Source: Nannochloropsis oceanica
Taxonomy: Eukaryota; Sar; Eustigmatophyceae; Eustigmatales; Monodopsidaceae
DNA length: 64,000 bases
Assembly: GCA_004519485.1 (NCBI GenBank)
Contig: CP038116.1
Coordinates: 744,001-808,000 of the forward strand
Direction of reading: 5' to 3'
Shown: positions 1 through 64,000 of the stretch, one piece after another
Position numbering within the stretch: position 1 is the first letter of the stretch
Layout of the letters: every line of letters begins with the position of its first letter
Program-made: the position numbers and the translations under genes
Notes under the pieces: model-generated
Databases searched by the model: none
Seen by the model: only the letters and a program-made list of their open reading frames with translations
Told to the model about the DNA's origin: nothing

Positions 1-114
1 TAGGCCATACACACTCAGACACACATCCTCCCATACCGGGTCTCACCCAACTCCCTTTCGTTCCACCCCTCCACAGCAAGACACGCTACCCATCATCCAC
101 AAGCTACATATACA

Positions 115-2188
115 ATGGCTCGTCTGTTTCGTTCCGCGGTCGCTCTGGCCATATTCGCCTTTGCTGGCCTCGCCACTGCCGAGAGCCCCATGCGCCGCAG
201 GCAGGTAAAGAAAAAGAGGGACAAGGAGGAAGGGAATAGGAACGGAGGAAGATAGAAATGCATGTCATTAAAGACGATTTGTTTTGACACGCTGGCGTCA
301 TCAGGAACTGTATTAAATCAGGCGTTATTTGGGTGAGATGCATATGTACACTCACCGAAATCTTCCTTCTCCCTCTCTGCCCTCCTCTTTCCTGCCTGCT
401 CGTTCGCTCGTCTAAGACATTCATCAAAAACGGGCTCTTCTCTCAGGTGCCGTGCCCTAGAAGGACGGACATCCATCGCACCGACAATCCCATTCACTCC
501 TCTTCCTCCGTCCCTCCCATTCTCTCTTCCATAGCAAATGACCACCGGTGCCCTGAAGGACATGCTCCCCGCCTACAAGCCCGACGCCGAGCTCACCATG
601 ATGCAGGTAGGAGGATGACGTAGAAATGCAGTCGGAAGGTGAAACGATATCCTGTCTGTGGAGAGCCCTGTCAAACATCGCCTTATTATTGAATGAATGT
701 AGAAAAGCTCACGCCTGTCGTTTCTCTCCACCTCCCTTCTTTCATACGTAGGACGCCTGGCGCAACGGCCTGGATGTCATGTCCGTGTTCACGAGCAACT
801 TCCAGTCGGAGGGGATGAAGGTAAGTGGAACGGAGGTGGGTCCTCTTCTAGACCGCGCCGAGATTCGGCAACACCTCTCTCATGAAATGACTTCCTCCCT
901 CCGTCGCCTTAGGCCGTCCTCGACAACGCCGAGATCCAGCACACGATCATGGAGAAGCTGCCCCTCCTCGCGGCCTTCGACGGTTTCAAGCAGATCACCG
1001 GCCGCCGCCTTGATGCCGAAGGGGTAAGGAAATAGAATGAGGGAGGAAATCGTTCTGGTCTGATTCCTTCTCAAGAAATATACATGCGTCCAGCTTACAC
1101 CCACCCTCCCTCCCATCCCTCCCTCCTCCCTCCCTCCCCTAGACCAAGGCGGGCTTTGCCGCTGGCATCAATGCGATGATGACTGCCTTGCCTGACATGC
1201 TCAAGACCATGAAGGACCCCACCATCTCCACCCGCGTCTTGTCCGAGTTGCTGGCCGACGACGCCGACGGCTTCAGTGTATGGAGGGAGGGAGGGAGGAA
1301 GGGGTGACACGAATCTTGAGAGATTTCTAGTTCTACTGGCCGTGGCTGCCTCTCCCCTTTGCGAGAGAAGATGTTGATTTCTTGATGTTTTGGACTCTTT
1401 GGTCTTTTCCGTAGGAGCTGGATACCACCAGTCCCTTGTAAATGTATGGACGCCACCCTTTTATGTGTGTGTTCATCTCTCTTTTTTATCCTCTGCCATT
1501 CCTGCTTTTTCTCCTCACAGGAGGTCTTCAACGACGCCTCCTCGGGCGACAAGGAGGCCATGGCCAAGGTCGAGGCTGCGGTCAACGAGAAGCTCTTCCC
1601 CGGCATTAACACCAGCGCGCTCAAGGTAAGCAACAAAACCTTCAGACACGGGGGAGGGAGGGAGAAAGTTGTGTCGACTCATGTTTCCAATACCCGTTGA
1701 ATATCGTCGAGGCCTGAGGCATGAAATGAAAGTACAGAAAGACCGTGTGCGCTGTGTGTATGGGGAGGCATTACCTTTATCATCACTACTCTCGTCCTTT
1801 TTGCAATGAAGAAAATAGGATGAAGAAAGCTTGTTCTAGCTACCCCGTCCCTTACGCCTCTCATTCCTCCGCCTTATTCCTTCTCCCTTCCCACCACAGG
1901 CCGTGTCCGAAGGCAACCCCCTCAAGTCCCTTCTCGACAACAAGGAGGTACGAGGAAGAGAGGAAGAAAAGAAGGGGAACTGGAGAAGACTGTCTTTATT
2001 TTCCATTTAATCACTCAAAACAATCACGTGCTGATCCCTCCCTCCCTCCCTCTTCCTCCTCCCAGGTCATGCGCCTCATCGACTCTGATCCAGTCACGTC
2101 CATGGCCCTCCGCGCGAACTCCCCCGAAGAGATGGATGAATTTGTAAAGAATTACGCCGCCAACCGCCGCTTCCGATTCTGTGCGTAG
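115..2188 (+). CDS. secreted or ER-targeted protein of unknown family, 8 exons, 250 aa
   Basis: Eight exons can be joined with consensus GT..AG borders and no frame break: 115-204, 535-606, 752-820, 913-1023, 1143-1277, 1521-1625, 1900-1947 and 2066-2188. Every intron is phase 0 and the product is 250 aa. Residues 1-20 (MARLFRSAVALAIFAFAGLA) form a classical signal peptide, with a likely cut after ATA. The mature part is mostly amphipathic helix with many acidic and Leu/Met residues, for example DAWRNGLDVMSVF and TKAGFAAGINAMM. I see no catalytic motif, cysteine pattern or second membrane segment, and I do not recognise the family. It could be a secreted, ER-lumenal or vacuolar protein; plastid targeting is less likely because no Phe follows the cleavage site. 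The last codons may splice to a further exon near 2301, but every option stops within a few residues. Confidence 0.8.
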
Positions 2189-3259
2189 TCTTTTTTCCTG
2201 CCCACCTTCCTCCTCTCCCTCCCTTCCTTTTCTTTTCGGCTTGTCTACCGTCGGCTCACCTGCCCTCCATGTCTTTCTCGCTCTTTCCCTCCAACCACAG
2301 AAACTCGTGAACGAGGGCCACGAGAATGGGAAGAGATGGAGGGAGAGATGGCTCTGTGATGGAGCGTGCCGATGGACGGCACCCACTCCTGTGTATTTTA
2401 TGAGGGCAAGCAGGAAGGGAGGGAGGGAAAGACAAGACCATGTACCATCATTTCCTAACGTTTTGATTTGTACGTTCGTGGATGGAGGGTGCTCGGACGG
2501 GGGGAGGGAGGATGAGGCGGAGGGCTGGCTAATTGTGACGTGTCACTCACTACTCAAACAGTACGATTACGATGGAAAGGCGACCGGACGGAGGGAGGGA
2601 GGGACGGAGAGAAGAGGAGCTATGGACCATGACAGCGGGAAGGATGGAGGGAGGGACGGAGGATTGCGTCTCTAGTAGGCGCATCAACGCGTGCTCTCCC
2701 TTTTCCTCCTCTGCCTCTTTCCGTTTCAGAATCTCTTGTCCTGCGCTTCTTTATGTGATAAATAAATTTCGATACAATTACGTACATACGTCTATATATT
2801 TATAATGTGCGCTCAGGGAGGGAGGGAGGGAGAAAGTGTCCGCTGGCCTCTTGCTCGGTCTCCTTGTGAGACGGGAGGGAGGTCGGCGTGTCGGCCACTG
2901 GCGAAGGCGAAAGAGGGAGGAGTAAGACGGAAAGGATCAAAGAAACAAGGGATAGTGAGAGTACACACACACACGCGCGCTGATTTCTATAGTGGCTCTG
3001 GCTGCGAGAAAACGACACGGTCTGTCGATCTTTGATTTGTCACAGCCGTTGTTGCTGCTGCGACTTTTTCCTAATTCCTTCCGGAACGGCCTCTGGGGCC
3101 TGTTGGGGTTTCTTTTTCTTTAAGGGGGAGGCTCCTTCTCAATAAGGCTTAAAGGCGTGAATGGAAAATATCTTCCTTCTTCCCACCTCCTCACTCTTCC
3201 CTCCATCCTCCTACTCTCCCTCCCCCTCTGCTGTGGGGGATACGAAATGTTACCTTGAC
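2189..3259. other. convergent intergenic region
   Basis: This is the 3' flank shared by the secreted-protein gene and the minus-strand cupin gene. It holds G-rich GGGAGG stretches (2415-2430, 2590-2660, 2815-2832) and an AT-rich patch at 2750-2805 with AATAAA-like hexamers, which suits 3'-end formation of the plus-strand transcript. I see no coding exon. Confidence 0.6.
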
Positions 3260-4451
3260 TCAATGGAATGTGTAGCGCTTGTTGATCGCCTCAGTCACGT
3301 CCCTGGTCGACGGGGGGAGGGTAAGGGGGGAGGGGGCAGGATGCAAGCTTTTCACAAATTGAATTCGCAGGCATCAGGCGATAATGCGCCAAATGCTATT
3401 CCCCTCCCTCCCTCCCTCCCTCCCTCCCTCCCTCCCTCCCTCCCTCCTCACGCACCAGACACAGCTCATGCCTTCGGGGAAGGTCACCAGATCTCCTTTA
3501 CCCACAGTAACTGCCTTCCCCCCGCTGGTGGGAGTCACCGTCACCCTGCCCTGAAGGATGTAGCTGGGGAGGAGGGAGCGAGGGGAGGGAGCGAGGGAGG
3601 GAGGAGATTGCGTCAAGGAGGAAGGGAACGTAGAACCATCGACTCAGAGAAAAAAAGACTCATTTACCATGTCTCGGCATCCCCGTAGCTCCAGGGAAAT
3701 TTGCTGACGTCGCAGCCCCATGTGGGCCAGCTGTTGACGCCCTGTAGAAAAGGAAGGGAAGGAGGGAGGAATGGAGGGAGGGAAGGAGGAAGGGAAGAAG
3801 GGAAGCGAAAATCGAGTCAATGAATCAATAATGACGAAGCCATACCGAGATTACGCTATTTGCGGTGCGGATCAGTCTATTCACACTCTACACGGCAGGC
3901 AGTGGCTAGATATGCATTGGAGATGAACAAGCAGCCTCTCTGGGAAAATATCTCTCTGTAATCCATCTCAGCGAAGGCACAATGGCAACAATTCCTCATC
4001 TTCCCGACCATCCTTCCCGTTGATCTTACCATTCTTGTCAAGGTTGCCTCGTCAGGTTGGGAAACGACCTTAATCTCGCTCATACTGCTGCTGTCACTGC
4101 TGATGGAAGCAAATGTGTTCTTGTGGGTAGAGAGCATGAAAAGGAGGAAAAGAGGGTTAGAAGGATGAGACGCGTACATGGGAAAGGCACTGCTTTGAGA
4201 CTGACTCAATGCAGAGGGATGAGCGCGACAATTTTATGTCCGGAGGTAGGAAGGTCACGATCATACAGGGAGGGGGAGGATTTGAGGTAGGGTTGGAGGC
4301 CGGGACGTACAATTTGTTGTCGTTGGAAGTTCTTGCTATTCGCACAGCAAGTCAAGGAATCCGGCGCAGTTGACAACAGAAAAGTCGCGGCGGGAGCGAC
4401 AAACGTGATCAGGACAAGAAAAAGGAAGAGGCTGTAGCTGCGAGGGTGCAT
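3260..4451 (-). CDS. cupin_3 (DUF861-type) domain protein with plastid-type presequence
   Basis: Read on the minus strand, the start at 4451 gives MHPRSYSLFLFLVLITFVAPAA followed by TFLLS. That is a signal peptide with a nearby Phe, resembling the bipartite plastid signal of complex algae. Later exons near 4130-4030 (SMSEIKVVSQPDEATL), 3742-3668 (GVNSWPTWGCDVSKFPW), 3570-3475 and 3303-3260 join in frame. The core reads AETCYILQGRVTVTP, then VTVGKGDLVTFPEGMSCVW, then DVTEAINKRYTFH and stop. This is the typical compact single beta-barrel cupin_3 pattern (E-x-C-Y-I-L-x-G-R-V, then G-D-L-V-x-F-P-x-G-x-S-C-x-W). Cupin_3 members include ureidoglycolate-related enzymes and many plant proteins of unknown role; the substrate is not known. 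Exon borders are well supported in the cupin core and less certain in the linker. The gene is divergent from the exonuclease gene. Confidence 0.8.
3402..3448. repeat. (CCCT)n tract in the last cupin intron
   Basis: A near-perfect run of CCCT units, reading GGGA on the sense (minus) strand. It lies just downstream of the donor of the intron that splits the cupin core from its last exon. Confidence 0.9.
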
Positions 4452-4805
4452 GTGTTGATAGCGGAAAGACAAGAAAGCCTGTGTGCGTGGGTCCAGAATA
4501 AGGGGAGGTCAATGATTCGTTGTCTCTTTGCGCTTTTTTGTCACCGCATGTGCCGCTGGTCGGCCTCATCCACGCACACCGCTGACCATCAACTCCTCCC
4601 TAGTGTTCGTGCTGTTAATCTTGCGTGGAGGGCATTCACACGTGAGTCAACGGGTCAACAGATTGGCGAACATCGCCCATGACGATGGACGCATACCGAC
4701 ACCACTGCCCTGTAACTCACGCAATACACAGGACGGGATCAAAAGCTTGCGAGTGATACAGCTGACGGCATCTAAAAAGATGCTGTAATTGCTCTGCTAC
4801 CACCT
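4452..4805. promoter_or_regulatory. divergent promoter region, cupin / exonuclease
   Basis: This 350 bp interval separates the cupin start (minus) from the first possible ATG of the exonuclease gene (plus), so both promoters must lie here or overlap it. I see no TATA box or repeated operator that I can name. Confidence 0.4.
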
Positions 4806-4827
4806 ATGCAGCAGCAGCAGCAGCAGC

Positions 4828-4873
<46 letters not shown>

Positions 4874-4875
4874 GC
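4806..4875 (+). repeat. CAG microsatellite (possible poly-Gln start of the exonuclease)
   Basis: About twenty CAG units with two CGG interruptions follow an ATG at 4806. Read in frame this is Met then poly-Gln. The ORF runs into a good GTAAGT donor at 4888, but that donor's phase does not match the first well-supported downstream exon. The tract may therefore be 5' UTR rather than coding. Confidence 0.75.
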
Positions 4876-6670
4876 AACAAGGGACTGTGTAAGTTGCCTC
4901 TCGAGGTCCTCCTTTTCTCTCAACTCCTCCCTCCCCCCTTCATTCAAGAGCCCACACACTCCCTACACATTCGTCCAGGCCCGCCAAGAAACGACGCCTC
5001 CTCCCCGCCTCCCTCTTATCCTCTTCTACCCCCTACTCCCCTTCCTCTTCCTCCTTCGTCCCCTCTTCCTCCTCCTTCTCCTCTCGCCAGACCTCTTCCT
5101 TTCCATTTTGTAATTACAAGGGCAAGATCGTCTACGTCAGCGATGACCGGCAGGGGGAGGCATTTGAGCACCATGAGATACTGGTTCGAATGCTAGAACA
5201 GGCAAGGATAAAGAGAGCGAGGAAAGGAGGGGGGGAAATAGTACACCGCGCGGACTATCTCACTTAATCTCCCTCTGCTTGCTCTTCTCAACCCTTCCCC
5301 TCTCCCTTCCAGGCTACTCTTCACCCCTCTATCCCTGATTCAGTCGCTGTAGACATTGAATGGACAGTCACCTTCCAGCGCAACGAGGCTACCGGAAAGA
5401 CGGCCTTGCTCCAACTCTGTGTTTGGGAGCAGAAGGAAGAAAGCCTGAATACGATAGGGCAAGAGATAGGAACGGTGCAGCCATCTGCCGTTGAAACAGC
5501 AGCAGCAGCAGCAGCAGCAGCAGATGTCTCGCCTGCTGCGCTTACGGCTGTCTCCATTACGACCGGAGGAGGTAGCCTTCTGCAGCTAAAGCAAAGTGCC
5601 CCTCCGTCCATCCCTTCCTCCCTCCCGCCCTGTTCCTCGTCCTACCTCGTCTTCCTATTCCACCTCTTCCACCTTTATCGCTTGCCGCCTGTGCTGCTGC
5701 GTCTGCTCTGCCACGGAGGAATCCGCAAGGTTCAAAGGAAGCTCGGATAGGAGGGAGGGAGGTTGAAACTCCTCATTTTCTCTCCGCTGGACATGTATAT
5801 TCCATCAGCTACCTCATGTTGATGCGTCACCACTCAACCCCTCCACCCTTCCCCACATCCCTCCCTGCCCCCCCTTTGTAGGTGGGAGTGAATATCCTGC
5901 ACGACATGCACAAGCTGGGCCGGGACTGGGGCGAGGAGATCCAGAGGGAGGGTGGCCTCAGGGGATTCGTGGAGGTAAGGGAGGGAAGGAGGGAGAGAGG
6001 AATGAACGGAGGGTCAGGATGACGGGTGTATGTGAACCTGCAGTAGCCGCCTCTTGTCTTCACCCTTGCTTTTTTCACATGTTACCTTCTCCCTTCCTCC
6101 CCCCTCTCCCTCCTCGACCCCACAAGCTTTCCGATCTCGCCAACCACCTCTCTTTCCAGACCTCCGTCCTTCCCTCCCTCGCCCCCACCAGCAGCAGTGG
6201 CAAGTGGAGCTTGGAACATCTGTGTATCGTTTTCCTCCAACGACAATTGTACAAGCCCGAACGCATTCGAAAAGGAGAGTGGGAGAAACGCCCGCTGGCA
6301 CACGAGAAGATGTAAATCCTTGCTCTCCCTCCCTCCCTCCCTCCCTCCCTCCAGTTGATCTCACATTCATCTAATGTCTCCCTGCTTCACTTCCTCCCCC
6401 AGGGCCTACGCGGCCAACGACGTCTATGCTACTCTCCGCGTCTATCAAGCTCTCCTTCCGTCCCTCCTGCTGTCCCTCCTTCCGTCCCTCCTTCCCTCCG
6501 TGGCTACTCTCACCTACCTGGCTCCTTCCCCCTCCACCTCCTCCTCCGCCTGCCCTCTCCCTCCTTCCCTCCCCTCCAAACAAACACAAAACCCCCCATT
6601 TAAATTCCCAGAAGTAACGGCTGCGGCAGGCAGGGAAAAGGGAAATCCAAGCCAAGCTAAATTTAATTAA
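4806..6670 (+). CDS. WRN-like 3'-5' exonuclease domain protein
   Basis: The DnaQ-like/RNase D family exonuclease fold is visible across several exons. After a leader exon (KIVYVSDDRQGEAFEHHEIL, 5129-5210) comes motif Exo I, VAVDIEWTVTF, at about 5340, with the paired Asp and Glu. KTALLQLCV follows, then a low-complexity insert containing poly-Ala (5500-5525), then YLVFLFHLFHLYRLPP. Exo II is VGVNILHDMHKLGRDW (5882 on) and Exo III is MAYAANDVYATLRVY (about 6400). All four catalytic acids are present, so the enzyme should be active on DNA or RNA 3' ends. No helicase domain follows, so this is a stand-alone exonuclease like plant WEX or animal EXD2 proteins rather than a RecQ. The acceptor at 5881 and the split ATG codon across the 6311 junction fix the frame. 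The 5' end is uncertain: 4806 is the furthest plausible ATG. The C-terminal tail after the domain is low complexity and ends at 6670. Confidence 0.78.
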
Positions 6671-7538
6671 CAAAGTCAGGCTTAATCTGATAAAAATGAT
6701 CACAATCAAGCTTTCTTCTTCCGAGATCAAAGAGAATTGCGAAAGCGATGTTCGATATTATGGCGCGCATGCCCAATAGGCGCACTGTGGACAATTAGAG
6801 AACCAATCAAACGCCCATTAGGGTGATCAAAGGTACATTAACGAAATCAAACAACATAAGAGTACGACAACACCCATTAGGATTGTCAAACCAAGCAACG
6901 ACTGTAGATTTAAAAAGGAAGCGACAAAAGTGTAAATGTGGTCGACAACTATTTATTCATTCACAGAGCTCCTAGGTCTTCTTTCTTTCTCCCCTCAGCC
7001 CCCACTATCCAGGAGCATCCTCGCACGTCCGTCCCGTCCTTGCCATCGCTCTCTTCCTTCTCCTGGCCTTCCAACCATCCTTCCTCTCCCTCACTGTCAC
7101 CACCTACTTTTTCTCCTCCTTCGTCTTCTTTCTTTCTCCCTCTCTTTGTTTAATTTCCTTCATCATTTACTCTACTGTTGGAGTGTGAGAGCAGCGCGAG
7201 GCCATAGGCCACACACACAGTCACAGACACATTTGAGAATGTATCATCACGGCGAGCCACACCCCCACATTTAACCTCCCACCCTCCTGTCCCCCCCCCC
7301 CCGACCTCGCCCTCCCACCTCCGCCTCTGCAGTCAAGGCCTCTCCTCTTCCTCTTCCCTTTGCTTCCTGTCTTTCGCTTCTCCCATTCACGCATTTTCCT
7401 CTCCTCGCCCTCCTCATCCTCCTCCTCCATCTCTTCATACACGCCCCTATCCACACCAAGCGTATCGACACCCGACTGTACATGAATCCCTCCCTCCCTC
7501 CCTCCCTCCCTCCCTCCCTCCCTCCCTCCCTCCTTTGC
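6671..7538. other. convergent intergenic region with AT-rich start
   Basis: This is the 3' flank of the exonuclease (plus) and the F-box gene (minus). The first 270 bp are clearly AT-richer than the surroundings and repeat a short motif: CCCATTAGG followed by a TCAAA-containing stretch occurs near 6812 and 6871. The rest is pyrimidine-rich, ending in a long CCCT tract at 7488-7532. I see no gene. Confidence 0.55.
7488..7532. repeat. (CCCT)n tract just downstream of the F-box gene
   Basis: Eleven or so tandem CCCT units. It sits seven bases beyond the stop codon of the minus-strand gene, so it lies in that gene's 3' UTR as a GGGA run. Confidence 0.9.
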
Positions 7539-10500
7539 TTAAAAGCTCCACTTTCGCTGTCGGTTTCTATATGTGACGCTCAGGTCGTCCACCCCCGGCT
7601 CGCATCTGGAGGGAGGGGGGGACGGAGGGAGGGATTAGAATCGTAAAGCAAGATGGGGAGGAGGGAAAAGAGAAAGGGAGGGAGGGAGGGAGGGAGGGAG
7701 GGAGGGAGGGAGGGAGGGAAGGCGGGCATACCGTTCGCAAGGGGGAGTGGACCAGGCAATGGAGAGGTCCTCGGGATCCACGCTAAACCTACAAGGAGGG
7801 AGGGACGGAGGGAGGGACGGAGGGAGGGGTGGGATGGATGCGAGAAGGGAAATGAGGATCAAAGACAAGACAAGAAAGAGTAAGTAAAGTAATGGAAGGG
7901 AGGGAGGGAGGGAGGGAGAGAGAGAGGGGGAGGGAGAAGGACGTACTTGAGGCAGTAGTCGGTGGGGAAGATTTTCATTAGCTCCTCCCACTCCTCCACA
8001 GACAATATCTCACAAACCACGCCTGAGCGCCCGTTGAGCGAGGACAGGACACCCTGGGAGAAGGGAGGGCAGGAGGGCGGGAGGGGGACAAGGAGGAAAG
8101 AGAGTGTGAGAGGAGATCGGATCGGAGACCGTGAGCATGGAAGACGATGACAACGAGACCGCATTACTCTACTCTTCCTCCCTCCCTCCCTCCCTCCCTC
8201 CCTCCCTCCCTCCCTCCCTCCCTACTCGCCTTCTTCTCCCCGTCCAGGAAGGAGGAGATGTGAGGGGGAATGAGAGGGAAACCGTGGGCCTCACAGAGGA
8301 GGAGGGAGAGGTCCGGCGCCCGAGGACGAGGGGCCTTGGGGTCACTGGAGGAGGGAGGGAGGGAAGGGTGGTGGTGAGGGAGGGAGGGCGGGAGGGCGGG
8401 AGGAAAGGAGGGAGGGGAGGTGAGCACAGACGTTGGAGGGATGCTTCCGGAAAGGAAAGTAGGGAGGGAAGGAGAGTAGGGAAAGAAGGAATGGGGGTGG
8501 GTAGCGTGCGAATATTTTGAGAAAAGGAGGGAAGAAAAGGAGGGAAGAAAAAGAGGGAAGAAAGGGAGGGAGGAAAAAGAGGGAAGAAAGGGAGAAAAGG
8601 AAGGGAGGCATAAACGAGAAAAGGAGGACGAAGAGGGCGGGAGGGAGGGCGGGAGGGAGGGAGGAAGGGACGCACCGGATGTAGTTCCGCCAGGTCGTGA
8701 GCCAGCAGCGGGGGAGCAGATGGTAGAGGCCGGGATCGAGGGGAGGGAGGAAGGCAGGAGCAGCCGCAAGAGCCGCAGAGGGAGCAGGAGCGGCGGAAGA
8801 GGAGGACGTGGAGGCCGTGGGGGGGGGGGCGGCGGCGGCAAAGGAGGAAGGGGGACAGCCTGGATGGGTGAGAGGAGACCGAAGGGGACTCAGGACGAGA
8901 GGCCCCAGAAAACGCTCTCATGCATCGAATGGAGTCACTCCTTCCCTCTCTCCCCCCCTTCCTACCTTCCTCCCTCCCTCCCTCCCTCCCTCCCTCCCTC
9001 CCTCCCTCCTACCTGTCCTTCGCGCAAAAAGCGTGGTGAGTGAGGGGGAGGCCGCCAGCTCCGCGTCTCGGGCCTTTCGCTCCTCTTCCAGGCGCTCTTT
9101 TTCTTCCCTGAGAGGGAGAGAGGGAGAAAGAGAGGGAGGGGGAGGCACGTCGAAGAAGATGTAAGAAGGACCAACATTGGATGACGGGAAGGAGGGAGGG
9201 AGGGAGGGAGGACATTACCTGTCCTTGCGGCTGCATTGTGGACACTCGGAGGTGGTGGCGACTTTGAAGGCCTTGCCCTCGGGATAAAACCGACGCAGGG
9301 CCTACAGGGGCAGGACGAAGGGAGGCAGAGAGGGAGGGAGGAAGGGAGGGAAGGCTCTGAGTGAACGCAACTTGAATTTGAACAGAACGACATAGGGGAG
9401 GTTTGAGGGAGGGAGGGAGGGAGGAACGGCTGATCCGGAGCCAGCTCCTCGAAAGTAAGAGCATGGATGCCAGCCTCCGCAGCCCCAAACACTAGATCCC
9501 TCCCTCCCTCCCTCCCTCCCTCCCTCCCTCCCTCCCTCACCCTCCAGGCCCGTTTTTCGATGGTCTTTCGCCGGCCCATCAGGAGGCCGCTGCCCGAGAG
9601 GGAGAGGGGGCAGGAGGAGGCAGGGGAGGAGGAGGAGGAGGAGGAGGAGGAGGAGGGAGGCGGGTGGGAAGGAGGGGAGGAGGCGTAGGGGGAGGGGGAG
9701 GAGGAGGGCTGGCGTTGGAGGGGCCTGTGAAGCGTGGAGGAGGGAATAAGAAGGAGGTCGTCCAGAGAAGGAGGGAGGGAGGGGGAGGGAGGGGAGGAAG
9801 AAGAAAGGAGGGAGGGGGGAGGCCAGGAAAGAGGGAGGGAAGGAGGGAGGGGGTGCACATACATGAGGCTTCCGTGGATGCACGTGATGTCGGCATTGAC
9901 CTCGCTCCAGGGAACGGATACCTGGAGGGGGAGGGAGGGAGGGAGGGAGGAAAAGAAGGAGGGAGGGAGGAAAAACATGAAAGAGGTAAGTGCAGGGGGG
10001 GAGGGAGGAGGAAAAATAGATTATTTTTGGGACGCACCTCACTCTCGCGTCGTTCCCTGCTGTTTCTCCGCCGGGCCGCCACCGGCTTGTCTTTCTCCCC
10101 TCCCTCCCTCCCCCCCTGCTGCTGCTGCTGCTGCTGGAGAAGGGCAGCCTTCCGTCGGGCCGAGAGGGCTTCAGCGAAACTGGAGAGGGAGGGAGGGAGG
10201 GAGGGAGGGAGGGAGGGAGGGAGGGAAGGAGGGAGGGAGGGAGGGAGGGAGGGAGGGAGGACTCAGCGGGTAAAGGGAAGGAAGGAGGGAAGGAAGGGGG
10301 CAGGAGGGAGGGAGAGAAGGAGGAAGTGAAGGAGGGAGGGGACCTACCGTCTGTGGTTGGAGAGCCAGGCCTTAGAAACGTAGTACCCGCCGGCGAGGGG
10401 CTCGGGGAGGGAGAGGAGGCGGTGCACGTGTTGGATCTCTTGGAACCTGGGGCGAGGGAGGGAGGGAGGGAGGGAGGGAGGGAGGGAGGGGTCAGAAAAG

Positions 10501-12329
10501 GAGAGGATGCGGTCCACATGCTGGATCTCTTGGAACCTCGGGAGAGGGAGGGAGGGAAAGATGAAGAGAGGGAGGGAGGGAGTGATGAAGAGAGGGAGGG
10601 AGGGAGGGAGGGAGGGAGGGGAGTCTTGGAATATGCTTCTCTTGTTCTCGCTCGGGAGGAAAAGGGAGAGAGGGGGGAGGGAGGGAGGGAGGAGAGCGAG
10701 GCCGGGGAGATTGGCCGGCCCGTACCTCAGTCGTTCTAGAAGCACGCCGAGGCCCTGGCCACTACCGTCCTTGTGGTTCGAAGAGGAGGAGGAGGAGGAG
10801 GAGGAGAGGGCCGGGGGGGAGGAAGGGAGGGAGGACGAGGTCGCTCCACCCAAAGCGGTGACTTTGCCGGGGCTGGCGGTGGAGGAGGAGGAGTAGGCAG
10901 GGAGGGAGGGAGAGGTGGAGGAGGAAGAGAGGAGATCCAGGCTGTGGAGAGCAACCTTCATGAAGAAATGGGGGGAAGGGAGCGAGGGGAGGATGGAGGG
11001 GAGGGTGATGAGCTGATATGGAAACAAAGGGTTCGGTGGAAGGCAGGACCGAAGGGGGGAGGGAGGGAGGGAGGGAGGGCATGCCTACCACCTCCAAAGT
11101 CCCCCTCTGAATCCTCTCACCGATGCCAGGCACGAGAAAATGCTTCTCCCACCTCCCTCCCTCCCTCCCTCCCTACCCCCCCCCCGCCTGCCCACCTCCT
11201 CCACGACCCGGCTCTCCGCCTCGTCCCCCAAGGCCCGGCACGTCTGGACGAGCGCGCTCAAGTCCCAAGCGCGGAGGTAGGAGCAGGCGTCCCGCAGCAC
11301 TTCACGGGGAAGGGCGAGCAGGGGGAGGGCGGAGGGGGGGGACCTGCATCGAGGAGTAGGAGGGAAGAGGGAGGGAGGGAGGGAGGGAAGGAGGGGACGT
11401 GAGTAAGAGAACACGAAATGGAGGGCAGGCAACAAGAGGATGATAGGGGCGTCCGGTTCCGTCTTACCCCTCCTTACTCCCCAATACACACTTCTCTCCA
11501 TCCCATCGTCTCTCCCTCCTTCCCTTCCTCCCTCACGTACTTCCGTCCCTCCGCCTTCGTCGCAAAAGGCGCCGCTGCATCTGCTGCTGCTCCTCCCCCT
11601 TCCTCCCCCTCTTCCTCCCTCCCGGCTTTCCCCTTCCCGTTCTCGTGCTCGGCTGGAAAGGCCTCTTGGTGGTCAATGGCCATCTTGGCGATGAGCTCAA
11701 AGCCACTACAGGCGCCTGGAGGACGGAGGGAGGGAGGGAGGGAAGGGGGGAGGGAGGGAGAGAGGGAGGGGAGGAAGAAGTTTAAGGGTTATTTCGAGGC
11801 GCTTTTAACCGCTGGAAAGAGCGTCTGGAACCATGCGCAATGATGAGGGACAAGATGATGGAAGGATCAAGATTGTGTCGTCGGGCAGCAGACAACAACA
11901 CACGTAAATCGTCTCGTCCCCCCTTCCTCCTTCCCTCCCTTCCTTGACGAATTCATATACCATCACAACACTCTCCCCCTCGAACTCCATTCTGAGTGCA
12001 TCCTCCCGCTGCGACGGCCTTGGGGATCAGTAGGATGGGGGGCGTGCTGGCGCGAGTCAAGGCGGGAATATTCTAGATTTTGGGGGAGAGGGGTGGACGG
12101 GAGGGAGGGAAGGAGGAAGGGGTGTAAGAGGGACGCAAATCCGGACGAGACGAGGTAAAAGAGGGGGGGTCACAGAGAGGGGGCACTTGATGAGTACCTC
12201 TAGCGACGAGGAAGTAGGGGGCCGGGGCGGCAGACCAAGAGGGATGGAGGCAGGAAAGGAGGGGGGCGTGGGATTCGGGGCGGAAGGGATGGGCTTGTGG
12301 GTCCTGGGTGATGGCGGTGGCGTAGTCAT
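7539..12329 (-). CDS. F-box protein with DUSP-like, USP48-tail-like segments
   Basis: This is a many-exon minus-strand gene. Reading N to C: a Pro-rich leader (MTTPPPSPRTHKPIPSA); FEGESVVMVYEFVK (about 11990); SGFELIAKMAIDHQEAFPAE (about 11715); then an F-box, LPREVLRDACSYL followed by DLSALVQTCRALGDE (11310-11215). Next come FQEIQHVHRLLSLPEP and YYVSKAWLSNHRR (10450-10345), FAEALSARRKAALLQ with a short poly-Gln, and VSVPWSEVNADITCIHGSLM (9935-9875), which together look like a DUSP domain. Then come RRKTIEKRAW, ALRRFYPEGKAFKV with a CPQC pair, a charged helix, WLTTWRNYI and SVEEWEELMKIFPTDYCLK. The last pieces are WSTPPCERCEPGVDDL and RKWSF, stop at 7539. The order of the later parts recalls the non-catalytic tail of ubiquitin peptidase USP48, but no peptidase Cys or His box is visible. 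An SCF-type adaptor role in ubiquitin signalling is inferred. Start and several exon borders are uncertain. Confidence 0.65.
7676..7719. repeat. (GGGA)n tract in an intron of the F-box gene
   Basis: Tandem GGGA units. On the sense (minus) strand it is a CCCT run inside the last intron, downstream of the donor after CER. Confidence 0.88.
8175..8223. repeat. (CCCT)n tract in an intron of the F-box gene
   Basis: Tandem CCCT units, sense-strand GGGA, placed immediately after the donor of the intron that follows the FPLIPPHISSFLDGEKK exon. The acceptor side of the same intron is C-rich on the sense strand, so the two ends could base-pair. Confidence 0.88.
8963..9009. repeat. (CCCT)n tract in an intron of the F-box gene
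   Basis: Tandem CCCT units directly after the donor that follows the LFARRTG exon when read on the minus strand. Same class as the other tracts in this gene. Confidence 0.85.
10184..10262. repeat. (GGGA)n tract, longest in the F-box gene
   Basis: About twenty GGGA/GGGAA units. On the minus strand this is the long CCCT tract that precedes the acceptor of the FAEALSARRK exon. Confidence 0.9.
10496..10545 (-). repeat. partial duplicate of the neighbouring exon (probable pseudo-exon)
   Basis: On the minus strand this 50 bp segment nearly repeats the start of the functional exon at about 10455-10410. It would encode RFQEIQHVDRILSFS, against RFQEIQHVHRLLSLP in the functional exon. The functional copy has a CAG acceptor; here the same position reads GAG. 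The rest of the exon (YYVSKAWLSNHRR) is absent. The simplest reading is a small tandem duplication of an exon 5' end that is not used, or is an alternative weak acceptor. Confidence 0.6.
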
Positions 12330-13668
12330 ATAGGGTGTTTTAACTGATTGGATTTGCTGTTGCTACCACTAGTGGTGTAAGTGAAAGAGAGGCTGAACGC
12401 GGAGCTCTTGCGGCTGCCCTTCCTGGGTCTTGAGAAGAAAAAGACGGCGGAGATGCAGAATATTATGAAGTCGAAGTGGCGTCACGCGCCCCCTGGCGTT
12501 ACAATCAATTGCTTTAGCCTAGTTCCCGACAGTCCTATCCCTGCAACTGCCGCTACTTTGGCGGCTGCCCCGATAGAACGCTCTGCGTTTGTTTGTGGGA
12601 TGGAGAGGGTGGGTGTCTATAAGCATGTGGACATGCGAGAGAGATTCAACTTGCGATGAGGATGGGGGGTCGATCTTGGTCTCTGGCCGCCGCGCTGTCG
12701 TTGTACTCCTTCTCCCTCCCTGCTCGTTATGCCCATCCGTATCCTCTCCACGTCGATCTTTTGAATGTGTTGGTCGGTCATCGCGGCAGTGGCCAGAGGG
12801 GTTAGGGAAAGTGGCATGTTGAATAATGCATGTGCTCGTGGCACACACCCCGTGGGCGAGGACGGTGATGATGATGATGCTGACATGGGCGCACAAAAGC
12901 CCCTGTTACCAACCGATATAACAGAACCTCTGTTATACCCTTGTATCTGAAGGACATGAATAAGGCACAATTTTACTCCAGCGGAAGAACAAGGAGGGCA
13001 TCAACATTTCTCAAAAGTTTCTCGCCCGCGCCCTCCCCAATACAAAGGTTGACTTTTAGGGGCGCCTGTCTGTTGCTTGTCTGCTGTCGGTCGGGGCAGA
13101 GAGGCGCGGGAAACGAGAAAAGGGCAACAGAACACACAAACTCGCAAGCGCAGTCCGAGCGCCTGAACAAAAAGCAGAAAGTGCTTGAGCGTCAAGAAGA
13201 AGGCTAAGGTTAGATTATTCATGCATGTCTTTCTCTCTCCCCGCCATCGCTTTGCGCAGTCGTAGCCTCCCAGCCCGCACCTCGAGACAGGCAGGCGCGA
13301 AACGCCTGTTCAAAAAAAAATAGGAGGGAAGCCAAAAGTGTTGTTCTTTGCTTTGCATATCTCCCGCGCGCAACTTTGCTTTCTCGCTGCTTACCTGTTG
13401 TCGTCAATTAATGAAGAGGGGTGGAGATGACCACGCACCATTGTTCTAATTCACTTCATGTCCATGTACGCCTGCCACTCTTCCTCCTTCCGCTGGCCAC
13501 TTCATCATCGTCGTGCTTGCCGCCAACTATCGACCTCCTCGCGCTCCGCCGTTTCCGCCGCCTCCGCGCCGCGCCGCGCCGCTCGACAAACACGCACTTT
13601 ACTGCCCTCAATCCACATAGCCCATTTTCCTCATCCCCTTTATCCTCTCTTCCCTCCTTCGTAGGAAC
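12330..13668. promoter_or_regulatory. divergent intergenic region, F-box gene / NEK kinase
   Basis: This 1.3 kb interval between the uncertain start of the F-box gene and the kinase start must contain both promoters and 5' UTRs. It has a balanced composition and lacks the CCCTCC tracts typical of introns. A 92-codon open frame at 12381-12659 has no recognisable features. A pyrimidine-rich leader with an AG at 13664 just precedes the kinase ATG, so a 5' UTR intron is possible. Confidence 0.45.
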
Positions 13669-16614
13669 ATGCCCGCCGCCAAGGAAGACTACGACGTCCT
13701 GGAAGTGATTGGACAAGGCTCCTTTGGCAAGGTTTGCCGCGTCCGCCGCAACGAAGATGGAAAGGTATGTGTATGCGTCTATAAGCGTGTTGATAGGCAG
13801 ACAAGCATGAAGGAATGATGGAGTGGGCGAGTGCTGCATGCGAGCTTTTGCCCCTGGCCTCACCGTCTCTCTCGCGCTCATCACCCTTGCCTCCTCCTCT
13901 TTCGCACCTCCACATACCCGTTCTATCTTTCATCGCACACACGCATTCGTGTATCTCTCCTTCCTTCTCTCCCCGTCCTCCATCTTCTACCAGGTCTTGG
14001 TATGGAAGGAGATCAACTACGGTCACATGCGCCAAGTGGAGAAGCAGCGCATCGCCGATGAGGTAGGAAAGCAGAGACAGAGGGGAGTAAGGAGGGAAGG
14101 GTGGGAAATAGACCGATTGCTGGATAGACGGGGGAGTAAAGAATATGGCACACGGCCACTTCATTGCATTCACAAGCCCTCCTCATCCACTCCTCCCTCC
14201 CTCCCCTTCCCTCCCCCTCCCTCTCCCTCGCAGGTGAACATCCTCAAGGACCTGCGCAACCCCTTCATAGTCCGCTTCTACGATCATGTCATCGAACGCG
14301 CTGCCAAGAAGTGTTATATCGTCATGGAATACTGCCCAGTACGTCCTCTTTCCCCCTCTCTCCCTACCTTCCTCCTTTCTTCGAAATAAGTCCATCCATC
14401 AAATCATCTCCTTCCGTCCCTCCCTCCCTCCAGGGTGGTGACCTCAGGCGCCTGATCAAGACCTGTCGTCGCGAGGGCCGATGGATCGACGAAGGCTTTA
14501 TCTGGCGCGTCCTAGCGCAGCTGATCGTCGCCCTCAAGGTACGCCCTCACTCTTTCCCTCCCTCCCTTCCTCCCTGCCTGCCTCCTGTCGGCCGAGTCCA
14601 TCCTCCTTACCCCTTCATAATTCCCTGCCTCTTCCCTCCCTCCTCCAGGATTGTCATCGGCGGGCCCGTCCCATCCTGCACCGCGATATCAAGCCCGCTA
14701 ACGTGCTTCTCGATCAGGTACGGGCTTCCCCCTCCCTCCCTCCCTCCCTCCCGTCGCCCTGCCTTCCTTCTTCCCTCCAAATTACAACACTCATCCCCGC
14801 CCTTCCCTCCCTCCCTCCCTCCCTCCCTCCCTCCCTCCCTCCCTCCCCAGGACCGGAACATCAAGCTGGCCGACTTCGGCCTGGCCAAAGAGCTAGACAG
14901 CGATCGAGGTACATGTCCTCCCTCCCTCCTCCCTACCCCCCTCCCTCCCTCCCCTCCACCCATCTCAATCTCCCTCCTTCCCTCCCTCCTCCCAGCCTTC
15001 GCCGCCACCAACGTGGGCACTCCTTACTACATGTCTCCCGAGCTGGTAAACCACCAGAACTATTCCGACGGCGCCGATATGTGGAGCGTCGGCTGCTTGC
15101 TGGTACGTCCCTCCCTCCCTCCTCCTCTCCCTCTGTCCCCCGCTCCTGCCACCTCTAACCCCCCTCCCTCCCTCCCTCCCTCCCTCAGTACGAGGCCGCC
15201 GCCCTTCGCCCCCCCTTCGACGCCTCCTCCCACGCCTCGCTGGCCAACAAGATCAATGCCGGCAAGATCTCCCGCATTCCTGACAGGTAGATAGGCCCTC
15301 CCTCCCTCCCTCCCTCTCCTTCCCTCCCTCTTTCCCTCCCTCATTCATCACACCCTGTCTTCTCCTTTCCTCACCCTCCCTCCCTCCCTCCCTCCCTCCC
15401 TCCCTAGGTACTCGGACGAGCTCCAGCAAGTCATCCGGGCCATGCTCCACAAGACACCAGGTAGGGAGGGAGGGAGGGAGGGAGGAAAGGAAAGAAGAAA
15501 GCAAGAAAGTAAAGAAGAAGCATTTCCGTACACCTTCCGATTCTTACCTCATCCGCCTTAATTCCCTCTTTCCCCCCCTTCCTCAGAGAAGCGTCCAAAG
15601 CTGGAGGCACTGGAGAAGAACGTCCCCTCCCTCGGCCCTCACCTCCGAGAGGCCCGCGCCCTCCTCCTCGAGCACGAGCTCCAAGCCCGCTACCATGCGC
15701 GGTACGTCCCCTCTTTCGCCTCCCTCCCTCCCTCCTTCCTTCTCGTTCTTCGCTCTTGAAGCTCATCAACCCCTCCTCTCCTCCCTCCCTCCCTCCCTAC
15801 CCCCTTCCTCCCTCCTTCCCTGACAGCATGAGGCAAGTCCGAGCCCGGGAAGAAGAGGTCAAGCAACGCGAAGCCACGCTCCGTAGCAGGTACGTCCCCC
15901 TTCCTCCCTCCTTCCCTCCCTCTCTTCCTCCTTTCCTCCCTCCTTCACCCGCACCGCCTCACCCTCCCTCCTTCCCTTCCTGCCTTCAGGGAAGACACCC
16001 TCGAGCGCCGCCAGCGCCGCCTTGCCCAGCGCGAGCGGCAGTTTCTCCTCTCTTTACAATCCCGCCACACCGCCTCTCCCTCCCTCCCTGTCTCGCACCG
16101 GCCCTCCATCGATGACTCCTCGTCATTCTCTTCCTCTTTCCATCTCCTCTTGCCGCCGGTGTCGTCGTCGTCGGCTCGGCGAGGGGGAAGGAGGGAGGGA
16201 GAGAGGACAGAAGTCGGTCAGAGGGTGCTCGAAAAGGAGGAGAAAGAGGAGGACGACGAGGATGAGGACGAGGACGAGGAAGAGGACATCCGGGTGAGTT
16301 TCTGTCTTGTACTTAATCTCGCTCTTGACTGCATCCCTCCACTCACCTCACCCTCCCTCTCTTCTTTCCTCCCTCCCTCCCTCCCTCTAAAGGATATGTC
16401 CCTGGGCAGCCACGCCTCTTCTCTCTGCGACGCAGCTGCGGCTGCAGCTGCAGCTGCTGTTGCCGAGAGCCATCACGACCCGCACACTACCCTCGAGGAG
16501 GAAGGGAGCGAGGAGGAGGAGAGCGAAGAAGAGGGGGACGAGGAAGAGGAGGTAGTACGTCACCGCGTTCCTCGCCGCTCTCCGCTTCCTCCTTCTCTCC
16601 CTCCCTCCCGCCGA

Positions 16615-16706
<92 letters not shown>

Positions 16707-18006
16707 GGGGGCTCCCGCTCCTTCCCCTTCCCGTCCTTTTGTCTCCCGTCTGACCCCTCGCCAGCAGCAGCAGCGACCTTCATCCCCTTCCTCCTTCCAA
16801 CCCTCTCCTTCCTCCTCTACCATCGCTACCGCCGCCGCTGGTGCCGCTGGTGCCAGCAGCATCAGCAGCAGCAACAGTAGCAGCAGCAAGGCTTCGCGGA
16901 GGGAGGGAGGGAGGGAGGGCAGAAGGCCGTCAACGACCGCCTCGCCGACCCCCCCCTCTGCTCTCAAGGGACAAGCGCTCTTCCAGTCCCCCTTGGCGCC
17001 ACTCCTCCCAGGACGCGAGGTGAGGAAAGAGAATGCGAGGGAAGGAGGCCGAAACAGCTGAAGCAACGCACACAAATTACTCTATCGCACCTTGCTCTGC
17101 CCTTCTTACTCACATGTCACCCCTCTGCTCCCTCCCTTTCGATTTTCCCCCACAGAACTACTCGCCTTCCTCCATGCACAAGACCCCGCCGCCTCCCCCC
17201 CTCCCTGCCCCTACCCCTCCCTCCGTCCTCTCCTCGCGCCTCTCCTCTCATCCCTCATCCTCCACCACCACCACCCGCGGCATCCTGCGTCCCCGGGACC
17301 CCAACATTCTGCTCCCTTCAGCTTCTCGGGCTCAGGCTGGGCGGACCACGCCGGCCATTCAAAGGTAGGAAAGGAAGGAAAGAAAGGAGGAAGGGAAGGA
17401 GAGGGCTTAAGGGGGAAATAAGTGTGTAACTATCTGGTCTCTGTAACTATCTGATATCTCATACCACTCCCGTTCCCCCCACCCTCCATCCCTCCCTCAG
17501 TCCCTTCCTCGAAGCATACAAAGTCCGGCGGCAACGGCAACAGCAGGAGCAACAGCCACCGCCCTCTCCCTCCCTCCCTCCCTCCTACCAGCCCTACCTC
17601 CGCACCTCCCACGGTAGCAGCAGCGGCATCGGCGGCGTCAGTTGTAGCACAGGCAAGGACCGATGATGGGGAGGGAAGGAGGATGGGAAAGACAGAATAG
17701 CTTTCTTCAAGGCTGAATAAGCAAGAGTGAAGGCCTTCTTATGCCCTCATGGTCTCACGTTATCCTTTCCTCCCTCTCTTCATCCCTCCCTCTTCCCACT
17801 TGGCAGGCTACTCCTACCTTCCGCACGATAGCAGCAGCTTGCTCTCCCCTCCCTCCTCCTATCGACCCACTGTCAAAGGAGGGAAGGCACGAGGGACGGA
17901 GGGAGGGCTGAGAAGTCCGAACACATCGTTGATGTCGATGGCGACAACCGTGTCTGCCGCTTCGACGTCTCACCATTCCGTCTCGCGCTATGGCCGCCTG
18001 AGCTGA
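13669..18006 (+). CDS. NIMA-related (NEK-type) Ser/Thr protein kinase
   Basis: ATG at 13669 (MPAAKEDYDVLEVIGQG). The full kinase domain can be followed across many exons. It has the glycine loop GQGSFGKV, VLVWKEINYG with the ATP-site Lys, helix C VEKQRIADE, NILKDLRNPFIVRFYDH, hinge YIVMEYC followed by GGDL, the catalytic loop HRDIKPANVLL, the DFGLAKELDSDR magnesium loop, GTPYYMSPEL, DMWSVGCLL, and INAGKISRIPD. The DFG-LAK and GTPYYMSPE forms and the GGDL hinge are typical of NEK kinases. All catalytic residues are present, so it should be active. After the domain come charged coiled-coil exons (MRQVRAREEEVKQREATL), an acidic stretch (16245-16285), poly-Ala, and poly-Gln of about 30 residues (16615-16707). 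A long Ser/Pro-rich tail ends in SHHSVSRYGRLS. NEKs act in centrosome/basal-body, ciliary and mitotic control. Exon borders in the tail are less certain than in the kinase domain. Confidence 0.88.
16615..16707 (+). repeat. mixed CAG/CAA poly-Gln tract in the kinase tail
   Basis: A run of CAG units passes into a run of CAA units, all reading Gln in the kinase frame, about 30 residues. The block structure (all CAG, then all CAA) suggests two successive expansions. Confidence 0.92.
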
Positions 18007-19575
18007 GCGAGGGAGGGAAGGAGGGGGAGCTCGACAGTCTGCTCGGCGTGAACTTATCCTTTGTCTATATGTGGGGAGAGGGTGGGGGTTGCCCACTCAG
18101 GGGGCATCGTCGGGGGCTTGGACCATGCCATCAGCGTCGTCAACTGCTCGTCTCGCCCCTGCACAAGCACCAGGCTGAATTGAAGAGGACGGGCAAATAA
18201 ATAACACGTAAAGAGAGGAATGACATAAGACGAAGAGGAAGAAGAGAAACCGAAAAAGTCACAAAGACCAATACAAGCACAACCAACGTCATTGCGATGT
18301 TTCCCACTGCTGTAAGGGGCTGGCTTTATCCTCGATGTGAGCTTTCAAGCCTTTGTGCTTCTCACATCTGCTTGAATCCCACCCATCCTCCTGGTCCTCA
18401 CCATCGTGTTCGTGTCTCCCACATGAAGAAAGCATGGATGAAGGGCGGACTTGCCGGCTGGCAGGCAGATAAGCAAGCGAAAAGACCGTGTCGTATAAAA
18501 CTTGCTTCTTTAACTTTGGAGTTGCAACTTTCAATATCGTACCTCACCCCACTCAACCATTTCTTGGACCCGTTCCATCCTTTTTTCGTATTTATCTACC
18601 GTCCCTCTGACGCAGGAATTTTCTTCTCTCCCCCTCCACCCCTCATTATACTGCGTCCAAAGGCATGCCCCACTTCATTGTGGGAAAGACGGCACGGCCT
18701 GACTCGCTGAAGCCTCTATCCATGGGAAGCAGAGGGGCAACAACTTTTTGCGGCTGCTTTTGCTGACTTGCAATCGCAGTGCGGTGCATCCCTCTACAAC
18801 TATTGAATAGAGAAATTTCAAGGCAAGAAAAATAAAAAATTTAGATACAAGGAAACGATACGTCAAATTTACAGTGTGTCTGTCTGTGCTATGATTTTCA
18901 TTTTTTTTGTTTCCTTGTAGGATCTTTTTACTCCTTACCCCTCCTCTTTGACCCCACCGGCCTCAAAATAGGCCCCAAATGGTTGAAAAAATCTTTGGTG
19001 GTATGTGTGAAGATCGTAGAAACAATAAGGGCTTCTGCAACTCTGCGAGGCAATGCACACGCAGGGGCGAGCAGGGCAACGCTGAAGACGATAGGGTCCC
19101 GCGCGAAACGCATGGGATAAGACATGGAGGTCTGGAGAGATAAAAGGGATGGCATGTATATCCGCATTACCGATAAAATATTTGCGATGGAGATTGCGAG
19201 GGTGCTCAGGGAGCCTCTATTATCATTATTATTTTATTCCCGTCTGTCATTCGTTCATTCGTTGAAACCGTTTCACCCTTACACCCCATTATCAGCAATA
19301 TGAGGGGTTAACGCCACATGCGCCGCCATGCTTCGAGCAACAATATGGGCTTCCATTGCTGATTCGTCAAAAGATCATGATGGCCCTTTCCCCCTCAGCC
19401 ACCCACACCCCCACACACTCGCACAAAAGCACAGGGAATTTTCAGCCTACCAAGTCAACCGCCCGCTTTGGGTCCAGGCTTTATCGATCTACTGTGGTGA
19501 AACAACATGCTCTAAACTCTGCACTTTAAACTCTTAAAACGCCGTGTCATAAATCAACATTAACTCCAATTCCAG
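18007..19575. other. intergenic region between NEK kinase and LicD/EEP gene
   Basis: The first part is the kinase 3' flank and holds copy A of a diverged direct repeat (about 18200-18510). The remainder becomes progressively AT-richer, with T-runs at 18895-18915 and ATTATT stretches at 19220-19235, and leads into the promoter of the AT-rich gene at 19576. I see no coding exon. Confidence 0.55.
18200..18510 (+). repeat. diverged direct repeat, copy A
   Basis: It aligns by eye with 21900-22240. Shared landmarks in the same order are ATACAAGCACAA, CTG-TAAGGGGCTG against CCGTTGGGGGCTG, TCCTCGAT, TCAAGCCTTT, CATC-CATCC, CTCACC/CTTAACC, CGTG-TCGTCTCTCCCACAT, AAAGC, GGCAGGCAGA and AAA-GACCG. Identity looks roughly two thirds, with small gaps. 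It lies just 5' of the LicD/EEP gene. Confidence 0.65.
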
Positions 19576-21579
19576 ATGTACCCGTCATACTGTGCTATAT
19601 CGATTGCCTTGATATTACTGTGCCTTTGGTCCGTTTCTATTTTTCATCTAGACGGAGACCATGGGCCATTGTCCAGTTATGTCCAGCTTACCACCAATAA
19701 CGATGTCAATGACATTCCAGTGTCCGCGGTCACCTCAGCTGATGACACATCCTATGGAACACCAGTGGGCTTGCAGTCTTATAGAATCGAAGAAAACATG
19801 GCCAATGGAAGCGAAGAAACCATGGCAAAACTGCGGCCTGCGTTTCCTCTTCCAAAGGCTGACGGTGATGGTGAGCAGTTTCCACAATGGCTAAAGCATC
19901 TCTGTCCAGGCGTTGTGGATCACTTCCTTCGGTTTCCCTATTTCACCCACCACGTTGACGACCTACCGATAATGACATCCTCGACTGCTGCGCACTCAGT
20001 CTGTAGCATATACTTGGCAAATCAGATTGCGCACTCCGTTGATGCCCCCATCTATCTAAATGCGGGCTCTCACCTGGGTGCGATACTTCATGGGGGCCCG
20101 ATTCCATGGGATGATGACGTCGATATCCTCTTATCCTATGACAAAAAAGACGATTTTCTCGCGCAATGTGGCCGGGTTGCAAAGGAGTTCTCCTTCCCTG
20201 ATATAAGTATAAATTGTACGCAGGGTAACAATGCAATCAAATTCTTCATCAGCACGCCGGACTCCACGAGCACTCCCTTTCCGTGGCAGCATCCATTCGT
20301 AGATATATTCTTATTTGTCGCCAATAACACGCACCTATACGAGGTGACACCTGTCGGAAAAGTCCTTAGCCAGGTTTACCTTTTGACTGACTTTTTCCCT
20401 ACAGAATTGTTCTACTTTGGTGGAATATCTGTCATGGGTCCACGAGAGGTCATTTCTTTGAGACGATACAATCCTGAGACATGTATACTAGCTTCCTACA
20501 ACCATAAACAGGAGCGTTCAATGGAGTATTCGGGATCTACAACTCTTAATTGCGGTGAACTTGCAACGATATTCCCCTTCCGAAATAACCAGAATATTCT
20601 ATACAACGGACACGCTACAATGATACTTGAGAACTATAAGGGAAATGACGATGATTACAATGCTGCAAGCCAAACATGGAACATTTCTGCGACAATGCGC
20701 GACACGTGGCAATCTTTATCAGAAGCAAGCGGCCAACAATTGACCGACTCTATTGCCAACCTTAATGCCGTGCAAATTAACAATAACTTCTCGACATGTA
20801 GTGCTCATGCCAACATGACTGTAGTGGAATTTAATGCGGAACGTGGTCGTCAGTTGATGTCTGCTATCAAAATCATAGAAACATTGAACGCCGACGTTAT
20901 CATTTTAAATGAGATGGACATTGGTATGGCCCGATCAGATCAACAGCATACAGCCAGCCTCTTAGCTAGTTCCTTAGGCATGAACTACGCATGGGGTTTA
21001 GAGTTTATCGAGCTCACAAGAGGTACCAAAAAGGAACAACAAGATACCAACGGCTTGTACAACTTCCTCGGATTGCATGGAAATGCTATTTTATCAAAGT
21101 GTAAAATAGAGGACCCCATCATATTTCGTGAAAATATTGGGGACTATTTTTCAGACCAAAACACGTCAATTAATGCCAATGGCTACGAAAAGCGCTTAGG
21201 AGGAAGAATGGTGATGCTTGCCCGAATCCGAGATCCACGGAACAATACAATCGTTGTTGGTTCTACGCATAAGTGGGGAGGTGATGAAGCGGGCGTCAAG
21301 GCTTACATTGGCGATTCACAAGCTGTCATTGCTGGGGATCAGGACTGGAGCTTCTGTGACAGGGTTGGCCTTGTTCATGTCGACAGTAGAGACCATGCAA
21401 CTTGGCCCGCCTCGTGTGAAACACCCGGTACAGCTAGAGGCGATATAATTTGCAGCAACATGAAAGTAGCCCTGTCCGAAGCGACTAAACTACCCTGTGT
21501 GGTTGAATTCGGTAACAAAATACAACTCTCCGATCATGCGCTTACGACAGTCTCTCTTTATCATTCGGAAAAAGCATAA
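19576..21579 (+). CDS. membrane-anchored LicD-type transferase fused to an EEP-fold domain
   Basis: A single uninterrupted 667-codon frame, in contrast to the intron-rich neighbours and visibly AT-richer. Residues about 4-23 (YCAISIALILLCLWSVSIF) form one membrane span close to the N-terminus, so a type II Golgi/ER topology is likely. Several N-x-S/T sites occur. Residues about 155-330 carry the LicD/fukutin-like nucleotidyltransferase signature: LNAGSHLGAILHGG, IPWDDDVDILL, the downstream VDIFLF pair, and DFFPTELFYFGG. This family transfers phosphocholine or ribitol-phosphate-type groups to glycans. Residues about 415-660 look like an endonuclease/exonuclease/phosphatase fold: EFNAERGRQL, DVIILNEMDIG, GLHGNAILSK, STHKWGGDEAG, IAGDQDW and LSDHALTTVS. 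The usual GDxN is GDQD, while the Glu and the SDH triad partner remain. The two activities could build and trim the same phosphodiester on a glycan or lipid; that is inference. Confidence 0.82.
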   Translation: MYPSYCAISIALILLCLWSVSIFHLDGDHGPLSSYVQLTTNNDVNDIPVSAVTSADDTSYGTPVGLQSYRIEENMANGSEETMAKLRPAFPLPKADGDGEQFPQWLKHLCPGVVDHFLRFPYFTHHVDDLPIMTSSTAAHSVCSIYLANQIAHSVDAPIYLNAGSHLGAILHGGPIPWDDDVDILLSYDKKDDFLAQCGRVAKEFSFPDISINCTQGNNAIKFFISTPDSTSTPFPWQHPFVDIFLFVANNTHLYEVTPVGKVLSQVYLLTDFFPTELFYFGGISVMGPREVISLRRYNPETCILASYNHKQERSMEYSGSTTLNCGELATIFPFRNNQNILYNGHATMILENYKGNDDDYNAASQTWNISATMRDTWQSLSEASGQQLTDSIANLNAVQINNNFSTCSAHANMTVVEFNAERGRQLMSAIKIIETLNADVIILNEMDIGMARSDQQHTASLLASSLGMNYAWGLEFIELTRGTKKEQQDTNGLYNFLGLHGNAILSKCKIEDPIIFRENIGDYFSDQNTSINANGYEKRLGGRMVMLARIRDPRNNTIVVGSTHKWGGDEAGVKAYIGDSQAVIAGDQDWSFCDRVGLVHVDSRDHATWPASCETPGTARGDIICSNMKVALSEATKLPCVVEFGNKIQLSDHALTTVSLYHSEKA

Positions 21580-22431
21580 GGGGAATTCAATTTTTCATTA
21601 CCAGTCCAGGTCGACTCATCTTGGTGTTTGTACAAGGCCGAGGCGAGACGGAGATGACGATACTGGTGGCACTGTCTAGCTCCTGAGGACCCCTCACACA
21701 CAGGAACCCATGTCTTCCCTTCCCCGATCTTTTCCCCCCCACATAAATAAGTGATGAGGCTCACACCAAGCGGATTGTCGACCTAGTCTAGGTCCTAGAT
21801 ACTACTTTACACACTTGGCCCCTTTCGTTCTCTTCAACATGTATATAGATAGAGCTCATGTTTTCCACCGTGTGAAATGGATATAGGGGGACACGAATAA
21901 TAAGTCTAAATGACAGCAAGAGTGTGGCACGAAATAGAATGAAGAGAAGGAGGAGGAGAAATGGATAAAGTAAGAAAGTTAAACATACAGTCCATACAAG
22001 CACAATCGACTTCATCATGCTGTCTGTCAGTGCCGTTGGGGGCTGTCCTTTTCCTCGATCTCGGCTATCAAGCCTTTTTACTCCTCATAGCTATCTACAT
22101 CCCATCCCTCGTCCTAGTTCTTAACCTCGTGCTCGTCTCTCCCACATAGACAAAGCGTAAATGCAGGAAGAGCTGACTGACTACAAGCAGGGGCAGGCAG
22201 ACAGGCAGGCAAAACGACCGGCACTTTATAAGCTACTTACCCAGTTTATGGTCTGATTTCTTACTTGACATTCGGTCGACCCGTGTCGTTCTTTTACTTG
22301 CTTCGATTTCCCCTTTTGTAACTAGATCGACTCCATCACCTTTCTTTGAATCGCTTCTGTTTCCTATCTTCTTCCCCTCCTCCCTCCCTTCTTCTCCTCC
22401 TCCCTCCCTTCGTCTCATCCTCATGCATTGC
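21580..22431. other. convergent intergenic region
   Basis: This is the 3' flank of the LicD/EEP gene and of minus-strand SUV3. It holds copy B of the direct repeat (about 21900-22240) and an AT-rich stretch before it. I see no coding exon. Confidence 0.55.
21900..22240 (+). repeat. diverged direct repeat, copy B
   Basis: Partner of 18200-18510, same orientation, about 3.7 kb downstream. The pair brackets the intronless LicD/EEP gene. No terminal inverted repeats, target-site duplication or transposition gene are visible within or beside either copy. Confidence 0.65.
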
Positions 22432-25400
22432 TTAACTCGCAGACGAAACTCGCTTCGGGCCCCTCCGCTCTCCTCCCCCTTCTCCCCTCCCCCGTGCCTT
22501 CCCAACTCCTGCCGCCTCCCTTCGCCTTACCTCCCCTTCCTCCCCCTTCTCCCCCTTTCCCTCACTCCTCCCCCGCCCCTTCCCTCCCCCCCACACACCG
22601 ATCCTACCTAGCTCACTTCCCCCCCTTACCTCCTTCCCTGCCCCCTTTCCCAGCCGATTCCTCATCTGAACCTCTCTCCGAAATCTCGCCAGCCGAAAAT
22701 CGAAAAGCCCCTTGAGAATATCTTCCTCTTCTGCGCTTAACACACCCTTCTTCCCTCCCTCTTTCAAACTCCCCTCCTTCTCCGCTGCCCTCGGCCGTGG
22801 GTAGATCCAGACAGTCTCCTTTCTCATCTTTTCTTCCTTTTCCCCCTCCTTCTCTCCTTCCGACCCTCCCTCCCCTCGCTCTTGCAAAAGGAGGGTGTGT
22901 TCCGATTCGTCCTCCTCTGTTTCTTCCCGACGTTCCTCTTCCTCTTCCTCGTCGTCATTCTCCACGCCTGTATCCTCCTCGGTGCGAATGGAAACCGGAA
23001 GGGAGGGAGGGGGGGGGGAAGGGAAAGGAGCCACGTAGGGAATGCCGTAGAGTTTTTCCATCTTAAGGCCGAACTGGCGCCGCAAGTAGGCATCGCGCTC
23101 GTCGTGGGAGTGCTCCACCTGCAGCAGGCGGGGAGGGGGGCAAAGAGGGACGGTAAGGGTGTCAGGGGAAGGACAAGGGGCAGGAGGGAGATGAAGGGAA
23201 GATCGGAAGAAAAGGGAGCCAACGAGCGAGGAAGGACGTACCACCATGCCGCTCTTCAGGCCGAGCTCGAGCATGCGCGTGCAGTTGACTCGCATCTGGA
23301 GGGCGGACTCGCGCTGTAGGAGGGAAGGAAAAAAAAGGAGAAGGAAAAAAAGGAGGAAAAGAAAGAGTTTGAAATTAGCGATAGAATGGCCTCGACAACG
23401 ACGACGAGAGCGAGGGAGGAAGGAAACGAGGGACGAAGGGAGGTAGAAACTTCACCTGAACGAAGGTAGAGGGAAATTTGTGCGAGAGCCAGAGGTAGGC
23501 GTCAAGGATAGAGTGCTTCGTGCAGAGCTCATTCATGCCGTAGAGGGTGGAGGGCGGTTTGCCGGGCAGGCGGATGGAAAGGGGCATGGGGCGGCGGGCA
23601 GCGCGGGCGGCGGCAAATTGGTAGAGCATCTAGGAAGACAGACAGTGAATGAAAAAGGGGAGGGGAGGAGGAAGGGAAGGGCGGGAGGGAGGAAAAGGAT
23701 GAGAGCCGGCGAATAAAGGACGAGGGCACGGGAGAAGGGCGGCACGGGCGGCGGCGATCTGGCTCGGTGCCCAGGGAAAAGCTGGTGAGGGGGTTTAGGA
23801 GGAGATGAGGGGAAGGAGAGACAGCTGGCTACCTGCATGGCCAGGCGATCCCGGGTGTTGATGGGCACGGAGCAGAGGGTGTAGCGCTCGGCGATAGTGA
23901 GGGGCTTGACCTGGGCGAGGTAGGAGGCAATGGAGGCCATGGACCGAGATCGGCACATATGGTACGTGTCCGACACCTGGGAGGGAGGGAGGGAGGGAGG
24001 GAGGGAGGGAGGGAGGGAGGGGGGGGGGCGGAGAGACTGTTGAGTGAGGAAGCGATTGATGGAAAGAAAGAGGCAGGGAGGGAAGGAGGGAAGAAAGGAG
24101 GGAGTGTGAGCGCTTAAGTGACTCTCTCGGGACATTCAGTGCGCGACGACGTACCTCGGCCATGTTGAAGAAGGAATCCATCACCTCCATCAGCCCCAAG
24201 CCCTCCTCCTCCTCCTCCTCCTTCCCCTCCTCCGTCCCCTCCTCCTCCCCCTCCGTCTTCCCGCCTTCCATGCCGCCCTCCTTCGAGAACAGCGTGGTGT
24301 CTAAGGCTCCGAGTTGACCTCGGCCTTTTCGTCCTCGGCGTCGGCCCGTCTCATCCTCCAGCATCCCCCCACTGCTCCTGACCCGCTCCACCTGCGAAAA
24401 AAGAGGGAGGAAGAGAGGACGGGATGAAAGGAAGGAGAGAGAAAGATTATGACGAATTGAAAAGAGGGACAGGAGGGGGAAGGGGAAATAGCTGGGAAGT
24501 GCAAGGAGAGAAGGGGGGAGAAGAAAGGCGAGGGAGGGAAAGGCCTACCTGTGTCTGGAGGAGGATCGAGAAGTCTTCGAGCTGCTCGGCCGTGGGGAAG
24601 AGGCCGGCGCGAGCAATTTGCTCTGTGGCCGTGCCAAGGCCTGGGAAGAGGGAGAGGGGGAAGGAGAGAAGGAGGAAGGGTGAGGAGGATGAGGTGGGTG
24701 AGTTGAGTCATACGAAACAAGGGAAGAACGATGCGGTAGATGGAGAAAGAAAGGAAGGGAAGAAGGGAGGGAAGAAGGGAGGGAAGGGGGGAGAGAGGGA
24801 GGATGGTTTGAGCCCTACCTGAGCGTAGAAACTGCATGTCTTCTTTTTTATAGCAGGTAACCTCGCCGTTAGGAAAGCGGGAAGAACGACGACCCGCACG
24901 TCCTGCGATTTGCTTGATCATGCCTAAGAGAGGGGAGGGAAGGAGGGAGGGAAGGAAGGAAGGAGGGAGGGAAGGAAGGAAGGAAGGAGGGAAGGAGGAC
25001 AGGAAAAAGATAATAGGAAAAGAGAAAGGTAAAAAGGGAAATTTAGTTGGAGAGGAGGAGAGGGTGAAGAGGCGAGAGATCAAAAAGAGGGGGCGGAAAG
25101 ATGAGATCGAGGAAGGAAGGGAGGGAGGGAGGAAGGGAGGGCGTACCGGAGTGCAGGACTTCGGCGCCGCCGTCGTCAGAGCCCTTGATGAGGGAGTGAA
25201 AAATGATGCGCCTAGAAGGGAGCAAGGGAGAGAGGGAGGGAAGAAAGCGGGCATGAGGTGCAGTGACTTATTGGCAGAAAGAAGTGGAAAAGGGGAAATG
25301 TAGGGAGGGGGGGAGGGAGGGAAGGAGGAGGGAGAGATGCCAGGGACGCACTTGATGTTAAGGTTAAGGCCCATACCGATGGCATCGCTGGCCACCAGCA

Positions 25401-28400
25401 CGTCGTAGCCCGTCCCTTCTTCGTTAAAGATCCGCGCCTGGGCCGAGCGTGTCTCCGAGGGGAGCGAGCCGTAGACCATGCAGCACTTGTGCCTGGAGGG
25501 AGGGGGGGAGGGAGGGAGGGAGGAAGAGGAGGCGATGATGAGGAATGTCATGTTGCAGCCTTCCCTTCCTTGTCATGTGGGGAGAAAGACTGCTGTAGTA
25601 GCACGCCATGAGGGGGAAAGGGGGGAAAGAGGGAGGGGGGAAGAAGGGAGGGAGGGAGGGAGGGAGAGCACCTACCGCGTCTTGGCCTCGATCTCTTGCT
25701 TGATGGAGCAGATGTCGGACTTGTTGAAGGCCACAATGCAGTCTCCGGCTTGCACCTGAGGGAGACAGGGAGGTCGCGGAATTTGTCAAACAAGAGTGAC
25801 GGCCACAACGAGGGAAGCAGGGAAGGAGGGAGGGAAGGGAGGGGGAGGGAGTACCTGGGAGTAGTCCAACAGCGGGTCCTCAGCGACCTTGAGCTCCGTC
25901 ATGCGCTCGTAATTCCTGAACTGAGAGGGAGGAGGTTTGGGGGATTGGGAGGGGAGAAGGGAGGGAGGGAAATGATGAGGGCTGAAAGAGAAGAGGGAGA
26001 AAGGGAGGGAGGGAAACGACGTACCTCGAGCTCGTCCCCTGTGGCCTGGCAGAGGCGGGTGACGACGTCCCTGGCCTCGGGCCCCCCGCAGAGGTGGATC
26101 TCCTTAGCACGCAGACCCAGAAGGGCGCTGGAGAGGGGCAGCAGGGCGAATCGAAGCACAAGAGACGGTGGGTTGAACGAGGGGGGAGGGGGGGGGGGGG
26201 CAGGAGGGAGGGAAGGAGGAGGGGACGTACCGTGTCCAGGCGTGGCCTCGTTCCGGGTCTCCGATCATCTGAATCTCGTCCACCACAGCCACATCGTAGT
26301 CCTGGTGCAGATTACACATCTCAACCTTGTCACCATCGAGGGAGGGTGGGAGGGAGGGGGGGAGGGAGGGAGGGAGGGGGAGAGATGAGCGGGCGGAAAG
26401 AAGATCCGTGTGTCGGCTGCTCTTACTCTCCCGTCCCTCTGCTATCCCCCTCTCGCGTGTTCCTTCCTCCTCTTTCCTCCCTCGCCCCTGTCCCTCCCTT
26501 ACCGTGGCGCTGGTATGGTCAGAAAAGGGCACGAGTCTCTTCTCCTGGCCTGTGAGGAGGGAGCAGTAGACGCCGTCCTCGTTCAGGGCGTCATACACCT
26601 GGCGGGTGGGGAGAGGGAGAAGGGGAAGGGGGGAGGGGGAAAGGGAGAGAAGGATACGGAGAAGAGGAAGGAAAATCAGAGGGAGGGAGGTGGAAGGAAA
26701 GAAATGGAAAATGGTGTCTTGCTGCGGCAAGCATAGGAGGGAGAGGGAGAGAGGGAGGGAGGGAGGGAGGGGAAGGGCGCACCTCCAGAGCGAGGAGACG
26801 CAGGGGACCCAGATAGAGGCCTCCGCCCTTCGTCGGATCGGCCGCCTTGAGGCGTTGGAGGGCATGGTAGGTCTTACCCGAGTTGGTCGGGCCTGGCTCG
26901 AGGGAGGGAGGGAGGGGAAGGGCAAATCTTGTGAGCATTCATTGTCGTTTTATCTGGCGACCCTACCCCTCCCTGAGCTTTGGAAGAACGTCAGCCGCTC
27001 TTCCCTCGCGGGTGTGTCGTAGCAATGGATATGTGCGATACCTCAAAGGCTCCTCCCTCCCTCCCCCACCTCCGTGGTAGACGATTTTCCTGCGCATCAA
27101 CCTAGCGTATGGGTACCAATCGTGCGGCAGTCTCATGTCGCACACCCGCACCAGCTGCCCCAAGTCCATGGCCTTCTTCTCCTTCCTCTCCTCCTCCTCC
27201 ATCGCCGCCACATGCCGCAACCGTTCCTCCCTCCCGCCCTGCCCGGCTTCCCCCTCGGCGTGGTCGGTCGAGGCCAGGGACGGCGCGGTGGAGGAAGCGA
27301 GGGAGGGAGGGGACGCGGAGGAGGTGCGACGGAGGATGAAGGGGGTCAGCATCTGCTCCACGCGGGCGAACTCGAGGGGGAGGGGAGGGAGGGGTCTGGA
27401 GGAGGAAGGAGGGGAGTTGGAGCATGGGAAGAGAAGGATGAGGGTGCGCGAGTGTACACGCGGTTGGGCCTTCGAGGCAGAGCAGCGGCCCCCCTCGCTC
27501 TCTTGTCCCGACAGGGAGAGAACATATATATACAAATTGATGTTACATGGATGCGTGTGTGTGTACATCAGACAAGGAGTTGATGATGGAATGAGGGAGG
27601 AAATAGGAAATGGAGAAGGGAGGGGGAGGGAAGGAGGGAGGAGGGGGAGATGCGTACGGTTTGTCGCCACTCATAGTGAAGCTGTGGCGCCGGACCTTAG
27701 CATGCCAAGCGTCCATAGCGTTGTGGAAGGCCCCCAGGACTGAGCCAGGAACGTCGTCGAAGGCATGAAGAATGCGCACTGCAGGTGAAAGAAGGGAGGG
27801 AGGGAGGGAGGGGGGGAGGGAGGGAGGGAGGGAGGGGGGGGCGAGTGCATGGATGCGGGTCTTCGGTGGGGTGACGCACAGACAGACACAAGAACATGAG
27901 GACAGCCAGAGGGGAAAGAGGAGTGGAGGGAGGTTAGGAGGGAACCACTCACTGTATTCGTCCCCGAGAGTTTCCTTGGGCCGGAGGAAGACTTCGTTCA
28001 TGAAGTTCACAACCGCCATCTTCCACTGGAATGAGGGCAGGCCAACCCATCGCTGGGGGAGGAGGGGAGCAGGGAAAAAGCAAGGGAAGGAGGATGAGAT
28101 GATTTTGAGACAATAGTGGGATAGCCAACAAGATGGACTGATGAACGGGAGCATCTATCTCCATCCTCCTACACATTGTCCCTCCCTCCCCTGCTACCCA
28201 CCCTCTCTCCCTTCCTTCACACCTCCTCATTCTCCTCCAGCATCGCGGCGGGTGGCCCACCCTCCACCATGTGCTGGACCAAAAGCCGAAATCGCTTCGA
28301 GTAGTAATCACGGCCCATGTGTTTCTCTCCCATATAGGGGACTATCGGCAATCCTCCGCGCCCGTCCTCCCTCCCGTCTTCCGGCCCTCCCTCCAGGGCG

Positions 28401-28916
28401 ATTCGACCCTTAGAAGACGGGGGAGAGGAGAGGCCAGTGGGCTTCTCCTCCCTGGCCGTGGTCGGGAGGCTATTTTCTGGCTGCTGTGTGAGCGGAAAAA
28501 TGAAAGAGGAAAATTGAAGAGTTTAAAAGGTGGGCATTGGGAGACCAGTAAGGAAGCATAAGACTTCCTTTCGAGAGCATCCTCCACGACACGAGACTAC
28601 AACCCGTTTCTCGTCTCTACTTTTTCCTCTTCCATCCACATCGCTATCTTCCATGTACCTCCACGCCCATAGCCGACACTGGTGGTGGTGATGGTAGTTG
28701 TGTCATCGAGGAGGAGCCTGAGGACGAGGACGAGACACAACCCCGCGACAGTGTTCGCCCTCCCCTCCCACCTCTTAAGCTATTCTCCGTAGCCGCTGCC
28801 ATCACACGCGCAACGGGAATTTTGGCGTATTGCCTGGTGAAATCCATCAAGCAGGCCAGGTGGAAATGCTGCTGTTGCTGCTGGGCGCGGCGGACGAGGC
28901 GTAGGGAGGGTAGCAT
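22432..28916 (-). CDS. SUV3: SUV3-type ATP-dependent RNA helicase, mitochondrial
   Basis: Start at 28916 gives [12 protein letters not shown], basic and Arg-rich, a likely mitochondrial presequence; an in-frame ATG also exists at 29015. A pre-helicase region follows ([36 protein letters not shown]). Helicase motifs then come in order: [16 protein letters not shown]; Ia [125 protein letters not shown]. The DEIQ box and GPTNSGKT are diagnostic of SUV3. The SUV3 C-terminal segment follows ([11 protein letters not shown], then [20 protein letters not shown]). With a PNPase or RNase II partner, SUV3 unwinds RNA for mitochondrial decay. Oddities are an acidic insert (24180-24260) and a long basic, Gly/Arg-rich tail ending at 22432. 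This is the last gene before the telomere. Confidence 0.93.
23980..24022. repeat. (GGGA)n tract in a SUV3 intron
   Basis: Tandem GGGA units ending in a G-run. On the sense strand it is a CCCT run in front of the acceptor of the [13 protein letters not shown] exon. Confidence 0.85.
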
Positions 28917-29334
28917 TGCGAGATTGAAGGTGAAGAGCGTGGTGGTTGAGGAGCGCAACCTGGCTTTTCGTGGCACTAGGTGATGCACAGCGAAGGCAAT
29001 AACATGCGTGCCCAAAGTAGATGTTTATTTCTTGCTCGAGCCTGTATGTGCGCGAGTTATGGCGGGCATAAGTGTATATCTCTGAAGGATGTGATGATGA
29101 TTATGATGTAGAACAAACTAAAGTCACGGCCTGCGGCCAAGCCTTGCGCGGTAGGCAATCGAAGCAGGAGCGACATAAATGATCAAAAATGATATACGCA
29201 CACGTGCAGGCGCCGCCCTTTTCCAAGGATCGTATTTCTTACGCAGGATGGACCTGCAATTTTCACGGGTGGCCTGAATCATTTCATATTTTGCGGGTAT
29301 GTATGTTGCTATCGCTAGAACTCGAACAGCTCTG
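28917..29334. promoter_or_regulatory. short subtelomeric region carrying the SUV3 promoter
   Basis: Only about 420 bp separate the SUV3 start codon from the first telomere repeat, so the promoter and 5' UTR lie here. No subtelomeric satellite or gene family is present. Confidence 0.5.
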
Positions 29335-29507
29335 TTAGGGTTAGGGTTAGGGTTAGGGTTAGGGTTAGGGTTAGGGTTAGGGTTAGGGTTAGGGTTAGGG
29401 TTAGGGTTAGGGTTAGGGTTAGGGTTAGGGTTAGGGTTAGGGTTAGGGTTAGGGTTAGGGTTAGGGTTAGGGTTAGGGTTAGGGTTAGGGTTAGGGTTAG
29501 GGTTAGG
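29335..29507 (+). repeat. telomere, (TTAGGG)n, right end of the left sequence
   Basis: Perfect TTAGGG repeats, about 28 units, starting right after unique sequence and running to the N gap. The G-rich strand reads 5' to 3' towards the gap, which is the orientation of a right-hand chromosome end. Confidence 0.97.
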
Positions 29508-29607
29508 NNNNNNNNNNNNNNNNNNNNNNNNNNNNNNNNNNNNNNNNNNNNNNNNNNNNNNNNNNNNNNNNNNNNNNNNNNNNNNNNNNNNNNNNNNNNN
29601 NNNNNNN
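29508..29607. other. assembly gap of exactly 100 Ns
   Basis: One hundred N characters between two inward-facing telomere arrays. One hundred is a common placeholder for a gap of unknown size, so the two flanks are probably not physically adjacent at this distance. Confidence 0.97.
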
Positions 29608-29889
29608 CCTAACCCTAACCCTAACCCTAACCCTAACCCTAACCCTAACCCTAACCCTAACCCTAACCCTAACCCTAACCCTAACCCTAACCCTAACCCT
29701 AACCCTAACCCTAACCCTAACCCTAACCCTAACCCTAACCCTAACCCTAACCCTAACCCTAACCCTAACCCTAACCCTAACCCTAACCCTAACCCTAACC
29801 CTAACCCTAACCCTAACCCTAACCCTAACCCTAACCCTAACCCTAACCCTAACCCTAACCCTAACCCTAACCCTAACCCTAACCCTAAC
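29608..29889 (-). repeat. telomere, (CCCTAA)n, left end of the right sequence
   Basis: Perfect CCCTAA repeats, about 47 units, ending abruptly at unique sequence at 29890. This is the orientation of a left-hand chromosome end. Confidence 0.97.
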
Positions 29890-30170
29890 AGAAGTGTTTT
29901 GGGGAGAGTTGAACACAGCCCCTAGTTATGTACGACGACGAACAGTCGTCGCTCGATGGAAAGCATGCACGACTACGACGACTTCTAGTCGTCCTCGATG
30001 GAAAGCATGCACGACTATGACTAATCACATCACTATCGATTACGACTACTGTGGACTATCGTAATAGTCAGTCATTCAGGCCATTTTTGCAGAATAATCG
30101 TCTAACGTGTGCCTCAAGACCTCCACCGCCTCGACTTCCACACCCCACCCACGCGTAAGTGTCATGCACC
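29890..30170. repeat. subtelomeric region with a 42-bp repeat and small hairpins
   Basis: The unit containing CTCGATGGAAAGCATGCACG occurs at 29952 and again 42 bp later, with only small changes. Between and around the copies are perfect short hairpins: GACGAC/GTCGTC (29934-29950, 5-base loop) and GACGACT/AGTCGTC (29977-29993, 3-base loop). The region must also contain the promoter of the gene at 30171. Confidence 0.7.
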
Positions 30171-32585
30171 ATGTCGTTCACGGCATTTCCAAGCAATGAC
30201 AAGAAGCGTCCCCGTTCTTCTTCTATCTCCTGCATCTCTTCTTCTCCTCCAGTCAAGCCTTCACCGAACAGTCGCTCCCGGTCCTCATCGATGTGTTCCT
30301 CTTTTTTGTCTCCTCCGTCATCCCTGGCTTACCAAAAACTCAGCGAGGCTCTCGATCTGATCGCAAAAGCTCACGCTGAGGACACACCTATCGTAGAGCG
30401 TTTGCTATATGAGTGTATCGAGCATGCCCGCCAGCACGCCGAAGAGGATGACAAGAACAGCAGCATTATACTGTCCACGGCGAGTACCTTCATGGCCCAC
30501 CTCCAGGAGGCAAAGGACGATGACCGTCGCTGCCCACGCCGCACTCTCTATGAACAAGCTATGCGGGCATGGCCAGGCAATCCGGAGGCGGCCTTCGCTC
30601 TAGCCAGTATTGTCAAGGCGGAAGCGCGAACAAAGGAGGACTTGAGCGCTGTCGAGGCTTTGCTGAGAGTGGCTTCAGGCGAGGGTGAGAATGAGGAAGA
30701 TGAGGAGAATGCGGAGGAAGAAGAAACGGGAAAGGTGGACGATGATGATCAAGGGCAGAGAATAGAGGATAGAGAAGATGAGGACGGGGGAAACGAGGAA
30801 GCCAAACCCTCGACCCAAATTATAGCTGGAGTCGTTGCGGAAGACGGCAGCAGCATAGAGGGCGACGCAGAGGAAGAGGAGGGGCAGCAGCTGGAGAAGG
30901 AGCAAGACAAGATGAGCCAACATTATCGCCGGCAGGCCCAGGAGGCCTTGGCTCTACTGTGGCTGCAACAAGACGGACGACATCCCTGCGCCGACGCCCT
31001 GCTTCGACGTTTGGGCTTCTCCCACCGTCTCGCGGCCCAAGTACTGGGCTATGCCCTCCCTTCCATGTCGCCTTGCTCGCTCCCTCCCGCCGCCACGCCC
31101 TATCTCCGCGTCTACGACGACGTGTTGCCGCTGCCGGCCTTGGGCGTTTTACAGCACTTGTTTGCCCCCTCGGCCGCCTTCTGGGAGGACCATGGGTATT
31201 TCCGACGGGAACAGGCCTACTTTTCCTACCTCCTCCCCTTGCCCCCCGCTGCTTCTCGAACTGCTTCGTCAGAACTTGACGTCCCATCGCCGTTGTCTAT
31301 CGCTCGCCTTAATCCTCTTTCTTCTGTTTCTACCACCGCTACTACTACTTGCTGTCTCTTACAATCGACACCAGTGTCACCGTCCTCGTCATTCTCAGTG
31401 ACAGCGACACCAGTATGGCCCTCCCGCACAGCTATCGAGACCATTATCGAGCGCCATCTCCTTCCCCTCGCCAAACACGCCTATCCCCATCTTTTTTTCG
31501 ACGCGTCCGGCCCCCTCCCGACCCTCACTGCGGAGTGGTGGGCGCACTGTCGACGCCACGCGGAGGGCCACCAGCTCCACTTCGACTCGCTGGACGAGGG
31601 AAAGGGCTACGTTCGCCACCCCCTCATCTCCTGTGTCGTGTACTTGAGTGAGATCCAAGGCCTCGGCGGGCCGACCCTCGTGACTGACCAGGTAATGAGA
31701 GGGAATGGAAGGAGGGAGGGAGGAAGGGAAGGGGGGAGGGAGGAAGGGAAGGAGGGAGGAGGGAGGGACAGATGGTGTCAGGTTGATCATGCGACGCTTC
31801 CCAGGTGTATATTTGCTTGCTGCCGAGCACAAGCCAGCGCTTCCATTTCTTATCTTTCTCTCTCAGTCTTAAGGTTTTGCTCTCTGTTTTCTCCTTTCCA
31901 ATTCCCACGTGTCCTTGCCACCCTTCCCTTCTCATCACTTCTCCGCCTCCTTTGCCCCCCTTAGACCCTAACAGGCGGGCGGCTGGCGACACAGGGCTGG
32001 CTCTGTCACGGGAAAGTCAATCGCGTCTGTCTCTTCGAAGGGCGGCACTTGCATGGGGTGCTGCCGGGGAGAGGGGTTCCGCCTCAGGAAGGGGAGGTGG
32101 AGGGTAAGGAAGAACGGAGAAGGATTACGTTCATGGTCGGCTTTTGGAAGGGTGAGTTGCCGGCGAGACCGGCAGCCCCACCACAAGGGCGGAGGAGGCG
32201 AAAAAAAATAAAAACAGTAGGGTCTGAGAGAGGGAAGGCAGCGACGACTGTGGCGGCTGGGGAGAAGGAAGAGGAGGAGGAGGCAGAAGAAGAAGAAGAC
32301 GAAGAAGAGAGAGCGCGGCCGAGGGCCAACATGTCGATTCCCGCCCCTCCCTTCTCTGACGAGGCACCCTGCCCGCGCTGGCTGCAGGCGGCCATGGAGG
32401 CAGGGAAGGAGGTTGAGGAGGGGGTAAAGGTGGGAGCAATGACGCCTGAGCTCGCGACTGGAGGCCTGGCGGTATTGGACAGGATCTGGGAGCGCGTGGA
32501 CGCAGGGGAGAAGGAGGGAGGGAGGGAGGGAGAGGGAAAGGAAGAGCCACCGCCCTCGTATCAGAGCTGTTTCCAGGGATTTTGA
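30171..32585 (+). CDS. 2OG-Fe(II) oxygenase-like protein with helical N-terminal region
   Basis: Two exons, 30171-31691 and 31965-32585, join in phase 0 with a consensus donor (CAG-GTAATG) and acceptor (TTAG). The product is 713 aa. The N-terminus has a basic NLS-like patch (KKRPR). Residues about 50-170 are helical, TPR-like repeats (RTLYEQAMRAWPGNPEAAFA). A long acidic linker follows (30680-30800). The C-terminal half reads as a double-stranded beta-helix: HQLHFDSLDEGKG supplies an H-x-D iron pair, then HPLISCVVYLSEI, GGPTLVTDQ, and VCLFEGRHLHGVLPG with the distal His. RRRITFMVGFW supplies the Arg expected to hold 2-oxoglutarate. Iron and co-substrate ligands are thus all present. The substrate is unknown; protein or nucleic-acid hydroxylation are both possible. 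ATG at 30171 is only about 280 bp from the telomere repeat. Confidence 0.78.
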
Positions 32586-33369
32586 GAGACGGGATAACAC
32601 GGGAAAGAAAGGAAAAGAGACCCCAGATATCGATCCCCCACAAGGAAATAAAGAGAAAATCGATCGTGTCGTTTCGTTATTATTATGTTATATACGAGGG
32701 GGGTCTTCTTCTGACTCGTTTTCCCCTCTCTTCCCTAGCAACGCCCCTCTTTTCTTCCATCTCTCGTTTTCCTATCTATATCGTTTCATGTTGTCCACGC
32801 TATCAGCCCTCTTATCCTCCTCCGATTCCCCCCTTCCGACTCCTTTCTCACCACCTCGCCTCGTCATTGCCACCACAAGAGGACCGGCTCGTCAGCAAAG
32901 GCCTTCTCTTCGTCCTTCCTCCCCCTCCTCTCTCTGTCCTTCCTTCCGTTATTCCTCCCTCCTTCGCTTTGCTAGTGTGTGCATGGTGTGACTCCCTCTC
33001 CCGACGAGAATTGAGAGAGCAAGAGAAAGAGGAAGGGGGAGAGGTCTTTGCGTGTCGAGAGAGAGACCAGGAGTAGGGGGAGGAAGAGTAGAAGTAGGAG
33101 GGAAAGTGACGGGCAAGCAGAAAAAGAGGGGGCAAAGGAAATAATTGTGCGGCTAAAGTATCTACAAAAGGTGTGCGTCTTGTGCGCAGCCTCTGTCTGA
33201 CTGGTAGATTGGTCAGAGCACAAGAAGCAGGACTAGAGAACAGGAAGAGAATATAGACCGTTCAATGACTCCCTCCATTGGTCCGCCCTTCCATCCTTCT
33301 CCCCCGCCCTGCTTCCCACATTCCCTCTCTCCTTTTCTAACCCTAACCCTCGCTTGCCGCCATACCATT
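32586..33369. other. convergent intergenic region
   Basis: This is the 3' flank of the oxygenase-like gene and of the minus-strand hydrolase. It holds pyrimidine-rich sequence, an AT-rich patch at 32670-32700, and a two-unit CCCTAA match near 33338. I see no gene. Confidence 0.55.
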
Positions 33370-35914
33370 CTACCCGCTGGCGGTGGTGGTCAGGTCGTAC
33401 TCGAAGTAGTGATCGACCACATCCACCAGCGCCTCCCGCATTGTGTAGAAGTCCTCCTCCTCGTCCAAGAAGTGTGAGCCCTCCTTGCTCAAGATCACCT
33501 GATGCACAGAAAGGAGCGGAGGGGAGGGAGGAAGGGAGGGAAAGGGGGAGGAAAGAGTGAGAGGAGTGTCTAAAGGTGTGCATACGATCACTGCTCTGTC
33601 GCCTGCACCATACCATGCCTTCATCGCGCATGTCATCTCGAAGCATTGTCCTCCCCTCCCTCCCTCCCTCCCTCCCTCCCTCCCTCCCTCCCTGTCCCTG
33701 TGTACCTTGACGTCTTTGGTCTGCACGCAGTCGGCGAGCTTGAGGGCGGTTTGGAAGGGCACCTCCTCGTCCATCAGCGAGTGGATGATGCGCACCGGGC
33801 ACGTGACGCCCAGGCCTGTGAGCAAGAAGCGCAGGAAGGGAGGGGCGTGAGCGCGCGAGAGAGAGAGCGTGCGTTGTGTTGGTACATGCTACCACTCCCC
33901 TTGTGCTCCCTTTAAGTGTCCTTCCAAGAGCCGAATCGGCCACCCAATTTTTCTTCCCTTCCAATGACAGTCGTTCAATCAGCCCCGCATTCAGGTAAGC
34001 CGCCCTCCTTCCTCCTCCCTTCCTCCCTCTCTCCCACCCCTCACCTCCACTGGGATTACGCAGGACAAAGTTGTTTCGTCCGTCCTCGATTAGGGACCGA
34101 GAGATCGGGTATTGAGTCACCTGGACCACGAGGAAGGGAGGGAGGGAAGGAGGGAGGGAAGAGCGGTGAGGGACGGGCGACGGAGCACTTCGAGGATTGA
34201 TGACAGCAGCACACGAAAGCCAAGGGAGGGAAGGATGGAGGGAAAGAACAGAGGAGAGTGCTGCTGGTGTTCGTACCCCCCACGTGATCTCGTGCACGCC
34301 CTTGTCCATGATGAGCTGCTTCGTCTCAGGTGCCAGGTTCTTCCAGAGCAGGTCCTCCGTAAAATCCGGGTCGGCTGCCATCTGGGGGCACGGGGGGTGA
34401 GACGGAGGCAGGAAGGGAGGGAGGCACGGAAGGGGGAATGAGCGCATGGCGAGTATCGTACACTTCCTGTTCCTTATCACATCCATCTAATCTCTTTCCT
34501 ATCCCATATCCTGCCTGTGATCTTCATTGTCATATATCCCCTGGTCACGTCAAAAGCCAGCCTAGTCCGGATAAAAGGGGGAAATCGATTACACCATCCG
34601 CACGCAGCTTCTTCCCTCCCTCCCTCCCTCCCTCCCTCCCTCCCTCCCACATTCCCACCCTCCCTCCCCTCACCGTGACCAAGCCCGCCACCAGGTCCGG
34701 CCGCTTGCTGGCCACGAGTAGGGAGATCCAGCCCCCCACGCCCGAGCCGACGAGGATGACGGGGGTCTTGGTAATCAGGCGCTCGATCAGGAAGATGGTG
34801 TCCTCGGTCCAGCGGGACACAGTGCCTTGCGGGAGGAAAGGGAGGATAAGGGACAGAGGAGGGAGGAGGGGAGGGAGGCACAATGGGTGAGGAAATTGCG
34901 GCTTCTACTCGTCAGGCTCCCACTTCGTCTCACCCGCACATTATCTAGAACCCACAAACCACAACCCCACAACAAGATATCAATGCGATCTTTCCCCGAC
35001 TGACCCTTCCCCCATCTCCCTCCGCTACTCCCCCACGGCCCTCCCTCTCTCCACCTCAATTCGATACCTGCAGCAAAGTCCCCGCTTGAGCGGGCCACGC
35101 CGTAGTAGTCGGCGCAGACAAAGGTGTGGCTGTTTCGCTTGCACCAGTTCTCCAGATTCGTCGCCTTGGCATTATTCTAGGGGGGGGGCAGAGGGAGGGG
35201 AAGGGGAGGTTTCAGTACAACGCGCCAGGAGATGCCCCCAAGCTTGCCTCCCTTCTTTCGACCTTCCTTCCTCACTTCATCAGCTCCATTTCTCTTCCTC
35301 CTCCTTCCCATTCCCCACTTCGTCTCCTTCTCCTCCTCCTCTCCTCCTCCCCACGTGCCCGTCTTTATGCGGACTGCTGGTACCTTGGGATAGAAGAGGC
35401 AGGGCAGGTACATCACGGCAGGTTTGCGGGTGCCGTAAAACGCGTCGTAGCAGATCTTGTCAGCCCCATTTAGGATGTATAGGGACCGGCCAGAAAGTGG
35501 CTTGGCAGCGGCCATCATCTATAGAGAAATGAAGGGGAAAGGGAAAGAAGGGAGGGAAGGAGGAAATGAGATACTTTCGAAAGCAAACTGGCATGTGCCC
35601 CTCTCCACGCTACCCAGTTCCATAGCCCCGACGCTACCATCCAAACCAACCACCACTTTTCATACCTTAACTTCCTCCCTTGTCATACGGCCGCTGGTAA
35701 CGACGCTGCTGCTCTTCATCCTACCCTTCACTCTTCTCCCTGCCTCCCCCACGAGCGCTCCATGTGATCTCATCACGAAGGAGGTGGTGGGGGCCACCGC
35801 CAAAAAGGCCTGCGTGGTGGCGGCCAGCAAGGAGCATATGAGTAGGAGGAGAAGGGAGGACGCGGCAGTGGCCTGTACTCTCCTCGTCCTTATGGTCACG
35901 GCCATTGTCGTCAT
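33370..35914 (-). CDS. ABHD10-like alpha/beta hydrolase, plastid-type presequence, nucleophile Ser replaced
   Basis: Start at 35914. Residues 1-36 form a signal peptide ending LLAATTQA, followed at once by FLAVAP, which suits complex-plastid import. Exons then give LSGRSLYILNGADKICYDAF, VMYLPC, NSHTFVCADYYGVARSSGDF, and SRWTEDTIFLIERLITKTP followed by VILVGSGVGGWISLLVASK. Next are TEDLLWKNLAPETKQLIMDK, YPISRSLIEDGRNN, VRIIHSLMDEEVPFQTALK and VILSKEGSHFLDEEEDFY, with the stop at 33370. Order and spacing match ABHD10, a mitochondrial acyl-protein thioesterase. In animal ABHD10 the nucleophile elbow reads VGSSLGGW; here it reads VGSGVGGW, so the catalytic Ser position is Gly. The acid (MDEEVP) and His (GSHF) remain. 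Either the preceding Ser acts instead or this is a pseudo-enzyme. It is divergently paired with a thioester hydratase. Confidence 0.85.
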
Positions 35915-36418
35915 TGTCTCGTCGTCCTTCCTTCTTGGGTGTGGTCGGTTCCCGTTTGTTTACCCGCCCGAGTCGTGCGCAGCAGCCAAATAGAGCAGAC
36001 GATGGTCTAGGCAACCCACGCGCCTCTTTTTTTGTGGCCTTGTGCGTGGGCGGATTGTGGTCGTTGGTGTTTGAGCACAGTGTGAGTTGTGAGCTGCTGC
36101 TTTTCGTAGCACCTCCCTGCAGGCTTATATTTTGTCAAGAAGCCCGCGCGACCCCGCGTGCGGATTTACACGTCTGCGAATCTTTTACGGCCATCATTTG
36201 AAAGGCCACAAACTGAGCTATTCATCGTGGCATTGTGTGACTGCGAGACATGTGTGCAAAAGACAAGACGAGCACGTCAAGACACGAGAGCCGAGCCTTC
36301 GCCAGCTGTAGCTACGACACGAGAGAAGAAGTTTGCCTTGCATTTGTTGGACCAAACTTTAACCCACAGCCGCGACCACCACGCCGACCACATAGTTACA
36401 GACAGACACACGTAAGTC
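35915..36418. promoter_or_regulatory. divergent promoter region, ABHD10-like / HTD2-like
   Basis: About 500 bp separate the two start codons on opposite strands, so the genes share a bidirectional promoter region. Both products would act on acyl thioesters. I cannot name individual binding sites. Confidence 0.5.
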
Positions 36419-37876
36419 ATGTCCCAAGTGTTGCCTCGGAGGATGGGCTGCGGCGTGGGCCGCGCCGTGTGCTCTGTTGCCTTCGGTCGTCATCGGCGAG
36501 TTGCCCCTGTCGCGTTTGCCTTGCTGCAGCAACAACCGAGACGTACTGAAACAACAGCTCCTGCGCCCTCTCTAGCAGAATTAGCAACACGCAGACTCGG
36601 AGGGAGGGGACGAACAAGAGGAGGAGGAGGAGAGGAAGGGGGCTGCAATATCGTGCAGCAACACTCGCAGCGGGCATTCTCTGCGACCTCAGGAGGCGAA
36701 ACCAACCCCATCAAGGCCAAGATCACGGGCAGTCTCTTGGACGCACGGGTACATGTCGTGGGGAATCGAGGGATGAGATTTGATGTCAATCTATTTATGG
36801 GTCTCGCACCGTCTCAATCATTCTTATCACTATTCTTTCCTTGAATCCCTCCCTCCTTCCCCTCATTTCTTCTACTCGCAGAACCAAGACCTCCGCATTG
36901 AGGTGGGCATGAATGTAGAGCTTCCCCACACCTTTGTGCACGCAGATGTTAAGATGTTTGCGGCGCTCTCGGGGGACGACAACCCCATTCACCTTGATAC
37001 CGACTACGCCATCAAGCAGGTGAGGGGGATGGACGAATGGGACGGGAAGCGGGACGGAAGGAGACCTATAAAGAGAGGCTTGAAGGATGATAATTTGATC
37101 AAAACACCGCCCAAAAATTGAAAGACGTGTCACTCAAGCTGCAATTTTTATGACCTTCAATGGTTGTCAGTGCTCTGCTATTCCCATTGTCTTTGAACGA
37201 ACTGTCCGGCTCCCTCTCCCTCTTCCCTTATTTCTCCTCTCACAGGGCATGTTCTCGGGGACTATAGTACACGGGCTGTTGGTGGGATCTCTCTTCGGCA
37301 CCATCTTCGGTGTCACGTTTCCCGGCTCCGTCTATCTCCAGCAGGGGTTCAAGGTGAGAAAATCCTGGGAGCGCGGGAGCGCAGGAGCGCGGGAGCGCAG
37401 GAGCGCGGGAGCGCAGGAGCGCGGGAGCGCAGGAGCGCGGGATGACGACTGGGAAAAAGGGAATGGATGCTTTGGCTGGACTGTCGCACATCAACCATCT
37501 TTATTTATCCTCTCTATCTCCCTCCCCTATTTTTTACGTACAGTTCTCTCGACCCGTCTATGTGGGCAAGCCCGTCACCGCCCTGGTGAGTACCCCTCGC
37601 TGCCCTCTTCTTCCTCTTTCCCTCCTTAAATGGTAAAAAGGAAGACAAACCCATCAATCTTTCCTCCCTCCCTCTTCGTCCTTTTCTACTCACTTCTGGC
37701 TGCAGGTGGAGGTTACCCGTCGGCGCGAACGTGAGGAATCTAACCCGCCTTCGACCATCCTGTTTTGCTCCACCCACGTGTACGACGACGAGGGCTTCTG
37801 TGCCGTTGCAGGGGAAGCGGTGGTGATGTTGCCTTTCATACAGCACGGCAAGGGCAAGGACGGAGGAAAAGATTGA
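36419..37876 (+). CDS. MaoC-like (R)-specific hydratase, HTD2-type, mitochondrial
   Basis: Five exons, 36419-36748, 36882-37019, 37246-37353, 37544-37585 and 37706-37876, join in phase 0 to give 262 aa. The first 90 residues are Arg/Ala/Ser-rich with few acids (LPRRMGCGVGRAVCSVAFGR and so on), typical of a mitochondrial presequence. The hot-dog core contains VGMNVELPHTFVHADVKMF, then the hydratase-2 signature FAALSGDDNPIHLDTDYA with the catalytic Asp and His. FSGTIVHGLLVGSLFG, FPGSVYLQQGF, PVYVGKPVTAL and VEVTRRREREE follow. This is the single-domain MaoC form found in mitochondrial 3-hydroxyacyl-ACP dehydratase (HTD2) and in bacterial R-hydratases. The expected reaction is reversible dehydration of (3R)-hydroxyacyl thioesters in mitochondrial fatty acid synthesis. 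Peroxisomal beta-oxidation is the alternative, but no SKL-type C-terminus is present (ends GKDGGKD). Confidence 0.88.
37366..37441 (+). repeat. 16-bp minisatellite in the HTD2-like gene intron 3
   Basis: About four and a half perfect copies of GGGAGCGCAGGAGCGC, itself a doubled 8-mer, lie shortly after the donor at 37354. It is unlike the CCCT tracts elsewhere. Confidence 0.9.
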
Positions 37877-38558
37877 GAAGACACTTAGACGGAGTAAATA
37901 TAAGCTGAGAAGGTGTAAATAAGGGAAGGGGAGAAGCAAGGATGGGAGGGTAGACCGAAGAAGAGGACCGGCGTGAAAAAAGATGTACACAACCAAATCG
38001 AACACATTGACTTTGCTCGACGATGTATTCAGTGTCATCACTGCTGCGCTTTGGCCACTTGATATCCCTGTGTCTTTTCTGCTGTGTATGGAGGCATCGG
38101 CATCGTGTACGCTCCCCGAGACAGGCAGGCATTTTCCGTTTCTCTTATTTCGATTTCTGTTAAGAGAGAGAGCAGCACCCTCTGCATAGCACGCTCGAAT
38201 ATGCCCCTCACGCACCAATGCTCATAGCTGCGCCCATCTACCATATATAATGACATGTCGCGTCTCTCTTTCCCTTGGGTGCGTGCGTGCCATCGTGGTC
38301 GTCATGAGGCAGCAGCCCATTCGTCATCATCATGATTATCGCTCCCTCTCTAAGAGGCAGCGCTTCTCTTCGTCTAGCCACGCGAATGTGCGTGGTGAAC
38401 CACTTCCTATCACATTCAGCCAAGACTTTCGCGCTGCTGGGGAGCGGATGTGGCACACCCTCATACTTCATGTTCCCCTCGCTTCACTCTTCTCAGCAGC
38501 CCATCTCATGCCGCATATCCCACCCACACCCACCCTCATAACCCCTCCCACAACAGCT
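37877..38558. other. tandem intergenic region, HTD2-like / Arf GEF
   Basis: This is 3' flank plus promoter. From 38250 the Arf GEF frame is open upstream of the chosen ATG, so an N-terminal extension of about 100 codons (MTCRVSLSLGCVRAI..) is possible; it has no recognisable domain. Confidence 0.5.
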
Positions 38559-41500
38559 ATGCCTAGACCAAGGCAGCAGCACCGTGACCCCGTCCTTGGG
38601 CGGACTGTGCTGGCCGAAGTGGCGGGCTTGCTGGCCCTCCTCCGCCGCAACAAGAGGTGGAGCAGCTCCTTCACAAGCCACCCCCTCGTCCTCGCCTTGA
38701 CGGCTTTGCGAGACCGGGTCCGGGAGGAAGGGTGCGAGGGAGGGAGAGAAGGTGGGACAATGGACCCCTTGGATGTACTTATGCCTTTTTTGGATATTGT
38801 GCGGTCGGGCGAGGCCAGCGGGCCCTTTACGGGGGCGGCGCTCAAGAGCATCCTATGCCTGCTTCGAGCAGGGGTGCTTGACGGCGAAGGGGAGGAAGAG
38901 GAGGAGGAGAAGCGGGAAGGAATGCAAGTGGGAGCTCCCTCAAGCATACCGAGAAGGCTACAGCAAAAGCAAGAAAAACAACAGGCATACCGGCAAGAGC
39001 GTCGGGCGCAAGCGGCGAGTGCTTTTGTGGATGGGCTGATCCATTGCCGATTCGAGGAGACGGATGCCCAGGGCGACGAGGTGGTTAAGATGCGGATCAT
39101 CGAGCTGCTGGCGGAGGCCTTGGAGGACCCTGGAGTAGGGTCGCTGTTGGAGGATGAGAGCGTATGGGAGGTGGTGCAGACGTGCTTCGTGAACAGGAAT
39201 GAGGTGGCCCACTCGAGGCAATTGTGTCACGCCGCGGAACAGGTACTGATGGAGGGGAGGATGGGGAGGGTTGGAGGATTCCACGGAGACTCTCCCCTAC
39301 GACATGGCGTGCCTTTACATACATACACGTGCTTATTTACTCTTCACTTTCTCATCGACACCCACCTACAGGCTCTTTTCCGTATCATCCGCGTGGTCTT
39401 CCACCACTTTGCCTCCTCCTTCTCCTCCTCCCCCTCCTCCTCCTCATCCCTCTCCTCCTCCACTACGCCCACCTGCATCCCTCACTCTGCCGCCTATGGC
39501 CTTCCCTGCACCGTCAAAATCTTCGGCTTTCTCTCCTCCCAGCTCCTGCAAGGCATCTCCTCCCTCTCTTCCTCCTCCTCCCGACACCCCTACCATGAGT
39601 CGACCCGCTTGATTTGTCTCCGTCTCATCCGAGAGGCTCTCGAGACTGCCGGGCCGTCCTTCTCCTCCTGTCCCTCCCTTCTTGCCCTGGTCCGCGATGA
39701 CCTGTGTCTGGCCCTATTGAAGATGACGCGAGGTAAGGGGCTCGAGAGGAAGGGCGGGAGCAAGCGTAGGCAGAGGGGGGGGGGGAAGCACGCTTTCCAG
39801 AAGTGGAAGCTGGGTATCAGGAAGATGCTGTCACTTACGAATGTCCTCCTTCTTCCCTCCTTCTCCACCCCCGTCCTTTCCTCCCTCTACAGGTGGTTTC
39901 GCCATTGAGATTTTGTGCGAGGCCTTGGGCGTGATCCGGTGCCTCTGGTCATCCCTACGCAGGTACGGCCCACCCCCCCTCCGTCCCTCCCTCCCTCCCT
40001 TCTGCCGTGCTACCCTATTAAAGTGTTTTCTTCCTTCCTACCTTTCATCGCTCCCCCCCCCCAGACACTTGAAGATGCAGTTTGAGGTCATGTTCACCAA
40101 CATTTTCCTCCGGCTCCTTCTGCAGCTCAAGCACGCCTACGCCCCCCTCGCGAAGCTTTCCCATCCTGGCAATGTTTCGCTCGAGGGGCAGGAGGAAGAA
40201 GGGGGGGAAGGAGGACAAGGAGGAGGAGGGCTGAGTGGCGGCAATATGGCGGGAGAGGCAGCGGCGAAATACAAGCCGGCCGAGCAGCAGGTCCGTGTTT
40301 GCTGTCTCACGCCCCAACTCTCCTCTCTTTCCCTCCCTCCCCCCCTCCCTCCACATTTCCTCCGAGCTCTTCGCCGCATGGTATGCAACCTCATTGACCT
40401 TTCCGACCTTTCATCCCTCTCCTCCCTTCCCGCCAGGTGATCCTGGAGACGCTGACGGACCTGCTGGCCGAGCCCGCCCTTCTCCCTGACCTCTTCTACA
40501 ACTACGACTGCGATACTCAGCGCACCGACGTGCTCGAATCGCTCGTCCGGGCCCTTGCCGACTGCTGCAAGGTACGCGCCTCCTCCCCCCCCCCGCCTCC
40601 CTCCCCTTGGAGGCGCCGTGCTTAACCCTCGTACCTCTTGGCAGGCATGTCGCTCTCTTTCCCTCTACGCTGTCTCTCTCCCTCTTTGCTCTCTTTCTCT
40701 CTACATCTTCTTTCCCTTGACTTTCGCTCCAGAACTCGATGAAACCAACCTATGCTCACCTCCTCCTCCCTCCCTTCCTCCCTCCCTCCCTCAGATAATT
40801 GACCCCGACGCCCTGGCTGTGGCCCTGGCCGCCACCGGCTCCTCCTCCTCGTCCTCCTCCTCTCTGGCCTCGTCCTCCTTCCACGACGCGCCCCTTCGCA
40901 TCGCCCTGCCCGGAGGCGAGGACCTTGAGCATACCCACATGCTCCGTCAACACTGCATGGACGCCCTCCTCCAGCTCCTCCGACAGCTCTACCTCCGCTG
41001 CGAAGATTCCTCCCCCTCCCCCTCCCCCTCCTCCTCCTCTCTGTTCCCCCCCCCCTCCCCCCCGCCCTTGGCCCCCTATGGGTCGTCGACCGACGCCTGG
41101 GAGCGAAAGAAGTGGAAGCGCGTCTTGCAGCACGGCGCGGCGCTCTTCAACAAGAAGCCTCGGCTGGGCCTGCAGTACCTGGGTAGGCTGTTTCTCGGTC
41201 GGGGGCTGGATGCCCGCCCTTCCTTCACCCGCACTCACGTCTTGATCCACTTTCCCTCCCCCCTTCCCCCCTTCCCACCTCTTTCTTGCAGCCTCGGAAG
41301 GCGCCTTGCCCCATCTGACCCCCTCGGCCGTGGCTGCCTTCCTCCGCACGGCTCCCAACCTCAAACCCGAGGTCATCGGCTGCTACCTCGGTAAGTCAGC
41401 GCCTAGAGGGCAGCAAGGGAGGGAGGGAGGGAGAGAAGAATTGATGGTTGTAGTATCCGGGATCACTCCATTGCTTTACTATACTCACTTCTCTTTCTCC

Positions 41501-44500
41501 CCCTTTCCTCATTCTCCTTCCCTTCCTCCCTCCTCCTTTCTTGGCTCCTTCAGGGGAAGTGGGCCAGCCCCCGATCCAGAACGAGACGGGCAAGGAAACC
41601 TACCTCGCCGACACACAGGCCTTCCACCTCGCCACTCTCCAGGTGCGCCCCCCTCCCTCCCTCCCTCCCTCCCTCCCTCTCTTCCTCTTTTTTTTTCTTT
41701 CTTTTTTCTCTTCCCCCCCACCTTACGAGCGACTACCCCCCTTTCTCTCCCCCCCTCCCTTGTCTAGGCCTTCGTGGGCACATTCGACTTCACGAATCAG
41801 TCTCTGCTGGCGGCCCTGCGCATGTTCCTGGCCGCCTTCCGACTTCCCAAGGAGGTGAGGGGCGGGGAGGGAGCGAGGGAGGGGCAGAAAATGAAAGAAA
41901 TTGGATCAAGATAAAGCAAAAATAAGGGCCAGACGCCAGCTCTGATGGCAGTCGGGGACCGCAGACGAGGCAGGGAGAGGAATCTCAGCGACAATCAACC
42001 CTCTAATCCCACTCGCACCGTCGTCCACCATCCCTCCCTCCGCTCCCTCCCTCCCTCTTTCCCCTCCTCCCTCCATCTCAGGCCCAGCAGATCGACCGTG
42101 TCCTACAGGCGTTCGCCACGGCCGTCTTCGAGCAATGTGCCGAGGGGGCCAAGGGCGGGGCAGCTGTGCTGGCTGGTGTGGACGTGGCTTACCTTCTCTC
42201 TTTTAGCGTCATCATGCTCAATACGGGTACGGCATGTTTTCTCCGTCCCTCCATCCGTCCCTCCTTCCCTCCCTCCTTCCCTCCCTTCTTTCTTTTCTTT
42301 TCCTTTTCCAACATAAGCTCCTCTCTGACCATATCGTTTTCTCCTCCCCCACTCCAGACCTGCACAACCCCAACATCCGGACGGACAAGCGGATGACGCA
42401 CATGGACTTCTACCGCAACAACAGGAACTACGGCAAGGACATCAGTCAGGTAGGGGGGGAGGGAGGGACGGAAGGAGGATGGAGGAGAGGTGATGTAGCT
42501 CAGGTTGTTGGTACTAAGCCTCTTAATACTTATTTGGTGTCTGCATTTTCTTTCGTTCCCTTCCTCCCTTCCTCCCTCCTTTCCTCTGCACCTTAACAGG
42601 GGAAAGAGCTGCCGCCCGAGTACTTGGAGGGCATCTACAAGGTACGTCTCTTATCTACCTCCCTCTCTCCCTCCCTCCCTCCCTCTCTCCTTCCCGCACC
42701 CGGAGTTGCCTCCACCCCGCGAAGACGACTCACCCTCCCTCCCACCCTCCCTCCCCTCGTCTCCGCAGTCCATCTTGGAGCACCCTATTCTCTCCTTCGA
42801 CGCCTCCCCCGAGGGCGCCATGACCGTGGACCGCTGGCGGGACCTGGTCAAGCAGGCCGAGACCGACGACGGCTACGGTCTCCTCGTCACACACACAGGT
42901 GCCGCGCCGAGGGAGGGCACGGCGGGGCAGCAGCAGCAGGTGCAGCATCAGCAGCAGCAGGTGCAGGTGGGGGCGTACGACAAGGAGGTGGTGCAGTGGC
43001 TATGGCGGCCCTTCCTGGCAGTGGCGGTCCAGGCCTTCGTGGGCTCCTTCAGCCAGCAGGGCGAGGAAGTCGGAGACGGCGAGGACGAGGGCCCGGGGGA
43101 AGGAGGCCAGGCCACGGACGGGAAGCACTCCCACCCTCCCTCCTATCCGTCTTCCCTCCCGCCCTCCCCTTCCCCTTCCCAGCCGCTCTCGCCCTACGGC
43201 ACGGCCTTCCTCCGGCAGTGCCTAGACCTGCTCCTGCTGCTGGCTAAGCTGACGGCGGCCCACTCCCTGCACCACGTCTTCGACACCCTCCTCTTCCTCC
43301 TCTGTGGCTTCACCGGCCTGTTGATGTCCCCTCCCTCCCGGCCCTCCTCCGACATGCCCTGGGACCTGCAGGACGAGGAGCTGGACACCCTAGTCGCCTA
43401 CACCAAAAAGGACATCGCCCTGAGCCTCAGAGTCCGCGATAAGGCAAGTGAAACGCAGCCCTCCCAGCCCTTCTTCCCCTCCTCCAAACTTTCCTCGCGC
43501 GTGCCACTTACAACAATGCCCCGGCTGAGATCTGCACTTGATTACGCTCTTTTGGATCCCTCGTCCCTCCCTCGCTCATCATCCCTTGCCTCCTTCCCTC
43601 CTCCCTCCCTCCCTCCCTCCCTCCCTTAGTTGTACGGCCGGCTGCTGTTCCGCTTCATCCACTCCCCGTCGGCCCAGATGGCCCTCGTGTCTGCCTTCGG
43701 CATCGCCCACAGGCTGCCCGAGGTGAGGCTGCGACATCAAGGAGGGAGGGAGGAAGGGAGGGAGGGAGCGAGGTTCTTGTCCCTCGTATTGTGTTTCCTC
43801 ACTTCTTTAACCTTCTTCTTTTTCTGCTCCCCTCGCCTTGCCCCCTTCTCTCCCTCCCCTTTCAGCACATCCGTGCCGGGTGGCAGCCGCTCCTCCTCCT
43901 GGTCTTCCGCCTCCGCGACATGCAGGTACTTGGACCCGAGGTGCTTCGGGAGAGCTGTGTGGGAGGGAGGGAGGGAGGGAGGGAGGGAGGGGCCCATCTT
44001 CTCTCCCCTGAAGGGAGGGCGGCTTTCACCGCTTCCCTTCGACAGCAGTGCCTCTACATCGTCCAGCAACAGCGAAAGGGCGGGGGTAAGTCGTCTTCCA
44101 CCTCTTCCTCTTCCACCCTCAACGACGAAGGAGAAGCGGAGGAAGGGAAGGAGGAGCCTGTGGCTGCGCTGCCGGTGCAGCGAGGCTTCTTGGGCGGCCT
44201 GTTGGTCTCGCTTTTCTCCACATCGGGAGGGAATGGGCGAGGCACGGAGGAGGAGCGACTGGACCGACTGGCGACCGACGCGCCGGAGATGGAGCCGTGG
44301 AATGGCGTGTATGGAGGGGAGGGAGGAAGTGGCAAGGGGGAAGGCAGGTGGGAGGGAGGGGTGGCGACTGTGCTCGAGGAGGTGGAAAGACAAAGACGAG
44401 GACGAGAACGAGGGAACGGAAGCGGGGAGGCGGAGGACTTAGTGATTGTGAGCGACGGCGACGGGCACTGCGAGGGTCCAGGCGTGGATCTGCCGCCCAG

Positions 44501-46818
44501 CATCAGTACCGCGGCCAACTCCTCCCGCCGCGCCCCCCCGCCATCCCCGCCCTCCTTTGTGTACATCAAGAGCCTGGACCACTGCCGGGCATTGGTGCGA
44601 AGCCACGTGGCCTCCTGCCGCGTGCACGAGCTTATCGCAGAATCTCGCTTCCTGGGCCAGGACGCCCTCCAGCACCTCCTGCAAACACTCATCGACCTCA
44701 TCCAGGCCTCCAGCCCTTCCTCCCTCCCGTCCTCCCCCCCTGCCTTACACGATGAGTACACCTCCCGTCTCCGGCAGCAGATCTATCTACCCCTACCCCT
44801 TTCCCCCGCCTCCCAGGCCTTTGCCGAAGTCCTGCTCGCCGAGTTGGCCCTTCGCAATCGAGATCGCATCTCGTCGCTTTGGCCCACCGTTTTGGCGCCG
44901 CACTACCAGACACGCCTCCAGACCTCCTCCTCCTCCCCTTCCTCCCCCCCTTCCTCTCCCCCGCCCTCCCTTGGCTTGGAGAAGGTGGTGACAGGGCTGT
45001 TGCGGCTTTGTATCCGCCTTTTCAGCCACGACCACTTGGCGGACAGCATGGCCCATGCCCTCACCTGGCTTCTCCCTCCCTCCCTCCCTCCTCCCTCCTC
45101 CTCGACCGCCCGTCTCTTCGCCCCTCTCCTGGCCGGGGGGCTCTCGCGCTTGGTGGCTGTGAATCTACCTTCCCTCCCTTCCTCGCTCTCCCTCCAGGGG
45201 TGGGCGGACCTCTTTCTCTGCATTCAGTTCTGCGCCCCGCTGGGAGGGGAGGCCACGGGAAGGGCCTTCGAGGCGTTATGCTTCCTACTGCATGAGCCAC
45301 AACTCAAGGTACACACTTCCTCCCATCTTTCCTTCCGTTCTCCTGTTTCTCCTCTCCTCATTCTTCTCGTTATGAAATCATCTCACGTCCTTCTCTCCCT
45401 CCCTCTTTCCCTCCTAGGGCTGCGTTCCCGTGACCTGCACCCAAACCATCCTCTCTTTCGTCCTCCCGCCCCTCGAGGAAGAGAAGGGGAGAGAAGGCAG
45501 TTTGCTGCAGGGAAGCAATGACTCGCTGGCCCGCGCCGCCTTGGACCTGCTGATGGTGCTGCACGCGCACCTGGACGTGATGGTGGCCGGGAAGGGCGAG
45601 GGCGAGGGCGGGAGGGGGGAAGGGGCACAAAGGCAGGAGGGGGTCGTGAACTGGATGACGATACTGGACGCGCTGGCCAAGGCGGCGGAGGACAGGCGCT
45701 TGTCGGTGAGGGGCCACGCCATCCTCCTCCTGACCGAAGCCCTGCTCGACCGGCAGAGCCAGCAGGTGGGTGCGGCCAGTTTGGCACGGTTGCTGCTGGA
45801 CGTGCTCTTCCCCCTCGTCCGCCTCATCCATGCCACCCCTGCCGCGGAGACCTTGCCGACGTACCCGCCGCCCATTCTCGCTGACGCTGCTGGTAAAGGA
45901 GACAGAAGTGGCAGCAGCAGCAGCAACAGCAGCAGCAGCAACAGCAACAGCAGCAGCACTGGTACCCCTCCACGCCGAGTTGGTGATCGAGGCGGCCTTC
46001 CGGGACCTTCCGCGTCTTCTTCTCCCGCGCAACAGAAACACGAGCAAGAGCAGCAGCAACAGCAACAACACCTCCCACCTCCAGCCACGGCGCTCAAGGT
46101 GAAAGAGCTGGCCCTGTCCATGCTCTGCTCCACGTTCCTCTCCCATCTCCGGCCCCTCCTCTCTCTCCCCTCCTTCCACGAGCTCTGGCTGCAGCTTCTA
46201 GACGTCTTCGGCCCCTTCCTCTCCCTTCCCGTACTCACTTCCCCCACCCTCCCACCCTCTCCCTACCTCGAGCTGCTTCCGCTGCAAGAACACGCGTTGG
46301 AGAAGCTCAAGAACCTGCTGCTGGTCATGTCGGCAGCTGGCGCATTCGAGGAGGGCGAGGAGACCATTGGCCGAGAGCTCTGGGACTTGACATGGGCCGT
46401 AGCGATCGAGCGGTTCACCTTCTGTCCAGGGCTGAGGGAGGAATTGTTCGGAGGGGTGGTAGAGGAGGAGCAGGGAGGGAGGGTAGTCGAGGGGGTGGTG
46501 GTGCCGCAGGAGGAGCTGGAGCCCACGCCGACAGCGGTGGAGGAAGGTGGAAAGGTGGTGGGAGGAGAGTCGAGGGCAGGAGAAGGAGACGGAGAGATGA
46601 AAGAAGCGAAGGACGTCGCCGCCTTGTATCCGACGCCGGGGGATGTGGTTGGTAAAGACGCCGCTCTGTTTGTGCAGGAGGCTCCTCAGCACCACGAGCA
46701 CCACGAGCAGCAGCAGCAGCAGCAGCAACACCAGTGGCAACAGGAGGAAGGGGGACCTCCTCGCCCAATCCCAGAGGGGACGATGTCGGCGACCCGGAGC
46801 AGGGCCATGCTTGTCTAG
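38559..46818 (+). CDS. GBF1/GEA/GNOM-type large Arf guanine-nucleotide exchange factor
   Basis: This is a very long gene with domains in the order of large Arf GEFs. The chosen ATG (MPRPRQQHRDP) sits right before the DCB domain: VLGRTVLAEVAGLLALLRRN, VVKMRIIELLAEALEDPG, and VWEVVQTCFVNRNEVAHS. The HUS region follows with HLKMQFEVMFTNIFLRLLL and the HUS box FYNYDCDTQRTDVLESLV (about 40490). The Sec7 domain spans about 41540-42650: NETGKETYLADTQAFHLATL, AFVGTFDFTNQSLLAALRMF, FRLPKEAQQIDR with the glutamic finger, FSVIMLNTDLHNPNIRTDKR, and FYRNNRNYGKDIS. HDS helical regions follow to 46818, with acidic and poly-Gln inserts. The Sec7 chemistry looks intact. The protein should load GTP on Arf1-class GTPases at the ER-Golgi interface. 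Family assignment to GBF rather than BIG rests on the HUS and Sec7 wording. Exon borders in the HDS part are approximate, and the start may be upstream. Confidence 0.9.
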
Positions 46819-48197
46819 AAGCAGGTAGTGGGTGAAAGAGACTCCCAACAAAGTAGTAAGGTAAGATCGAATGTCATTGGAATCAATGTTATGAATTTAC
46901 CAAAAAAAATGGAGCAAATGTGTCGAGAGTAGAATAACGCCAATATAATGTAGTGAGGAGGCCGAATGAATCAGTAAGAAGGTAGAAAAGGGGGAGTCAA
47001 TTTGAGAAGAAGGAAGAATGAGAAAGATGAGCTAAGGGAGACAGTTGTGCGAGCGTGCTTCGTGTCTCTGTGTGCTTACTTCCTTTTTTTTATTCGTCCT
47101 GTCTCGAGATTCGTCGGTGACAATATCCAGAGGTAAGAGGAAAGAGTCAGGCACTAACAATGAAGACCAAGAATCAGGGTAGAGAAAGGCCGACTGGCGT
47201 GAAATGTGACAGTCCATGAAAAGAAAGTGAAAGGGTGGCAAGTTCGAGTGTTGATTATGACCAGAATCGGTTGAACGGCAGAATATGCTTTCAGATCTCC
47301 ATTCTAACCTTGTTCTGTCCTCGATCAAATGCTTTATTTCACCTGCCATCATCTCCTCCTTGTCTCTCTTTATCTGCTGGTGCTGGAAATCGAACCTGTC
47401 TCTTCAATATTCTACTTCTTCTCACTTCGCATGATTCATCTCATCCATCCTTATCGTCTCTCCTCCTAGCATCGCGTCGACTGCCCTCCTATCCCTCTCT
47501 CCCTCCTTCTTTCCACACCTCGTCTTCGCAAAGGAAGGCGAGGTGGGAAGGGTCGAGGATCAGAGAAAATACTTATTACATGCGTATCTACCTTGCTCTT
47601 CTATTCCGTCAAGACTGCTGGCCTGCGAAATGTGAAACATCAAAATCACTTATTCTGTACATCATTTTACCCATGCCACTCTCTGTCGCCTCTCTCGATG
47701 GACGGGAGTGCTTGCTTTTGGGCGAATGTCCCGTCTTCCTCTCCTCTGTAGCCCTTTCCCACTCCCTCTCTCTGTCGCGCGCGAGTCTATTCTTCACACA
47801 TGTTTTGCTCTCTATTTCTTATTCTCTTTCTTGTTCGCTTCTCCTCTCCACTCGCCTTTACTTCTTATTCACTGTATGTGTGCAGCTATACTGCCTTATA
47901 AATCTCGAGCCAAGAGCATCATTTCCACCCACACACTTCGTAACCTGACCTTATGTCACATATATGATAAATGCATTTCACTCCTCTCTCCCTCTCCTTT
48001 GGTCTCTCACCGAAACAAAGACCCTATCCCCCATGAGTTCAAATGCAGATCACCACATCATCCTCTTGTCATTCTCCCATTATTTAGACTTGTAACAGCT
48101 CTCTTCCTCATTTTCTACCATCCCTTCGCCAAAAATATCAGGATTATGCCTCCCGCCTCCCTTCCATTTCTCCCTCCCTCCCGCCTTACTCATTTTA
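46819..48197. other. convergent intergenic region, nothing recognised
   Basis: 1.4 kb between the stops of the Arf GEF (plus) and the monooxygenase (minus). Composition is balanced to AT-rich. A 237-codon open frame at 47235-47948 is rich in Ser/Leu/Phe/Tyr from pyrimidine-rich sequence and shows no domain; I treat it as chance. Confidence 0.55.
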
Positions 48198-50679
48198 TCA
48201 TATAGCGGCAACTGCGCTCCTGGGCGTGGTCTCATTCGAAGCCTCGAGCCTCTTCCTCGTGCTCCTCACATTCACCTCATCCTCCGACTCTTCGTCCGAA
48301 ATCTCCGTCTCCATCGCCACTTTCCTCCCCCCCTTCCTCCCGCCCACGTTCGGTAACACCAGAGGGTTGGAGCTGGTGAGGTCCCCCTTGGCTGTGCCGA
48401 TGTCGTTGGCGAGGGTAAGGCTGCTGTTACTGCAGCAGCTGCTCTCGCTGCCCGTCTCGGACTGGTTGCGATTCAAGCCCACCATCCGCACGTGGTCCCA
48501 CATCCCCCCTGCCCATTCCTCCTTCGCTCCCTCCCGGCCTGCCTTGGCCGTGGCAGCGGTCAAGACGGTAGCCTTGCCGATTTCATAGGAGGCAACGTCG
48601 CGCTTGAGGGCGTAGGGCTCGTCCAGCGAGAGGTCATTGCCCAGCACTCGGTCTCCGTAGAAGACGCGGGTGCCATACATGAAGCGGTAGTACAAATGTA
48701 CGCCTGGAAAGGGGAGGGGGAGGGAAGAAGGGGAATGACGAAAAGAAAAAGGAGGGTCATTCAATGTGTAGAGGAGGCTTCACATGGAAACAGTGGAGAA
48801 GGAGAAGGAGAAAGAGAAAGGGCGCGGGGGCTGGTTCACGTCCAAACACTTAACCTACCAAGCATGCGGAAACGCCACCACACGGTAGGGTACACCTCCG
48901 GCACGGCCGAGGCCGTCATGAGTAAAATATCCAAGTGATTCACATTCTTGTTTTTGGGAACAATGATTTTCTGCTTTGCCGCCGCGCTAGCCGTGTGCCA
49001 CTGCTTGAAGCCCTTCGACCCGCCCGTCTTCCCCGCCTGGTGCCAGAAATGGCGGGCCGTCAAATGGGAAGTCAGAGGCGTACTCCCCGTCGAGTCCAGC
49101 AAATCCTCTCCAAACAAAAAGAGATGCCCAAGTTTTTCCCCCTGGATGACCGACGACCCCAGCAGGGGCCCCTCGTCTCGCAGGCCCAGATTCGGATTAT
49201 GTTGCGGCCGGTTGTAACCCGTGCCCAGGAGCAGCGCGTCTACCCCCTCAATCACCGAGCCGTCGGACAGGTGGAGGTTACCATGAGCGACTTTAACGAC
49301 TTCCACGCCGGCACGGCGGTCGATGCGGGCGGCGTTCTTGAGCAGGTATCGGCGGCCAGGAATGTACTGGGAGCTTGTCAGGTCCATGGCATGGTTGGGG
49401 AGCCAGTGGAGGAGGCCGAAGGACCAGAAGGTGGCTTGCACAAGCAAATTCATCACGTAGTTGATAAAACCGTTGGCGGCCTGGCCGAAGACGAGCTGGA
49501 AGAAGGTCAGGAGAACCAGGTCGGCGTAGTCGTAACTGGGGTCAAGAAGGAGGGAGGGAGGGAGGGAGGGAGGGAGGGAGAGAGGGAGGGAGTGTTGGTT
49601 TGATGAAGAAGACTGAAAGGATGGGAAAGAATTAAGAAGGAGATCATCCGCACAAACAGCTATAAAACACCAGGTATGCGAATCTATGCTTTGAAAGAGG
49701 AAATACATAGACCTCTCCTACCTCCCACATTCCCTTTTTTCTCTTCATCCCAAACGACAAAAACGTACCCGCCGAAGTGTTTGGGCGACCGCAGCAGCCA
49801 GTAGGTACGCGCCTTGTCAGCGGCCTGTCCCTCATTTACCCTCAGTGCATTGATCACCAGGTCGAGCGCCGAGGCTCCTGCCCCCACCACCGCCACGTTC
49901 TTTCCCTTGAGCGCATCCCAGTCGTGGACCTGGGAAGAGTGGACCATGGGCACGCTCCCATCCGAGGGGATCTCGGGCAGGTAGGCCGTGGAGTGCTTGC
50001 CCGTGCATAGAATAAGCCTTTTGGCCTTCAACGTCCGCTCTACCACGTTCTTTTCCCGACTATCACTACTGCTGCTGCTGCTACTGCTGCTATTCCTGTA
50101 GCCCACACTTCTGTCACTGCTCTCCCCCTCCCCCTCTTCTAGCGTCTGGTTGACCTGGAGGGTCCACATACCCTTCTCGCCCTGTCCGTCGGCCTCGTCC
50201 TTGTCAAAAGTCTGGTCGGCCAGCTCGGTCTGCAAACGAATGAACGGTGCAATGCCCGCCACACGGACGTACTCCTCCATCATGTGACACACGTCCAGCG
50301 CGGTCCACACCTTCCGCTTGGTCGTGAAGCCATTCAGACAAAAATCGGCTGGGTCGTTCTGCAGCGTCTGCCAGGCAGGCAAGTCCACCCACAGGCCACC
50401 AATGTACGGCTTGCGTTCCAAGATAATGACGCGCTTGTAGCCTTGCTTCACTGCCTCGGCCAGCAGGGAGATTCCCGCCAGGCCGGCTCCGATGATGACG
50501 GCATCATAGGGGAGGCTGTCATCATTCAGGCTCTGTTGGTTAGGTGTGGTGGACGAGTGGGGAAGGAGGGAATATGTGAGAGGGGTACATACGAAGGAAA
50601 GGGGGAAATAGTCAGTCAATGCACAAAACCCACGTCTCAATCGTCCCTGGCACCCACAGATTTCTTGCACAAGAGTCAT
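48198..50679 (-). CDS. flavin-dependent monooxygenase (FMO/BVMO-like)
   Basis: The minus-strand reading gives an N-terminal dinucleotide fold, YDAVIIGAGLAGISLLAEAV (GxGxxG, FAD), ending in VIILERKPYIGGLW. Then come AWQTLQNDPADFCLNGF, an acidic and poly-Ser insert, AKRLILCTGKHSTAYLPEI, and the second Rossmann motif GKNVAVVGAGASALDLV for NADPH. LLRSPKHFGG joins across an intron (split Gly codon) to YDYADLVLLTFFQLVFG. The C-terminal half holds GVDALLLGTGYN, HLFLFGEDLL and YPTVWWRFRML, and the last exon starts near GVHLYYRFMYGTRVFYGD. The FMO linker motif F-x-G-x3-H is degenerate here (VHSSQVHDWD), so oxygenation chemistry is likely but the subclass is unclear. The last 90 residues are a polar tail without features. 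The exon carrying the start is uncertain: the frame opens at 50679, and the acceptor near 50535 before SLNDDSLP is well supported. Confidence 0.8.
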
Positions 50680-51886
50680 CCACAGCTGTTTAAAATCCTA
50701 GTTGTGCAGCCACGTAGGGTATTCAGACGCGGCAAGGCGCCGATTGCAGACCCTTGGCAGCGTTCTGGCCAGGCCGAGGCCCCGGCCCATGTGAGCTTCA
50801 AGGAGGCAGGACCTCCGCACGACGGCTCACGGCACCCACTAAAAAGCATCATATTCTGCATGACGATGGACGTATGCTTTTACCTCTACTTAGTAAGCCC
50901 ACAAAGTGACAAGTCCATAGTAGTCGATTTGCTCTTTCTTTCTCCCTCCAAACCAACCACCATGTCATAAACACGCACACACATACCTCTGCCTCGTTCT
51001 GCACGCGCTTCTCCGTCGCAGTCTGACACATGCCTCCACCTGACCGCTTTACCGGTGTGTGATCTTGCTTGTTAAATAAACGATATATCGAGTACGAATT
51101 CCTGTGTGTGTTTGTGTGTGAGAAGGCGGGGAGGCGCGCGAGAAGGACTTGGTTGAGAGGCGGCTCGGAGCACGTGCGGGCCATATGTGTCTGGGATCGA
51201 ATGGTTTTGGGTTGGCAGATTGATGCTTTGGGGGGGGGGGGGATGTACTATGCGCACGTCTAGTTACATCTCATGCCCTTAATCCAGCAGTACTGGTGCC
51301 TCGGCAAGAGGAACAGGTGCACATATGGAACCACGAAGCTTCATTTCCAGTACAACCTGGAGACAACCCGCACTCAGGGTGGTCAAAATAGGGGCACAGG
51401 GGAAGCAAACCCGTATATATCATAAAATCATTGCTAATATGCTGCCTAAGAGATATTGGTAGTGTCATGGGCGTTTGTCCATCACTCTTCGAATAAAGTG
51501 CGTTTGGGCAATGTAGTGCCTCCCGGGGGAACAAGCAAGCAAGTGGCGTCCCTGCTGCAGCTCTGTGGCGAACGGCAAGCCCGAGAGAGACATGAAGCGA
51601 GCGAGGGCTTGATCACCTCTTACAGAGCAAGCTCGCCGTCTTCTCTCATTTATTCACGAAGTTGTGATGTCTCAACCAACACTCAACATGTATAAACAGG
51701 CGACACACCAAGATCAGCGGAAGCAGGGCGACACTGGACCGCAAGGCACTCGAGGCAGCGAGCCTCATTTTCCGCCTCCCACTCCCCCTCCTCGCGGCGT
51801 TGTTCTTCACTTGCTTCGCGCCGCACATACACATCTACATCACCAGAGAGGGTTAGGGTTAGGGTTAGGATCTTCCACGTGCAGCC
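50680..51886. promoter_or_regulatory. divergent intergenic region, monooxygenase / HIRA
   Basis: 1.2 kb with both promoters. It contains a G-run of 11 at 51232 and a short interstitial telomere-like run at 51850-51869, only about 18 bp before the HIRA ATG. I recognise no gene here. Confidence 0.5.
51850..51869 (+). repeat. interstitial telomere-like repeat, three TTAGGG-type units
   Basis: GGGTTAGGGTTAGGGTTAGG lies in the 5' UTR or core promoter of the HIRA gene. Three units could be chance, a double-strand-break repair scar, or a telobox-like binding site. Confidence 0.8.
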
Positions 51887-54800
51887 ATGCTCATCGACAA
51901 GGTGCCATGGGTAGTTCACATGCTCGGGAGGAGCCAGGTACGTGTTGCATCTGCTTTTGAGTCAGAAGGATTGGGGGGGAAAAGATGGGAGGGGGTGGTT
52001 GGTTGCTCCGCGCATGCTTCGACCTCCCTCTTCCGTGCGACCTATGCCTCCCCCGTTTACCTCGTTGTGGATTTGCTTAAATACATTTAACCACACACCA
52101 TAATGTTGTTGTTATGCCTGTATTCAGCCTGGAATCCAATCTCTTTACCTCGTTACATCTCCACCCGCCCTCCCTGCCTCCTTATTTCATTCCTCTAATC
52201 GTAAAAGTGGTTGTTTCTTGTTTCTTGGACCCGCATAATATTGATTCATTCTTAATGATTCCATGAGTAGATTCGCCTTCCTTCATCTGAAATCAAAGAT
52301 CCTTTCTCTTCTTTCTTTCTCCCCTTCTTTTCTCTCCAGGGACGGCGGGGAAAAGCGCCCATCTACTCCATCGACTTCCACCCAGACGGCTCGCGCTTTG
52401 CCACGGGGGGAGGAGATTACAAGGTAAGGCGTTTAATACTTTGTTATGGTGGCATTGAGGGGCTCGGGAAAGGAATGAACAGAGACGTTGGTTGGATTGG
52501 AGGGGAAATGGGAGGCACTGCTGTCTCAAGCGTGACCCTGCAAGGCCTCCTCTCACTTGTTCTCCCTCGCCCTTGCGACCGTCCGTTCTGTGTTAGCTCG
52601 ACCATGTTGTCGCCACCTACTTTCACTGATGTCTCCCGTCTCTTTTTGCTGTCCATGATTTCCATTAAGGCCCGCATCTGGTCGACCAAGTCCTTGCTGC
52701 AAGCCATCTCGGGTGCTTCCTCCTCCGAGGAGGAAGACGAGGAGGAGGAGGAGGAGGAAGGAGGACTGGGTAAGAAAGGCAGCGGTAGTGACAGTGATTC
52801 TTCCTCGTTGTCGTCGTCGTCGTCGTCAGACAGCGATGAGGACGAGGACGACGACGACGAGGAGGAGGAGGAGGGGAATGAAGCAGCCGAAGTCGACCTC
52901 ATCTCTTCATCCTCCTCTTCCTCCTCCTCGAGTAGTGAGGATGAGGACCAAGAGGGGGGAGAGGAGGGGGAGGGGGAGACAGGGGAGAAAAGAGGCGCAG
53001 AGAATAGCAAGAAAAAAAAGAAGCGGAAGGAGAAGGAGAAGAGAAAGAAGGAGAAGGAGAAGAAGAAGATGATGATGATGATAAAGAAGAAGAAGAAGAA
53101 GAAGGAGAAGAAGGAGAAGAATGCCGCAGCGGTTCTTGCGGAGGCGACAAGCACGCCAGCAACAGCAGCAGAGTCAGGAAAAGGAGCTGTAGGAGGAGGA
53201 CGAGTGTCGGGCGTGCCCCAGTCATCGGCCGGAATGGCTGCATGCATGGGAGGGTCAGGAGGCGCATCAGCCAAGGTGAGGAGGAATAGGTCGGGGCATG
53301 ATGATTAGGCCGCGCGAGGGCATGATGATTAGGTCGTTGGGACACGATTAGGTCCTGAGAGCATGATGGTTGGGCCGCAAGGGCATGATGATAAGGTCGT
53401 AAGGGCACTACAATCAGGTCGTATAATGATCAGGTCATCGTCAGAACCCACAGGGGGGCATTGTCCAACCTTTGTGTGTGCATCTGTCTCCCCGTCATTC
53501 CTTTCACACCAGGGGCAAGTGTCGTGATCCTGATTCTCATCTCACTCCCCTTCCCTCCCTCTTATCCTCTCCTTCCAGCCTGCTCCTCCTGCAGACCCGC
53601 GACAGCTGGCCATCCTCTCCTCCCACACCGCTCCTGTGAACAGCGTGCGGTGGAGCCATAAAGGACGCTTCCTCGCCTCTGCCTCCGACGGTATGCTCCT
53701 CTTACCCTCCCTCCCTCTCTCCTTCTCTCTCCTCCTCCTCGCTCGGCTCAGCCTCCTTTTCATTCCCCTCCCTTCCTCCCTCCCTCCCTAGACTATTTCG
53801 TCTTCATCTGGGAGCAAAGCCTATCAGCCACAAGTGTTCCCTTTGGAGAAGAGTCAGCACAAGGCGAGAACGCCGAGTACTGGAACCAGGTTGGCACCTT
53901 TCCTCCCTCCCCTCCTCCTTCCCTCCCTCCCTCCCACCCTCATGCTCAATTTTGGCCTTTCTTCTCCCCCCCCTCCCCCCCTCCCTCCAGACCTTGAACT
54001 GCGTGGGTCACACACTCCCCGTGGTAGACATTGCCTGGGTTTCGGACGACTCCCTCCTCGCCTCGGCCAGGTAGGACCCCACCTCCTTCCCTACCTCCCC
54101 TCCTTCACCTCCCTCCTCCTATCCGCCGTGTCCGACCACCAAAGGCAGATGAAAGCGGCAAGAAACAGCGTCTCCCTCCCTCCCTCCCTCCCTCCCTCCC
54201 TCCCTCCCTCTTCCCCTCAGCCTGGACACCACCATCAACATATGGGCTATCGCGGCGGGTCTGGCGCAGGGCAAGCGATCCCTCAGCCCCCTCGTGCGCT
54301 TGGAGGGACACCAGTCCCTCGTCAAGGGCCTCTGTTGGGATCCCGTCGGCAAGTACCTCGCCTCCTCCAGCCAAGATCAGACTCTGGTACGTCCTCGTCC
54401 GCCTGTCCATCCCCCGTGGCCTTGATGTCCACGCTTGTCTGCCTCACCTCCTTGCTTTTCCTCTGTCCACTCCTCCCTCCTTCCCTCCCTCTCCCCCTCC
54501 CCGTCCTTCTTCTTCAGCTCGTCTGGCGCACCTCTGACTGGGGCCTCGAGGCGCGTATCACAGCGCCCTTCGCGGATACCGGCAAGCAGGCATGTACTCC
54601 CTCCCTCCCTCTCTCCCTGCTTTCAATCTTTTGGCTTCGCGCCATTCCTTCCCCTCCTCACCCTCCTCCCTGTCCTCCCTTTCTTCCTCAGGAAACGCTC
54701 TTCCGACGCATTTCCTGGTCTCCGGATGGAGGCACTATCTGCGCCACCAACGCCTCCAAGGGAGGACGGTATGTCCATGAATCTTCCTTCCCTCCCTCCT

Positions 54801-56947
54801 TCTCTATCTTCCTTCTTCCCCCTCCCTCTCTGCCTCCCTTTCTCCCTCTCTTGCTGACCCCTCCCTCCCTCCCTGCCTCCCTCCTTCCTTTCCTCTCCGC
54901 ACCCATAGCCATGTCGCTGCACTCCTACAGCGAGGCACAGCTGCCTCTCCCCCCTCCTCCTCCACCACCGTCATCGCCGCCGACGATCAGCCAGGTCCGC
55001 CCTCCTCCTCCTTCCCTCTCCTCCCTCCCTCCCTCCTTCCCTTCGTCTCCCCCCGAGATCCTACACACCCTTACCGCCGTCCCCCCTTCCCTCCCTCCCT
55101 CTCTCCCTCCCTAGGCAAAAGCAAAGAAGAGAAATGGATTGCCGAGATAGACCTGGTTGGCCACGAGCGGCCCGTCACCACCGCCCGCTTCTCTCCCCTC
55201 ATCTTCCAGCCCACAGGTAGGTGCCTTTCGCCCTTCCTCCCTCCCTCCTTCCCTTCCTTGCCTCCAACCGTCCCTCCTTCCCTCCCTCCGTTTCCCCCCC
55301 TCTCCCCGTAGACGCCAAGCGGCCCTACACAGTCGTGGCTCTCGGGGACGACGACACAGGACTCCTCACCCTCTGGAGCAGCGCCCGGGCCAAGCCCATG
55401 ATTGTTTTTAAGGAAGCATTCCAGGGTACGGTCCTCCCTCTTCCCTTCAATGCTCTGTGCCTGAAGCCTGACCCTCCCACCCTCCCTCACCTTTCTCCCT
55501 CCCTGTCATGGCCCCCTCCCTCCCTCCCTCCCTCCCTCCCTCCCTCCCTCCCTCAGGCGCTACCACGGACTTCTCCTGGTCGGCAGACGGGATGATCCTC
55601 CTCTCCTGCTCCATCGACGGCACTGTTCTCATGGTGGCCTTCGACAACAAGGAAGAGCTCTGCAAAAGTAGCGGTAGGAACGGCACCCTCCCTCCCTCCC
55701 TCCCCACTTCTCTCTCAATCCCTCTTTCTCCTCCCTCCTTCCCTCTCTCCCTCTCTCTCAGGCGGAGGCGTTCCGATGGGGCCTAGCCAGCTGGCCGATT
55801 TCTTTCGTCTTACGTACGGCTGTCAGGTGCGCCCCTCCCTCCCTCCCTCCCCCCTTCTTCCTCTGATCTTACCTCCCCCCCTCCCTCCCTAGGCTGGCGG
55901 CGGGCTGGGCACGGGCGGTGGTCCATCGCTGAAAGAGTACGCTCTCAGCCTCCCTCCCGCCTGGCGCGACGAAAGTAGAGGAGGAGGAGGACGAGGAGGA
56001 GGAGGAAGGGAAGAGAACCTGTTGACGGTAGAGGTAGGGAGGAACCGGGGAAGGGAGGGAGGGAGGGAGGGAGGGAGGGGGGAAGGAGGGGATTCACTGT
56101 TTGGTCAGGGCGTGTTCGTTTACGCTCCACGTGTTATGTCTCCCCCTTCCTTTCCTTCTCCTGGCCCTCCCACCCTCCCACCCTTCCACCCTCCCGCCCC
56201 CCACCCACAGACTAGCAATCATAGCTCCAGCCGCTCCTCCCTTCCTCCCCCTTCCCCGTCCCAGCCGCAGCAGCAGCAGCATCGCACTAGCAGCAATCAA
56301 GGGGCCAGTCCGCGGCAAGCCAACTGGCTGCAGCCTCGTCCTAAGGTGAATGAGGGAGTGATGGAGGGAGGGAGGGAGGGTGTCAGGAAATAAGGGGAGG
56401 GGGGAAAAGAGGGAAATGAAGGAGGCGAAGGAAAAAGTGGAATTGGGATAGAGGAGGGAGAGGCGTATTGGGCGTCTCATTCAATAGTTGACTCACTATG
56501 TTTTGTCACCCATATATATATACACACCTAGGACGGGGGCAAGAAGCGCGATCGCCCCCAGCCTTTGCCTGTCACGGCTGGGCCCAGCAGCAGCAGCAGC
56601 GGCAGCAGTAACGGAGTAGGAGCAGGAGGCTGGGGAGCAGAAGGAAGAGCAGGAGGAGGAGGGGGGGGGGGAAGTGGAGGAGGAGGGGGGAGAGGAGGAG
56701 GAGGAGGGGGGAGAGGCATGCTTGACACGTCGATGAAACGCTTTCGGTCGGCAGGGGGAGAGGGAGGCGCTGGTACGTGGCCTTGCCTGATTCCGTTATT
56801 TGAAACTTCTCCGTCTTCAAGCCCGAAGCCTCTCTTCCTTTAATAGAAGCTGAACCTTTTCTCCCTCCCTCCCTCCCTCCCTCCCTCCCTCCCTCCCTTT
56901 CGCTTGCGACAGGCCTATCACACACGGTCGTCCTCCTTGAGCGGGAC

Positions 56948-56980
<33 letters not shown>

Positions 56981-59340
56981 GGGGGGGAGATTGAGATTCC
57001 TTGTCCGTACCGCCACAAGCCCGGCATCCTCACGCGCATTGTCTCCGACTTCGCAGGGTACACGCCTCCCTCCCTGCCTCCCTCTTTTCTTCCCTCCTTC
57101 CTCACATATCTCCCTCCCTTCTCACATCTATCCCTCCCTCCCGTCCTCCCTCTCTTCACACCCAGCATCGGCGTAGTCCCCTCCGCCGACGAATACGAAG
57201 CCAACCATGCCCTCTCCTCCCCCAGCCCCTCCCTCCCGTCCTCTTCCCCGCCCATCACTATCTCCGTCACGGTCGAGGAAGACCATCCGGGCCTGGGGCC
57301 TTGGCCCATGTCTCGCCTGCGGGTGGGGAGAGGTTCGCAGGTTGTCTCCCCTCCTCCCTCCCTCCCCCGCTGCCTCCCTTCCTCCTCCCCCCCCCCTCCC
57401 CCTTCGGTAATTAATTATCCTTACCTTGTTCCCTCCCTCCTTCTTTCCCTCCCTTTCCCCCTCCTCACTCTTTCCCTCCCTTAGGTGCTCTGGCGGGAGG
57501 TTATTCCTGGCCGGGCCACCACTCTCTGTGGAAATTCCACCTTCGTCGCAGTCGGTTGTCAGGCATGTCCTCCCTCCCTCCCTCCCTCTCTCTCTCCATC
57601 CCTCCCTCCGTTTCTTCACTTTGATCTTTATCCTCTTCTCTTCCCTCCCTCACCTCCCTTCCCCCCTCCCCTCTCAGGACGGCACCATACACCTTTATGG
57701 CTCGAGCGGGCTCCGTCTGTGTCCTCCCGTGGTCGCAGGCGGCGGAGGAATCGCCCTCCTTGAATGCACCTACGTCCCTTCCTCCCCCTCCTCCTCCTCT
57801 CTGGCTTCTCCCTCGATGGTCATGGGGGGAGGTGGAAGGAGAGAGGAGAAGGAGGGGGAGGAAGAGGAGGAGGAGGGGGGGCCTTTGGAACCAGAGAAGA
57901 TGTATTTGCTGGCTGTTAGCAAGGCGGGAGAGGTGAGGAGGGAAAGAAGGAGGAAGGCAAGAAGGAAGGGAAGGAGGATGCGAGTGAGGGAGAGAAGGAA
58001 CGACGGGAGGGGAGGAAGGAGAAAGGAAAGTGGGCTAAAAACGTATCTTAAGTCGTATTCGTTCTTCTCAGTGATGTCATCCCTCCCTCCCTCCCTCCCT
58101 CCCTCCCTCTCCCCCCCCCCTTCCTCAGGTCCGCGTCTGGGACCTCTACCGCATGTCATCCATCTGCACTGCCTCCCTCCGCCCTCTCTATGTCTCCCTC
58201 ACCGCCATGACCACTTTCCCTCCCGCCGCTCCCCCTCCCCCTTCCCCGCGCATCGTGCGAGCCACGGTGTTGCCGAAAGGTCTGCCCTCTCTGGAGCTGC
58301 AGGTGCCAGGTAGGAGGGAGAGGAGAGAGGGAGGGACGTAGAGGGCGATGGAATGAAGAGAGTGAGAGGAAACACTTCACGCCCTTGAGGCAATAGATCA
58401 CTTACTCGATCCCTCCCTGCCTCCCTCCCTGCCTCCATCCCTTCCTCAGGCCCGACCTCCTCGTCGCCCCATGCCCTCCTGACCCTCGTCTACGAGCCGA
58501 GCCTTTCTGCCTGGCTCCGTGTCGGCGACTCGCGCTTTGCCCTCTCCGATCTGGCGTCCTCCTCCTCCACTTCTGGTGCGGCTGCGGCTGCGGCTGCGGC
58601 GGCTGTTGCAAGGAACGGAAGAAGGGAAGGAGGAGGGGGGTTGACGATGAGTGGCGTGTTGAGGAGCGAGCAGGACAAGGACGCACGAGGAGAAGGTAGG
58701 TCTTGGGGTGGGAGAAAAGGCGCGAAGACAGGAGGATGGGAGGATTGGGAGGGAAGGCTAGAAGCAAGGAGGGCGGGAGGGCGGGAGAGGAGGGATGGTG
58801 GTACCTCTCCGTGCTCATGGCCAGGTCGACATGATCAACCACGAAGCTGAAGCTTTCAAGTTATCCCTACCTCACTTCCTCCCTTCCCCCTTCTCGCCCT
58901 CCCTCCCCTCTCTAGTCACGCGCGCCCACCTTGAGGCCTGTCTGTCTTCCTCCATTCTGCTGGACGACAAGAGGGAGTGCACCTATCGGCTCAAGCTGCT
59001 GGTCTCTCGCCTCCTTGCCTCCCACGATGACGCCCGCCTTCGTGCCCTCTGCGATCGCCTGCTCGGCCGCCGTTGCAGCAGCAGCAGGGAGGGAGGGAAA
59101 GAGGGAGGGAAAGAGGGAGGGAAAGAGGGAGGGAAAGAGGGAGGGAAAGAGGGAGGGTTGGCTTGGTGGCAGCCGGAGAGGAGGGAGCTGGTGACTGGGC
59201 TGAGTAAGAGGCAAGCCTTGAAGAAGCTGGTCTTGCCATTGATGGTAGGGAAGAAGGGAGCCGCGGCAACGGTGCAGAGGGTGACAAAGTTTTATGTGGA
59301 GGCGTTGGAGAGGGAGGAGAAGGAGGAGAGAAGGGGATGA
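51887..59340 (+). CDS. HIRA: HIRA-type histone chaperone
   Basis: The gene has many exons, most joining in phase 0. Exon 1 is 51887-51937 (17 codons, MLIDKVPWVVHMLGRSQ), exon 2 is 52340-52423 (APIYSIDFHPDGSRFATGG), and exon 3 is 52670-53275 (ARIWSTKSLL). Exon 3 then runs for about 185 residues of acidic/Ser and Lys-rich sequence before blade two. WD blades follow: ILSSHTAPVNSVRWSHKGRF, FVFIWEQS, GHTLPVVDIAWVSDDSLLAS, INIWAIAAGL, LEGHQSLVKGLCWDPVGKYL, FRRISWSPDGGTICATNAS, GHERPVTTARFSP, and TTDFSWSADGMILLSCSIDG. A Ser/Gln/Gly-rich linker covers the B-domain zone. Then comes the HIRA C-terminal domain: VLWREVIPGRATTLCGNSTF, DGTIHLYGSSG, VRVWDLYRM, and RECTYRLKLLVSRLLASHD. HIRA deposits H3.3-H4 independently of replication. 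The long insertion after blade one is unusual. Confidence 0.93.
53284..53430 (+). repeat. degenerate ~20-bp tandem repeat in HIRA intron 3
   Basis: About seven imperfect copies built on GGGCATGATGATTAGGTCGT, lying directly after the donor at 53276. Copies vary in length and drift in sequence along the array. Confidence 0.8.
59084..59157 (+). repeat. 12-bp coding repeat, (EGGK)n, near the HIRA C-terminus
   Basis: Six tandem units of GAGGGAGGGAAA are read in the HIRA frame as Glu-Gly-Gly-Lys. This is the same GGGA-type sequence that fills introns, here kept in frame between the Arg-rich LLGRRCSSSR and AWWQPERRELV. Confidence 0.88.
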
Positions 59341-59900
59341 GGGAGGGTGGGGGGATGCAACGGAGTGGGTGAGGGAGGAAGGAGGGGTTGAGGGGAAGTA
59401 TTGAGGGGAAAGCAAAAGAGCATGATTGGAGGCAATGAAATGAGAGCAAGTCAAGAGGGGAAAAGACTATCGCAAGTTGGTGGCGTGCGTATTTTTCATT
59501 TGTCTTCATATTTCATTCTTTTTTCCCCCTTTTCGGCCTCCTCCTCCTCCCTTACGTTGTACTTGATTTGCCACTTTCTCATCGTCCTCGCCTTCCTCCT
59601 TCTCATTCTAACCTCGCACGCATTGCAATCGCCTAATTCCGTCTCTTTTCATCACCCTACCATCTTCGAGGTGATCAAATTTTTGGTGAGTGATAGCATT
59701 TGCCACTTTCGTCCTTCCATTCTTCTATTTCTTCCTTCCTGTCTTCCCTTACTTCTTTTACTCCCCCACCTCCTCCTCCTCCCCCTTTAGGCTCGACCTG
59801 ACAATCCCATGGGAAGTCAATGGACCAAAAGGACGGAATAAGAGAGACCGAAAGAGAGAGCGGGAGAGGGAGGGCAAAAGGGAGGGGCGCTCAAGGCACG
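59341..59900. other. convergent intergenic region
   Basis: 560 bp between the stops of HIRA and the TauE/SafE gene. It is pyrimidine-rich in the middle, with a TTT-rich patch at 59515-59530. I see no gene. Confidence 0.6.
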
Positions 59901-62900
59901 CTAGTCACACAGACTGGAAAATCGCATCACACCCACGGGGTCCTGTGCATAGTCGGCGATGGCTTGGAAAGACATCATTAAGGCACTCAGGGTAATGACC
60001 GCACCGATGGACAAGACGATGAAGCTTTCTTTCTTGTACCGCCGCAGCATGTGTGTGACTACCAGCTGGCCAAGGGCGGTGCACAGGAAGCCCCAGCAGA
60101 AAAAGAAGAGGCCTTGGAGGAGGGGGGGGTAAGGGAAAGACGAAGAAGAGAGGGAGGGAGGGAGGGAGGGAGGGAGGGGAGGAGGGTGAGAAGGAGGGAG
60201 TAAGAGAGAAAGCGGGTCCATAAATTTGCTGCGGAGAATTGAAAACGGAGAGGGAGGAAAGGAAAGAGGGAGGGAGAAAGGGATGGAAGGAGGGACAGAG
60301 GGGCGTACCGTAATCTTCGGGAATGAGACCGAAGACGTAGTAGGCCGCAGAGGCCGCCGCTGAGGTGTACAAGATCATGGTGGCGGCAGACGCTGCAGCC
60401 ACGGGGGGCAAGACGCCCATCTCGAGCATGAGAGGGCCTGAGGAAGGAGGGAGAGAGGAAGGGAGGGTGAAATTAGTAGGAGGGAGGGGGGGAGGAAGGG
60501 AGGGAGGGAGGGAGGAAAGGGAGGTACATGGCTGACTTACCCTTGACTATGCCCCCACCCTCCCTCCCTCCCCCCCCTCCCTCCTACTAATTTCACCCTC
60601 CCTTCCTCTCTCCCTCCTTCCTCAGGCCCTCTCATGCTCGAGATGGGCGTCTTGCCCCCCGTGGCTGCAGCGTCTGCCGCCACCATGATCTTGTACACCT
60701 CAGCGGCGGCCTCTGCGGCCTACTACGTCTTCGGTCTCATTCTTGACTTACCTTTGACGATGCCCCCACCCACGCCAAAAATGCCGGCAAACAGCCCCTG
60801 CAGTCGGAAGGGAGAAAGTGAGTAAGGTATTAGAGGCTCCATCCCCCTCTCCCTTCCCTTCCTTCCCTTCCTCCCCTCGTCCTTTTCTCCTTACCGCCGT
60901 GATGCAGATGAAAGGGAATTTGATGGTGCTGGAGGGTGTCCAGTGGATGTCGCCCTTGAGGAAGGAGTAACGAGCGTCAACCTGACGAGGGAGGGAAAAA
61001 GGAGGGAGAGAGGGAAGAAGAAGGAGGAAAGGAATCAGCGAAGGAAGATGAGATTGAGAGAAAGGGAGTGAGGTGAGGAGGGAAGGAAGGAGGGAGGGAG
61101 GGAGGGAGGGAGGGGGAGCTGTAGTACCTTTCTTTGGTGCTCCTGGAGGATGAGGTGGCGAATATAAATGAAGAAGATTCCAACCTGGACGTAATAAAGC
61201 GCATCAAAGAGAATGAATCGTGATAGAGTATGAGTCGTCTACATGTTTCCCTACCTCCTTCTTCCCTCCCTTCCCCCTTCCATCCCTCCCTCCCCCCTCC
61301 CTCTTCATGTTCTCACCCACGGGATGGCGGACAACGTCACGAGCCAATATCCGAGAGAGCCGCAGGTAAAACTGAGAGGGGAGGGACTGCCTTCGCCGCC
61401 CTTGAGAACATCGATGACGACAATGCCGGAGAAACACAAGGTAAGGAGGGCCGGCTTCCAAGCGGGGATGGAGCGCTCCGTTTCTATGATGGAGGAGAGA
61501 GCTAGACGGAGGGTGGGAGGGAGGGAAGGAGAGAGGGAAGGAGGAGAGAGGGGTGCGAAAAAGACGGAAAAAACAAATCATAACCCGTCTATGACTATGA
61601 AAAACATAACTTACTTAATTACTGATTCGGCAGTTGAAGGGCTTACCTTTGCCGTTGGATTTCAAACGACCTGGACCGTTTTGCTCGGAGTTTGTGTGGA
61701 CGCGTTCTTGGCCAACCCTTGAGAGGGTTTCCTCCCCCCCTTCCTCCTCCTCTTCACGCCCTTCTTCCATCTTGATCGGTAACGTTTGCGCCCGACGCAA
61801 TGCCCCTGGTTCTATGAGAGAAAGAGAAAAAAGGTGGTGACGACGATGATGGTGAAGACGGAGACAAAGGGGGAGGATGAAAGAGGTGAGTAGGCGGGAA
61901 GGGTGCTTCGCGACCTGCTGATGTCGCAACTCGGCTTGCTTCTCCCGATACCTCATTTCTGTGTTGTAAGCCTTGCGTTTTCCTTCCTATGCCTCCTCTC
62001 TAACCCACTCTTCCGGGAATCGCATTCTCGACATCTCTATCCCCGTCCCTCCCTCCCTCCCAACACAAGTACCGTTCCGGTGCATGATGAAAGAGGCGCT
62101 CCTGGCAAATGAAGGGGAGCGGGTGGAAAGAATCTCGAGAGGCACGTCGTCCTCGTCACTGCCGGGAAATCGGCGTCGGATGCGAGGTCGCTAGGGAGTG
62201 ATAGAGGGAGGGAGGAAGGGAGGGAGGAAGGGAAGGTTCCAAACGGTGACTGCACGATATAGCATGAGACTACCATCCAGCCAAAATGCAAAAAAGAGGG
62301 AGGCACGAGAAGGATGGAAGAGAGGGTAGACGCCAGCGAGGAAAAGAAGACGACTCCAGCTGCCCAAACACAGGTAACGCACGTATGTACCTGTGCGGGC
62401 GACTTGAGCAAGTCAGTGGATGAGTAGCACCGCCGCTGCTCCTTCCCTTCCCTTTTCCCATCCCCTCTTCCCAACAGGGAGGTCGAGTGGGTCGGGATGG
62501 AAGCATGAGCGTTTAGACCTTCAGGTTTGCGGGGCTCTGCGGGAGAGAGGAGAATGGCAGAGTCGTCGCTCCCACTTCCTTCCCCCTCCCCCTCGTCCTC
62601 CTCCTCGTCCTCCCCCTCGCTCGACATCCTGCATGCAATGGACGGGGAGGCGCACAGAGACGCGATGCCGCCTTCTTTGTCCAGGGCAGCAAAGCCTTGG
62701 GTTGGGGGGGGGAGGGGGGGTAATGAGGAAAGTGGAAGGGAATATGCGGTGCGATCAGACATGTGACACGAAAGAGCGCCCCCTCTTCTTTTCCTCCCTC
62801 CCTCCCTCCCTCCCTCCCTCCCTCCCTCCCTCCCTCTTCTCCTTCTTCGTCTAAGATAACCTTTCTTCAGAGTGCGTCTTGCAAGGAGGGTGAGGACAAT

Positions 62901-63964
62901 GACGAGTAGGATGCTGATCACCAGCTCCGGCAGCACCTTGTTGGCAAATGAACCGACTACTGCTCCTGGGGCGGACGAGGAGGGAGGGTGGAGTGGAGGG
63001 AGGGAGAAGGCATCGTCATGTTCTCAAGGACACCGTCCCGATTCAATTATCAAAAGGATGGAAAAGAAGGAAGGAGGGAGTGAGGGAAGGAGGGAGGGAG
63101 GGAGGGCACGTGCCGACTATGGTGGTTGGCTCCATCATAAGGATGAGGCTGAAGTCCAGGAGGGGTCGATCGGCGCACGGGTGCCGGTTGAGACAGCCCG
63201 ATATGACGTTGGCGATAGAACCGCCCTGTGTAACGAAGTAGATGCGTGGGCGGGTGGGTACATTTTGGACGTGAAAATCAATCGATCCCCGTGATGAAGC
63301 GAATGCGCCATCTGTCTTTCTCCCCTTACCAAGATCGTGACGTTGCTCAAGGGAATCGCTCTCCGAGGCGAAAACCCTAGCACGAGAATATATAGTGGTA
63401 CCTGCGTCGATGAAAGACATGTCAGTCTGGATAAACATGTGCCTTCTTGGACATCTTTCTCCCTAATTCCTCTCTCCACATCCGAACCCTTCTTTCCTTC
63501 CTGACGTACCAAGATGCCGCCTCCGCCAATACCTCCCCCCGCGGCCACAATCAATCCAAGCGTTGCCAACGCAATTGTCATGACGTCATGTTGGTCCATC
63601 GGCCAGAAAGGTTTGTGAGCCCCGTCGCCTTTGCCCGCAAATAGGGGTACGAGTGCTTGGGTGTGTGCGGGGGGGGAAGAAGAGTCGGGGGCAGAGAGGC
63701 TGTTGATTAAGTAATGATGGACAAAGGCTGTAAAGAAGGCCAGGACAAGTACTAACCACGTCGTGTGTCGCGTAAGAGGGAGGAAACATCGGCATTGTCA
63801 TCGCTGCCGCGACTACTGCCGCCACTATGGAACGTGGAGGCTGCGGCGACGAAGGCAAGCACTAGAAAGACTAGGAGAAGCGTTCCCTCTCTCCTTGCCG
63901 CTACAACCATCGCCACCACAAGTGCTGCCGTCTCACACCTGTGATGTGGGTAGATGTGGGGCAA
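59901..63964 (-). CDS. TauE/SafE family membrane transporter
   Basis: N to C on the minus strand: MVVAARREGTLLLVFLVLAF is a signal peptide or first span (an upstream in-frame ATG is at 63964). ALVPLFAGKGD and MTIALATLGLIVAAGGGIGG-GGIL follow, then VPLYILVLGFSPRRAIPLSN, GGSIANVISGCLNRHP, LDFSLILMMEPTTIV and GSFANKVLPELVISILLVIV. A charged cytosolic loop of several hundred residues comes next. The second half-repeat holds KPALLTLCFSG, GSLGYWLVTLSAIPW, VGIFFIYIRHLILQEHQRK, DARYSFLKGDIHWT, FAGIFGVGGGIVK, MLEMGVLPPVAAASAATMIL, AAYYVFGLIPEDYG and FFFCWGFLCTALGQLVVTH. Two Gly-rich GVGGGI/GGIGGG elements in inverted-repeat halves are the TauE/SafE signature. The family exports or imports sulfite, sulfonates and related organic anions; the substrate here is unknown. 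An inverted copy of one exon lies in an intron (60571-60742). The exact borders of the loop exons are uncertain. Confidence 0.85.
60321..60742. repeat. near-perfect inverted repeat made from a TauE/SafE exon
   Basis: The left arm 60321-60492 contains the functional minus-strand exon (LMLEMGVLPPVAAASAAT) and its 5' intron flank. The right arm 60571-60742 is its reverse complement with at most one base difference in a G/C run. The spacer is about 78 bp. Just inside and just outside the right arm is a second, direct repeat, GACTTACCTTTGACGATGCC (one copy with two changes), which is the donor region of the preceding exon. Confidence 0.9.
62789..62834. repeat. (CCCT)n tract in a TauE/SafE intron
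   Basis: Tandem CCCT units, sense-strand GGGA, close to the donor of the exon ending LARRTLKKG. Confidence 0.85.
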
Positions 63965-64000
63965 CGCCAGAAGGGTTGTTAGACTAGAGAGAGATGTTGT

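Follow-up and report, generated by a model that had tools for sequence, protein, structure and literature searches.

One gene in the window (the whole 64,000-nucleotide stretch of DNA that was analysed) encodes, in a single anchored frame of 667 residues, both a LicD-type transferase domain and an EEP-fold domain. Profile, tblastn and fold searches agree on this architecture, which the sequence-only reading had proposed from motifs that were all found again (IPWDDDVDI at residues 176-184, NAERG at 420-424, NEMD at 445-448, GNAILS at 502-507, THKW at 564-567 and SDH at 652-654). As far as the sequences indicate, a LicD transferase and an EEP-fold domain in one protein is an unusual pairing, and the two halves would presumably serve a combined function. 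The gene and its main parts are:

19576..21579, + strand: complete coding sequence, 667 aa, with an ATG start and the stop codon TAA at 21577-21579
19585..19650, + strand: N-terminal hydrophobic segment (residues ~4-25), a presumed signal anchor, the topology being predicted
19936..20535, + strand: LicD/FKRP-like catalytic domain, residues ~121-320
20101..20127, + strand: IPWDDDVDI, the presumed metal-binding DxDxD (D179, D181, D183), whose columns are invariant in alignments A5 and A6
20296..20310, + strand: FVDIF, the second LicD motif (D243), aligning with FVDIF or FVDLF of some viral LicD relatives
20803..21570, + strand: EEP-fold domain, residues ~410-665

Mean hydropathy in 19-residue windows exceeds 1.6 only for windows starting at residues 1-10, with a maximum of 2.33 at the window from residue 5, and the predicted model has a single N-terminal hydrophobic helix at residues ~5-21. 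The predicted protein has eight sequons for N-glycosylation and 14 cysteines, numbers that would be expected of, and do not prove, a lumenal type II membrane protein.

Of the readings considered, we tentatively favour a phospho-alcohol transferase of the secretory pathway whose product would be trimmed or uncovered by a tethered EEP module. The protein would be a type II membrane protein of the secretory pathway, probably of the Golgi, with both modules presumably in the lumen. Its LicD/FKRP-like module would move a phospho-alcohol (phosphocholine, ribitol-phosphate, glycerol-phosphate or a similar group) from a putative CDP-linked donor to a putative glycan acceptor. The tethered EEP module, its D-x-D variant being taken as active, would next (in the presumed order of action) hydrolyse a phosphoester of the LicD product, for instance taking off either the alcohol alone, which would leave a phosphomonoester, or the entire group. 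Such a protein might combine in one chain what GlcNAc-phosphotransferase and uncovering enzyme do as a pair of enzymes; the proposed logic of adding a diester and then uncovering it would be that of GlcNAc-1-phosphotransferase and the uncovering enzyme (NAGPA) in the lysosomal pathway, although these are separate proteins with folds that differ from those of the algal modules. The narrower claim of a single-chain phosphoglycan editor, a Golgi protein that installs a CDP-derived phospho-alcohol and whose D-x-D EEP domain then uncovers or removes it, is quite unlikely to hold in full. A dead binding module and a small-diester hydrolase are close rivals to the trimming or uncovering reading. The fusion would bring add-and-trim glycan-phosphate editing within reach of tests on a single purifiable protein from a unicellular alga; if the EEP half is dead, what is left is a regular LicD enzyme carrying an unusual binding module.

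The assignment of the N-terminal half was borne out by Pfam: PF04991, the LicD family of bacterial phosphocholine transferases and viral relatives, matches with 40.7 bits against a cut-off of 22.6. This match covers only profile positions 7-38 of 227, strong LicD sequence similarity is confined to 32 residues, and the remainder of the domain rests on a predicted model built with 15 sequences. The LicD half was folded alone because it was left unresolved in the full-length model, which is poor there (10-residue blocks of 23-52 across residues 151-360). The DxDxD triad that marks LicD/FKRP proteins is present, and the predicted model has the nucleotidyltransferase-like catalytic fold of FKRP. 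Human FKRP, the ribitol-5-phosphate transferase of the Golgi (PDB 6kaj series), is ~17% identical to the LicD half; it has an N-terminal stem domain and is not known to carry an EEP domain. The LicD half would presumably catalyse phospho-alcohol transfer from a CDP donor.

Distant relatives of the LicD half were found in four phage records and in viral contigs, so that a viral origin of this half is conceivable. Viral LicD relatives have the IPWDDD-type motif in common with it, and several also share FVDIF and a C-terminal P...L...Y region. Five LicD proteins of viral contigs (L129, L130, L138, L140 and L156; 39-465 kb) have a C-terminal region like that of the algal LicD; in L129 the LicD domain lies at the end of a longer, 484-aa frame with other content. 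A further viral contig (L008, 59-2107) has a 682-aa frame in which an N-terminal part that by eye resembles a family 2 glycosyltransferase is followed by LicD.

The C-terminal half was required to have an EEP fold if there was to be a fusion at all, and fold searches with its predicted structure found one. Pfam PF03372 by itself stays below its cut-off of 24.5 (15.3 with the whole protein, 17.6 with the EEP half alone), yet tblastn matches this half to bacterial EEP genes at 2e-21 and the fold searches agree with it; three bacterial relatives clear the same cut-off (35.3, 37.8 and 53.8 bits). The best EEP matches in Foldseek are for the most part enzymes acting on nucleic acids, TDP2 and APE1 among them, so little about the substrate can be read from the fold. 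The bacterial mannosyl-6-phosphatase BT3783 (PDB 4c1r) is 14% identical to the EEP half and is not known to be fused to a transferase. A PHROGs search returned nothing significant. When the EEP half was aligned with 85 bacterial relatives, its active-site motifs compared as follows:

20833..20847, + strand: NAERG, with catalytic N420; N in 85/85 bacterial rows
20908..20919, + strand: NEMD, with the presumed metal ligand E446; E in 85/85 bacterial rows
21265..21276, + strand: THKW, with H565; H in 84/85 bacterial rows
21334..21348, + strand: GDQDW, in which catalytic D588 is retained and the N of D-x-N is changed to D590; N in 83/85 bacterial rows, a gap in 2
21529..21537, + strand: SDH, residues 652-654; D and H in 83/85 bacterial rows, gaps in the other 2

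The motifs of the near-complete EEP set claimed earlier are all present. The D-x-N reads D588-Q-D590 in the algal protein (the gaps in the D590 column belong to two short bacterial rows, L019 and L073). The change of D-x-N to D-x-D and the remodelling of the stretch behind H565 mean that the EEP half may lack activity: it has KWG after H565 where most bacterial rows have LES, the W of LDW is lost and the C-terminal third is shortened. These same changes speak for an alternative in which only the LicD half is catalytic, the EEP half being a dead module that binds a phosphorylated or phosphate-bearing acceptor. However, N420, E446, H565, D588, D623, D653 and H654 are all retained, each matching 83-85 of the 85 bacterial rows, the change from N to D is conservative, and dead EEP domains often lose catalytic positions. 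We regard a dead module as somewhat unlikely. Of the builder and trimmer proposed for this protein, both domains are there, but with its altered D-x-N the EEP half is only a candidate for an active trimmer.

The closest sequence relatives found for the EEP half come from bacterial Ugp-like operons: EEP proteins that are mostly 28-44% identical to it and most similar over its first 150-170 residues. Their hosts are mostly Alphaproteobacteria, with Myxococcota and others, and the bacterial proteins differ from the algal half in having a canonical D-x-N and a longer C-terminal third. A UgpC relative (E < 1e-50) lies upstream of the EEP gene, on the same strand and within 4 kb, in 69 of the 85 bacterial loci; the other 16 miss this criterion, some because of a contig end or because the transporter is elsewhere or on the other strand. 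A looser count over the same 85 loci (either side, 6.5 kb) gives UgpC in 76, a permease match in 71 and a binding-protein match in 65. Three annotated records have the order binding protein, permease, permease, UgpC, with the EEP gene adjoining, on the opposite strand in one of them. The transporter proteins tested score under the NCBIfam cut-offs (UgpB 370 and 325.1 vs 411; UgpA 296.6 vs 335), and the importer substrate is probably of the glycerol-3-phosphate type. Textbook ugp operons include the glycerophosphodiester phosphodiesterase UgpQ; this, together with the Ugp-like importer context, suggests small phosphodiesters as the ancestral substrates of the bacterial EEP family.

This operon context points to a role in phosphodiester use for a widespread EEP family. 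Relatives were found in 35 of 282 genomes in the phylum of a Myxococcota MAG and in 9 of 398 genomes in the phylum of a Rhodobacteraceae MAG. The four members tested matched no NCBIfam model, and among the open-licence papers listed on glycerophosphodiester phosphodiesterases, EEP and ugp none names it. For ten proteins scanned, taken mostly from loci lacking an importer, the neighbouring genes had no theme in common. Some loci have an extra gene between UgpC and EEP; in L018 (6710-7645) it encodes a xylose-isomerase-like TIM barrel with a weak match to CbiR, which is a cobamide-remodelling phosphodiesterase, and a similar gap between ugpC and EEP occurs in other loci too.

The bacterial neighbourhoods lend weight to another alternative, namely that the algal EEP half acts on a small diester (a glycerophosphodiester or a breakdown product of the donor) and not on a glycan, and so recycles or disposes of lumenal glycerophospho-alcohols. 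In its favour, the bacterial family sits beside Ugp-like importers in those 69 of 85 loci, at the operon position normally occupied by UgpQ. The likeness to UgpQ-type GDPD enzymes is limited to this operon position of the bacterial relatives; the GDPD domain PF03009 has no match in the algal protein at E up to 1. Moreover, one bacterial locus (L042) already has a GDPD gene adjoining its EEP gene, and the very long algal branch (see below) and the different C-terminal third suggest that the substrate may have changed. On balance this alternative appears unlikely.

Outside the alga, the fusion was not encountered. There was no LicD match beside the EEP gene in any of 85 bacterial loci (E up to 1e-4), and among ten whole genomes with an EEP gene, the LicD family appeared in one, as a weak match of 23.9 bits (G006, genome-wide). 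Likewise, no EEP match occurred in 49 viral LicD loci, some of which are the same contig more than once. The part of the open-licence literature available to us yielded no description of LicD in Nannochloropsis or of a LicD-EEP fusion, either of which may still be described elsewhere.

The gene had been taken for a recent arrival because of its base composition and lack of introns, both said to be unlike those of every neighbour. Its AT-richness is real: GC is 0.457 and GC3 0.466, as compared to a GC of 0.547-0.651 in the window's other open frames of at least 250 codons, except for the frame 29127-29921, which is telomere repeat plus N. However, it extends beyond the gene. The flanks have a GC of 0.485 and 0.466, and the AT-rich block spans ~18000-22350, a 4.3-kb island near a telomere array. 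A diverged direct repeat lies on either side of the gene:

18271..18488, + strand: upstream copy of a diverged direct repeat (~230 bp), 161/227 identical to 21994-22220
21994..22220, + strand: downstream copy, edging the AT-rich block

A whole-genome search with the upstream repeat found only itself and missed even the downstream copy, so its sensitivity is limited.

As for introns, the gene is indeed a single uninterrupted frame, but this is not distinctive. In the algal genome searched (29.26 Mb in 32 contigs, the gene being on C19), three other EEP matches cover profile positions 2-225, 1-225 and 1-205 of 225 in stop-free open frames of 573, 701 and 545 aa, respectively. Since these are near-complete in single frames, absent introns are no mark of foreignness. 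Neighbouring domains are partial within one frame (a kinase at 133-188 of 263 and a helicase domain at 40-87 of 110), which would fit spliced neighbours. One contig of the assembly, C32, has psaA/psaB-type genes, and its PsaB matches PDB chain 8zo9_b over the full length with no mismatch.

The telomere-type array starts at 29335, ~7.8 kb past the gene. Between 29335 and 29889, (TTAGGG)n is followed by exactly 100 N (29508-29607) and then by (CCCTAA)n, so that telomere arrays stand head-to-head within C19. Most likely, two chromosome ends were joined there in scaffolding, and the 34 kb at the right-hand end of the window may thus belong to another chromosome.

Recent acquisition of the gene from a bacterium or a virus, with no settled function as yet, would be consistent with the low GC, with the nearby telomere array, with there being only one intact copy in the genome and with the lack of any LicD match in the algal genome besides this gene. 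Nevertheless, we consider it very unlikely. The fusion was not seen in the 85 bacterial EEP loci or the 49 viral LicD loci, other EEP genes of the genome also lie in single frames, the flanks share the low GC, and searches with the EEP half turned up no near relative in bacteria or viruses. In a midpoint-rooted tree of 68 rows (the algal EEP half and 67 bacterial proteins, no eukaryotes) and 266 columns, the terminal branch of the EEP half is 2.74 substitutions per site as compared to a median of 0.21; the 67 rows were chosen from the 85 by a motif that requires the catalytic N, whereas the residue counts given above use all 85. With such a root and without eukaryotes, the tree can tell no more than that a close bacterial donor did not turn up. 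No near copy of the EEP half was present among 50,697 phage records or in viral contigs, where the scan prefilters by short peptide patterns and can miss relatives, and a plasmid search gave eight records with a highest identity of 44% over 36% of the query. Recent bacterial transfer was rejected as the leading view on account of the long branch and of the lack of a near copy in phages, viral contigs or plasmids. A viral origin of the EEP half was likewise set aside: BFVD matches to giant-virus EEP proteins reach only 10-14% identity and therefore show the fold only.

A decayed second copy on another contig also argues against recent arrival, since it implies that the gene has been in the genome for long enough to be duplicated and for one copy to decay. 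This copy (L005, G000:C3:84000-93000) covers roughly the final 55% of the gene, matching in stretches that fall within residues 294-658, with a DNA identity of 71-72% and in two pieces split by an insertion. Because it matches on both sides of the LicD/EEP junction, the fused gene predates the duplication. Differences from the intact gene are even over codon positions (79/343, 76/345 and 89/341; p 0.43), and 13 of 22 gaps are frame-breaking. That one copy stayed open while the other drifted is indirect evidence that selection may act on the intact copy. The region of the decayed copy has a GC of 0.40-0.48, so AT-rich regions exist elsewhere in the genome. Around the decayed copy lies a GC-rich repeat, partly palindromic and present several times, with inverted arms of 38-163 nt; one copy of this repeat sits inside the insertion that splits the decayed gene.
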